From assembly GCA_022777285.1 (NCBI GenBank), contig JALFGN010000129.1, positions 1-41,973 on the forward strand: DNA of 41,973 nt. The letters are read 5' to 3'. Under the pieces are notes generated by a model that was not told the DNA's origin, ran no database searches, and worked only from the letters and a program-made list of their open reading frames with translations. Position numbers and translations under genes: made by a program. The stretch comes from Blautia sp. (GTDB taxonomy: Bacteria; Bacillota; Clostridia; Lachnospirales; Lachnospiraceae). Below are positions 1 through 41,973 of this stretch, one piece after another; positions within the stretch are counted from its first letter, which is position 1; every line of letters begins with the position of its first letter.

Positions 1-2
1 CA

Positions 3-1658
3 CAGGGTATCTTGGTTACACTGGTTGGCGGCGTAATCGATCAGATTACAGAAGCCGGTATGAAGACAGGCGCAAATGTACGTGTTATTCCGTTAGGAAA
101 AGACGTAACATCTGTTATCCATGTTGTATCCGTTGCTTTAAGAGCAGCTCTGATTTTCGGTAACGTAAAACCGGGCGATGCAGCAGCTCTTATGACCTAT
201 ACAAAAGACCGTGTACCTGCATTTGTTAACGCATTCGCTCCTCTGAACGATGTAATCGTTGCTTGTGGTGCAGGCGCAATCGCACTTGGCTTCCCGGTTA
301 TCACAAACCAGGAAGGTGTATCTGAAGTACCGAAGAGCTTAATCTGCCAGCCGGTTGTTGATAAATTCAATGCAACATCCCTGGAAGCTCGTGATATTAA
401 GATCAAAATCACAAACATTGATATTCCGGTTGCTTTCGCATCTGCATTCGAAGGTGAAATCATCCGTCGTGGTGATATGCAGGTAGAATTCGACGGTTCC
501 CGTGTAGACTGTGCAGAACTTGTACATACAGTAGAAGCTTCTGAAATCGAAGATCATAAGATCACAGTGGTTGGTCCGGAAGCAGACGAAATGGAAGTGG
601 GCAGCAAGAACTGCATCGCTTACGTTGTAAAAGTTGCAGGAAAGAACATGCAGCCTGATTTTGAACCGGTTATCGAACGTAAATTCCATAACTACATCAA
701 CTGCATCGAAGGTGTATACCATACAGGACAGCGTGATATGCAGCGTATCCGTATCAGCAAAGACGCTTTCGCAGCAGGTTTCCGTATCAAACACATTGGT
801 GAAGTTCTTTACGCATCTGTTAAGAATGAATTTGACGCAGTTGTTGACAAATGTGAAGTTGTGATCTACACAGATCCGGCAGAATGCTCAAGAATCCGTC
901 ATGAAGTAGCAATTCCTACATTCAACAAACGTGATGACCGTCTGAGAACTCTGACAGATGAATCTGTAGACGTTTACTACAGCTGTATTCTGTGCCAGGC
1001 ATTCTCCCCATCTCACGTATGTGTGGTAACTCCGGAACGTCTTGGTCTTTGCGGTGCCGTTTCATGGCTGGATGCAAAAGCTACAAACGAACTGGATCCG
1101 AACGGACCTTGCCAGGTAATCACAAAAGAAAGAGTAATCGATGAGAGAATCGGTGAGTACGAAGATGTTAACGAAGCAGTTCGTAAATTCTCACAGGGTG
1201 CTCTGGAAGATGTATCTCTGTACTCCATCATGGACAAACCAATGACATCCTGTGGATGCTTCGAATGTATCTGCGGTATCGAACCATTCTCCAATGGTGT
1301 TGTTATTGCAAACCGTGAATACGCAGGCATGACTCCTCTTGGAATGACATTCCCGGAAATGGCTTCTATGACAGGCGGTGGTGTTCAGACACCAGGTTTC
1401 ATGGGACATGGTAAACACTTCATCGGTTCCAAGAAATTCATGAAGGCAGAAGGCGGTGTAGAACGTATCGTATGGATGCCGAAAGAGCTGAAAGAATTCG
1501 TTGCAGACAGATTAAATGAAACTGCAAAAGAATTATACGGAATCGAAAACTTTACAGATATGATCGGTGATGAAACAATTGCAACAGATCCGGAAGAACT
1601 GGTTGCATACCTGACAGAAAAAGGACATCCGGCTCTGAGCATGGATCCGATGATGTAA
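3..1658 (+). CDS. acsB: CO dehydrogenase/acetyl-CoA synthase, acetyl-CoA synthase (beta) subunit, 5'-truncated by the window edge
   Basis: Condenses CO, the methyl group from the corrinoid iron-sulfur protein and CoA into acetyl-CoA, the last step of the Wood-Ljungdahl pathway. The open frame runs to the left edge (in frame from base 3), so the TTG at 12 is an internal Leu, not a start. Counting from that codon, all A-cluster ligands are visible. The [4Fe-4S] cysteines C325, C328, C337 and C347 have the CX2CX8CX9C spacing of the Moorella enzyme. The Cys-Gly-Cys nickel motif is at 414-416, exactly 86 residues after the bridging Cys, as in Moorella (509 to 595). If that register holds, about 180 N-terminal residues lie outside the window. 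First visible gene of the acs operon, 97 bp before acsD. Identification is secure. Confidence 0.97.
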   Translation, partial: QGILVTLVGGVIDQITEAGMKTGANVRVIPLGKDVTSVIHVVSVALRAALIFGNVKPGDAAALMTYTKDRVPAFVNAFAPLNDVIVACGAGAIALGFPVITNQEGVSEVPKSLICQPVVDKFNATSLEARDIKIKITNIDIPVAFASAFEGEIIRRGDMQVEFDGSRVDCAELVHTVEASEIEDHKITVVGPEADEMEVGSKNCIAYVVKVAGKNMQPDFEPVIERKFHNYINCIEGVYHTGQRDMQRIRISKDAFAAGFRIKHIGEVLYASVKNEFDAVVDKCEVVIYTDPAECSRIRHEVAIPTFNKRDDRLRTLTDESVDVYYSCILCQAFSPSHVCVVTPERLGLCGAVSWLDAKATNELDPNGPCQVITKERVIDERIGEYEDVNEAVRKFSQGALEDVSLYSIMDKPMTSCGCFECICGIEPFSNGVVIANREYAGMTPLGMTFPEMASMTGGGVQTPGFMGHGKHFIGSKKFMKAEGGVERIVWMPKELKEFVADRLNETAKELYGIENFTDMIGDETIATDPEELVAYLTEKGHPALSMDPMM

Positions 1659-1691
1659 TTGGAAATCACACAAATTGATTTAGCTAGGTAG

Positions 1692-1723
1692 GGGGCAGGA
1701 CTGGGTTTAGCCGTGCCTGCCCC
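1692..1723 (+). promoter_or_regulatory. intergenic hairpin between acsB and acsD
   Basis: An 8-bp G/C-rich stem (GGGGCAGG at 1692-1699 with CCTGCCCC at 1716-1723) lies in the 97-bp acsB-acsD gap, ahead of the acsD ribosome-binding site. No U-run follows, so it does not look like an intrinsic terminator. By inference it may stabilise or process the polycistronic mRNA and help set subunit ratios. Confidence 0.45.
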
Positions 1724-1755
1724 TTATAAAAAATATACAAGGAGGCTAACAAGAA

Positions 1756-2694
1756 ATGCCGTTTAATCAAAAACCACAGAAATTCAATGCAAATATTAAC
1801 ACAGTTGAAATCGGCTGCGGGGACAAAGCAATCAAGTTAGGAGGAGAAAGCACATTTCCTTTCTACAGCTTCGACGCTCCTGTTGAAAACGCACCAAAAG
1901 TAGGTGTTGAAATTTCCGATACAGGTATCGCAAATGTTCCTGGAATCCAGGAATATTATGCAGGCGCAACAACTATGGGAGAAATCGCTAAGAAAGCAGA
2001 AGCAATGGAAGGTGCGGACTTCGTTTGCTTACGTCTGGAAGGCGGAGATCCGAATGGCGAAGACAAACCGATCGAAGATCTGATCGCTGTTGTAAAAGAA
2101 GTTGGCGAAGCAGTTACTTGTCCTTTAGTAGTTGAAGGATGCAAAAATGTGGAAAAAGATGCGGAATTACTGCCGAAAGTAGCAGAAGCACTTCAGGGCA
2201 AAAATGTTTTGATCCTTTCTGCAAGAGAAGAAAACTACAAAGCGGTAGGTGCAGCTGCAGGTCTTGCTTACAATCAGAAAGTAGGCGCAGAATCTGCTGT
2301 AGATATCAACCTGGCAAAACAGCTGAACGTAGTTCTTACACAGCTGGGTGTGCAGGGACAGAACGTAGTTATGAACGTAGGTTCAGCAGCAGTTGGATAT
2401 GGTTTTGAATACGTAGTATCTACTATGGACCGTATCAAAGGTGCAGCTCTTTCTCAGAACGATAACATGCTGCAGATGCCAATCATCACTCCTGTAGCAG
2501 ATGAATCCTGGAATGTAAAAGAGTCTATGGCTTCAGAAGCAGATATGCCGGAATGGGGACCAATGGAAGACAGAGGAATCAGTATGGAAGTTCAGACAGC
2601 AGCAGCAGTATTGGCTTCCGGTTCAGATGCTGTCGTACTGAAACATCCCAAGTCTGTTGCAACTATCTCAAAAATGATTAAAGAATTAATGTAA
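1756..2694 (+). CDS. acsD: corrinoid iron-sulfur protein, small (delta) subunit
   Basis: Small subunit of the corrinoid iron-sulfur protein (CFeSP), which carries the methyl group from methyl-tetrahydrofolate to acetyl-CoA synthase. The 312-residue length and TIM-barrel-like body fit the CdhD/AcsD family. Recognisable stretches include GDKAIKLGGE near residue 30 and FVCLRLEGGDPNGED near residue 93. It begins at an ATG behind a good ribosome-binding site (AAGGAGG at 1739-1745) and is followed 26 bp later by its partner acsC. Codon use is strongly biased (GCA, GTA, GAA, AAA, CTG), like the other acs genes, suggesting high expression. Confidence 0.95.
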   Translation: MPFNQKPQKFNANINTVEIGCGDKAIKLGGESTFPFYSFDAPVENAPKVGVEISDTGIANVPGIQEYYAGATTMGEIAKKAEAMEGADFVCLRLEGGDPNGEDKPIEDLIAVVKEVGEAVTCPLVVEGCKNVEKDAELLPKVAEALQGKNVLILSAREENYKAVGAAAGLAYNQKVGAESAVDINLAKQLNVVLTQLGVQGQNVVMNVGSAAVGYGFEYVVSTMDRIKGAALSQNDNMLQMPIITPVADESWNVKESMASEADMPEWGPMEDRGISMEVQTAAAVLASGSDAVVLKHPKSVATISKMIKELM

Positions 2695-2720
2695 TCGTAG
2701 AAACAGGAGGATAAAAACAA

Positions 2721-4067
2721 ATGGGATTATCAGGTATTCAAATCTTTAAAATGACACCAAAAAAGAACTGTAAGGAGTGCGGATGCCCGACATGTATGGC
2801 TTTCTCCATGAAAGTAGCTCAGGGCGCTATGGATATTTCCGCTTGCCCGCATATGTCTGAAGAAGCACTGGCTCAGTTATCAGAAGCAACTGCTCCGCCA
2901 ATGAAAACAATCAAAATCGGTGCAGGGGAAAATGAATTCACACTGGGTGGAGAAACGGTTCTGTTCCGGCATGAAAAAACATATGTGAGCAAAACAAGAT
3001 ATGCGGTATCTCTGTGCACATGCATGGATGACGCTGCAATCGATGCAAAACTTGCAGACATTCCGAAAGTAGATTATGAACGTATCGGTGAGAGAATGTT
3101 CGTAGAACTGATCTATGTGAACTACGAAGCAGGATCTGACAAAGACAGATATGTAGAAATCGTTAAGAAAGCAGCAGCTCTGAACAGAACTCTGATTCTT
3201 GGATGTAAAGATGTTGAAGTTGCAAAAGCAGCTCTTGAAGTTTGCAAAGATGCGAAACCGGTATTAAACGGTGCAGATGCTTCCAACTATGCTGAGATGA
3301 GCGCAGTAGCTACAGAAGCAGGTGTTGTTCTTGGTGTAACAGGAGCAGATTTAAATGAATTATATGACACAGTTGCAGCTCTGGAAAAAGCAGGTAACAA
3401 GAACCTGATTCTGGATGTTGGAACAAATTCCGTAAAAGAAGCTTATGCAAATGCAGTACAGATTCGTCGTGCAGCTCTGAAAGATCAGGACAGAACATTT
3501 GGTTATCCGACTCTGGTTAACGTTGCTGTTCTGGCTCATGGAGACAGAACTCTTCAGCAGGCTCTGTTATCTATGTTCACCATGAAATATGGTTCTATCG
3601 TAGTTACAGAAAATCTGGACTATGCAGAAGCACTTCCGTTATTCGGATTAAGACAGAACGTATTCACAGACCCACAGAAACCAATGAAAGTAGAACCGGG
3701 CATCTACCCACTGAACGGTGCAGATGAAAACTCTCTGTGTCTGACAACTGTAGACTTTGCTCTTACATACTTCGTAGTTTCCGGTGAACTGGAACGTTCT
3801 GGTGTACCTTGCAACCTGATCATCAGCGATGCAGGCGGACTTTCCGTACTGACAGCATGGGCTGCAGGTAAATTATCTTCTTCTTCCGTAGCAAAATACA
3901 TTCAGGAAAATGTAGAAGATAAAGTAAAATGCAGAAAACTGATTATTCCTGGTAAAGTAGCTGTCCTGAAAGGTGACATCGAAGCAAAATTACCTGGATG
4001 GGAAGTAATTGTTGCACCTCTTGAGGCTGTACAGTTAGTTAAATTCCTGAAAGACATGACTGCATAA
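2721..4067 (+). CDS. acsC: corrinoid iron-sulfur protein, large (gamma) subunit
   Basis: Large subunit of CFeSP. It binds the corrinoid that is methylated by AcsE and demethylated at the A-cluster of AcsB. The N-terminal domain has a [4Fe-4S] site with cysteines 17, 20, 25 and 42 in the arrangement CKECGCPTC...C. In this family the cluster gives electrons to reduce Co(II) to Co(I). A TIM-barrel domain and a C-terminal cobamide-binding domain follow (family knowledge); the 448-residue length is normal. The ribosome-binding site CAGGAGG sits just upstream of the ATG. Tightly clustered with acsD and acsE. Confidence 0.96.
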   Translation: MGLSGIQIFKMTPKKNCKECGCPTCMAFSMKVAQGAMDISACPHMSEEALAQLSEATAPPMKTIKIGAGENEFTLGGETVLFRHEKTYVSKTRYAVSLCTCMDDAAIDAKLADIPKVDYERIGERMFVELIYVNYEAGSDKDRYVEIVKKAAALNRTLILGCKDVEVAKAALEVCKDAKPVLNGADASNYAEMSAVATEAGVVLGVTGADLNELYDTVAALEKAGNKNLILDVGTNSVKEAYANAVQIRRAALKDQDRTFGYPTLVNVAVLAHGDRTLQQALLSMFTMKYGSIVVTENLDYAEALPLFGLRQNVFTDPQKPMKVEPGIYPLNGADENSLCLTTVDFALTYFVVSGELERSGVPCNLIISDAGGLSVLTAWAAGKLSSSSVAKYIQENVEDKVKCRKLIIPGKVAVLKGDIEAKLPGWEVIVAPLEAVQLVKFLKDMTA

Positions 4068-4101
4068 GAAATAAAATAACTTAAAATAAAGGAGAACAAT
4101 T

Positions 4102-4887
4102 ATGGCAAAGTTTGTTACAATTGGTGAGAGAATTCACTGTATTTCCCCAGCTATCCGCAGAGCAATGGAAGAACGCGATCCGGAACCGATCTTAAAAAGA
4201 GCAAAAGAGCAGTTAGCTGCCGGTGCTACTTATCTGGATGTTAATATCGGACCTGCTGAAAACGATGGCGAAGAATTAATGAAATGGGCTGTTCAGTTAA
4301 TCCAGTCTGAATGTGACAACGTTCCTCTGGCTCTGGATACAGCAAACAAAAAAGCAATCGAAGCTGGTATCTCCGTATACAACAGAAGCAAAGGAAAACC
4401 AATCGTTAACTCTGCTGATGCAGGCGGAAGAATCGAAAACATCGACCTTGCTGCTGCAAACGATGCAATTGTAATCGCTCTTTGCTCTGCTGAAGGTATT
4501 GCAGCAGACAACGATGAACGTATGATGCACTGCCAGAACATGCTGGAAAGAGGTATGATGCTGGGTATGGAACCAACCGATCTGTGGTTTGACCCTCTGT
4601 TCCTGGTTGTAAAAGGAATGCAGGACAAACAGATGGAAGTTCTGGAAGCAATCAAAATGTTCAGCGATATGGGACTGAATTCTACAGGCGGTCTGTCCAA
4701 TAACTCAAACGGTATGCCAAAACACATCCGTCCGATTATGGACTCTGCTTTAGTAGCTATGTGTATGATGCAGGGATTAACTTCCGCTATCGTAAATCCA
4801 TGTGATGTAAGATTGATGGAAACAATCAAATCCTGTGATATTTTCAAAAATAACACATTATACGCAGATTCTTACCTGGAAATCTAA
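4102..4887 (+). CDS. acsE: methyltetrahydrofolate:corrinoid/iron-sulfur protein methyltransferase
   Basis: Transfers the methyl group of 5-methyl-tetrahydrofolate to Co(I) of CFeSP. The 261-residue protein is a single pterin-binding TIM barrel. Visible motifs are TIGERIHC at the N-terminus, DVNIGPAENDGEE near residue 47, and a GLSNNSNG loop. Asn200 in that loop corresponds to the Moorella Asn that hydrogen-bonds the pterin. Starts at an ATG behind AAAGGAG, 34 bp after acsC. Highly biased codon use like acsB, acsC and acsD. Confidence 0.96.
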   Translation: MAKFVTIGERIHCISPAIRRAMEERDPEPILKRAKEQLAAGATYLDVNIGPAENDGEELMKWAVQLIQSECDNVPLALDTANKKAIEAGISVYNRSKGKPIVNSADAGGRIENIDLAAANDAIVIALCSAEGIAADNDERMMHCQNMLERGMMLGMEPTDLWFDPLFLVVKGMQDKQMEVLEAIKMFSDMGLNSTGGLSNNSNGMPKHIRPIMDSALVAMCMMQGLTSAIVNPCDVRLMETIKSCDIFKNNTLYADSYLEI

Positions 4888-4903
4888 TAAGAGAATTACC
4901 AAT

Positions 4904-4931
4904 AGAGAAGCAGATTTTTATCTGCTTCTCT
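4904..4931 (+). promoter_or_regulatory. 11-bp hairpin between acsE and the activator gene
   Basis: A perfect inverted repeat (AGAGAAGCAGA at 4904-4914 with TCTGCTTCTCT at 4921-4931, 6-nt loop) lies in the 75-bp gap after acsE. It is not followed by a U-tract, so full termination is unlikely. It is placed to reduce expression of the downstream, probably catalytic, activator relative to the abundant CFeSP and AcsE proteins, or to protect the 3' end of the acsE message. Function is inferred. Confidence 0.5.
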
Positions 4932-4962
4932 CCGATTAAGATAAGCAGAAAGGCGAATTCCT

Positions 4963-6888
4963 ATGTTTAAAGTAACTTTTAAATTTGATGGGGCGCAAGA
5001 CGTTGTGACTTATGCCCATGAAGGCGAAATTCTTTTAGAAGTAGCAAGAAAGACAAATGTTGCGATTGATGCTCCATGTTCCGGTAATGCATCCTGTGGA
5101 AAATGCAAGGTAAAACTGGTGTCCGGCGAGATCGATTCTCCGAAAACCCGCCATATTTCCGATGAAGAATATGGAGAAGGATGGAGACTTGCCTGTGTCA
5201 GCAAAGTAACGGGCGATGTGGAAGTTCAGGTTCCCGATATTGCTTCCGCTTACAGAAGCCGGATGAAAGTTGCAGATTTAAGCTCAAAGGAAGAAGTGGC
5301 TATTTTTGAAAAAGCCAAATCGGATATTGAATCATCAGGAATTACTTTGAAGAACAGTCTGGAAGTGATTTCTGTGAAGATGAATGTTCCCACACTGGAT
5401 GATACCATGCCGGACAATGAACGCTTCAGAAGAGCAATCAAAAAACAGACAGGTATACCGATGGTTCGGATTCCTTACTCTGTTCTGCGGAAGATTTCAG
5501 TGGTATTTCGGGAAAGTGATTTTGATGTACAATGCGTGATTCGAAGAACCGAACAGGATATTTTTGTATATGACGTATACAAAAAAGAGGAACCAGTGGT
5601 GATCGGCGGTCTCGCAATTGATATTGGAACCACGACCGTATCTGCATTGCTGATCAATATGCAGACCGGGGAGATTCTTGGAAAAGCGTCTTCCGGAAAT
5701 GGACAGATTCGTTATGGTGCAGATGTAATTAACCGTATCATTGAATCTATGAAACCGGGTGGAAGTGAGAAACTTCAGAAAGCGGTTGTAAAAGAAACCA
5801 TTAATCCAATGATTGAGCAGATGTGCCGTTCCTGTGGATTCGATCCTATGCACATCTATCGCATGAGTATTGCATCGAATACGACGATGAATCATCTGCT
5901 GACAGGAATGAACGGGGATCCCATTCGTATGGAGCCGTATATTCCTACTTTCTATAAAACAAATGCTTTGTTTGCCAATGATATTGGCATTTCCGTAAAT
6001 CCGGATGCACATATTATCATGGCTCCCAATATCGGAAGCTATGTAGGTGGAGATATTACAGCAGGTACTTTGGTAAGTATGCTGTGGAATCGTCCGGAAT
6101 TTTCACTCTTTATCGACCTTGGTACAAATGGAGAACTGGTATTTGGCAATTCTGATTTTATGATGAGTTGTGCCTGCTCGGCAGGTCCTGCTTTTGAAGG
6201 CGGCGATATCAGCTGTGGTATGCGTGCGACAGATGGTGCCATTGAAGCATGTACCATTGATAAAGAGACTATGGAGCCGTCTTACAGTGTGATCGGAAAA
6301 GAAGGCGAAAAGCCAATCGGTCTGTGCGGTTCCGGTATTATTGATGTTATCAGTGAATTGTTCCGTACCGGAATTATCAACCCGAAGGGTAAATTTATCC
6401 GGGAAGGAAAACGTGTCCGCCATGATGCATATGGGATGGGCAGTTATGTACTGGCTTTTGAAGAAGAAGCCGGATCTGTAAAAGATGTGGAAATCAATGA
6501 GGTGGATATTGATAACTTTATCCGTGCAAAGGGTGCGATCTTCTCTGCAATTCGTACCATGCTGTCATCTCTTGACTTTGATATTTCCATGATTGATGAT
6601 GTATATGTAGCCGGAGGTATCGGAAGCGGTATCAATATGCAGAATGCGGTGCGCATTGGTATGTTCCCGGATATCCCCCTGGATAAATTCCATTATATTG
6701 GAAATTCTTCTCTTTCCGGTGCGTATACGATGCTGCTTTCCAAAGAAGCAGAAAGAAAATGCTATGAACTGGCATCGAATATGACGTATCTGGAACTTTC
6801 GACGGTTCCGAGTTATATGGATGAATTTGTGGCATGTTGTTTTATTCCGCATACGGATACTTCTCTGTTTCCGTCTGTAACAGAATAA
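4963..6888 (+). CDS. acsV: corrinoid protein reductive activator (RACo/AcsV type, DUF4445 family)
   Basis: ATP-dependent activator expected to reduce inactive Co(II) corrinoid on CFeSP back to Co(I). The N-terminus is a plant-type [2Fe-2S] ferredoxin domain with C39, C45, C48 and C78. After a linker of about 110 residues comes the ASKHA ATPase core, beginning near residue 215 with AIDIGTTTVSALL (Asp220 in the phosphate-binding loop). Further ATPase motifs are FIDLGTNGELVFG and VAGGIGSG. The 641-residue length is typical. It follows acsE after a hairpin, and its stop is 18 bp before the next start. The exact partner (CFeSP rather than an O-demethylase corrinoid protein) is inferred from its place in the acs operon. 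Confidence 0.9.
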   Translation: MFKVTFKFDGAQDVVTYAHEGEILLEVARKTNVAIDAPCSGNASCGKCKVKLVSGEIDSPKTRHISDEEYGEGWRLACVSKVTGDVEVQVPDIASAYRSRMKVADLSSKEEVAIFEKAKSDIESSGITLKNSLEVISVKMNVPTLDDTMPDNERFRRAIKKQTGIPMVRIPYSVLRKISVVFRESDFDVQCVIRRTEQDIFVYDVYKKEEPVVIGGLAIDIGTTTVSALLINMQTGEILGKASSGNGQIRYGADVINRIIESMKPGGSEKLQKAVVKETINPMIEQMCRSCGFDPMHIYRMSIASNTTMNHLLTGMNGDPIRMEPYIPTFYKTNALFANDIGISVNPDAHIIMAPNIGSYVGGDITAGTLVSMLWNRPEFSLFIDLGTNGELVFGNSDFMMSCACSAGPAFEGGDISCGMRATDGAIEACTIDKETMEPSYSVIGKEGEKPIGLCGSGIIDVISELFRTGIINPKGKFIREGKRVRHDAYGMGSYVLAFEEEAGSVKDVEINEVDIDNFIRAKGAIFSAIRTMLSSLDFDISMIDDVYVAGGIGSGINMQNAVRIGMFPDIPLDKFHYIGNSSLSGAYTMLLSKEAERKCYELASNMTYLELSTVPSYMDEFVACCFIPHTDTSLFPSVTE

Positions 6889-6906
6889 CTGGACTGAGGT
6901 GAAAAG

Positions 6907-7557
6907 ATGAATTTTGATTATGCAAAGGACAGCAAGGAGCAGCGTCCTTATGAACACTATTTAAATGCTTACAAGGAACTGGACCCGGAAGAGATCAGTG
7001 AAAGGACAGGCTTTCCTTACGACAGAGAGAACCAGATGTTTACCGTGAAATTTATGGGAAGTACATACTTGGTTTCTTTCCCTGATTACGAAATTCATCA
7101 TGTAGAGGACGGAATTGGTGTTTACCCTCTGGAAGAGGCCATGAATGCAAAAATTTTTATTATCCGCTACATGGCTGAAAGAAGTAAGGCACCTGCTACC
7201 GGGAAATTCCTGACTTATCGTGAGGTTCCCTGGGGAGAGGTATATTTCAGACAGTTTCAGGGCCGGTGTCTGATGCGTCTGGCATTTGGCTATGGCAACA
7301 AACTGGAAGCGTTCAAAAAAGTGATGACCCATCTGGGTGCAAAACCCTGCGAAATGGGGGATTGTTCTTTTGAACTGGAATTTATGGATGATCTGCGAAT
7401 CCGTTTTATTTTGTGGGAAGGCGATGATGAATTTCCTCCTTCTTCCCAGATTTTGTTTTCTGATAACTTTGCCGTTACTTTTGCAGCGGAGGATCTTGCA
7501 GTGGCGGGAGATATCAGTATGAATATGATGAAGGCATTAGAAAAGAAGCTGGCTTAA
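6907..7557 (+). CDS. DUF3786 domain protein in the acs operon
   Basis: A 216-residue soluble protein resembling the DUF3786 family, with no signal peptide or membrane segment. Its ATG follows a GAGGTGAAAAG ribosome-binding site. Notable stretches are VPWGEVYFRQFQGR near residue 110, a central CEMGDCSFELEF near residue 147, and a FILWEGDDEFPPSSQILFSDN segment just after it. Position between the corrinoid activator and fchA, in the same direction and close spacing, suggests a role in the Wood-Ljungdahl pathway or corrinoid maintenance. Its biochemistry is unknown to me and no catalytic residues can be assigned with confidence. The two Cys near 147-152 could bind a metal, but that is a guess. 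Confidence 0.75.
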   Translation: MNFDYAKDSKEQRPYEHYLNAYKELDPEEISERTGFPYDRENQMFTVKFMGSTYLVSFPDYEIHHVEDGIGVYPLEEAMNAKIFIIRYMAERSKAPATGKFLTYREVPWGEVYFRQFQGRCLMRLAFGYGNKLEAFKKVMTHLGAKPCEMGDCSFELEFMDDLRIRFILWEGDDEFPPSSQILFSDNFAVTFAAEDLAVAGDISMNMMKALEKKLA

Positions 7558-7707
7558 ATGTTGACCACTGCTTTCAAAAAGAGGGGCCTTCTGAAAAAGA
7601 AAAAAGGGTGAACAGAAATCTGTAATCAATACGGAAAATAATTTCCTTTACGGAAATATTGTATAAATGCCTTCGGGCAAGTAATAAGAAAGAGAGGGAT
7701 GCGAGCA
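7558..7707 (+). other. intergenic stretch before fchA
   Basis: A 150-bp gap with a short imperfect hairpin (ATTTCC/GGAAAT around 7640-7660). TATAAA near 7662 could be a -10 element, but I find no convincing -35 at the right spacing. No terminator is visible, so fchA and folD are probably read through from the acs genes, perhaps with a weak extra promoter. Confidence 0.35.
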
Positions 7708-8337
7708 ATGGGATTTTCAACAGTACCATGTAATGAATTTGTGGAGGTATTAGCTTCCAAAGCGCCTGTTCCTGGAGGCGGCGGTGCATCTGCACTGGTA
7801 GGTGCAGTTGGTACAGCACTTGGAAATATGGTAGGAAGTCTTACTGTAGGCAAGAAAAAGTATGCAGAAGTAGAAGAGGAAATGTGGGAGCTGAAGAAAA
7901 AATGTGATGATCTTCAGAAAGATTTCCTCCGTCTGATCGAAAGAGATGCAGAGGTATTTGAACCACTTTCCAAAGCATATGGTATGCCAAGAGAAACAGA
8001 GGAAGAAAAAGCGGAAAAAGCAAGAGTTATGGAAATCGTATTGAAAGATGCCTGCTCTGTACCAATGGAAATCATGGAAAAATGCTGCGAAGCGATCGAA
8101 GTAATCGTTGCATTTGCGGCAAAAGGTTCTGCTCTGGCCATCAGTGATGCCGGTGTAGGCGCAGCATTCTGCAAGGCAGCTCTGAAAGGTGCCAGCCTGA
8201 ATGTATATATTAATACAAAATCCATGAAAGACAGAGCGTATGCGGAAGAACTGAACCAAAAAGCAGATGCAATGCTTGAAAAATATACAAAGATTGCAGA
8301 TGAGACTTTTGACAGTGTCCTTTCAAGATTAAAATAA
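7708..8337 (+). CDS. fchA: methenyltetrahydrofolate cyclohydrolase, FchA/FTCD cyclodeaminase family
   Basis: Expected to interconvert 10-formyl-THF and 5,10-methenyl-THF in the methyl branch. The N-terminal signature PVPGGGGASALVGAVGTALG near residue 20 is the folate-binding hallmark of the cyclodeaminase/cyclohydrolase family, and the all-helical length of about 209 residues fits. I choose the ATG at 7708 (MGFSTVPC) because GAGAGG at 7692-7697 is then about 10 nt upstream; the in-frame ATG at 7699 is almost on top of that site. It lies 27 bp before folD. This matters because the FolD here lacks residues needed for cyclohydrolase activity. Confidence 0.92.
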   Translation: MGFSTVPCNEFVEVLASKAPVPGGGGASALVGAVGTALGNMVGSLTVGKKKYAEVEEEMWELKKKCDDLQKDFLRLIERDAEVFEPLSKAYGMPRETEEEKAEKARVMEIVLKDACSVPMEIMEKCCEAIEVIVAFAAKGSALAISDAGVGAAFCKAALKGASLNVYINTKSMKDRAYAEELNQKADAMLEKYTKIADETFDSVLSRLK

Positions 8338-8364
8338 ATCCAAACATGCGGAGGTTAATTACAA

Positions 8365-9216
8365 ATGGCAAAGAGATTACTTGGTAAAGAAGTAACAGCA
8401 GCATTAAATGAAAGAATTAAAGCAGATGTAGCTGCTCTGGAAGCAAAAGGAGTAAAACCAACACTGGGTATCATCCGTGTCGGTGAAAATGAAAGTGATA
8501 TCTCTTATGAAAGAGGTGCTACAAAACGTTGTGAAACTTTAGGGGTAGCATGTGAAAAAATTCTTCTTCCGGAAGATGTAAGTCAGGAAGAACTGCTTGC
8601 AACCATCGATAAAGTAAACAAAGACGACAATATTCACGGAGTTCTGTTATTCCGTCCGCTTCCGAAACATCTGAATCAGTCTGTAATCGAAAATGCGCTG
8701 GATCCTGCAAAAGACGTAGACTGTATGACCGATGGCTCCATGTCCGGTGTATTCACAGGGAAAAACGTAGGATTCCCTCCATGTACACCACAGGCTTGTA
8801 TGGAAATTCTGGATCATTACGGAATCGACTGTACAGGTAAAAAAGCAGTTGTAGTAGGAAGAAGCCTTGTAGTAGGAAAACCGGCAGCCATGATGCTGGT
8901 GAAAAAGAACGCAACGGTAACGATTTGTCATACAAGAACAGTAGATATGCCGTCTGTTGTAAGAGAAGCAGATATTGTGATCGTAGCAGCTGGCCGTGCA
9001 GGTGTTGTGGATGATACATACTTAAGAGAAGGCCAGATCGTTATCGATGTAGGTATCAACGTAAATGCAGAAGGAAAACTCTGCGGAGACGTTGACTTCG
9101 AAAAAGCAGAACCGATCGTAGAAGCAATCACTCCTGTTCCGGGCGGTGTTGGAAGTGTTACAACATCGGTTCTTGTTGGACATGTGGTAGAAGCTGCAAA
9201 ACGTAAATTTGCATAA
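8365..9216 (+). CDS. folD: NADP-type methylenetetrahydrofolate dehydrogenase (FolD family), probably without cyclohydrolase activity
   Basis: FolD-family enzyme of the methyl branch, oxidising or reducing 5,10-methylene/methenyl-THF. The 283-residue length and the motifs KDVDCMTDG, GKKAVVVGRSLVVGKP (nucleotide-binding region) and ITPVPGGVG are typical. Gap-free alignment from the conserved VG puts Tyr48 on the family Tyr (E. coli Tyr50), but the catalytic Lys four residues later (E. coli Lys54) is Ala52. The conserved Gln of the ILVQLPLP motif is Phe96 (LLFRPLP). Asp119 is kept. In bifunctional enzymes that Lys and Gln serve the cyclohydrolase step, so I infer a monofunctional dehydrogenase working with the adjacent FchA. 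Last gene of the operon, with a terminator directly after it. Confidence 0.93.
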   Translation: MAKRLLGKEVTAALNERIKADVAALEAKGVKPTLGIIRVGENESDISYERGATKRCETLGVACEKILLPEDVSQEELLATIDKVNKDDNIHGVLLFRPLPKHLNQSVIENALDPAKDVDCMTDGSMSGVFTGKNVGFPPCTPQACMEILDHYGIDCTGKKAVVVGRSLVVGKPAAMMLVKKNATVTICHTRTVDMPSVVREADIVIVAAGRAGVVDDTYLREGQIVIDVGINVNAEGKLCGDVDFEKAEPIVEAITPVPGGVGSVTTSVLVGHVVEAAKRKFA

Positions 9217-9224
9217 AAAATCCG

Positions 9225-9271
9225 ATATGGCGGAGTTTCTTCAGAGAAGAAATTCCGTCATATTTTTTTTT
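9225..9271 (+). terminator. intrinsic terminator of the acs-fchA-folD operon
   Basis: An 18-bp stem (9225-9242 with 9246-9263, two G-U pairs, 3-nt loop) runs directly into nine T residues. It begins 9 bp after the folD stop and closes the Wood-Ljungdahl operon. Confidence 0.93.
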
Positions 9272-9285
9272 GTCCTGCATATAAT
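9258..9285 (+). promoter_or_regulatory. candidate sigma-E promoter of spoIVA
   Basis: TCATATT at 9258-9264 matches the sigma-E -35 consensus KMATATT. CATATAAT at 9278-9285 matches 7 of 8 positions of the -10 consensus CATACANT. The 13-nt spacer is slightly short. It overlaps the 3' arm and T-run of the folD terminator. spoIVA is a sigma-E gene in Bacillus subtilis, which supports the reading; it has not been tested here. Confidence 0.5.
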
Positions 9286-9351
9286 GTGGTATCCGGGCCG
9301 GAACCTGGCATAAAATGGAGTTGGTCCGAAGTATGACAAGGGGGCGTCTGC

Positions 9352-10821
9352 ATGGATACATATAATATTTACAAGGATATACAAGCCCGTACCGGGGGAG
9401 AAATCTATATTGGAGTAGTAGGACCTGTCCGGACAGGAAAATCAACGTTTGTTCGTCGTTTTATGGAACTTGCGGCTTTGCCCAACATGGAAGAAAATCT
9501 GCAAAAAGAGATCCGGGATCAGCTTCCGCTCAGCGGTTCCGGAAAACTCATTACGACCGTGGAACCGAAATTTATTCCGAAAGAGGCGGCAAAGATTCAA
9601 ATCGGGGAAGGTCTGAGTGCAAAAATCCGTCTGATTGACTGTGTCGGGTATATGGTTCCGGACGCAGCCGGAAATATGGAGGACGGGAAGGAACGGATGG
9701 TGAAAACTCCCTGGTTTTCGAAAGAAATTCCATTTCATCAGGCAGCAGAAACCGGTACGAAAAAAGTCATAGAAGAACATTCACATATTGGACTTGTCAT
9801 TACCTGTGACGGCTCTTTTGGGGAGATTCCCAGAAGAAATTACATAGAAAGCGAAGAAAAAACGGTGGCGGAACTGAAGCGTGCGGGAAAGCCGTTTCTG
9901 ATTCTGCTCAATTCACAGAAACCCTATAAAGAAGAAACCCTGGAACTGGCAGAGGAGCTGAGAAAAAAATATCATACAGGGGTTATCAGCGTGAATTGTG
10001 AACAGCTGCGCAAAGAGGATGTAACAAGAATCCTGGAAAAGATTCTTTATGAATTTCCGGTGGTGCAGATGGAGTTTTATATTCCCAAATGGGTAGAGAT
10101 CCTTCCGGCAGACCATTATCTGAAAGAGGAACTGCTTCTGGGAATCCGGGAACTGATGGGAAAAATCAAATACATGAAAGATGTGGGAAAGGAATCGATG
10201 AAGATTTCCTCTCAATATGTAAAGGGGCTGTTTCCGGAAAGTCCGGATCTGTCCACCGGGAAGATCCGGGTTCGCGTAGATATGGATGATACCTGGTATT
10301 ATGCGATTCTCAGTGAGATGACCGGTGTGGATATTTCCGACGAGTATGAACTGATTCATACCATGCAGGATCTGGCAGCTATGAAAGAGGAATACGTGAA
10401 GGTGCGGGAGGCCATTTTAGCGGTGCGTGGAAAAGGATATGGTGTGGTGACACCGGATAAAAAGGAAATTAAACTGGAAGAACCGGTTGTGATCCGGCAG
10501 GGAAATAAATATGGGGTAAAAATAAAATCCGTAAGTCCTTCGATCCATATGATCCGTGCCAACATCGAGACGGAAATCGCACCGATTGTGGGAAGCGAAG
10601 AGCAGGCAAAGGATCTGATCACGTATATCAAACACGGAAGCTCGGAAGAGGAGAGCATCTGGCAGACCAATATTTTCGGGAAGTCCATCGGTCAGCTGGT
10701 AGAAGACGGAATTCAGGCAAAACTGGTACAGATCAGTGAAGAAAGTCAGGTGAAACTTCAGGATACCATGCAGAAAATCGTCAATGACAGCAAAGGCGGA
10801 CTGGTGTGTATCATTATCTGA
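9352..10821 (+). CDS. spoIVA: stage IV sporulation protein A, spore coat morphogenetic ATPase
   Basis: SpoIVA polymerises on the forespore surface and anchors the coat. The 489-residue length matches the family (about 492 in B. subtilis). The Walker A loop GPVRTGKST is at about residues 25-33, an LIDCVGYMVPDA segment lies near 95, and the hydrophobic end GGLVCIII resembles the conserved C-terminus. The ribosome-binding site AAGGGGGC at 9338-9345 precedes the ATG. It stands alone between the folD terminator and the cobalamin promoter, and shows that the lineage carries an endospore programme. No functional link to its neighbours is evident. Confidence 0.96.
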   Translation: MDTYNIYKDIQARTGGEIYIGVVGPVRTGKSTFVRRFMELAALPNMEENLQKEIRDQLPLSGSGKLITTVEPKFIPKEAAKIQIGEGLSAKIRLIDCVGYMVPDAAGNMEDGKERMVKTPWFSKEIPFHQAAETGTKKVIEEHSHIGLVITCDGSFGEIPRRNYIESEEKTVAELKRAGKPFLILLNSQKPYKEETLELAEELRKKYHTGVISVNCEQLRKEDVTRILEKILYEFPVVQMEFYIPKWVEILPADHYLKEELLLGIRELMGKIKYMKDVGKESMKISSQYVKGLFPESPDLSTGKIRVRVDMDDTWYYAILSEMTGVDISDEYELIHTMQDLAAMKEEYVKVREAILAVRGKGYGVVTPDKKEIKLEEPVVIRQGNKYGVKIKSVSPSIHMIRANIETEIAPIVGSEEQAKDLITYIKHGSSEEESIWQTNIFGKSIGQLVEDGIQAKLVQISEESQVKLQDTMQKIVNDSKGGLVCIII

Positions 10822-10826
10822 ATCCA

Positions 10827-10855
10827 TTGACTTTTTTATGGGAAAACTATATAAT
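10827..10855 (+). promoter_or_regulatory. sigma-A promoter of the cobalamin operon
   Basis: TTGACT at 10827-10832 and TATAAT at 10850-10855 with an ideal 17-nt spacer, starting 6 bp after the spoIVA stop. Transcription would begin near 10862, immediately ahead of the riboswitch. Confidence 0.88.
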
Positions 10856-10864
10856 AATGAAAGC

Positions 10865-10940
10865 GGAAATGTTACGGAAACAGGTGAAAATCCTGTGCAA
10901 GTCCGTTACTGTAAAGCCAGATACGTGCATTTTCGATGAG
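10865..10940 (+). ncRNA. compact cobalamin riboswitch aptamer upstream of cbiD
   Basis: The core motifs of cobalamin riboswitches are present: ACGGA paired with TCCGT enclosing CAGGTGAAAATCCTG, then TTACTGTAA, then a B12-box-like AGCCAGATACGTGC. The flanks AAATG (5') and CATTT (3') can close the outer stem. Unusually, the B12 box follows the ACTGTAA segment almost directly, so the P6 arm and peripheral domain of the canonical class are missing. It lies between the operon promoter and a terminator, so high cobalamin is expected to stop transcription of the operon. Confidence 0.8.
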
Positions 10941-11029
10941 AGGAAGAGCGTCTGCGGCAACCGGACGGTTTCTGAGAGGATTCCGAAGAGAACCATACCG
11001 TTGTCCGCTTGCTGGCAACGGTATTTTTT
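10941..11029 (+). terminator. expression platform and terminator of the cbiD riboswitch
   Basis: A 9-bp stem (ATACCGTTG at 10995-11003 with CAACGGTAT at 11016-11024) is followed by a T-run to 11029, a clear intrinsic terminator 20 bp before cbiD. Upstream bases near 10970 (CGGACGGTTT) could pair with the ACCG arm to form the competing antiterminator. That pairing is proposed, not proven. Confidence 0.82.
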
Positions 11030-11049
11030 ACGAAATGAGAAGGACAGCG

Positions 11050-12225
11050 ATGGCACATAAAACAGGTCTTGAAGAGTATTTTATTATAAAAAACAATCAA
11101 AAAATGCGTTTTGGGTATACCACCGGATCCTGTGCAGCAGGAGCGGCAAAAGCAGCGGCTTTTATGCTGCTGTCCGGGAAGGAAGCAAAAGAGATTGCAC
11201 TTCTTACGCCAAAAGGAATCAGACTGAACCTGGAGATCCTTCATGTTCACATGGAAGAAGGCCAGGTTTCTTGTGCTGTAAAAAAAGACGGTGGAGACGA
11301 TCCGGATATGACAAGTGGTCTTGAAATCTTTGCACAGGTCACAAAAAGGGCAGAGAAGGGGATTGTCATAGACGGAGGTCCGGGAGTAGGAAGGATTACC
11401 AGAAAGGGACTGGAGCAGCCCGTTGGAAGTGCAGCAATCAACAAAGTCCCGAGAAGTATGATACAGAAAGAACTGGAAGCGCTCAGTAACCAGTATGGAT
11501 ATGAAGGCGGATTTTCTGTATTGATTTCTGTTCCGGGGGGAGAAGTAGTAGCAGAGAAAACGTTTAATCCAAAACTTGGAATTTTGGGAGGAATTTCCAT
11601 TCTTGGTACGTCCGGGATCGTGGAGCCAATGAGTGAACGTGCGCTGATTTGCAGTATCCAGGTGGAGATGAAGCAGCAGTTTGAGAATGGCAGCAGATAT
11701 CTGCTGGTGACACCGGGCAATTATGGCGCTGCCTATCTGAAAGAGCATATGGATCTGCCTTTTGAAACATCCGTAAAGTGCAGCAATTATGTGGGAGAAA
11801 CCGTGGATATGGCCGTGGATATGGGCGTAGAGGGCATTTTGTTTGTAGCGCATATCGGAAAGTTTGTCAAGGTAGCCGGAGGAATCATGAATACCCATTC
11901 CCGGTGTGCAGATGCACGGGCAGAGCTTATGGCTGCAAACGCTTTGCGGGCAGGTGCTTCCGCAGAAACGGCCTGCAGGATTCTGAAGACCGTCACTACA
12001 GATGAAGCCCTTGCGATTTTAAAAGAAGCCGGCTGTCTGGAAGGCACCATCCAGGAGATTACAGACCGGATCTCGGCCAGTCTGAAACACCGTTCTTATG
12101 GACGCATTCTTACCGGGGCTGTGATTTTCTCGAATGAATACGGGTATCTTGGAAAAACAGAAGAAGCAGACACATTGATCAAATATATCGAAGAACAGGA
12201 AATGACAAAGGAGAGACATTCATGA
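11050..12225 (+). CDS. cbiD: cobalt-precorrin-5B C1-methyltransferase
   Basis: SAM-dependent methylation of C1 in the anaerobic corrin route. The N-terminal FGYTTGSCAAGAAKAAA motif is the CbiD hallmark. The frame stays open back to 10936, through the riboswitch, but the translation start must lie after the terminator. I choose the ATG at 11050 (MAHKTG), behind GAGAAGGA; an in-frame ATG at 11035 is less well placed. That gives 391 residues, usual for the family. First gene of the cobalamin operon. Its stop overlaps the cbiL start (ATGA), implying translational coupling. Confidence 0.94.
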   Translation: MAHKTGLEEYFIIKNNQKMRFGYTTGSCAAGAAKAAAFMLLSGKEAKEIALLTPKGIRLNLEILHVHMEEGQVSCAVKKDGGDDPDMTSGLEIFAQVTKRAEKGIVIDGGPGVGRITRKGLEQPVGSAAINKVPRSMIQKELEALSNQYGYEGGFSVLISVPGGEVVAEKTFNPKLGILGGISILGTSGIVEPMSERALICSIQVEMKQQFENGSRYLLVTPGNYGAAYLKEHMDLPFETSVKCSNYVGETVDMAVDMGVEGILFVAHIGKFVKVAGGIMNTHSRCADARAELMAANALRAGASAETACRILKTVTTDEALAILKEAGCLEGTIQEITDRISASLKHRSYGRILTGAVIFSNEYGYLGKTEEADTLIKYIEEQEMTKERHS

Positions 12226-12917
12226 AAGGTAAATTGTTCGGACTGGGTGTGGGACCGGGAGATCCGGAACTGCTCACATTGAAAGCCCTTCGCCTGATTC
12301 AGGAAAGTGATGTGATCGCTGTTCCAGGCAATGAAGTGAAGGAAAGCGTAGCTTATAAAATTGTAAAAGGGGTCTATGAAAAACTGGATGAGAAGCAGTT
12401 GATTCCCATTTCCATGCCTATGACAAAGGATCCGGCGGTTCTGGAAGCCAATCATAAAAAAGCAGCCGATGACGTGGAGGCCTGTCTGAAAGAAGGAAAA
12501 CAGGTGGCATTTCTCACATTGGGAGATCCGACCGTTTATTCCACCTATCTGTATGTACATAAACGGATTCTGGAACGGGGATATGATGTGGAAATCGTCA
12601 GCGGTATCACTTCTTTTTGTGCAGTAGCTGCAAGGCTGAATATGGGACTTGTGGAGATGGCAGAGCCGCTGCATGTCATACCGGCGACTTATAATGCAGA
12701 TACGATGGACGGGATTTTACAGATGCCCGGTACCAAAGTACTGATGAAGACCGGAAGAAAAATGAAGGCGGTAAGAGAAAGTATTATCAAAAGCGGACAG
12801 GAGGCAGTGATGATCGAAGACTGCGGAATGCCTACAGAAAAAATATACGAAACAGCGGAGGAGATTCCGGAACAGGCGGGATACTATTCGCTGATCATTG
12901 TAAAGGAGAAAAAATAA
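12222..12917 (+). CDS. cbiL: cobalt-precorrin-2 C20-methyltransferase
   Basis: Methylates C20 of cobalt-precorrin-2 to give cobalt-precorrin-3, the first peripheral methylation after cobalt insertion. The 231-residue protein starts with the tetrapyrrole methylase loop LFGLGVGPGDPELLTLKAL and has FLTLGDPTVYSTY near residue 105 and VSGITSFCAVAARL near residue 127, both diagnostic of the CobI/CbiL group. It overlaps cbiD by 4 bp and ends 1 bp before cbiF. Confidence 0.94.
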   Translation: MKGKLFGLGVGPGDPELLTLKALRLIQESDVIAVPGNEVKESVAYKIVKGVYEKLDEKQLIPISMPMTKDPAVLEANHKKAADDVEACLKEGKQVAFLTLGDPTVYSTYLYVHKRILERGYDVEIVSGITSFCAVAARLNMGLVEMAEPLHVIPATYNADTMDGILQMPGTKVLMKTGRKMKAVRESIIKSGQEAVMIEDCGMPTEKIYETAEEIPEQAGYYSLIIVKEKK

Positions 12918-12918
12918 G

Positions 12919-13683
12919 ATGGTTCATTTTGTTGGAGCAGGTAGCGGAGCAGCAGACCTGATTACCGTGAGAGGGAAAAATCTGCTGGAACAGGCAGATG
13001 TGATCATATATGCAGGATCTCTGGTCAATCCACAATTGCTGGATTACGCGAAACCGGAAGCTGTGATTTATAACAGTGCAAAAATGACACTGGAAGAAGT
13101 ACTGGATGTGATGCGGCAGGCAGAAAGAGAAGAAAAGACCACGGTCCGTCTGCATACAGGCGATCCCTGTCTGTATGGAGCCATCCGTGAACAGATGGAT
13201 GTGCTGGATCAGGAAGAGATTTCTTATGATTATTGTCCGGGTGTCAGTTCTTTCTGCGGGGCGGCTTCTGCCTTGAATCTGGAGTACACACTGCCGGAGG
13301 TATCCCAGAGTGTCATTATTACCAGAATGGCAGGAAGAACACCGGTACCGGAAAAAGAAAGCATTGAATCCTTTGCTGCCCATCAGGCAACGATGGTGGT
13401 TTTCTTAAGTACCGGACTTCTGGAAGAGCTGTCCAGACGGCTGATCGCAGGCGGTTATAAACCGGACACACCGGCAGCAATCGTGTACAAGGCAACCTGG
13501 GAGGATGAACGTTCTTTTGTGTGCACCGTGGAGACACTGGCAGAGACAGCAAGAAAGAACAAGATTACAAAAACAGCCCTGATGATTATCGGGGAGGCTG
13601 TGGCACATTCCAATTATGAGCGCTCGAAACTGTATGATCCGGGATTTACAACGGAATTCAGGAAAGGAACGGATGGATTATGA
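12919..13683 (+). CDS. cbiF: cobalt-precorrin-4 C11-methyltransferase
   Basis: SAM-dependent C11 methylation. The 254-residue protein opens with VHFVGAGSGAADLITVRG and continues with ADVIIYAGSLVNPQLL, the CobM/CbiF signature. RLHTGDPCLYGAIREQM and PGVSSFCGAASALN are the other tetrapyrrole methylase loops. It overlaps the cbiG start by 4 bp, consistent with coupled translation. Confidence 0.95.
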   Translation: MVHFVGAGSGAADLITVRGKNLLEQADVIIYAGSLVNPQLLDYAKPEAVIYNSAKMTLEEVLDVMRQAEREEKTTVRLHTGDPCLYGAIREQMDVLDQEEISYDYCPGVSSFCGAASALNLEYTLPEVSQSVIITRMAGRTPVPEKESIESFAAHQATMVVFLSTGLLEELSRRLIAGGYKPDTPAAIVYKATWEDERSFVCTVETLAETARKNKITKTALMIIGEAVAHSNYERSKLYDPGFTTEFRKGTDGL

Positions 13684-14798
13684 AAATAGCAATTATTAGT
13701 TTCAGCCAGAGAGGGTATCGTCTGGGAGAAATGATGAGCGGTTTTCTGGAAGGAAACAATTATGAGGTACAGACATTTACAAAGAGTAAATATTCAAAAA
13801 AGATTCTGGATGAATCACAGATGGAAGAAAATGATGCATCCTTCCGGGATGTAAAGAAATTTGCAAAACCCATCGACACTTCTTTGCGTGACTGGACAGA
13901 AAGACGGTTTGCGGATTCTGACGCCATTATTTTTATCGGTGCCTGCGGCATCGCAGTCCGTGGAATCGCACCTTTTGTAAAAAGTAAAAAGACCGATCCG
14001 GCGGTGGTTGTTGTAGACGAGCAGGGCAATTTTGTCATTTCTCTGTTGTCCGGACACATCGGAGGAGCCAACAAGCTTACAGAAGAAATTGCGGATCTGA
14101 TTCAGGGAACACCGGTGATTACCACAGCAACGGATATCAACAATAAATTTGCAGTGGATGTGTTTGCAAAGAACAATGGCTGTTATATTTCGGATATGGA
14201 AATGGCAAAAGAGATTTCCGCAATTCTGGTAAATGGAGGAACGGTCGGATTTGCCAGTGATTTTCCGTGGGTGGGCGAAGTGCCGGCAGAACTGGAACTT
14301 TTTGATGAAGATAAGGAAAAGCCGGAATTCGGAATCTATGTGACAAACAGCTATATGAAACATCCCTTTGTGCATACGTTGTATCTGGTACCGAAGATCG
14401 TTACGCTTGGAATCGGATGCAAAAAGGGAACACCGGGAGAAATCGTGGAAAAAATCGTGCGCAAAGCATGTGATGAAGTATTGACGCCTTCGGTTTCCAT
14501 GGAACTGGTGGCAAGTATTGATCTGAAAAAAGAAGAAGCGGGGATTCTGGAATACTGTAAGGACCGGAAGCTTCCTTTTGTGACGTATACCAAAGAAGAA
14601 CTGCAGCAGGTAGAGGGCAGTTTTGCAGAGTCCCGGTTTGTAGAAGAAGTAACCGGTGTGGACAATGTCTGTGAAAGAAGTGCCATTCTTGGCAGCAGTC
14701 AGCATGGAACAAAAAGTAATCTGATTTTAAGAAAATATGCGGAAGAGGGCGTAACAGTAGCCCTGGCAAGACGGAAATGGAGTGTGAACTTTGAATAA
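13680..14798 (+). CDS. cbiG: cobalt-precorrin-5A hydrolase
   Basis: Opens the delta-lactone of cobalt-precorrin-5A and releases the C20 two-carbon unit as acetaldehyde, a step specific to the anaerobic route. The 372 residues show the family motifs IIFIGACGIAVRGIAPF near residue 81, SLLSGHIGGANKLTEEIA near 121 and TTATDINNKFAVDVFA near 147. The C-terminal domain has VTLGIGCKKGTP near 240. Starts at an ATG overlapping cbiF and ends overlapping the TTG start of cbiH. Confidence 0.94.
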   Translation: MKIAIISFSQRGYRLGEMMSGFLEGNNYEVQTFTKSKYSKKILDESQMEENDASFRDVKKFAKPIDTSLRDWTERRFADSDAIIFIGACGIAVRGIAPFVKSKKTDPAVVVVDEQGNFVISLLSGHIGGANKLTEEIADLIQGTPVITTATDINNKFAVDVFAKNNGCYISDMEMAKEISAILVNGGTVGFASDFPWVGEVPAELELFDEDKEKPEFGIYVTNSYMKHPFVHTLYLVPKIVTLGIGCKKGTPGEIVEKIVRKACDEVLTPSVSMELVASIDLKKEEAGILEYCKDRKLPFVTYTKEELQQVEGSFAESRFVEEVTGVDNVCERSAILGSSQHGTKSNLILRKYAEEGVTVALARRKWSVNFE

Positions 14799-15522
14799 AA
14801 TATATGTAGTCGGCATCGGTCCCGGTGCTTATGAAAAAATGACCATTGAAGCAGCAGAAGCTTTGAAAAACAGTGATGTGATTATCGGATATACCGTATA
14901 TGTAGATCTGGTAAAGAATCATTTTCCAGGAAAAGAATTTCTCACCACACCGATGAAAAAAGAGGTGGAGCGTTGTGTGATGGCGTTTGATGAAGCAATG
15001 AAAGGAAAGGTTGTATCGATGATCTGCAGCGGAGATGCCGGTGTCTATGGAATGGCAGGTCTGATGTATGAAGTGGGAATCAATTATCCGGAAGTCGAAC
15101 TGGAAATCATTCCCGGTGTGACGGCAGCAACCGGAGGAGCCGCTGTGCTTGGTGCACCGCTGATTCATGATTTTTGTCTGATTAGCTTAAGTGATCTTCT
15201 GACTCCGTGGGAAAAAATCGAGACCAGGCTGGTGGATGCAGCGCATGCAGATTTTGTAATCTGTCTGTATAATCCTTCCAGTAAAAAACGCCACGATTAC
15301 CTGATGAAGGCTTGTGATCTGATGATGCAATACAAAGGAGAAGAGACGGTCTGTGGAATCGTCGGCAATATCGGAAGAGACGGAGAGTCCATGAAAGTGA
15401 TGACACTGAGCGAACTGCGAGAGACACCGGTGGATATGTTTACGACTGTCTTTATCGGAAATTCACAGACTAAGAATATCAATGGAAAAATGGTGACACC
15501 GAGAGGCTATAGAAATGTGTAA
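14791..15522 (+). CDS. cbiH: cobalt-precorrin-3 C17-methyltransferase
   Basis: Ring-contracting C17 methyltransferase. The 243-residue protein has the motifs YVVGIGPGAYEKMTIEAAEAL at the N-terminus (the last four residues of this run are part of the helix), MICSGDAGVYGMAGL near residue 76 and IPGVTAATGGAAVLGAPL near 109. The only sensible start is a TTG at 14791 overlapping the cbiG stop; no ATG or GTG precedes the GIGPG loop. The weak start may keep expression low, or reflect coupling to cbiG. Confidence 0.94.
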   Translation: MNKIYVVGIGPGAYEKMTIEAAEALKNSDVIIGYTVYVDLVKNHFPGKEFLTTPMKKEVERCVMAFDEAMKGKVVSMICSGDAGVYGMAGLMYEVGINYPEVELEIIPGVTAATGGAAVLGAPLIHDFCLISLSDLLTPWEKIETRLVDAAHADFVICLYNPSSKKRHDYLMKACDLMMQYKGEETVCGIVGNIGRDGESMKVMTLSELRETPVDMFTTVFIGNSQTKNINGKMVTPRGYRNV

Positions 15523-17494
15523 GGTTCTGGTATTTGCAGGGACAACGGAAGGAAGAAAAATCGCGGAATTTCTGGATGAACAAGGCGTGCCCGCCCATGT
15601 GTGTGTGGCAACGGAATATGGAGAAACGCTTCTTCCAAGGGGAAGGGGTATGACCGTTTCTCATGAACGTCTGGATCAGGCCGGTATGGAAGCCTTGATG
15701 AAGGAGATTCAGGCAGATCCGGTTATTGATGCAACGCATCCTTATGCGGCACAAGTGACGGAAAATATTAAAGAAGCCTGTGCAAATACCGGTTGTTCCT
15801 ATATCCGGCTTCTGCGGGAAAATTGTGCAGGATCCGAAGAGGAAAAAGAAAATGAAGTCTATGTAGACAGTGTGGAAGAGGCAGCAGAATATCTGAAACA
15901 TACAGAAGGAAATATTCTGGCTACTACAGGAAGTAAGGAGATTCATAAGTATACAGAGATTCCGGAATATGAAAAACGGGTCTTTGCAAGGGTTCTTTCT
16001 CTTCCGGGCGTGGCAGCGCATTGTGCAGAACTGGGATTTCAGGGAAAAAATCTGATCTGTATGCAGGGACCGTTTTCTATGGAACTGAATAAAGCAATGC
16101 TGGAACAGTTTCATTGCCGTTATCTGGTAACGAAAATGTCCGGAAGCACAGGAGGATACGAAGAAAAGCTGGAAGCTGCCAGACAGGCAGGGGCGATTTC
16201 CGTGATCGTCGGTCGTCCGCTGAAGGAAGCGGGCATTTCTCTTCTTGCCTGCAGAGGACTGCTTTGCAAAAAGTTTTCTTTGAAACCGGCCAGAAAGATT
16301 GCTCTTGTAGGAATTGGTATGGGAGATGAGAAAAACCGCACAGAAGAAGCCAGAGAAGCCATTGCCAAAGCAGAGCTTCTGATTGGGGCAAGGCGTATGA
16401 CAAAAGCCTGTGCAGCTCCCGGTCAGGCCGTGTTTGTAGAGTATGACAGCAGGAAAATCAAAGAGTATCTGGATGCGCATCCGGAATACGAAACGGTTGC
16501 GATTCTTCTTTCCGGAGATGTGGGATTCTACAGCGGAGCAAAGAAACTTCTGGAGATTTTGCAGGAAGAAGAGGTAACGGTTATCTGCGGAATCGCCTCC
16601 CCGGTTTATTTCCTGTCAAAAATCGGTCGTTCCTGGGAGGATGCGGTACTGACCAGTGCCCATGGAAAACAGGAAAATCTGGTTTCTCTTGTGAAGCATA
16701 ACCGGAAAGTATTTTCCATTCTGGGAACAAAGGATGGGGTGGCAGAACTTGCCCGCAAGCTTACGGATTATGGAATGGGACAGGTGCAGCTGTTTGTCGG
16801 AGAACGACTTTCATATGAAGACGAAAAAATCCTTTCAGGAAAAGCGGAAGCATTTATTGGATATGAAGGGGATCCGCTGAGTGTTGTGTATCTGGAAAAT
16901 GAGCAGGCTGTGCCGCTTCCGGCTGTTCATGGAATCAAAGATGAGGCATTTATCCGGGATAAAGTACCTATGACAAAAGAAGAAGTCCGGTGTGTCTCGC
17001 TTGCCAAACTGGGTCTGGAAGAAGATTCTGTTTGTTATGATGTGGGAGCGGGAACCGGGTCGGTATCCGTGGAAATGGCCCTTCGCTGCATCCGTGGAAC
17101 GGTTTTTGCAATTGAGAAAAAGCCGTTGGCTGTTTCGCTTTTGGAAGAAAATAAGAAAAAATTTGCAGTGGATAACCTGAAAATCATAGAAGGGGAAGCA
17201 CCGGAAGCGATGGAAGCGCTGGAGATGCCTACCCATGCGTTTATTGGAGGTTCCTCCGGAAATATGAAGGCGATATTGCAGATGCTTCTGGAGAAGAATC
17301 CGAATATCAAGATCGTGATTAACTGTATTGCATTGGAAACGGTGGCAGAGACTATGAAAGCGCTGAAAGAACTTCCTTTTACGGATGTAGAAGTGGTGCA
17401 GATGAATGTGAGCCGTGCAAAAGCAGTTGGTCCGTATCATCTGATGATGGGAGAAAATCCCATTACGATTTTTTCCTGTAAAGGAAAGGAGTGA
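15515..17494 (+). CDS. cbiJET: trifunctional fusion: cobalt-precorrin-6A reductase (CbiJ), C5-methyltransferase (CbiE), C15-methyltransferase/decarboxylase (CbiT)
   Basis: One uninterrupted 659-residue frame holds three enzymes. Residues 1 to about 255 are CbiJ/CobK, starting VLVFAGTTEGRKIAEFL with DATHPYAAQVTENI near 72. Residues about 258 to 465 are the CbiE methylase, starting KIALVGIGMGDEKNRTEEA with LLSGDVGFYSGAKKLLE. Residues about 475 to 659 are CbiT, a class I SAM methyltransferase with YDVGAGTGSVSVEMAL and a C-terminal NVSRAKAVGPYHLM. Together they would convert cobalt-precorrin-6A to cobalt-precorrin-8. CbiE-CbiT fusions (CobL) are common; adding CbiJ is less so. It overlaps cbiH by 8 bp. 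Confidence 0.93.
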   Translation: MCKVLVFAGTTEGRKIAEFLDEQGVPAHVCVATEYGETLLPRGRGMTVSHERLDQAGMEALMKEIQADPVIDATHPYAAQVTENIKEACANTGCSYIRLLRENCAGSEEEKENEVYVDSVEEAAEYLKHTEGNILATTGSKEIHKYTEIPEYEKRVFARVLSLPGVAAHCAELGFQGKNLICMQGPFSMELNKAMLEQFHCRYLVTKMSGSTGGYEEKLEAARQAGAISVIVGRPLKEAGISLLACRGLLCKKFSLKPARKIALVGIGMGDEKNRTEEAREAIAKAELLIGARRMTKACAAPGQAVFVEYDSRKIKEYLDAHPEYETVAILLSGDVGFYSGAKKLLEILQEEEVTVICGIASPVYFLSKIGRSWEDAVLTSAHGKQENLVSLVKHNRKVFSILGTKDGVAELARKLTDYGMGQVQLFVGERLSYEDEKILSGKAEAFIGYEGDPLSVVYLENEQAVPLPAVHGIKDEAFIRDKVPMTKEEVRCVSLAKLGLEEDSVCYDVGAGTGSVSVEMALRCIRGTVFAIEKKPLAVSLLEENKKKFAVDNLKIIEGEAPEAMEALEMPTHAFIGGSSGNMKAILQMLLEKNPNIKIVINCIALETVAETMKALKELPFTDVEVVQMNVSRAKAVGPYHLMMGENPITIFSCKGKE

Positions 17495-17501
17495 GGTAAG
17501 A

Positions 17502-18914
17502 ATGGAAGTCCCCCGTTTTCTTCTTTGTGCGGGAGCCAGCGGGAGCGGGAAAACTCTGATTACCTGCGGAATTTTGCAGGTGCTGAAAAACCGTGGCCTG
17601 CAGGTGGCTTCTTTTAAATGCGGACCGGATTATATCGATCCGATGTTCCATTCGAAAGTCATTGGAACAAAATCAAGAAATCTGGATACTTTTTTTACAG
17701 AAAAGCGTGTGCTCCAATACCTGTTGGCAGAGAATTGCAAAGGCATGGATGTGGCAGTTATGGAAGGGGTAATGGGCTATTATGACGGAGCAGGAGGCAT
17801 CACCACAAAGGCCAGTGCTTATGAACTGGCCAGTGATACGCGTACACCGGCTGTTCTGATCGTGAATGGTAAAGGTATGAGCCTTTCCATTGTTCCTTAT
17901 ATCAAAGGGTTTCTCACTTATCGATCGCCCAGCTGGATTTGTGGTGTGATTTTGAATCAGATGAGTCCAATGTTATATCCAAGAATCCGAAAACAGATTG
18001 AAGAAGAACTGAATCTGCCGGTGATGGGCTATGTGCCGAAAGTAGAGGACTGTGTCATAGAAAGCAGACATCTGGGGCTGGTCCTTCCGGAAGAAGTCGA
18101 GGGATTCCGGGAGAAACTGCAGAAACTGGCAGGGATTCTGGAAGAGACGCTGGAAGTGGACAAGCTTCTGGAACTGGCAAAGTCGGCACCGGCTCTTGCT
18201 GCACAAGTTCCATGGGAAGCAGACAGTGATTTTGCCTTTCATGCGGAACAGCCGGTACGCATCGGGGTGGCGCTGGATGAGGCATTTTGTTTTGTTTATC
18301 AGGACAATCTGGAACTCCTCCGAAAGATGGGAGCCGAACTGGTTCCTTTTTCCCCGATTGGGGATACAGCACTTCCGGAAAATCTGGATGGTGTGATCCT
18401 TTATGGCGGCTATCCGGAACTCTTTGCCCAACAACTGGAAGAGAATGCGTCCATGCGGGAATCCATACGAAAGGCGTATGAAGCCGGTATGCCTGTGATT
18501 GCGGAATGCGGAGGATTTATGTATCTGCATGACACAATGGAGGATATGAAAGGCAATCCGGTGAAGGGAGTTGGAATCATTCCTGGAAAAGCTTATCAGA
18601 CACCAAAACTGGGACGTTTTGGTTATATCACGCTGACCCCGAAAACAGATCGTGTTCTTGGACAGTCCCTGGACAGCAGTCCGGCGCATGAATTTCACTA
18701 TTTTGATTCCACCAGCTGCGGAACAGATTTTATGGCACAGAAGCCTTACAGTACAAGAGGATGGGAATGCATCCATGCATCCGACCATCTGCTTGCAGGA
18801 TTTCCGCATTTTTATTATTACGGGAATCCACAGATTCCAAAATCCATCGTACAATGCTGTATGAATTATAAAAAGCAAAGAAAAACTTACACAGAAAGAA
18901 GGAAAGACAGATGA
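17502..18914 (+). CDS. cbiA: cobyrinate a,c-diamide synthase
   Basis: Glutamine-dependent amidation of the a and c side chains of cobyrinate. The N-terminal dethiobiotin-synthetase-like domain has a P-loop, GASGSGKTLIT, near residue 9, and CGPDYIDPMFH near 43. The C-terminal class I amidotransferase domain has the nucleophile Cys336 in VIAECGGFMYL and the histidine region AHEFHYF near 390. The 470-residue length is normal. Starts 7 bp after cbiJET and overlaps cobT by 4 bp. Confidence 0.95.
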   Translation: MEVPRFLLCAGASGSGKTLITCGILQVLKNRGLQVASFKCGPDYIDPMFHSKVIGTKSRNLDTFFTEKRVLQYLLAENCKGMDVAVMEGVMGYYDGAGGITTKASAYELASDTRTPAVLIVNGKGMSLSIVPYIKGFLTYRSPSWICGVILNQMSPMLYPRIRKQIEEELNLPVMGYVPKVEDCVIESRHLGLVLPEEVEGFREKLQKLAGILEETLEVDKLLELAKSAPALAAQVPWEADSDFAFHAEQPVRIGVALDEAFCFVYQDNLELLRKMGAELVPFSPIGDTALPENLDGVILYGGYPELFAQQLEENASMRESIRKAYEAGMPVIAECGGFMYLHDTMEDMKGNPVKGVGIIPGKAYQTPKLGRFGYITLTPKTDRVLGQSLDSSPAHEFHYFDSTSCGTDFMAQKPYSTRGWECIHASDHLLAGFPHFYYYGNPQIPKSIVQCCMNYKKQRKTYTERRKDR

Positions 18915-19960
18915 AACTGGAAGAAGCGTTAAAGAAAATCCGGCCTTTGGATGAGGCGGCTATGGAACAGTGCAGACAGAAGTGGGACAGCATTGCCCAT
19001 CCTCTTCACAGTCTTGGAAAGCTGGAAGATGTGCTGGTGCAGATTGCCGGAATCACAGGAGACATCCGGGTGGATCTGAAAAAGAAAGCCCTTGTTCCCA
19101 TGTGTGCAGATAATGGTGTGGTAGAAGAAGGAGTGACACAGACTGGACAGGAAATCACAGCACTGGTGTGCGAGAACTTTCTGCAGACAAAAGCAGTCTC
19201 CAGTATCATGTGTAAGACTGTAGGCGCAGAGATTTTTCCGGTCGATGTGGGAGTTGCCACAGATGTCAGCATCCTGAACCGGAAGATCGCATATGGAACA
19301 AAAAATATGGTAAAAGAGCCGGCTATGACAAGAGAACAGGCGATTCAGGCAATCGAAACCGGGATTGAGATGGTAGAAACCCTGAAAGAAAAGGGATACC
19401 GGATCATTGCAACCGGAGAAATGGGAATCGGAAATACCACGACCAGCAGTGCAGTTGCTTCCGTGATTCTTGGAAGACCGGTAGAAGATATGACCGGACG
19501 TGGAGCCGGACTTTCCTCGGAAGGACTGAACCGGAAAATCAATGCCATCCGTAAGGCAGTTGCGCTGCATCAGCCAGATCCGAAAGACGGAATTGATGTG
19601 GTGTCCAAAGTGGGTGGATTTGATATTGCAGCCATTGCAGGTCTCTTTATCGGCGGCGCAGCCCTTCGGGTACCCATTGTCATTGATGGTGTGATCTCTG
19701 CAGTCGGTGCACTGGTTGCAGCGACGATCTGTCCGGAAACAAAAGGCTATATGATTCCAAGCCATGTATCAAAAGAACCGGCTGGTCATCTGCTCCTGGA
19801 AGTACTTGGAAAAGAAGCACCGCTTCATTGTGATATGTGCCTTGGGGAAGGAACCGGTGCAGTTACGTTCTTCCCGCTTCTGGATATTGCAACGGCGGTC
19901 TATTACGGAATGAGTGATTTTGGCGGAATCGGCATGGAAGCTTATGTGCCTCTTGCATAG
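18911..19960 (+). CDS. cobT: nicotinate-nucleotide:dimethylbenzimidazole phosphoribosyltransferase
   Basis: Activates the lower-ligand base to its alpha-riboside phosphate for nucleotide-loop assembly. The 349-residue protein shows VPMCADNGVVEEGVTQTGQ near residue 63, ATGEMGIGNTTTSSAV near 168, GFDIAAIAGLFIGGA near 236 and the C-terminal GEGTGAV with Glu313 at the expected catalytic position. No genes for making benzimidazole or phenolic bases are seen in the window, so the base is made elsewhere or salvaged. The start overlaps cbiA by 4 bp. Confidence 0.95.
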   Translation: MKLEEALKKIRPLDEAAMEQCRQKWDSIAHPLHSLGKLEDVLVQIAGITGDIRVDLKKKALVPMCADNGVVEEGVTQTGQEITALVCENFLQTKAVSSIMCKTVGAEIFPVDVGVATDVSILNRKIAYGTKNMVKEPAMTREQAIQAIETGIEMVETLKEKGYRIIATGEMGIGNTTTSSAVASVILGRPVEDMTGRGAGLSSEGLNRKINAIRKAVALHQPDPKDGIDVVSKVGGFDIAAIAGLFIGGAALRVPIVIDGVISAVGALVAATICPETKGYMIPSHVSKEPAGHLLLEVLGKEAPLHCDMCLGEGTGAVTFFPLLDIATAVYYGMSDFGGIGMEAYVPLA

Positions 19961-19972
19961 GAGGAAACGGAT

Positions 19973-20500
19973 ATGATAACCCTTGTGACAGGTGGAAGCG
20001 GAAGTGGAAAGTCGGCTTACGCAGAAGATGTGCTTACCGGTTTCGGTGAGGGGGAACGGATTTACATAGCGACGATGTATCCTTTTGATGAGGAAAGTCA
20101 AAAAAGGATCTCGCGTCATCGAATGATGCGGGCAAAGAAAAATTTTTCTACGGTAGAATGTTATACCGGGCTGAAGGAGCAGAAGATTCCCTCAAATGCT
20201 TACGTTTTGCTGGAATGTATGTCGAATCTGGTGGCCAATGAGATGTTTCAGGAGACAGGAGCAAAAGAAAACACCGTCCAGGCGGTTTTAGATGGGGTTG
20301 CTAATCTGGAGAAGCAGGCCGCAGAGCTTGTCATTGTCACCAATGAGATTTTTTCGGATGGAATCGTGTATGAAGAAGAAACCATCCGTTACCAGGAATA
20401 TCTGGGACGCATCAACCGGGAAATCGCCAAAAAGGCAGCTACAGTAGTAGAAGTGGTTTACGGGATTCCGGTTGTTCAGAAACAGGCAGGAGGAGAATGA
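19973..20500 (+). CDS. cobU: adenosylcobinamide kinase / phosphate guanylyltransferase (CobU family), divergent C-terminal half
   Basis: Phosphorylates adenosylcobinamide and attaches GMP. The 175-residue protein keeps a perfect P-loop, VTGGSGSGKSAYAEDV, the RISRHRMMR segment that carries the guanylylated His region, and LLECMSNLVANEMF. The C-terminal motif that usually reads TNE(V/L)G-GIVP is altered to TNEIFSDGIVYEEE, with an inserted residue and loss of the Pro. A good AGGAGG site precedes the ATG. A second CobU-like gene two genes downstream has the reverse pattern. Overlaps cobS by 4 bp. Confidence 0.9.
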   Translation: MITLVTGGSGSGKSAYAEDVLTGFGEGERIYIATMYPFDEESQKRISRHRMMRAKKNFSTVECYTGLKEQKIPSNAYVLLECMSNLVANEMFQETGAKENTVQAVLDGVANLEKQAAELVIVTNEIFSDGIVYEEETIRYQEYLGRINREIAKKAATVVEVVYGIPVVQKQAGGE

Positions 20501-21291
20501 AAGTGGAAGAAAAAACAAAGAAAGGAAGTCAGCTCTGGAACAGCTTTAAAATTGCTTTTTCTATGTATTCGAAAATTCCCATGCCCCAAAGTGAATGGAC
20601 CAGAGAAAATATGCGTTATATTATGTGTTTTTATCCCCTGATCGGCATGGTGATCGGAGGGCTTGTGTGGCTCTGGGGAACCTACGGGAGCGGACTGGTA
20701 AGCAGTCATCTCTTTTATTCGGTGGTTCTTTTACTGATTCCTGTGGCAGTCACCGGAGGGATTCATCTGGATGGCCTTCTGGATACGGCAGATGCGTTGA
20801 ATTCTTATCAGCCAAGAGAACGGAAACTGGAGATTCTGAAAGACTCCCATGCAGGAGCCTTTGCGATTATTGTGGGAATCTGCTATTTTCTTTTCTATCT
20901 GGGCGTGTGCAGCGAAGTCAATGAACGGAGTCTGCCGGTGATCTGTCTGGGATTTGTTTTCGCCAGGGGGCTTGGCGCTTTTTCCATCGCTTCTTTTCCT
21001 ATGGCAAAAAATACAGGACTTGCAGCCGCTTTCTCAGATGGTGCCCAGAAGCGTGCGGTTCGTATCACCTCGGTATTCTTTGTGGCAGTGACCGGAATCG
21101 GGATGATTCTTTTGCGTCCTTTGATCGGGTGCTGTGTGCTTGCGGGAACAGCACTGGAATATTTGTATTATTACAAAATGTCTCAGAAAGAATTCGGCGG
21201 AATTACCGGAGATCTGGCAGGATTTCATATGCAGCTTTGTGAGCTGGTGGTTGCATTTTGTGCAGTTCTGGGACAGATGATGGGAGGTTGA
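20497..21291 (+). CDS. cobS: adenosylcobinamide-GDP ribazoletransferase (cobalamin synthase)
   Basis: Integral membrane enzyme that joins adenosylcobinamide-GDP to the alpha-riboside or its phosphate, the last assembly step. The 264-residue protein begins with a short soluble stretch including AFSMYSKIPMPQSEWT. GGIHLDGLLDTADALNSY near residue 88 is the CobS signature with the Mg-binding acidic residues, and it is followed by RKLEILKDSHAGAFA. Several hydrophobic helices fill the rest. The ATG overlaps the cobU stop. Confidence 0.95.
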   Translation: MKVEEKTKKGSQLWNSFKIAFSMYSKIPMPQSEWTRENMRYIMCFYPLIGMVIGGLVWLWGTYGSGLVSSHLFYSVVLLLIPVAVTGGIHLDGLLDTADALNSYQPRERKLEILKDSHAGAFAIIVGICYFLFYLGVCSEVNERSLPVICLGFVFARGLGAFSIASFPMAKNTGLAAAFSDGAQKRAVRITSVFFVAVTGIGMILLRPLIGCCVLAGTALEYLYYYKMSQKEFGGITGDLAGFHMQLCELVVAFCAVLGQMMGG

Positions 21292-21294
21292 GTT

Positions 21295-21681
21295 GTGAAG
21301 CTGATTTTAGGCGGAGCCTTTCAGGGAAAAAAAGAATATGTAACGGAGCATCTGGGGATTTCCAAAGAGCAGATCGTGGATGGAAAAACAGCTTCTTATG
21401 AAGCCATTTTTACCTGTGTCTGCATGGATCATTTTCACGCGTGGGTGAGAGCACGCCTCCTAGAAGGAAAAAACCTGGATGGACTGGAAGAGGAACTGAT
21501 GGAAAAGAATCCGGAACTGCTTTTGATCACCAATGAACTGGGATATGGAGTGGTGCCTGTAGAGGTGTTTGACCGGATGTACAGAGAAACGACAGGAAGA
21601 GTCTGTACCAGACTGGCAGCGAAAAGCAGCTGTGTGGTGCGGGTGGTATGCGGAATCGGGACGGTGTTGAAAGATGGCTGA
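21295..21681 (+). CDS. short CobU paralogue with degenerate P-loop
   Basis: A 128-residue protein of the CobU family that lacks the central section of the enzyme. Its N-terminal loop reads GGAFQGKKEYV, with Lys where the P-loop needs Ser or Thr, and there is no counterpart of the His segment. Its C-terminus is the canonical one: ITNELGYGVVPVEVFDRMYR and VVCGIGTVLK. Starts at GTG 21295, 3 bp after cobS and behind GGGAGG, and overlaps cobC. It could be a regulatory or structural partner of the main CobU (family enzymes are oligomeric), or a separate nucleotide-binding protein. The family assignment is good; the role is unknown. Confidence 0.78.
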   Translation: MKLILGGAFQGKKEYVTEHLGISKEQIVDGKTASYEAIFTCVCMDHFHAWVRARLLEGKNLDGLEEELMEKNPELLLITNELGYGVVPVEVFDRMYRETTGRVCTRLAAKSSCVVRVVCGIGTVLKDG

Positions 21682-22291
21682 GTTTTATCTGATTCGTCAT
21701 TCTATGACAAAAGGAAATCTGGAAAAGCGTTATGTTGGTTCCCGGACGGATGAACCTCTCTGCAGAGAAGGAATTGCTCTGCTGGAGGGGTTTTCTTATC
21801 CGGCAGGGGAGCAGGTAGAGCGTGTTATTGTAAGTCCCATGCGCCGATGTGTGCAGACTGCACAGATTCTGTTTCCGGGGAAAGAGCTGGTTTTGGAACC
21901 CGGGCTTATGGAATGCGATTTTGGCGCATTTGAGAATAAAAATTATGAAGAATTAAGCGGGGATCCGGCTTATCAGGAATGGATCGACAGCAATGGAACC
22001 ATGCCTTTTCCCGGGGGAGAAAGTATGGAAGGATTTCAGAAACGGTGTCGGGAGCAGTTTGCCCGTATTCTGGAGGCATGTCTGGAGGAATCCGTGGAAT
22101 TGGGGGCTTTTGTGGTGCATGGAGGAACCATCATGAGTATTCTCAGCGGCTTTTCCAAAGTGCCGGGAGATTATTTTTCCTGGCAGGTAAAGAACGGGGA
22201 AGGATTTCAAATCAAGACTACAAAGAAACAGTGGAAAGAGACTGGAAAAATAGAAGTAACGGGGAAAATACAAATCGTAAGGGAAGGATAA
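21674..22291 (+). CDS. cobC: alpha-ribazole phosphatase-like histidine phosphatase
   Basis: Histidine phosphatase superfamily member expected to dephosphorylate alpha-riboside phosphate or adenosylcobalamin 5'-phosphate. The 205-residue protein has the phosphohistidine motif as LIRHSMTKGN (RHS rather than the common RHG), the VSPMRRCVQTAQILF segment near residue 53, and FVVHGGTIMSIL with the second catalytic His near 149. Overlaps the preceding short CobU-like gene by 8 bp. The substrate is inferred from operon context. Confidence 0.88.
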   Translation: MAEFYLIRHSMTKGNLEKRYVGSRTDEPLCREGIALLEGFSYPAGEQVERVIVSPMRRCVQTAQILFPGKELVLEPGLMECDFGAFENKNYEELSGDPAYQEWIDSNGTMPFPGGESMEGFQKRCREQFARILEACLEESVELGAFVVHGGTIMSILSGFSKVPGDYFSWQVKNGEGFQIKTTKKQWKETGKIEVTGKIQIVREG

Positions 22292-22297
22292 AAAAGA

Positions 22298-23269
22298 ATG
22301 AAATGGACAGCATTGGCCCTGATCGCGGGCTTTTTTATAGATTTACTTCTGGGAGATCCCAGATGGCTGTACCATCCGGTGCGGATCATAGGAAACAGCA
22401 TTGCCTGGCTGGAGAAAAGACTCCGGCGGATATTTCCAAAGACACCGGAAGGGGAGAAATGGGCAGGCGCTTTGCTGGTGGTTTTGATCTGCCTTGGAAG
22501 CGGCGGGATTCCGCTTCTTCTTGTGACATTGGCTGACCGGATCCATACGGCAGCCGGTGTGGCGCTTTCTGCCTTTCTTTGTTATCAGATGCTGGCAGTG
22601 AAGTCTCTGAAACAGGAAAGTATGCGGGTATATGACCGGCTTACAAAAGGAACCATTGAGGAAGCCAGATATGCCGTTTCCATGATCGTAGGGCGGGATA
22701 CCCAGAATCTGGATGCGGCCGGTGTGACGAAGGCTGCGGTGGAAACTGTGGCAGAAAATACATCGGATGGAATTGTGGCACCACTTTTTTATATGGCGAT
22801 TGGCGGGCCTGCTCTTATGTTTCTGTATAAGGGAATCAACACCATGGATTCCATGATTGCCTATAAAAATGACAAATATCTGTATTTTGGCCGGTGTGCA
22901 GCAAAACTGGATGATATTGCCAATTATATTCCGGCACGGATTTCCGCATTTCTTATGATTGCTGCAGCTGCCATCTGTGGATATGACTGGAAACAGGCAT
23001 GGAAGATTTTTAAGAGAGACCGGTATAATCATGCAAGCCCCAATTCGGCGCAGACAGAAGCAGTGATGGCAGGTGCTCTGGATGTACAGCTGGCCGGAAA
23101 TGCCTTTTATTTTGGAAAGTTATATGAGAAAAAAACCATAGGGGATGCGATCAGAAAACCGGAACCGGAAGATATTCCCCGTGCAAATAAGATCCTGTAT
23201 GTGACGGCTGCGCTTGGAACCTTTTTGTTTGCCGGGCTTCGGATGCTTGTGATTGGTTGTATTTTATAG
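22298..23269 (+). CDS. cbiB: adenosylcobinamide-phosphate synthase
   Basis: Membrane enzyme that attaches (R)-1-amino-2-propanol or its phosphate to adenosylcobyric acid. The 323-residue protein opens with LIAGFFIDLLLGDPRWLYHPVRIIG (family signature DLLLGDP...HPV). It also contains ARYAVSMIVGRDTQNLD near 126 and VETVAENTSDGIVAPLFY near 148, both highly conserved, and several hydrophobic segments. ATG behind GGGAAGGA, 6 bp after cobC. Confidence 0.95.
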   Translation: MKWTALALIAGFFIDLLLGDPRWLYHPVRIIGNSIAWLEKRLRRIFPKTPEGEKWAGALLVVLICLGSGGIPLLLVTLADRIHTAAGVALSAFLCYQMLAVKSLKQESMRVYDRLTKGTIEEARYAVSMIVGRDTQNLDAAGVTKAAVETVAENTSDGIVAPLFYMAIGGPALMFLYKGINTMDSMIAYKNDKYLYFGRCAAKLDDIANYIPARISAFLMIAAAAICGYDWKQAWKIFKRDRYNHASPNSAQTEAVMAGALDVQLAGNAFYFGKLYEKKTIGDAIRKPEPEDIPRANKILYVTAALGTFLFAGLRMLVIGCIL

Positions 23270-23292
23270 GAAACGGGATAGGAGAGACAGAC

Positions 23293-24339
23293 ATGAGTTA
23301 CCATTTACACGGCGGAGACATTTACCGCCATCAAAATGTGACAGATTTTTCCGCCAACTGCAATCCATTCGGAACACCGGAATCTGTGAAGCAGGCGGCT
23401 GTACTGGCAATGGAGGAAGTGTGTAATTATCCGGATACCTGCTGTCAGGAATTGCGGGAAGCCATTGGAGCATATGAAGGGGTCAACCCCGATTGGATTC
23501 TTTGCGGAAACGGGGCGGCAGATCTGATTTTTCGTCTGGTGCTTGGGGAAAAGCCAAAGAAAGCTTTGCTTCCCGCACCGGTTTTTGCAGAATATGAGCA
23601 GGCTCTGGAAACTGCCGGTTGCCAGGTACAGCATTATTTTCTGAAAGAGGAGAATGGATTTTTACTGGATGAAGGATTTCTTGCGGCCATTGAAGAAGGG
23701 GTCGATATGGTATTTGTGTGTAATCCCAATAATCCTACGGGTGTGCTTACCAGGCGGGAACTTCTTCTTCGTATACTGGAAAAATGCAGGGAAAGGAACT
23801 GTCTCCTGGTTTTGGATGAATGTTTTGTAGATTTTGTGGAAGAGCCGGAAGCCCACACATTGAAAGAGTGTCTGGATCGCTCTTCCAATCTGTTTCTTCT
23901 GAAAGCATTTACCAAGCGTTATGCAATGGCAGGGGTACGTCTTGGATATGGGTTGTGCAGCAATCCCGGGATTCTGGAACGGGCGGCCCTTTGCGGACAG
24001 CCCTGGAGTGTTTCCACCATTGCACAAAAGGCGGGTGTGGCAGCATTAAAAGAGGAAGCTTATGTGGCACGGACCATGCAGGTCATTCGAAAGGAACGGT
24101 GCCGGATGCTGGAAGAAATGAAAAAAGCAGGTTATATCACCTTTGCATCCAGCGCCAATTATATTTTTTTTAAAGGTCCCAAAGACCTGTATGAAAATTG
24201 TCTGAAGGCGGGATTTCTCATTCGCGACTGCAGCAATTATCATGGATTAGAAAAAGGCTATTACCGGATTGCAGTAAAACTTCGGGAAGACAATGACCGG
24301 CTGCTCCGGGTGCTTGCCCGGTACGGAAAGGAAGGATAA
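23293..24339 (+). CDS. cobD: threonine-phosphate decarboxylase (PLP-dependent)
   Basis: Makes (R)-1-amino-2-propanol phosphate, the linker added by CbiB. It is a fold-type I aminotransferase relative of 348 residues. HGGDIY at the N-terminus, [11 protein letters not shown] near residue 20, [14 protein letters not shown] near 140, and the PLP lysine Lys208 in [17 protein letters not shown] are visible. The frame extends back to 23257 inside cbiB, but the ATG at 23293 (MSYHLHGG) has the ribosome-binding site (ATAGGAGAG) and the family N-terminus, so I use it. Confidence 0.93.
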
Positions 24340-24343
24340 GAAA

Positions 24344-25852
24344 ATGGCAAAAGCAATTATGGTACAGGGAACCATGTCAAATGCGGGAAAGAGTCTGTTG
24401 ACTGCAGGCTTGTGCCGTATTTTTAAACAGGACGGATATTCTGTGGCACCGTTTAAATCCCAGAATATGGCTTTGAATTCTTTTATTACAGAAGAAGGAC
24501 TGGAGATGGGGCGGGCCCAGGTGATGCAGGCAGAGGCGGCAGGCATTCGTCCTTTGGCACTGATGAATCCGATTTTGCTCAAACCGACGAATAATACGGG
24601 CAGTCAGGTGATCGTGAACGGGGAAGTTCTGGGCAACATGAGTGCAAGAGAATATTTTGCCTTTAAGAAGAATCTGCGGCCGAAAATTCAGGAAGCGTAT
24701 GATACCCTGGCTTCCATGTATGATATCATCGTCATCGAAGGAGCCGGAAGTCCGGCAGAAATCAATCTGAAACAGGAAGATCTGGTGAACATGGGCATGG
24801 CAAAGATGGCCAAGGCACCGGTACTTCTGGTGGGCGATATTGACAGAGGCGGGGTGTTTGCTCAGCTGGTAGGAACCGTGATGCTTCTGGAAGAAGAGGA
24901 ACGGGATATGGTAAAAGGATTGATCATCAATAAATTCCGTGGAGATAAGAGTATTCTGGATCCGGGTGTGGAGATGCTGGAAGAAAAGACCGGGATTCCG
25001 GTGGTCGGTGTTGCTCCTTATCTGCAGGTGGATGTGGAAGATGAAGACAGTCTTGCAGAACGGGTACGCGGAAGCCAGCATGTGGATCTGATCGATATTG
25101 CCGTAATCCGTCTGCCGAGAATTTCCAATTTTACCGATTTTAATGCACTGGAAGTGATTCCGGGCGTTTCGCTCCGTTATGTACAGTCTGTAAAAGATCT
25201 GAAAAATCCGGATATGATTCTTTTGCCAGGTTCCAAAAATACCATGGAGGATCTGCTCTGGATGCGGCAGAACGGGCTGGAAGCTGCTATTTTAAAAGAG
25301 GCAGCCAAGGGCAAGCTCATCTTTGGTATCTGCGGCGGTTACCAGATGCTGGGTGAGACGCTCTGGGATCCGGATGGAGTGGAAGCAGGAGGAAAAATCC
25401 GCGGTATGGGTCTGCTTCCTATGGATACCGTATTTCAGGGAGAGAAGACAAGGACAAGAGTGGAAGGAACCTTCGGAACAGTAGAAGGTCTGTTAAAAGA
25501 TATCAGTGGTGTGGAACTGGAAGGATATGAGATTCATATGGGGGTCTGCAAGCGAAAAGAAGGGGCAAAACCGCTTACGAAGATCCGGGATACCGTCAAT
25601 GGAACCGTAAAAATCGATGGTACTTATAAAGCAAATGTTTATGGTTCCTATGTGCATGGAATCTTTGATAAGGAAAAAGTGGCAGAGACGCTTGTAGGAG
25701 CAATCGGAAAACAAAAAGGACTGGATGTAAGTCAGATGACAGGTGTGGATTTTGCTGCATACAAAGAAAAACAGTATGATCTTCTTGCAGAAGGTTTGCG
25801 CCAATATCTTGACATGGACAAGATTTATGAGATACTGGAAGCAGGAATCTGA
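24344..25852 (+). CDS. cbiP: cobyric acid synthase
   Basis: Glutamine-dependent amidation of the b, d, e and g side chains of adenosylcobyrinate a,c-diamide. The 502-residue protein has a P-loop region [17 protein letters not shown] at the N-terminus, [13 protein letters not shown] near 36, [12 protein letters not shown]-type ATPase residues near 130, and a C-terminal amidotransferase domain with Cys330 in [13 protein letters not shown]. The ATG at 24344 has GGAAGGATAAG upstream; the longer frame from 24293 runs inside cobD and is rejected. 4 bp after cobD. Confidence 0.95.
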
Positions 25853-25875
25853 AGACACAAGAAGGAGGCAGTCAG

Positions 25876-26526
25876 ATGAAAACAAAACTGGAAAATGTAC
25901 AGCCAAGAGAAATTGAGACAAGAAGCTTTGAGATTATTACAGAAGAACTGGGCGATCATAAGTTTCAGCCAGGAACGGAACTGATCGTAAAACGCTGCAT
26001 TCATACAAGTGCAGATTTTGAATATGCAGACAGCCTGTACTTCTCGGAGGGAGCAGTGGAGCAGGCCATAGAAGCCATCAAAAATGGGGCATCCATTGTC
26101 ACAGACACGCAGATGGCAAAAGCAGGAATCAATAAAAAGGCCCTTGGAAAATTCGGCGGAGAAGTGTTCTGCTTTATGTCGGATGAAGATGTGGCTGCAA
26201 AAGCAAAAGCAGAAGGAAGTACCCGGGCAGCAGCTTGTATGGATAAGGCAGCAGCGCTTGGAAAACCGGTGATTTTTGCAATTGGAAATGCACCGACTGC
26301 ACTGGTCCGTCTGTATGAATTGATACAGGAAAAGAAAATTTCTCCTTACCTGATCATCGGGGTTCCCGTAGGTTTTGTAAATGTGGTACAATCAAAGGAG
26401 ATGATCATGGAATCCGGGGCACCTTGTATTGTGGCAAAGGGACGCAAAGGCGGCAGCAATATTGCGGCTTGTATCTGTAACGCTCTGCTTTATATGATCG
26501 ACAATGAAAGAGATTACTGGAAATAG
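25876..26526 (+). CDS. cbiC: cobalt-precorrin-8 methylmutase
   Basis: Moves the methyl group from C11 to C12 to form cobyrinate. The 216-residue protein has the RCIHTSADFEYADSLYFS motif near residue 41, with the His expected to act in the 1,5-sigmatropic shift. IVTDTQMAKAGI near 75 and IGVPVGFVNVVQSKE near 162 are conserved in CbiC/CobH. A GAAGGAGG site lies before the ATG. Last enzyme gene of the cobalamin operon; no terminator follows, so the zinc-ribbon gene 26 bp downstream is probably on the same transcript. Confidence 0.95.
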   Translation: MKTKLENVQPREIETRSFEIITEELGDHKFQPGTELIVKRCIHTSADFEYADSLYFSEGAVEQAIEAIKNGASIVTDTQMAKAGINKKALGKFGGEVFCFMSDEDVAAKAKAEGSTRAAACMDKAAALGKPVIFAIGNAPTALVRLYELIQEKKISPYLIIGVPVGFVNVVQSKEMIMESGAPCIVAKGRKGGSNIAACICNALLYMIDNERDYWK

Positions 26527-26552
26527 TACGAGAGATAGGAAAGGGTGATACT

Positions 26553-27470
26553 TTGAAATGCGAAAGATGCGGTCATGAACTCGACGATACCGATTTGTTC
26601 TGTTCAAAATGCGGAAAAGCCGTATTTGAAGAGTATATGGATCTGGATGAAGAAGAGGAATCACGAGAGCAGATCATAGAAGAAATCCCGCAGGAACCGG
26701 AAAGAAAAAGAGAACCACGGAAAAGAAAACCGGAAAAAAAGAGTCCGGTATGGCTGATTGCAGGTTGTGTTCTTCTGGTATGTCTGCTTGTAGGGATTCT
26801 GTGGGGAATGCTTACAGTAAAGCAAATGGACGAGGAAAAGAAGTCCTATTACGGAGAGACCCAGCCTGTGGAAGACCTTGAGGAAGAGACCGCTTCCACA
26901 GAAAAAGAAGAGACAGAAAAGGGAGAGACGGAAGAAGAGAAACCGGAAGAAACGGTGAAAGAAGAAACGAAAGAAGAGGAAGCCAAACAGGAATCTTTTG
27001 TATTCACAGACAAAGACAGTGTAGATTTCAGTCAGTACAAAAAGATTTCCGTTGCTTTGGCGGAACAAAGCTCCATGGCTTACTCGGAAAACTATGATTA
27101 CAGTGCGAACAGTGCCGCAGACGGAGATAGTTCCACTTCCTGGCAGGAGGGACTGGACGGACTGGGTGAGGGAGCTGGAATCAAACTGAGTTTTGACAAA
27201 CCGCATAAGATTCGCTATATGGTTCTGTACCTGGGCAATTGGAGAAGTGACAGCATGTGGGAAAAGAATGCACGTCCTGCATGTCTTACCATAAATCTGG
27301 GCGATAAGCAGAGCAAGAATGTGGATTTTTCCGATGAAAAGAAAGCATTCTGTCTTTCTTTTGAGGAACCGGTAGAAGCTTCTTTTGTAAGTCTGTACAT
27401 ACATAAGGCTTACGGTGGTTCTCAGTGGAACGATAACTGTATCTCAGAAGTAGAGTTTTATGAAGAATAA
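26553..27470 (+). CDS. membrane-anchored zinc-ribbon protein with C-terminal discoidin/NADase-type glycan-binding-like domain
   Basis: A 305-residue protein of unknown function. It starts at TTG 26553 (behind AAAGGGTGAT), giving an N-terminal zinc ribbon with C3, C6, C17 and C20. One transmembrane helix follows at about 65-87 (SPVWLIAGCVLLVCLLVGIL and onward), preceded by a basic Arg/Lys-rich stretch. A low-complexity Glu/Lys/Thr linker covers about 95-150. The C-terminal 140 residues contain SADGDSSTSWQEGLDGLG, IRYMVLYLGNWRS and ISEVEFYEE, resembling the discoidin-like glycan-binding domain found next to some NADase domains. The zinc ribbon would be cytoplasmic and the lectin-like domain outside. 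Its place at the tail of a cobalamin operon is unexplained. Confidence 0.72.
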   Translation: MKCERCGHELDDTDLFCSKCGKAVFEEYMDLDEEEESREQIIEEIPQEPERKREPRKRKPEKKSPVWLIAGCVLLVCLLVGILWGMLTVKQMDEEKKSYYGETQPVEDLEEETASTEKEETEKGETEEEKPEETVKEETKEEEAKQESFVFTDKDSVDFSQYKKISVALAEQSSMAYSENYDYSANSAADGDSSTSWQEGLDGLGEGAGIKLSFDKPHKIRYMVLYLGNWRSDSMWEKNARPACLTINLGDKQSKNVDFSDEKKAFCLSFEEPVEASFVSLYIHKAYGGSQWNDNCISEVEFYEE

Positions 27471-27502
27471 ACATTAAGATGCAACAAAATCAAAAGTTTT
27501 CG

Positions 27503-27522
27503 AAACAGAAGCCTGTTTTTTT
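27503..27522 (+). terminator. weak intrinsic terminator after the zinc-ribbon gene
   Basis: A 6-bp stem AAACAG/CTGTTT (27503-27508 with 27513-27518, 4-nt loop) runs into further T residues. It is A/U-rich and short, so termination is probably partial. Confidence 0.4.
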
Positions 27523-27538
27523 GCAGTATTTTTTACGC

Positions 27539-27544
27539 TATAAT
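27539..27544 (+). promoter_or_regulatory. candidate -10 element upstream of the GH36-like gene
   Basis: A perfect TATAAT lies 30 bp before the start codon. The -35 region is only a T-rich tract (TTTTTT at about the right distance), so the promoter is plausible but poorly defined. Confidence 0.4.
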
Positions 27545-27574
27545 GATAGTTAAAAGAACAAGGAGGCAGATTTC

Positions 27575-29206
27575 ATGGTAAAAGAAATCAGAAAACTTGG
27601 AATTCCGGATTATATCGGGATTCAGACAGAAAAAGCACAGTTCTGGGGAAAACCGGAGCAGGGAAGTGTACAGACGGAAGATGTGGAAGTGACTGTGGAA
27701 CAGGGCGAAGAAAATGACGCGGTCATGCTCCATGCAAAGTATTCTGCTGTGAAATGGGTCAAGCTTCACTGGAACATGGAGATTTCTTCCAATGCCCGGA
27801 TTTTTGCGGATGAATGGGAACGCGGATATGGAAATATGGAATGGAAAGGTATGAATCCAAACCGGATGTTTCCATGGTATTTTCTCCATTATGGAGAAGA
27901 GACAAAGGTAGTCTGGGGAGCAGGTGTGATGGTGCGTCCCGGTGCTATGTGCCAGTGGCTGATGAATACGAAAGGAATCACCCTTTATCTGGATGTCCGC
28001 TGTGGTGGTGCAGGGGTACATTTAAAGGGAAGGACGCTTTGCGCAGCCAGAATCGTAAGCCGTGAATTTTCTCAGTGTACGGTCTTTGAAGCAGCCCGTG
28101 CGTTTTGTCGTGCTATGTGTCCGGATCCGGTCTTTCCGGAAAAACCGGTTTATGGAAGCAATAACTGGTATTATGCATATGGAGACAGTTCCCAGAAAGA
28201 GATTCTTCGAGATACCGACTATCTTTGCCGTCTGACAAAAGGTCTTGAGAATCCGCCGTTTATGGTTGTGGATGACTGTTGGCAGGAGCATCACAGACTG
28301 GAGGATTACAACGGAGGTCCCTGGAGAAAGGGAAATGCAAAATTCCCGGATATGAAGGGACTGGCCGATGCAATCAAGGAAAGAGGAGCCCGTCCGGGTA
28401 TCTGGGTACGTTTTCTTCTGAATGAAGACGAAGCCATTAAACCGGAATGGAGACTTTCTCATAATGGATGTCTGGATCCGTCTCATCCGGAAGCCAGAGC
28501 GTATATCCGTCAGGATATGGAAACCATCTGCAAATGGGGATATGAGCTTGTGAAACATGACTTTTCCACGTTTGATCTGTTTGGAAAATGGGGATTCCAG
28601 ATGAATCCACTGGTTACTTCCGATGGCTGGAGTTTTTATGACCGGACAAAGACCAGCGCAGAGATTGTTACCGATTTCTACCAGATGATCTGGGATGTGG
28701 CAAAAGAATATCAGGTCATCATCATCGGCTGTAATACCATCGGTCATCTGGGGGCAGGTCTGATGCAGCTGAACCGTATCGGCGATGATACCAGTGGAAA
28801 AAGATGGGAGAGAACCAGACAGCTGGGTGTCAATTCACTGGCTTTCCGCCTCATGCAGCACAGAACCTTTTATGATATTGATGCAGACTGTGTAGGAATT
28901 GCAGGAGCCATCAGCTGGGAAAAGAACAGACAGTGGTCCAGACTGCTTGCAAAGAGCGGTACCCCGTTTTTCCTGTCTGCAGTTCCGGATCTGCTGGATG
29001 AAGAGCAGGAAAAAGAACTGGCAGGATTTCTGGAAATCGCATCGAAACAGGAAATCCATGTGGTACCGTGTGACTGGCTTACAAACAGTTGTCCGGAAAT
29101 CTGGTCGGATGGAGAGACCACGGAAACCTATGACTGGTATGAAGAAAAAGGAATGGAATTTGATTATGAATCCATCCGTTATACAATGATGCAGTATGCA
29201 GATTAA
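27575..29206 (+). CDS. alpha-galactosidase-like glycoside hydrolase, clan GH-D (GH36-like)
   Basis: A 543-residue cytoplasmic protein (no signal peptide). An N-terminal beta-rich part is followed by a TIM barrel starting near residue 190 with YGSNNWYYAYGD. FMVVDDCWQ near 230 and RPGIWVRFLL near 272 are typical of the clan. The likely nucleophile is Asp329 in LVKHDFSTFDLFG, and the likely acid/base lies in IGDDTSG (Asp404 or Asp405). The family generally acts on alpha-galactosides or related sugars; the exact substrate cannot be told. AAGGAGG precedes the ATG. It is a single transcription unit between two cobalamin/cobalt units, ending in a bidirectional terminator. Confidence 0.8.
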   Translation: MVKEIRKLGIPDYIGIQTEKAQFWGKPEQGSVQTEDVEVTVEQGEENDAVMLHAKYSAVKWVKLHWNMEISSNARIFADEWERGYGNMEWKGMNPNRMFPWYFLHYGEETKVVWGAGVMVRPGAMCQWLMNTKGITLYLDVRCGGAGVHLKGRTLCAARIVSREFSQCTVFEAARAFCRAMCPDPVFPEKPVYGSNNWYYAYGDSSQKEILRDTDYLCRLTKGLENPPFMVVDDCWQEHHRLEDYNGGPWRKGNAKFPDMKGLADAIKERGARPGIWVRFLLNEDEAIKPEWRLSHNGCLDPSHPEARAYIRQDMETICKWGYELVKHDFSTFDLFGKWGFQMNPLVTSDGWSFYDRTKTSAEIVTDFYQMIWDVAKEYQVIIIGCNTIGHLGAGLMQLNRIGDDTSGKRWERTRQLGVNSLAFRLMQHRTFYDIDADCVGIAGAISWEKNRQWSRLLAKSGTPFFLSAVPDLLDEEQEKELAGFLEIASKQEIHVVPCDWLTNSCPEIWSDGETTETYDWYEEKGMEFDYESIRYTMMQYAD

Positions 29207-29246
29207 AAAAACTGCCGGCAGAAAATTTTCTGTCGGCAGTTTTTTT
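29205..29246. terminator. bidirectional terminator between convergent genes
   Basis: A 15-bp palindromic stem (ACTGCCGGCAGAAAA at 29211-29225 with its near-perfect complement at 29226-29240) is flanked by A-run and T-run on either side. It can stop both the GH36-like gene (+) and the cbiM-N-Q-O/K operon (-). Half of it lies right at the end of each gene. Confidence 0.9.
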
Positions 29247-30909
29247 AATATTCAGCGGCTTTTAAATGTTCTACAAAAATCTTACGGATTCCTTCGTATT
29301 CACCCAGACCTTTCAGAACCGGTGTGACTTTATAACCGGCTTCTTTGAATTTGTTGTACCAGGAATCCGGATCATCGCCTGCCATATCATTTTTGGCATG
29401 GTCGCCGGCAACAATCATAAAAGGAGCCAGGAACACTTCTTCCGGTTTATAGGCATCTACCATACGTTTGAGACTTTCCATGGAAGGATAGGCTTCTACG
29501 GTACCAAGGAAAATATTCGGGTAGCCTTTATCCTTAAAGGTATAGTCCAGAGCAGCGTAGATGGAATTTGCAAAGTGCGTGGTTCCATGTCCCATAAATA
29601 CAAGGGCCTGACTGGGTTTCAGCCAGGAAAAGGCATCGGTCAGCACCTGGATCACAGCATTGCTGTCTTCTTCAGAAGTAAGCAGTGGGGTACCAAACGA
29701 AATCGAAGAAAAGAATTCAGAATAAGAAAGAACATCCTCTTTCATCAAATCATTTTCGATTCCATTGATCACATGCGTAGGCTGAACCAGAACATCCGTA
29801 ATTCCGTCTGCTTTCATCTGTTCCATGGCCTCTTTTACATTCCTGACAGAAACCTGATCTCTTGTTTTCAGCTTTTTGATGATCATTTTGCTGGTCCATG
29901 CACGGTAAACCGGGTAGTCCGGGAACGCATCCCCCAGATCGCGTTCAATGGCATCAATGGTCACCTTTCGTGTGTCGTTGTGGCTGGTGCCGAAGCTTAC
30001 AACCAGAATGGCTTTTTTCTTTTTCTGTTCCACAGTGGTATTTCCTCCATAATATGTAGTGTTCAAATTTACATATGAAATATATTTTTCAAGGGTTTTC
30101 AGATTCTTTGGCAGAGGCAGTCCTGTTTTGAGGATTCCCTTCTTGCAAAGGCTGTCAAAGAGTTCCAGAACAGCAGGGGGTTCCAGATTGGTCTGGGCAA
30201 GTGCTGCCTTATTGGTAAAGACCTGTTCCGGTGTTCCGTGCATGAGAACCTTGCCTTCATGAAACAGCATGATCTGATCGGCCCATTCATAGGCATAGTT
30301 GACATCGTGGGTGGCCAGAAATACAGTAATGCCGGATTCGGTCATACGATCCACGATCTGGTTGACCAGAGTTGTGTGTTTGGGATCTAAAGCGGCTGCC
30401 GGTTCGTCCAGAATGATAATGTCCGGTTTCATGACGAGAATGTCTGCAATGGATACCTGTTTTTTCTGTCCGCCGCTTAAGGCGTGGGTCGGTTTGTGAC
30501 GAAAAGGCGTGATCTCCAGCTGGTCGATAACCGTTTCTACCGCTTCTTTGGCTGCTTTTTCGGAGAGACCCAGATTCAGAGCTCCAAAAGAAATTTCCTG
30601 ATAAACACTGGCAGAAAACAGCTGATTATCGGGATCCTGAAAGACGATTCCGATTTTACTGCGCAGTTTCAAAAGGCTTTTTTTGTCATAAGAATAGGGC
30701 GCACCATTATAGTACAACGTTCCGGAAGAGGGTTTGTGAATACCGGTACAGCAAAGAAAAAAAGTGGATTTTCCGGAACCGTTGGCTCCCATAAAAGCAA
30801 TCTTCTGACCTCTTTTGATTTCAAGAGAGAGACCGTTCAGGGAATGGGATTTTTCATCGTCATAGGAAAAATACAGATTGTCTGCTTTTAATATAATATC
30901 GTTGTTCAT
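29245..30909 (-). CDS. cbiOK: fusion of cobalt ECF transporter ATPase (CbiO) and anaerobic cobalt chelatase (CbiK)
   Basis: One 554-residue frame. Residues 1 to about 270 are CbiO: Walker A GANGSGKST near 41, signature LSGGQKKQVSIA near 143, Walker B DIIILDEPAAAL near 163 and the switch ATHD. After a short linker, residues about 293-554 are sirohydrochlorin cobaltochelatase CbiK with His441 (FMGHGTTH), Glu472 (GTVEAYPS) and His504 (VAGDHAKND). These sit at spacings that reproduce His145/Glu175/His207 of Salmonella CbiK with an offset of 296-297. Import and insertion of cobalt are thus on one chain. A GGAGGA site and GTG at the junction could also yield CbiK alone. The ATG overlaps the cbiQ stop. 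Confidence 0.93.
   Translation of the reverse strand: MNNDIILKADNLYFSYDDEKSHSLNGLSLEIKRGQKIAFMGANGSGKSTFFLCCTGIHKPSSGTLYYNGAPYSYDKKSLLKLRSKIGIVFQDPDNQLFSASVYQEISFGALNLGLSEKAAKEAVETVIDQLEITPFRHKPTHALSGGQKKQVSIADILVMKPDIIILDEPAAALDPKHTTLVNQIVDRMTESGITVFLATHDVNYAYEWADQIMLFHEGKVLMHGTPEQVFTNKAALAQTNLEPPAVLELFDSLCKKGILKTGLPLPKNLKTLEKYISYVNLNTTYYGGNTTVEQKKKKAILVVSFGTSHNDTRKVTIDAIERDLGDAFPDYPVYRAWTSKMIIKKLKTRDQVSVRNVKEAMEQMKADGITDVLVQPTHVINGIENDLMKEDVLSYSEFFSSISFGTPLLTSEEDSNAVIQVLTDAFSWLKPSQALVFMGHGTTHFANSIYAALDYTFKDKGYPNIFLGTVEAYPSMESLKRMVDAYKPEEVFLAPFMIVAGDHAKNDMAGDDPDSWYNKFKEAGYKVTPVLKGLGEYEGIRKIFVEHLKAAEY
30033..30048 (-). promoter_or_regulatory. internal ribosome-binding site and GTG start at the CbiO/CbiK junction
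   Basis: On the minus strand GGAGGA (30048-30043) is followed after 9 nt by an in-frame GTG (30033-30031) that begins VEQKKKKAILVVSFG, precisely the N-terminus expected of a stand-alone CbiK. Translation from it gives 262 residues, the normal size for CbiK. It may be a live start or a relic of two separate genes. Confidence 0.6.
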
Positions 30910-31682
30910 AGAAAGAATCTCCTCTGAATAAAAAGTACAAAAAGAAACAATTCAAAAACCGTGATCAGCACAATGATTTTTTTTCTGGGCGGGTGATCTT
31001 CAGTCAATACCCGGATCGTACCGTCGTAGCAACGGGCTTCCATGGAAGCGTAAAGGGCATTGGAACGTTTTACCGCCCGTATCATAAGCGCTGTGCAAAG
31101 CGCAGCAAAGGACTTCAGAGAAGTTCTGTAGTTTCGGTTTCCCAGTCTGCATTCCTGAGAGGTGGAAAGATAATAGGCTGTATCCAGCAGAATAAAGATA
31201 AAACGGTAGATCAGAAGCATCAGCTCGATCAGAAGCTTTGGACAATGCAGTTTTTCCAGTACCATGAGAATATCCGGCATAGGTGTATTCATGGATAGAA
31301 AATACAGGCAGGATACAGCAGCCAGTGCAGTCAGAATCAGCTGCAGGGCATAGAGAAATCCCTGCATACTGCCGGTGATGTACCAGTTGCCCAACTGTAA
31401 GGCAAACAAGTCCAGCGGTTCTTTTTTTACATTTACGATAATTGCCAGTGTACTGAGTAAAAGAAAAACCAGCGGAATACATAAAAAATGAAGATAGCGG
31501 AAAAGGGGGATTCTCCCTTTCCATACGGTTAGAATCCCCATAACAGCTAAAACAATCCCTGCAATGACCATGGAACGACTCATTACACAAAGAACCAGTG
31601 TAATCATGGCAAATGCAAATTTTTCACCGGCGTTTTCGTAGCGAAGACCGGAATTGTAACAGAGTTTATCGATCGTAATCAA
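30906..31682 (-). CDS. cbiQ: cobalt ECF transporter, transmembrane (T) component
   Basis: Membrane scaffold that couples the ATPase CbiO to the substrate-binding subunit CbiM. The 258-residue protein is very hydrophobic, with about five helices, and has the coupling-helix type motif ALMIRAVKRSNALYASMEARCY near 200, characteristic of the T component (long positively charged helix before the last membrane segment). The start is a TTG at 31682, behind AAAGGTGA at the end of cbiN; no ATG is available near it. Overlaps the cbiO/K start by 4 bp (ATGA). Confidence 0.93.
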   Translation of the reverse strand: MITIDKLCYNSGLRYENAGEKFAFAMITLVLCVMSRSMVIAGIVLAVMGILTVWKGRIPLFRYLHFLCIPLVFLLLSTLAIIVNVKKEPLDLFALQLGNWYITGSMQGFLYALQLILTALAAVSCLYFLSMNTPMPDILMVLEKLHCPKLLIELMLLIYRFIFILLDTAYYLSTSQECRLGNRNYRTSLKSFAALCTALMIRAVKRSNALYASMEARCYDGTIRVLTEDHPPRKKIIVLITVFELFLFVLFIQRRFFL

Positions 31683-31685
31683 AAA

Positions 31686-31985
31686 TCATTCACCTTTTCC
31701 AAGTTTTTTTCTTTCGACAAAACGGCCCATGAAGAAAGCGATAATTCCTACTCCAATGGAAGACTGGATACAGAAGAGAAGGCTTTCTACTTCCCCGGGA
31801 AGTTCATGTCCCAACAGTTTTTCCAGGATGGGCTCTGCGATGGGTTCGTATCCGGAATCCACTTCCTCTACCACCTGACTTCCGGCATCATCGGAACCGC
31901 CAAACTCGGCTTCTTTTAATGCGAACAGAGGGATAAAAGCAATTAATACGACCAGAATCAGTAAAAGGATCACTTTCTTTTTCAT
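31686..31985 (-). CDS. cbiN: cobalt transport auxiliary membrane protein
   Basis: Small 99-residue protein with two membrane helices (about 4-24 and 69-89) joined by an acidic outward loop with EAEFGGSDDAGSQ and SGYEPIAEPI, the usual CbiN pattern. In this family it helps CbiM load cobalt. A GGAGGG site at the end of cbiM precedes its ATG; 1 bp gap from cbiM and 3 bp from cbiQ. Confidence 0.94.
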   Translation of the reverse strand: MKKKVILLLILVVLIAFIPLFALKEAEFGGSDDAGSQVVEEVDSGYEPIAEPILEKLLGHELPGEVESLLFCIQSSIGVGIIAFFMGRFVERKKLGKGE

Positions 31986-31986
31986 T

Positions 31987-32733
31987 TTATTTTCCCTCCT
32001 TTAAAAATCCGATGGCACGAAGCTCCGGTTTTGCATAAGTTTCCAGTCCTATAACGATCAGTACAGTCAGGATTCCTTCGATAATCGCAAGCGGAATCTG
32101 TGTAGGTGCAAACACCATCAGGAATTTTCCCATGGCACCGGTAATGGTGGTATCTGTGTGATGCGCGATGGCCATCTGCACAGCGGTGATACAATAGGTG
32201 AATAAATCCCCCAGAGTAGCAGCCAGAAATACAGAAATCCGTTTGTTGAGCTTACATTTCTGACAGAGCTTGTAAATCGCATATGTAAGAAACGGACCGG
32301 CGATTGCCATGGAGAAGGTATTGGCTCCGATTGTAGTCAGTCCGCCATGTGCCAGCAGAATCGCCTGAAATACCAGAACAATCAGTCCGAGAATGGATAC
32401 CGCACTTGGTCCGAACAGGATGGCACCAAGTCCGGTTCCGGTCATATGAGAACAACTGCCTGTGACGGACGGAATCTTCAAAGATGAAATCACGAAGACA
32501 AACGCTCCGGACATGGCGAGAAGTGTGATGAGATTTCTGTGTTCATTTAATGTTTTGCGGATGGAAAGAAATCCGGCTGCAAGAAAAGGAATGCAGAGGA
32601 CACCCCAGGCAATGCAGTAACCGCCCGGAAGATAACCTTCCATGATGTGCATGGCATTGACATTCGGTACAATTCCAAATGTAAGTGCCAGGATGCTGAT
32701 AAGAGCAAGCATGTGTTTCTGTTTTCGATTCAT
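31987..32733 (-). CDS. cbiM: cobalt ECF transporter substrate-binding component
   Basis: S component that binds Co2+ from outside. The 248-residue protein begins with a signal peptide of about 27 residues ending NVNA, after which MHIMEGYLPGGYC follows. Cleavage there exposes the Met-His N-terminus that ligates the metal in CbiM/NikM proteins. CSHMTGTGLGAILFGPSAV near 114 and several helices complete the family picture. I take the ATG at 32733, behind CAGGAGG; the frame open to 32802 runs into the riboswitch terminator and is not used. First gene of the cobalt operon. Confidence 0.95.
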   Translation of the reverse strand: MNRKQKHMLALISILALTFGIVPNVNAMHIMEGYLPGGYCIAWGVLCIPFLAAGFLSIRKTLNEHRNLITLLAMSGAFVFVISSLKIPSVTGSCSHMTGTGLGAILFGPSAVSILGLIVLVFQAILLAHGGLTTIGANTFSMAIAGPFLTYAIYKLCQKCKLNKRISVFLAATLGDLFTYCITAVQMAIAHHTDTTITGAMGKFLMVFAPTQIPLAIIEGILTVLIVIGLETYAKPELRAIGFLKEGK

Positions 32734-32778
32734 TTTTTTCCTCCTGTTTTTTATTTTTGTTGAGTAGAAATAAAAAAA

Positions 32779-32798
32779 CCTGCGGGTTTCCCGGCAGG
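32779..32798 (-). terminator. terminator of the cbiM cobalamin riboswitch
   Basis: On the minus strand CCTGC(c)GGG-AAA-CCCGCAGG forms an 8-bp stem with one bulged C and is followed by seven T residues (32778-32772). It lies about 40 bp before the cbiM start, the usual place for riboswitch-controlled termination. Confidence 0.88.
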
Positions 32799-32805
32799 CC
32801 ATAGA

Positions 32806-32883
32806 AAGAACAGGATACCGGAGAATCCACCGGTATGGATAGACTGTTCTTACACAGGGCCATCGTTCGTAACCGTTGTGTAA
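32806..32883 (-). promoter_or_regulatory. expression-platform hairpins of the cbiM riboswitch
   Basis: Two strong hairpins lie between aptamer and terminator. One has an outer stem AAGAACAG/CTGTTCTT (32806-32813 with 32844-32851) and an inner stem ATACCGG/CCGGTAT (32815-32821 with 32830-32836). The other is TTACACA/TGTGTAA (32850-32856 with 32877-32883), directly after the aptamer where the P13 kissing-loop hairpin is expected. Which states exclude each other cannot be settled by eye. Confidence 0.55.
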
Positions 32884-32885
32884 TT

Positions 32886-33052
32886 AGATGCAGCAGGCAG
32901 GTCTTCTGACTCAGGGATCCATGCTGTATTTTGTCTTCCCAGTTTCCCAGTGACATATGTAAAATACAGCTCCTCCATTACAGCGGCGTGACCGTGTGAG
33001 ATTTTCACTCAGCTTTCCTATTCTTCCAAAACGGACACCTGCGACATTTAAT
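32886..33052 (-). ncRNA. canonical cobalamin riboswitch aptamer upstream of cbiM
   Basis: Read on the minus strand, it shows the full class I order. First comes a 5' P1 strand GCAGGTGT, then GGAAAGCTGAGTGAAAATCTC, the CACGGTCACGCCGCTGTAATGG core, and a P6 arm closed by GCTGTATTTT and AAAATACAGC around GTCACTGGGAAACTGGGAAG. It ends with the B12 box GAGTCAGAAGACCTGCC pairing back to P1. High cobalamin is expected to reduce cobalt uptake. Its architecture is much larger than that of the cbiD switch. Confidence 0.93.
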
Positions 33053-33062
33053 TTCTACCACA

Positions 33063-33091
33063 ATTGTAGCGTTCGGCTGGCCGTTTGTCAA
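33063..33091 (-). promoter_or_regulatory. sigma-A promoter of the cbiM-N-Q-O/K operon
   Basis: On the minus strand, TTGACA (33091-33086) and TACAAT (33068-33063) are separated by exactly 17 nt, upstream of the riboswitch. A near-consensus promoter. Confidence 0.9.
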
Positions 33092-33167
33092 TGGTTATTC
33101 ACGGCATTTGCCGCAGAGAAGAAAATTTTTCTGCTATAGAGGAGAAATGGAAAAGTTGTGTGACCGG

Positions 33168-33196
33168 TTGCACCGGAAAGTATTCTGTGCTAATAT
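33168..33196 (+). promoter_or_regulatory. sigma-A promoter of the hemA operon
   Basis: TTGCAC at 33168-33173 and TAATAT at 33191-33196 with a 17-nt spacer, divergent from the cbiM promoter. The leader to hemA is about 65 nt and shows only a short TTCTGA/TCAGAA inverted repeat. No B12 motif is seen, so this operon does not appear to be under riboswitch control. Confidence 0.75.
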
Positions 33197-33268
33197 GAAC
33201 GCAGATTATCTCGTGCTTCTGAGCGCAGAGTCTGATCAGAATAACGAAAGATACGGAGTGTATGCAAG

Positions 33269-34498
33269 ATGAGTGTATCCATGATTGGAATTGACTTTAA
33301 CCGGGCATCCGTAGATATCCGTGCCAGATTTTCTTTTACTAAGAGGAAGGCAGTGGAGGCCATGGAGCGGCTGAAAGCAGAGCAGGATATCTTAGGATGT
33401 ATTATTTTGTCAACCTGTAACCGAATGGAAATCTGGGTGAGTGCCCAGGAGGAATGGGAGGGGTCTCTTTATGCGTTTTTGTGCAGAGAAAAGGAACTTC
33501 CGCAGGAAGCGTACAGGGAATATTTTACAGAGAGAAGAGGAGAGGAAGCAGTCAGACATCTCTTTTATCTGGCCAGTGGCCTGAAATCTCAGATTCTGGC
33601 AGAGGACCAGATTATTACCCAGGTGAAGGATGCTCTGACTTTGGCCCGGGATGCTTACTGTACCGATAATGTGTTGGAAGTATTGTTTCGGATGGCTGTT
33701 ACGGCTGCAAAGCGGGTCAAGACGCAGGTGGTATTTTCAAGAGCCAATACTTCCGTTATCCATCAGGCCATGGCAAGGCTGGAAAATCAGGGCTTTCATT
33801 TTCAGGGAAGAACCTGTATGGTGATCGGAAACGGAGAAATGGGAAAGGTGACTGCGCTTGCTTTGAAGGAGGCGGGAGCGGATGTGACCGTAACGGTCCG
33901 TCAGTACAGAAGTGGTGTCGTGAATATTCCAAAGGGATGTGAACGGATCAATTACGGGGAACGGATGCAGTTTCTTCCGAAATGTGATGTGGTAGTTTCT
34001 GCAACGGCCAGTCCCAATTATACCATTACAAAAGAAGAATTTGAAAATGCGAAGGTTCCTGCGCATATGATTTTGATCGATCTGGCTGTCCCAAGAGACA
34101 TTGATCCGGAAATCGGCAAGATGCAGGACGTGACGCTTTATGATATTGACAGTTTCCGGATCAGTGCCGCATCGCCCGGACTGCAGGCAAGTATGAATCT
34201 GGCAGGAGAGATTCTGGAAGAACAGATGCGGGAATTTTATGACTGGTTTGACGGAAGAGATGTTTTTCCAAGAATTCAGGAAATCAAGGCAGAGGCAGTG
34301 GAGGATCTGAATCTTCGGATTTTAAAGATTCTGAAAAAGACACCGATGGAAGATCCGGATCGGGAAAAGCTTCTGGAGGCGATTGATACGGCTGCCGGAA
34401 AGGTGGTCAACAAGTTGATCTTTGGTCTGCGGGATTCCCTGGAACAGGAAGCCTTTCTGGATTGTGTGGCAGGATTGGAGAAATTATATGAAAACTAA
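33269..34498 (+). CDS. hemA: glutamyl-tRNA reductase
   Basis: First committed step of the C5 pathway: reduces glutamyl-tRNA to glutamate-1-semialdehyde with NADPH. The 409-residue protein has the catalytic Cys50 in LSTCNRMEIW, SGLKSQILAEDQIITQVKDA near 103, the nucleotide-binding GNGEMGKVTALALK near 187, and VSATASPNY near 250. ATG behind CGGAG. The stop lies inside the start region of the next gene (overlap 11 bp). With no hemE or hemN nearby, the product is probably aimed at corrinoid and siroheme. Confidence 0.95.
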   Translation: MSVSMIGIDFNRASVDIRARFSFTKRKAVEAMERLKAEQDILGCIILSTCNRMEIWVSAQEEWEGSLYAFLCREKELPQEAYREYFTERRGEEAVRHLFYLASGLKSQILAEDQIITQVKDALTLARDAYCTDNVLEVLFRMAVTAAKRVKTQVVFSRANTSVIHQAMARLENQGFHFQGRTCMVIGNGEMGKVTALALKEAGADVTVTVRQYRSGVVNIPKGCERINYGERMQFLPKCDVVVSATASPNYTITKEEFENAKVPAHMILIDLAVPRDIDPEIGKMQDVTLYDIDSFRISAASPGLQASMNLAGEILEEQMREFYDWFDGRDVFPRIQEIKAEAVEDLNLRILKILKKTPMEDPDREKLLEAIDTAAGKVVNKLIFGLRDSLEQEAFLDCVAGLEKLYEN

Positions 34499-34958
34499 AA
34501 AATATTTTCCTTTGTTTATGGATTTAAACAGCAAAAAGGTGATGGTGGTCGGCGGCGGTACCATTGCCGAAAGAAGAATCCGTACGCTGCTGGATTTTGT
34601 GGAAGAAATCTGGGTGATCGCACCGGAGATCTCGGATGGAATCCGGGAACTGAAAGAACAGGGCAGAATCTTCTGGAAGAAGAAAAGGTATGAAAGAGAA
34701 GACATCTATGATGCAGATCTGGTACTGGCTGCGACGGATGACAGGAAGGTGAATGAAGATATTTACAGCGCCTGTAAATGTCTGGGGATTCTTGTAAATA
34801 CAGCCAGTGACAGAAGAAAATGTGATTTTTATTTTCCGGGGATTCTTCTGGAAGAAGATGTGGTGATGGGATTTAACAGCGGAGGCGATCCGGTAAAATC
34901 AAGAGAAATGCGAAGAAAAGTGGAGCGGCTGCTCCACCAGCCGGGAGGAAAAGAATGA
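34488..34958 (+). CDS. precorrin-2 dehydrogenase (sirohydrochlorin-forming), SirC/Met8-like
   Basis: NAD-dependent oxidation of precorrin-2 to sirohydrochlorin, the substrate of the CbiK cobalt chelatase. The 156-residue protein begins FPLFMDLNSKKVMVVGGGTIAERRI, a Rossmann NAD site typical of the CysG N-terminal/Met8 family. LVLAATDDRKVNEDIYSAC near 80 and VNTASDRRKCDFYFPG near 103 are conserved; the loop after it carries the usual acid-base Asp. The frame extends back to 34422 inside hemA, but the ATG at 34488 has GGAG upstream and the family N-terminus. Overlaps hemC by 4 bp. Confidence 0.9.
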   Translation: MKTKKYFPLFMDLNSKKVMVVGGGTIAERRIRTLLDFVEEIWVIAPEISDGIRELKEQGRIFWKKKRYEREDIYDADLVLAATDDRKVNEDIYSACKCLGILVNTASDRRKCDFYFPGILLEEDVVMGFNSGGDPVKSREMRRKVERLLHQPGGKE

Positions 34959-37336
34959 GTCAGAGAAAAATCGTGATCGGAAGCCGGGAAAGCCGGCTGG
35001 CAGTGATACAAAGTGAAATGGTCAAGACCTATATTGAAGAAAAGAATAAAGACTGTCGGGTGGAACTGCTCACTATGAAGACAACTGGAGATAAGATTCT
35101 TGACCGTACCCTGGATAAAGTAGGAGGAAAAGGACTGTTTGTGAAGGAACTGGACAGAGCACTGGAAGACGGACGAACGATGCTGTCTGTACATAGTCTG
35201 AAGGATATGCCGATGGAGGTTTCGGAGGAACTTCCTCTCATTGCTTTTTCCAAGCGGCAGGACCCAAGAGATGTTCTGGTGCTTCCGGAAGGAGTGGATG
35301 CGCTGGATCCGGAAAAACCCATTGGTTGTTCCAGTCTTCGCAGAACCCTTCAGCTGAAGGAACTGTTTCCGGATATGACGTTTGCCAGTGTACGCGGAAA
35401 TGTGCAGACAAGACTGCGAAAGCTGGATGAGGGCCGGTATTCTGCCCTTGTACTGGCAGCAGCAGGTCTGAAACGTCTGGGATTGGAAGGACGGATCTGT
35501 CGTTACTTTGAGCCGGAGGAAATCCTGCCTGCAGCAGGGCAGGGAATTTTGGCTGTACAGGGCAGAAAGGGGCAGGATTATTCTTATCTGGATGGATATA
35601 ATGATGAAGACAGTGCCTGTGCGGCAATGGCAGAGCGGGCATTTGTGCGTGATTTGGACGGAGGCTGTTCTTCTCCTGTGGCTGCCTATGCGACGGTAGA
35701 AGGAGAGGAACTGACGCTGACCGGTCTGTATTATGAAGAAGACACGGGTGCATACCGGAAGGCTTCTTTGAAGGGAAACAGGAAAGAAGCAGAAGAAATC
35801 GGAATCCGTCTGGCAAGACAATTAAAGCATCCGGGAAAAGTATGGCTGGTAGGCGCCGGACCGGGCGACGTGGGCCTGTTTACCTTAAAGGGAATGGAAG
35901 TCCTTCAGAATGCCGAGGTTGTGGTGTATGACAGTCTGGTCGGACAGGGGGTGCTTTCGAAAGTGCCGAAAGATGCCCGCAGGATCAATGTGGGAAAACG
36001 CGCTTCCAATCATACTATGCCGCAGGAACAGATTAACCGGGTTCTTGCAGAAGAGGCAAAGAAAGGTTTGCGTGTCGTGCGCCTGAAAGGGGGAGACCCG
36101 TTCCTGTTTGGAAGAGGAGGAGAAGAACTGGAACTGCTTCATAAAGAAGGCATTCCTTATGAAGTGGTTCCGGGTGTGACGTCTTCGATCGCAGTACCTG
36201 CTTATAACGGAATTCCGGTTACACACAGAGATTTTTGTTCTTCTTTGCATATTATTACGGGACATAAAAAACAGGGCGAACCGTATGATATTGATTTTGA
36301 AGCTCTGGTACGGACAAAGGGAACCCTTGTATTTCTCATGGGGGTGTCCGCTCTTTCAGACATCTGTACTTCGCTTCTGGCAGCTGGAATCGATCCGCAG
36401 ATGCCGGCGGCCATTTTGCAGAAGGGAACAACAGCAGGACAAAAAAGGATCGTGGCAACGGTTGGTACCTTACCGGAAGAAGTCAAACGTCAGGGCATTT
36501 TGACACCTGCGATTATTGTAGTGGGAAAAGTCTGTGCGCTTGCAGAAGAATTTGCCTGGTATGAAAAACTGCCTCTGGCAGGCTGGAAGGTTCTGGTTAC
36601 AAGACCGAAAGAAACCATCTCCACAATGGCACAGAAGCTGCGGGTCATGGGGGCAGAAGTACTGGAACTTCCTGCAATCCGTACAGAACCGCTGCAGGAT
36701 CAGCGCCTTCTTAAGAAGGCAATGGAAGAACTGGATACCTTTGACTGGATCGGGTTTACCAGTCCGATCGGTGTGCGTGTATTCTTCCGGGAAATGAAAC
36801 AGGCAGGAAAAGATATCCGTGCCCTTGGAAAGGTAAAGATTGCCGCAATCGGAAAAGGTACTGCAAAAGAGCTGGAAGAAAGAGGATTGTTTGTGGATCT
36901 TATGCCAAAAACCTTTGACGGAGCCTCCCTTGGGGCTGCTTTGTGTCAGGTATGTGAAGGAGAAGAAAAAATTCTTCTTCCGCGTGCAAAAATCGGGGGC
37001 AAAGAGATCTTAGAGAATCTTGCAAAAAAACCGGGTCTTACCATTTGTGATGTGCCTACGTATGACACGTTCTATGAAGAAAATGAGATGATTGATTTGA
37101 AGAACGCTTTTGAGTCAGGAGAAATCGACTGTGCAGTCTTTACCAGTGCTTCTACGGTACGGGGATTTGTAAACGGAGTGCCGGGTCTGGATTACAGCAA
37201 GGTGAAAGCTGCCTGTATCGGAAAACAGACCAGGGAAGCAGCCGATGCCTATGGAATGCAAACCTGGATAGCCAAAGAAGCGACCATTGACAGTGTGACA
37301 GATTTGGTTGTAGACTTAAAAGGATTACAAGAATAA
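34955..37336 (+). CDS. hemC-cobA-hemD: triple fusion: porphobilinogen deaminase (HemC), uroporphyrinogen-III C-methyltransferase (CobA), uroporphyrinogen-III synthase (HemD)
   Basis: A 793-residue chain with three enzymes. Residues 1-290 are HemC: IGSRESRLAVIQSEMV at the start, HSLKDMPMEV near 88, and the dipyrromethane-binding Cys238 in DLDGGCSSPV. Residues about 293-535 are CobA: VWLVGAGPGDVGLFTLKG, RLKGGDPFLFGRGGEE, PGVTSSIAVPAYNGIPVTHR. Residues about 540-793 are HemD: WKVLVTRPKETISTMAQKL, FTSPIGVRVF and FTSASTVRGF. It turns porphobilinogen into precorrin-2 via hydroxymethylbilane and uroporphyrinogen III, so flux is physically tied to the corrinoid/siroheme branch. One frame with no internal stop; overlaps the upstream gene by 4 bp. 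Confidence 0.95.
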   Translation: MSQRKIVIGSRESRLAVIQSEMVKTYIEEKNKDCRVELLTMKTTGDKILDRTLDKVGGKGLFVKELDRALEDGRTMLSVHSLKDMPMEVSEELPLIAFSKRQDPRDVLVLPEGVDALDPEKPIGCSSLRRTLQLKELFPDMTFASVRGNVQTRLRKLDEGRYSALVLAAAGLKRLGLEGRICRYFEPEEILPAAGQGILAVQGRKGQDYSYLDGYNDEDSACAAMAERAFVRDLDGGCSSPVAAYATVEGEELTLTGLYYEEDTGAYRKASLKGNRKEAEEIGIRLARQLKHPGKVWLVGAGPGDVGLFTLKGMEVLQNAEVVVYDSLVGQGVLSKVPKDARRINVGKRASNHTMPQEQINRVLAEEAKKGLRVVRLKGGDPFLFGRGGEELELLHKEGIPYEVVPGVTSSIAVPAYNGIPVTHRDFCSSLHIITGHKKQGEPYDIDFEALVRTKGTLVFLMGVSALSDICTSLLAAGIDPQMPAAILQKGTTAGQKRIVATVGTLPEEVKRQGILTPAIIVVGKVCALAEEFAWYEKLPLAGWKVLVTRPKETISTMAQKLRVMGAEVLELPAIRTEPLQDQRLLKKAMEELDTFDWIGFTSPIGVRVFFREMKQAGKDIRALGKVKIAAIGKGTAKELEERGLFVDLMPKTFDGASLGAALCQVCEGEEKILLPRAKIGGKEILENLAKKPGLTICDVPTYDTFYEENEMIDLKNAFESGEIDCAVFTSASTVRGFVNGVPGLDYSKVKAACIGKQTREAADAYGMQTWIAKEATIDSVTDLVVDLKGLQE

Positions 37337-37351
37337 AGGAGTGAGGACCTC

Positions 37352-38335
37352 ATGGATATGACAGTCAGACCAAGAAGACTTAGAAAAAGTGATACGCTGC
37401 GCAGGATGGTGCGGGAGACAAGAATGGATAAAAGTTCCCTGATCTATCCGCTTTTCGTAAAAGAAGGAACCAATGTGGAAGAAGAGATTCCTTCCATGGA
37501 GGGACAGTACCGGTACAGTGTTGACCGGCTTCCTTTCGAACTGGAACGTCTGCAGAAAGCCGGTGTGGACAAAGTAATGTTCTTTGGAATTCCGGATGTA
37601 AAAGATGAAGTGGGAAGTCAGGCTTATGCAGAGGACGGAATCGTACAGAGAGCACTTCGGGAAGCAAGAAAACAGTTTCCGGATCTGTATCTGATCACGG
37701 ATGTATGTATGTGTGAATATACCTCGCATGGTCATTGCGGTGTGCTTTGCGGACATGATGTGGAAAATGACAGCACGCTGAAACTTCTGGCGAAAACCGC
37801 TTTGTCTCATGTGGAAGCAGGTGCGGATATGGTGGCACCTTCCGATATGATGGACGGGCGTGTAGGGGCAATCCGTCATCTGTTGGATGAGAAAGGACAC
37901 AAAGATATTCCGATTTTATCTTATGCAGTGAAGTATGCCTCTGCTTTTTATGGACCATTCCGGGAAGCAGCAGGTTCCGCACCTTCTTTTGGTGACAGAA
38001 AGAGTTATCAGATGGATTTTCATAACCGGAGAGAGGGAATGAAAGAAGCGCTTCTGGATGTACAGGAAGGAGCGGATATCATTATGGTGAAACCGGCGCT
38101 GTCTTATCTGGATGTGATTCGGGAAGTCAAGGATGCAATCAATCTTCCGGTGGCAGCTTATTCGGTGAGCGGAGAATACGCTATGGTGAAGGCTGCTGCA
38201 AAGCTGGGCTATATTGATGAAGAACGAATCATCTGTGAAATGGCAGTCAGCACATATCGTGCAGGCGCAGATATTTATCTGACCTATTTTGCAAAAGAAC
38301 TGGCAAGGTTCATGGAGGAAGGGAGAATCGGATAA
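37352..38335 (+). CDS. hemB: porphobilinogen synthase (delta-aminolevulinate dehydratase), Zn-type
   Basis: Condenses two 5-aminolevulinates into porphobilinogen. The 327-residue protein has Schiff-base lysines Lys194 (AVKYASAFYGPF) and Lys247 (IMVKPALSYLDV), and the three Zn-binding cysteines C119, C121 and C129 in DVCMCEYTSHGHCG. The motif SDMMDGRVGAIR near 169 is conserved. AAGGAG precedes the ATG, and the stop overlaps the hemL start (TAATGA). Confidence 0.96.
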   Translation: MDMTVRPRRLRKSDTLRRMVRETRMDKSSLIYPLFVKEGTNVEEEIPSMEGQYRYSVDRLPFELERLQKAGVDKVMFFGIPDVKDEVGSQAYAEDGIVQRALREARKQFPDLYLITDVCMCEYTSHGHCGVLCGHDVENDSTLKLLAKTALSHVEAGADMVAPSDMMDGRVGAIRHLLDEKGHKDIPILSYAVKYASAFYGPFREAAGSAPSFGDRKSYQMDFHNRREGMKEALLDVQEGADIIMVKPALSYLDVIREVKDAINLPVAAYSVSGEYAMVKAAAKLGYIDEERIICEMAVSTYRAGADIYLTYFAKELARFMEEGRIG

Positions 38336-39624
38336 TGAGCAGATCAGAAGAATTATTTAAACGTGCAGTAAAAAGAATTCCGGGAGGTGTAAACAGTCCG
38401 GTGCGTGCATATGGCGCCATCGGGGAAACACCACGCTTTATCCAGGGCGCAGTAGGAAGTAAAATTTTTGATGTAGATGGAAATCAGTATACGGATTACA
38501 TCGGTTCCTGGGGACCAATGATTCTGGGACATAACCATCCGGCGATCCGTGAGGCAGTGATCCGTGCCTGTGAAAACGGACTGAGTTTCGGATGTGCCAC
38601 AGAGCGGGAAGTGGAAATGGCAGAATTTATCTGTGAGCGAATTCCGCATGTGGAGATGATCCGTATGGTAAATTCCGGTACAGAAGCAGTGATGAGCGCC
38701 ATACGGGCTGCAAGAGGGTATACAGGAAAAGATAAGATCATTAAATTTGCCGGCTGTTATCACGGGCATTCCGATGCGCTTCTGGTCAGTGCCGGAAGTG
38801 GAGTTATGACAAGCGGCATTCCGGACAGTGCAGGTGTACCAAAGGCTTGTACACAGGATACGATGCTTGCTGTATACAACGATCTTTCCAGTGTACAGCA
38901 GCTCTTTGAAGAAAGCAAAGAGCAGGTGGCAGCCGTGATCGTGGAACCGGTCGCAGCCAATATGGGTGTGGTTCCCCCGGCAGACGGATTTTTGCAGGGA
39001 CTGCGTGACCTTTGCGATGCACATCATGCAGTTCTGATTTTTGACGAAGTCATTACCGGTTTCCGTCTGAAATTTGACGGTGCTGCAGGATTCTTCGGAG
39101 TGATCCCGGATCTGGTTACTTACGGAAAAATCATCGGTGCAGGTATGCCGGTAGGTGCCTATGGCGGAAAACGGGAGATTATGGAATGTGTGGCACCGGC
39201 AGGTCCCGTTTATCAGGCCGGAACTTTAAGCGGCAATCCGGTAGCTATGGCAGCAGGTCTGGCACAGTTGAAAATCCTGTGGGAGAATCCGGACATTTAT
39301 ACAAGAATTTATCAGAAAGGGGAAATGCTGTTTGAAGGAATCCGCAAAATTCTGGTGGAAAACAACTGCCCTTACCAGATCAATCATGTGGCTTCTCTTG
39401 GCTGTCTGTTCTTTACAAAAGAAAAAGTTACGGATTATGCCAGCGCAAAAACAGCAGACACCAAAGCATTTTCGGAATATTTTAAATATATGCTGAATCA
39501 TGGAATCCATCTGGCACCTTCTCAGTTTGAAGCCATGTTCCTTTCCGATGCACATACAGAAGAGGAGATTGCCTGTGTGCTGGAACTGGTGGAAACTTAT
39601 ATAAAAGAAAAAGCCGGGAGGTAA
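38335..39624 (+). CDS. hemL: glutamate-1-semialdehyde 2,1-aminomutase
   Basis: PLP enzyme that converts glutamate-1-semialdehyde to 5-aminolevulinate. The 429-residue protein carries PGGVNSPVRAYGAIGETP at the N-terminus, VNSGTEAVMSAIRAARG near 118, LIFDEVITGFRL near 232 and the PLP lysine Lys265 in LVTYGKIIGAGMPVGAYGG. Completes the C5 pathway with hemA at the other end of the operon. Start overlaps the hemB stop. Confidence 0.96.
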   Translation: MSRSEELFKRAVKRIPGGVNSPVRAYGAIGETPRFIQGAVGSKIFDVDGNQYTDYIGSWGPMILGHNHPAIREAVIRACENGLSFGCATEREVEMAEFICERIPHVEMIRMVNSGTEAVMSAIRAARGYTGKDKIIKFAGCYHGHSDALLVSAGSGVMTSGIPDSAGVPKACTQDTMLAVYNDLSSVQQLFEESKEQVAAVIVEPVAANMGVVPPADGFLQGLRDLCDAHHAVLIFDEVITGFRLKFDGAAGFFGVIPDLVTYGKIIGAGMPVGAYGGKREIMECVAPAGPVYQAGTLSGNPVAMAAGLAQLKILWENPDIYTRIYQKGEMLFEGIRKILVENNCPYQINHVASLGCLFFTKEKVTDYASAKTADTKAFSEYFKYMLNHGIHLAPSQFEAMFLSDAHTEEEIACVLELVETYIKEKAGR

Positions 39625-39626
39625 CA

Positions 39627-41342
39627 ATGACTGCTTCGGTTGTATGGACAGGACTGGTTCTTCTGTTTCTGGTGATTTTTATATGGACGATGATTCGTGA
39701 GAATCAGAGAAAACACCGGGAGTTTCTAAGGAAAATGAAAAAAAGCTGGGGACAGGTCCCGGACAGGGAATACACATGGGATCAGTTGGAACAGATTGCC
39801 GGATATTATAAAGAGCAGAAAGCAGACCGGTTTGTCATTGATGATGTGACCTGGAATGATCTGGATCTGGATCGGGTCTTTCTGCTGATCAATCAGACGG
39901 TCTCTTCACCGGGCGAAGATTATCTGTATTATATGCTGAGGACACCGGAATTTTCAAAGGAGAAACTGCAGGAGAGGGAACGACTGTTTCAGTTCTTTCA
40001 GAAAAATGAAAAAGCGAGACAGAGACTGCAGGAAATTCTGGCTGCAGTCAGGCGGCCCCCTTCGGTTTCCCTCTATAAAGCAGTGCATGTAGAAAAAGAC
40101 TGCTATATCGGAAATCCGGGAAAACAGCGGTTCCTTTTTGGGGCATTTCTGGCTTCTCTTCTGGCTTTTATCATAATTCCGCAATATGGTGTCTTCCTTT
40201 TTCTGCTTATGGGCTGTGTGAATATCGGGCTGTATCTGAAAGAAAAAGAAAAAATCAATGCATACCTTTTGGGATTTCGCTGTGTGATCCAGTTGCTGCA
40301 GGCAATCAGGAGCCTGGAAAAAGAAGGAATAGAGGAACTGTCCGATTATACACAGCGACTGATCCGATGCAAAAAGGCACTTGGAAAATTTGAATCCGGT
40401 GCGTTCCTGGTACTGAACCGGGGAGGCATGGAAAGCGGACCGGAGTCTATCCTTCTGGATTATGTGCGCATGATGACCCATGTAGATCTGATCAAATTTA
40501 ATTCTATGATGAAAGCAATGAAGGAGCATGAAAAAGAAACAGAAGAAATCATTTCTGTTTTGGGATTTCTGGATGCCTGTATTTCTGTGGCCTCCTTTCG
40601 GGAATTGCTGCCTTATTTTTCCTGCCCGGAATTTACAGACTATAGAAAAGGGCAAAGAGCAAAAATTGAAGTGGAAAATCTGTATCACCCGCTGATTTCG
40701 GAACCGATTGCAAACAGTATCACTGCGAAGCAGGCAGTTCTGGTTACCGGATCCAATGCTTCCGGAAAATCCACATTTTTGAAAAATCTTGCTCTGAATG
40801 CAATTCTGGCGCAGACCATTCATACCTGTACGGCGACAGCTTGTCGCATGCATTTTTATAAGACGATGACTTCCATGGCTCTTCGAGATGACCTGGAGAG
40901 CAGCGAAAGTTATTATATTGTAGAAATCCGGTCTTTAAAACGGATTCTGGATGAAGGAAAGAATCAGGAAATTCCCATTCTCTGCATGATCGATGAGGTT
41001 CTTCGCGGAACCAATACCATTGAACGGATTGCAGCTTCTTCAAGAATCCTTGCGGCATTGAATCAGCCGCATATTCTGCCTTTTGCAGCGACGCATGATA
41101 TCGAATTGACTTATATGCTGGAGGACAGCTATAAAAATTATCATTTTGAGGAAGAGGTAAAAGAAAATGATGTGGTATTTTCTTATCTTCTGAAAGAGGG
41201 AAGAGTGACTACACGAAATGCCATACGGCTTCTTCAGATGGTAGGATATGACCGGTCCATTGTAGAAGCGTCAAAACAGGCAGTGGTTGATTTTGAAAAA
41301 ACAGGAATCTGGAAGAAAGCAGGAGAAGAGATATGTTTGTAA
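39627..41342 (+). CDS. membrane-associated MutS-like ATPase
   Basis: A 571-residue protein with a MutS-type C-terminal ATPase domain: Walker A VTGSNASGKSTFLKN near 373, Walker B ILCMIDEVLRGTNT near 451 and the switch FAATHDIELTY near 483. The N-terminus has one membrane helix (about 5-22), and a hydrophobic pair lies near 170-205, so it is probably membrane-bound. The mismatch-recognition and connector domains of MutS are not recognisable. Related proteins are found in other Firmicutes, but I know of no firm function. Starts 2 bp after hemL behind GGGAGG; its stop overlaps rnhA by 10 bp. Confidence 0.82.
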   Translation: MTASVVWTGLVLLFLVIFIWTMIRENQRKHREFLRKMKKSWGQVPDREYTWDQLEQIAGYYKEQKADRFVIDDVTWNDLDLDRVFLLINQTVSSPGEDYLYYMLRTPEFSKEKLQERERLFQFFQKNEKARQRLQEILAAVRRPPSVSLYKAVHVEKDCYIGNPGKQRFLFGAFLASLLAFIIIPQYGVFLFLLMGCVNIGLYLKEKEKINAYLLGFRCVIQLLQAIRSLEKEGIEELSDYTQRLIRCKKALGKFESGAFLVLNRGGMESGPESILLDYVRMMTHVDLIKFNSMMKAMKEHEKETEEIISVLGFLDACISVASFRELLPYFSCPEFTDYRKGQRAKIEVENLYHPLISEPIANSITAKQAVLVTGSNASGKSTFLKNLALNAILAQTIHTCTATACRMHFYKTMTSMALRDDLESSESYYIVEIRSLKRILDEGKNQEIPILCMIDEVLRGTNTIERIAASSRILAALNQPHILPFAATHDIELTYMLEDSYKNYHFEEEVKENDVVFSYLLKEGRVTTRNAIRLLQMVGYDRSIVEASKQAVVDFEKTGIWKKAGEEICL

Positions 41343-41809
41343 AAATCTATACCGATGGCTCTGCCAGAGGAAACCCGGACGGACCGGGGGGATATGGATG
41401 CGTGCTCCACTATACAGACAGCAAAGGACAGCTGCATGAACGGCAGTTTTCTCAGGGTTATATCCGAACCACCAACAACCGGATGGAACTCATGGCTGCC
41501 ATTGTGGGACTGGAAGCTTTGATCCGTCCCTGTCAGGTGGAACTGTATTCAGATTCCAAATATCTGGTGGATGCCTTTAATCAGCATTGGATTGAAGGAT
41601 GGATCCGCAAAGACTGGAAGAGAGGAAAGAACGAACCGGTAAAAAATGTGGATCTGTGGAAACGGCTTCTGAAAGCAAAAGAACCACACCAGGTTACATT
41701 TATCTGGGTAAAAGGTCACAATGGACATGCCATGAATGAGCTGTGTGATACACTGGCTACCAGGGCAGCGGACGGAGAGAACCGGATCGCAGATCCCGGT
41801 GTGGTTTAA
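41333..41809 (+). CDS. rnhA: ribonuclease HI
   Basis: Cleaves the RNA strand of RNA-DNA hybrids. The 158-residue protein begins IYTDGSARGNPDGPGGYG, and the metal-binding set Asp8, Glu of NNRMELMA (near 52), Asp of LYSDSKYLV (near 73) and Asp of NELCDTLA (near 140) is complete. The VKGHNGHAMNE loop holds the usual His. ATG overlaps the MutS-like stop. It is followed by a small palindrome and the converging AraC-type gene. Confidence 0.95.
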   Translation: MFVKIYTDGSARGNPDGPGGYGCVLHYTDSKGQLHERQFSQGYIRTTNNRMELMAAIVGLEALIRPCQVELYSDSKYLVDAFNQHWIEGWIRKDWKRGKNEPVKNVDLWKRLLKAKEPHQVTFIWVKGHNGHAMNELCDTLATRAADGENRIADPGVV

Positions 41810-41810
41810 A

Positions 41811-41824
41811 CACGCGCTAGCGTG
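41811..41824. repeat. short palindrome between convergent rnhA and the AraC-type gene
   Basis: CACGCGCTAGCGTG is a perfect 14-bp inverted repeat directly after the rnhA stop; it contains the stop codon of the opposing gene. Without a clear T-run it is at best a weak terminator. Confidence 0.4.
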
Positions 41825-41973
41825 CAAATTGCTGACGAAACTTGGAGGGAGAAATCCCTTTTACGGCTTTGAAGGTTTCCGTATAATAGCTGGAACCGGA
41901 AAAGCCGTTTTTTAATGCAATTTCCGTTATGGAAAGTTCATGAGCCAGAAGATCCGGAAGACTCTGTTCGATT
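41817..41973 (-). CDS. AraC-family transcriptional regulator, C-terminal fragment (5' end beyond the window)
   Basis: The last 51 residues of a minus-strand protein that is cut by the right edge. They spell the second helix-turn-helix of an AraC/XylS regulator: SITEIALKNGFSGSSYYT, then FKAVKGISPSKFRQQF. The stop (TAG) is at 41819-41817. The sensor domain is not visible, so the ligand and targets are unknown. Confidence 0.85.
   Translation of the reverse strand, partial: IEQSLPDLLAHELSITEIALKNGFSGSSYYTETFKAVKGISPSKFRQQFAR

Follow-up and report, generated by a model that had tools for sequence, protein, structure and literature searches.

A cobalt importer ATPase fused to a cobaltochelatase in Blautia and relatives carries a predicted internal start for free CbiK

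Introduction

The cobalt ECF transporter CbiMNQO was first described in Salmonella, and structures are available for CbiMQO (5X3X, 5X41). For the anaerobic cobaltochelatase CbiK, structures exist of the Salmonella enzyme (1QGO, 2XWP) and of the periplasmic CbiK of Desulfovibrio (2XVX). A natural fusion of importer and chelatase offers a way to test how cells pass a scarce and toxic metal from its importer to the enzyme that uses it.

We describe here such a fusion, cbiO-cbiK, in a 41,973-nucleotide stretch of DNA from a Blautia sp. draft genome (contig JALFGN010000129.1; hereafter the window). As in CbiMNQO, cbiM, cbiN and cbiQ lie upstream, and the CbiO part is complete in its motifs and matches in fold, but here the ATPase bears a C-terminal chelatase. 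This chelatase matches Salmonella CbiK 1QGO over its whole length (42% identity, rmsd 1.4 in the Foldseek alignment) and has the same metal-site residues; unlike stand-alone CbiK it forms the C-terminal part of an importer ATPase and has an apparent second start. The closest parallel for that start is found in CRISPR systems, where an internal in-frame start in Haloferax cas8b gives Cas11b and such starts in bacterial cas8 and cas10 genes give Cas11, as shown experimentally according to the excerpted text of PMC11899642. Both cases have a nested in-frame start that gives the C-terminal part separately, but in cbiO-cbiK this is predicted from sequence, and the start lies in the linker that joins an importer ATPase to a biosynthetic enzyme, matching the start of the separate gene in relatives.

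Our literature search, whose coverage mostly excludes subscription journals, found no description of a CbiO-CbiK fusion, and none is given in the excerpted texts of PMC7689651, PMC8123684, PMC6593275 and PMC6461909. CbiO, CbiK and internal in-frame starts are thus already known, and what is new is their combination in this fusion, which we have not found described. The junction is of wider interest because the start of a once separate gene can survive fusion within the new frame, where a one-protein reading hides the second product.

Results and discussion

The fused gene and its operon

The cbiO-cbiK gene is the last gene of a riboswitch-headed operon, behind cbiM, cbiN and cbiQ. The features, in the direction of transcription, are:

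33063..33091, minus strand: promoter-like TTGACA-17-TACAAT preceding the riboswitch (a consensus match only, at 11/12 positions; the region holds 6 such sites against 8.3 expected by shuffling)
32879..33057, minus strand: cobalamin riboswitch preceding cbiM (Rfam RF00174, 100.8 bits)
31987..32802, minus strand: cbiM (Pfam CbiM, 6e-54, residues 52-256); judged by eye, the true start is probably after the first ATG
31686..31985, minus strand: cbiN (Pfam CbiN, 2.5e-22)
30906..31682, minus strand: cbiQ (Pfam CbiQ, 4.7e-39)
29245..30909, minus strand: fused cbiO-cbiK gene, 554 amino acids, 61.8 kDa (open reading frame with ATG start, Pfam, motifs, predicted structure)
30085..30909, minus strand: CbiO (ECF ATPase) part, residues 1-275 including a conserved tail (LEKY) (Pfam ABC_tran, NCBIfam cbiO; best solved matches 3gfo, 5x3x and 5x40)
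30016..30084, minus strand: linker, residues 276-298 (pLDDT below 50 at 282-286 and 288-294)
29248..30015, minus strand: CbiK (sirohydrochlorin cobaltochelatase) domain, residues 299-554 (Pfam CbiK; 1qgo by sequence and fold)

A preliminary description of this DNA had read a single frame joining CbiO to CbiK, with the motor motifs intact and a metal site made up of His441, Glu472 and His504, and our analysis bears this out in each respect. The open reading frame runs exactly from 29245 to 30909 on the minus strand, and joins a complete CbiO to a complete CbiK: in Pfam, ABC_tran covers residues 24-171 (3.7e-31) and the CbiK family (PF06180) residues 299-552 (4.2e-87; 292.2 bits against a cut-off of 26.2; profile positions 1-260 of 262). 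The CbiO part has Walker A (GANGSGKS at 41), Q-loop (VFQDP, 89), signature (LSGGQ, 144), Walker B (IIILDEP, 164) and ATHD (199) motifs, and scores above the cut-off of the NCBIfam model TIGR01166 (219.9 against 211.8 bits) and below the cut-offs of the longer NCBIfam equivalog models shown. The CbiK part is a family member that falls under the threshold of the NCBIfam equivalog SiroCoChCbiK (NF047852), with 262.8 bits against 400 despite a match over positions 2-255 of 261. Its residues H441, E472, H504 and E385 are all present and invariant across 32 aligned fusions. In the alignment with 1QGO, H441 and H504 pair with H145 and H207 of Salmonella CbiK, the two residues named as catalytic in the excerpted text of PMC7689651.

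The predicted structure of the fused chain comprises two well folded domains with a low-confidence join (mean pLDDT 84.4, pTM 0.51), and Foldseek matches the CbiO domain to CbiO and CbiMQO structures and the CbiK domain to Salmonella CbiK 1QGO. Across 51 fused loci the linker measures 20-26 codons between the matched ends; its length is nearly fixed while its sequence drifts. CbiM and CbiQ are encoded upstream in all 34 fused loci with more than 2300 nt of upstream DNA.

Distribution of the fusion

The preliminary description had called for the CbiO-CbiK architecture to be mapped, and the fusion is found well beyond its own genome. Because the loci were collected using either the window's fused protein or the CbiK family as query, the fused ones are not a random sample. 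The 162 loci included 113 with both parts close together on one strand, and the removal of identical ones left 78 distinct loci, 51 fused and 27 unfused; in the latter cbiO and cbiK lie close together yet are separate genes. One locus, L067, comes from a record titled UNVERIFIED_CONTAM. The fused frame is present in all 20 same-genus genomes examined, the window's own included (in one, L004, it is cut at the front by a contig end), and a scan of species genomes found carriers among named isolates, namely Blautia hansenii, B. caecimuris, B. schinkii, Lactonifactor longoviformis and Robinsoniella peoriensis. An even draw of 397 family genomes gave, among the matches listed (which have the full-length ones at their head), 16 genomes with one unbroken full-length frame and five more whose full-length or nearly full-length match is broken by stops. 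In a draw of 391 genomes from the class, searched at E 1e-100, no genome except the window's own contains an unbroken fusion. Judged by these two draws, the fusion belongs to one part of the family.

Several loci resembling fusions were set aside. G425 (locus L131) looked like another fusion, its linker being very short, but is not counted, since the front of its CbiO is broken by a stop; in the G425 loci L131 and L148, CbiO and CbiK share a frame over that very short linker. A same-genus relative of G425, G127 (L155), has separate genes in different frames. G099 and G326 show long open frames among the matches listed, but have stops in the gap and are unfused. In Blautia sp. An249 (L062), a stop separates the two genes.

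Of the reading offered in the preliminary description, the fusion itself holds: it is genuine, keeps its motifs intact, stands in a cbiMNQ operon and is conserved beyond this genome. What that reading overlooked is the predicted internal start in the junction.

A predicted ribosome-binding site and start codon in the linker

The linker sequence reads TATGGAGGAAATACCACTGTGGAA, in which GGAGG is followed by ten bases and an in-frame GTG (codon 293):

30044..30048, minus strand: internal Shine-Dalgarno sequence GGAGG, read as Gly-Gly codons (spacing of 10 in 38/51 distinct fused loci)
30031..30033, minus strand: predicted internal start GTG, codon 293, which would give a CbiK of 262 amino acids and 29.6 kDa (NTG conservation)

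GGAGG, exactly 10 bases and an in-frame NTG recur in 38 of the 51 fused loci and in all 20 same-genus genomes, and L063 has the site at a spacing of 7. No further GGAGG-10-NTG site occurs elsewhere in those 51 reading frames. When spacings of 5-12 are allowed, 27 chance-like sites appear elsewhere, in 19 of the 51 frames, so only the fixed 10-base spacing is clean. Synonymous shuffling of the linker peptides yields 8.4 loci with a site, against the 38 observed. As a base rate, spacing-10 sites occur 29 times in 36 cbiO-cbiK reading frames and 5 times in 380 others, and these five other loci include a truncated fusion (L064) and a split pair of like kind (L073). A spacing of 10 is within the usual range here: among 121 starts led by GGAGG, roughly counted, 20 have this spacing and 88 fall at 7-11.

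Unfused relatives have the start of cbiK at the corresponding place, together with a stop and a ribosome-binding site, and the separate cbiK genes of most of them start with a like site. For this reason the linker is, on comparison of the sequences, most likely a former intergenic stretch that has turned coding. The full site is absent or weakened in 12 of the 51 fused loci: nine are without it (L052, L053, L057, L058, L069, L070, L081, L122, L124), two have a weakened GGAGG (L050, L121) and one has ATT at the start position (L046).

We also considered ribosomal slippage as a way of releasing CbiO. Zero-frame slippery heptamers lie near the junction in 25 of 40 loci, with none in the window's gene, and so are not a shared feature.

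Signs of selection on the internal site

Codon evidence points to selection on the site. All 40 tree rows with Gly-Gly in the linker encode the first of these glycines by GGA, with no change on the tree, against 8-20 changes for each of 26 other conserved Gly columns. At the start position, the 40 rows have GTG (16), ATG (14), TTG (8), ATT (1, L046) and GAA (1, L063, with a TTG three bases before it), the outcome of 12 changes on the tree. Valine is thus always GTG (16/16) and leucine always TTG (8/8) at this position; in these genes GTG makes up 30% of Val codons and TTG 7% of Leu codons. Four-fold degenerate third bases differ between pairs by a median of 64% (780 pairs, range 7.5-80%), so that shared recent ancestry alone does not explain the codon pattern.

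The mRNA around the start is also more open than expected. In the 40 Gly-Gly loci its folding energy is -2.56 kcal/mol, against -6.82 kcal/mol for synonymous shuffles, whereas the 11 fusions without Gly-Gly show little such opening (-9.04 against -9.73 kcal/mol). Thinning the fused representatives leaves the 10-base site in 22 of 33 at below 90% identity, 11 of 18 at below 80% and 7 of 11 at below 75%. The fused loci L069 and L070 are outside the tree, the 40-row counts and the thinning, and the unfused L142 was dropped before tree building for low identity. Both kinds of pattern, in the codons and in the mRNA, fit selection on a start with its own ribosome-binding site inside the linker.

Fusions that lack the site or have a decayed ATPase

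A quickly built tree of 75 rows requires at least 4 changes between the fused and unfused states, and 9 changes of a three-way label. The tree has 72 inner branches, 27 starred and 21 open, and its root is unsure, so the number of fusions as against re-splits is not fixed by it.

Two metagenome-assembled genomes (MAGs) of Fusicatenibacter have fusions in which the CbiO part is decayed:

L069, 1403-2983: fusion with decayed CbiO
L070, 453-2231: fusion with decayed CbiO

In both, the CbiO part is 31% identical to that of the window and the CbiK part 64-65%. The CbiO part reads LSDGQ and LDLP in place of the LSGGQ and LDEP of working ATPases, and the Q-loop stretch is missing. The two genomes, which as MAGs may be incomplete, gave no CbiM match; the search for cbiQ covered the collected loci. 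Since the internal site is gone from L069 and L070, the decayed ATPase may persist as an obligatory leader that has to be translated for ribosomes to reach the chelatase. The L069 genome contains a second CbiK match, as do some other fused genomes (G352 and G433, with CbiK-like matches). By eye, a transposase-like reading frame lies upstream in L069.

The separate-gene relatives (27/78) and the two MAGs with decayed CbiO suggest that tethering is dispensable. Separate genes, fusions lacking the site and the two MAGs with no CbiM match show that no single arrangement is essential. They also provide natural controls: fused genes with the internal start, fused genes without it, separate genes, and fused genes with a decayed ATPase.

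One gene, two probable forms of the chelatase

We propose that the gene probably makes two products, CbiO-CbiK (62 kDa) and free CbiK (30 kDa). Translation from the first start would give CbiO-CbiK as the ATPase of a CbiMNQ cobalt importer, with the chelatase carried on a flexible linker of ~20 residues at the cytoplasmic side. CbiMQO is a 1:1:2 complex according to the excerpted text of PMC7689651, and on this stoichiometry short linkers would hold two chelatases on the cytosolic side. A second entry of ribosomes at GGAGG-N10-GTG would give free CbiK. Such an internal start would let the chelatase exceed the amount of the transporter, uncoupling two products that the fusion had joined. The window's own draft genome (146 contigs, 93.2% complete) has one CbiK match only, so both forms would come from cbiO-cbiK. 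Initiation at the linker GTG is what we infer from the sequence patterns described above; our suppositions also include the placing of the fusion in the CbiMNQ importer and a gain in cobalt capture from having chelatase and importer close together. Counting against the two products are the 12 fusions short of the full site, the chance-like sites at spacings of 5-12, the GTG codon at the start used here and the drop to 7 of 11 representatives at below 75% identity. The preliminary description had taken a finding of only separate CbiO and CbiK polypeptides as evidence against a fusion; with an internal start, a free CbiK of ~30 kDa would be expected beside the 62 kDa fusion and would not refute it.

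What the tethered form would be for is less certain than the two-product proposal. Quite possibly, if somewhat short of probably, the fusion serves to link the amounts of two proteins made from one operon, nearness having no catalytic role. This is compatible with two products and accords with the relatives that have separate genes and with L069 and L070, which keep the fused frame despite the lost CbiO motifs and with no cbiM found in the genome. Against it speaks that the fusion has long been conserved and that its linker has kept its length even as the sequence drifted.

The same short linker of near-fixed length (20-26 codons in 51 loci), together with the operon shared with cbiMNQ, would instead suit metal channelling as the driving force, in which Co2+ from CbiM/CbiQ would pass to tethered CbiK, hardly mixing into the cytosol, and free CbiK would play a minor part. 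Putative direct hand-over of cobalt from importer to CbiK is an attractive reading, and it too is compatible with two products, but as the driver of fusion we consider it rather doubtful: relatives manage with separate genes, and selection keeps a start for an untethered enzyme. A selected internal start implies that free CbiK is probably present in the cell alongside the tethered form, which weakens a purely channelling account, as the cell would not rely on hand-over alone.

Combining these elements, we tentatively picture an importer ATPase with its own client enzyme, in which the selected start would supply a mixture of tethered and free chelatase at a ratio set by ribosome entry. Tethered CbiK might take up entering Co2+ directly, and free CbiK might either join the tethered copies, perhaps as partner subunits, or work in the cytosol. 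As a whole, this fuller picture is a good deal less secure than the proposal of two products.

The two-product proposal has its own competitors. One is that only the fusion is made, all CbiK being tethered and the internal site a now silent fossil of the old cbiK start. The cbiK start at the corresponding place in unfused relatives, and the nine loci that keep the fusion with no such site, would be expected on this account. It is nevertheless improbable, because a silent relic would not be expected to show no third-base change at GGA against 8-20 at other conserved Gly codons, nor NTG retained through 12 changes of state, nor mRNA that is open only where the Gly-Gly site is present. Still less likely is that GGAGG acts to slow ribosomes at the domain boundary for stepwise folding and is not part of a start; its position in a low-confidence stretch between two well folded domains would suit a pause, but pausing would not call for a start codon held at a constant distance of 10 bases, and the exclusive use of GTG for valine (16/16) and TTG for leucine (8/8) and the open mRNA would go unexplained. 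Finally, an assembly or sequencing error joining two genes, which the preliminary description had named as what would overturn the fusion and for which a draft genome of 146 contigs might leave room, is practically excluded and refuted by the relatives, given that 51 distinct loci have the same fusion, some of them in named isolates (Blautia hansenii and Lactonifactor longoviformis among others), as do 20/20 genomes of the genus.

Neighboring genes in the window

A second multi-domain fusion in tetrapyrrole synthesis, the three-part HemC-CobA-HemD (34955-37336, Pfam), is encoded in the same window. By eye, neither of its two junctions has a GGAGG with a following in-frame start, which makes them a useful contrast to the cbiO-cbiK junction. 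Downstream of cbiO-cbiK, an inverted repeat flanked by T runs (29207-29246) lies between converging genes and by eye has the look of a shared terminator; the scan that gave the promoter-like sequence did not list it. The convergent gene, a 543-amino-acid reading frame (27575-29206) with no Pfam match at 0.001, separates the cobalamin genes from the cobalt operon. Among those cobalamin genes, after cbiC, is a gene (26553-27470) whose zinc-ribbon product has an F5/8 type C-like 'NADase_transloc' domain.
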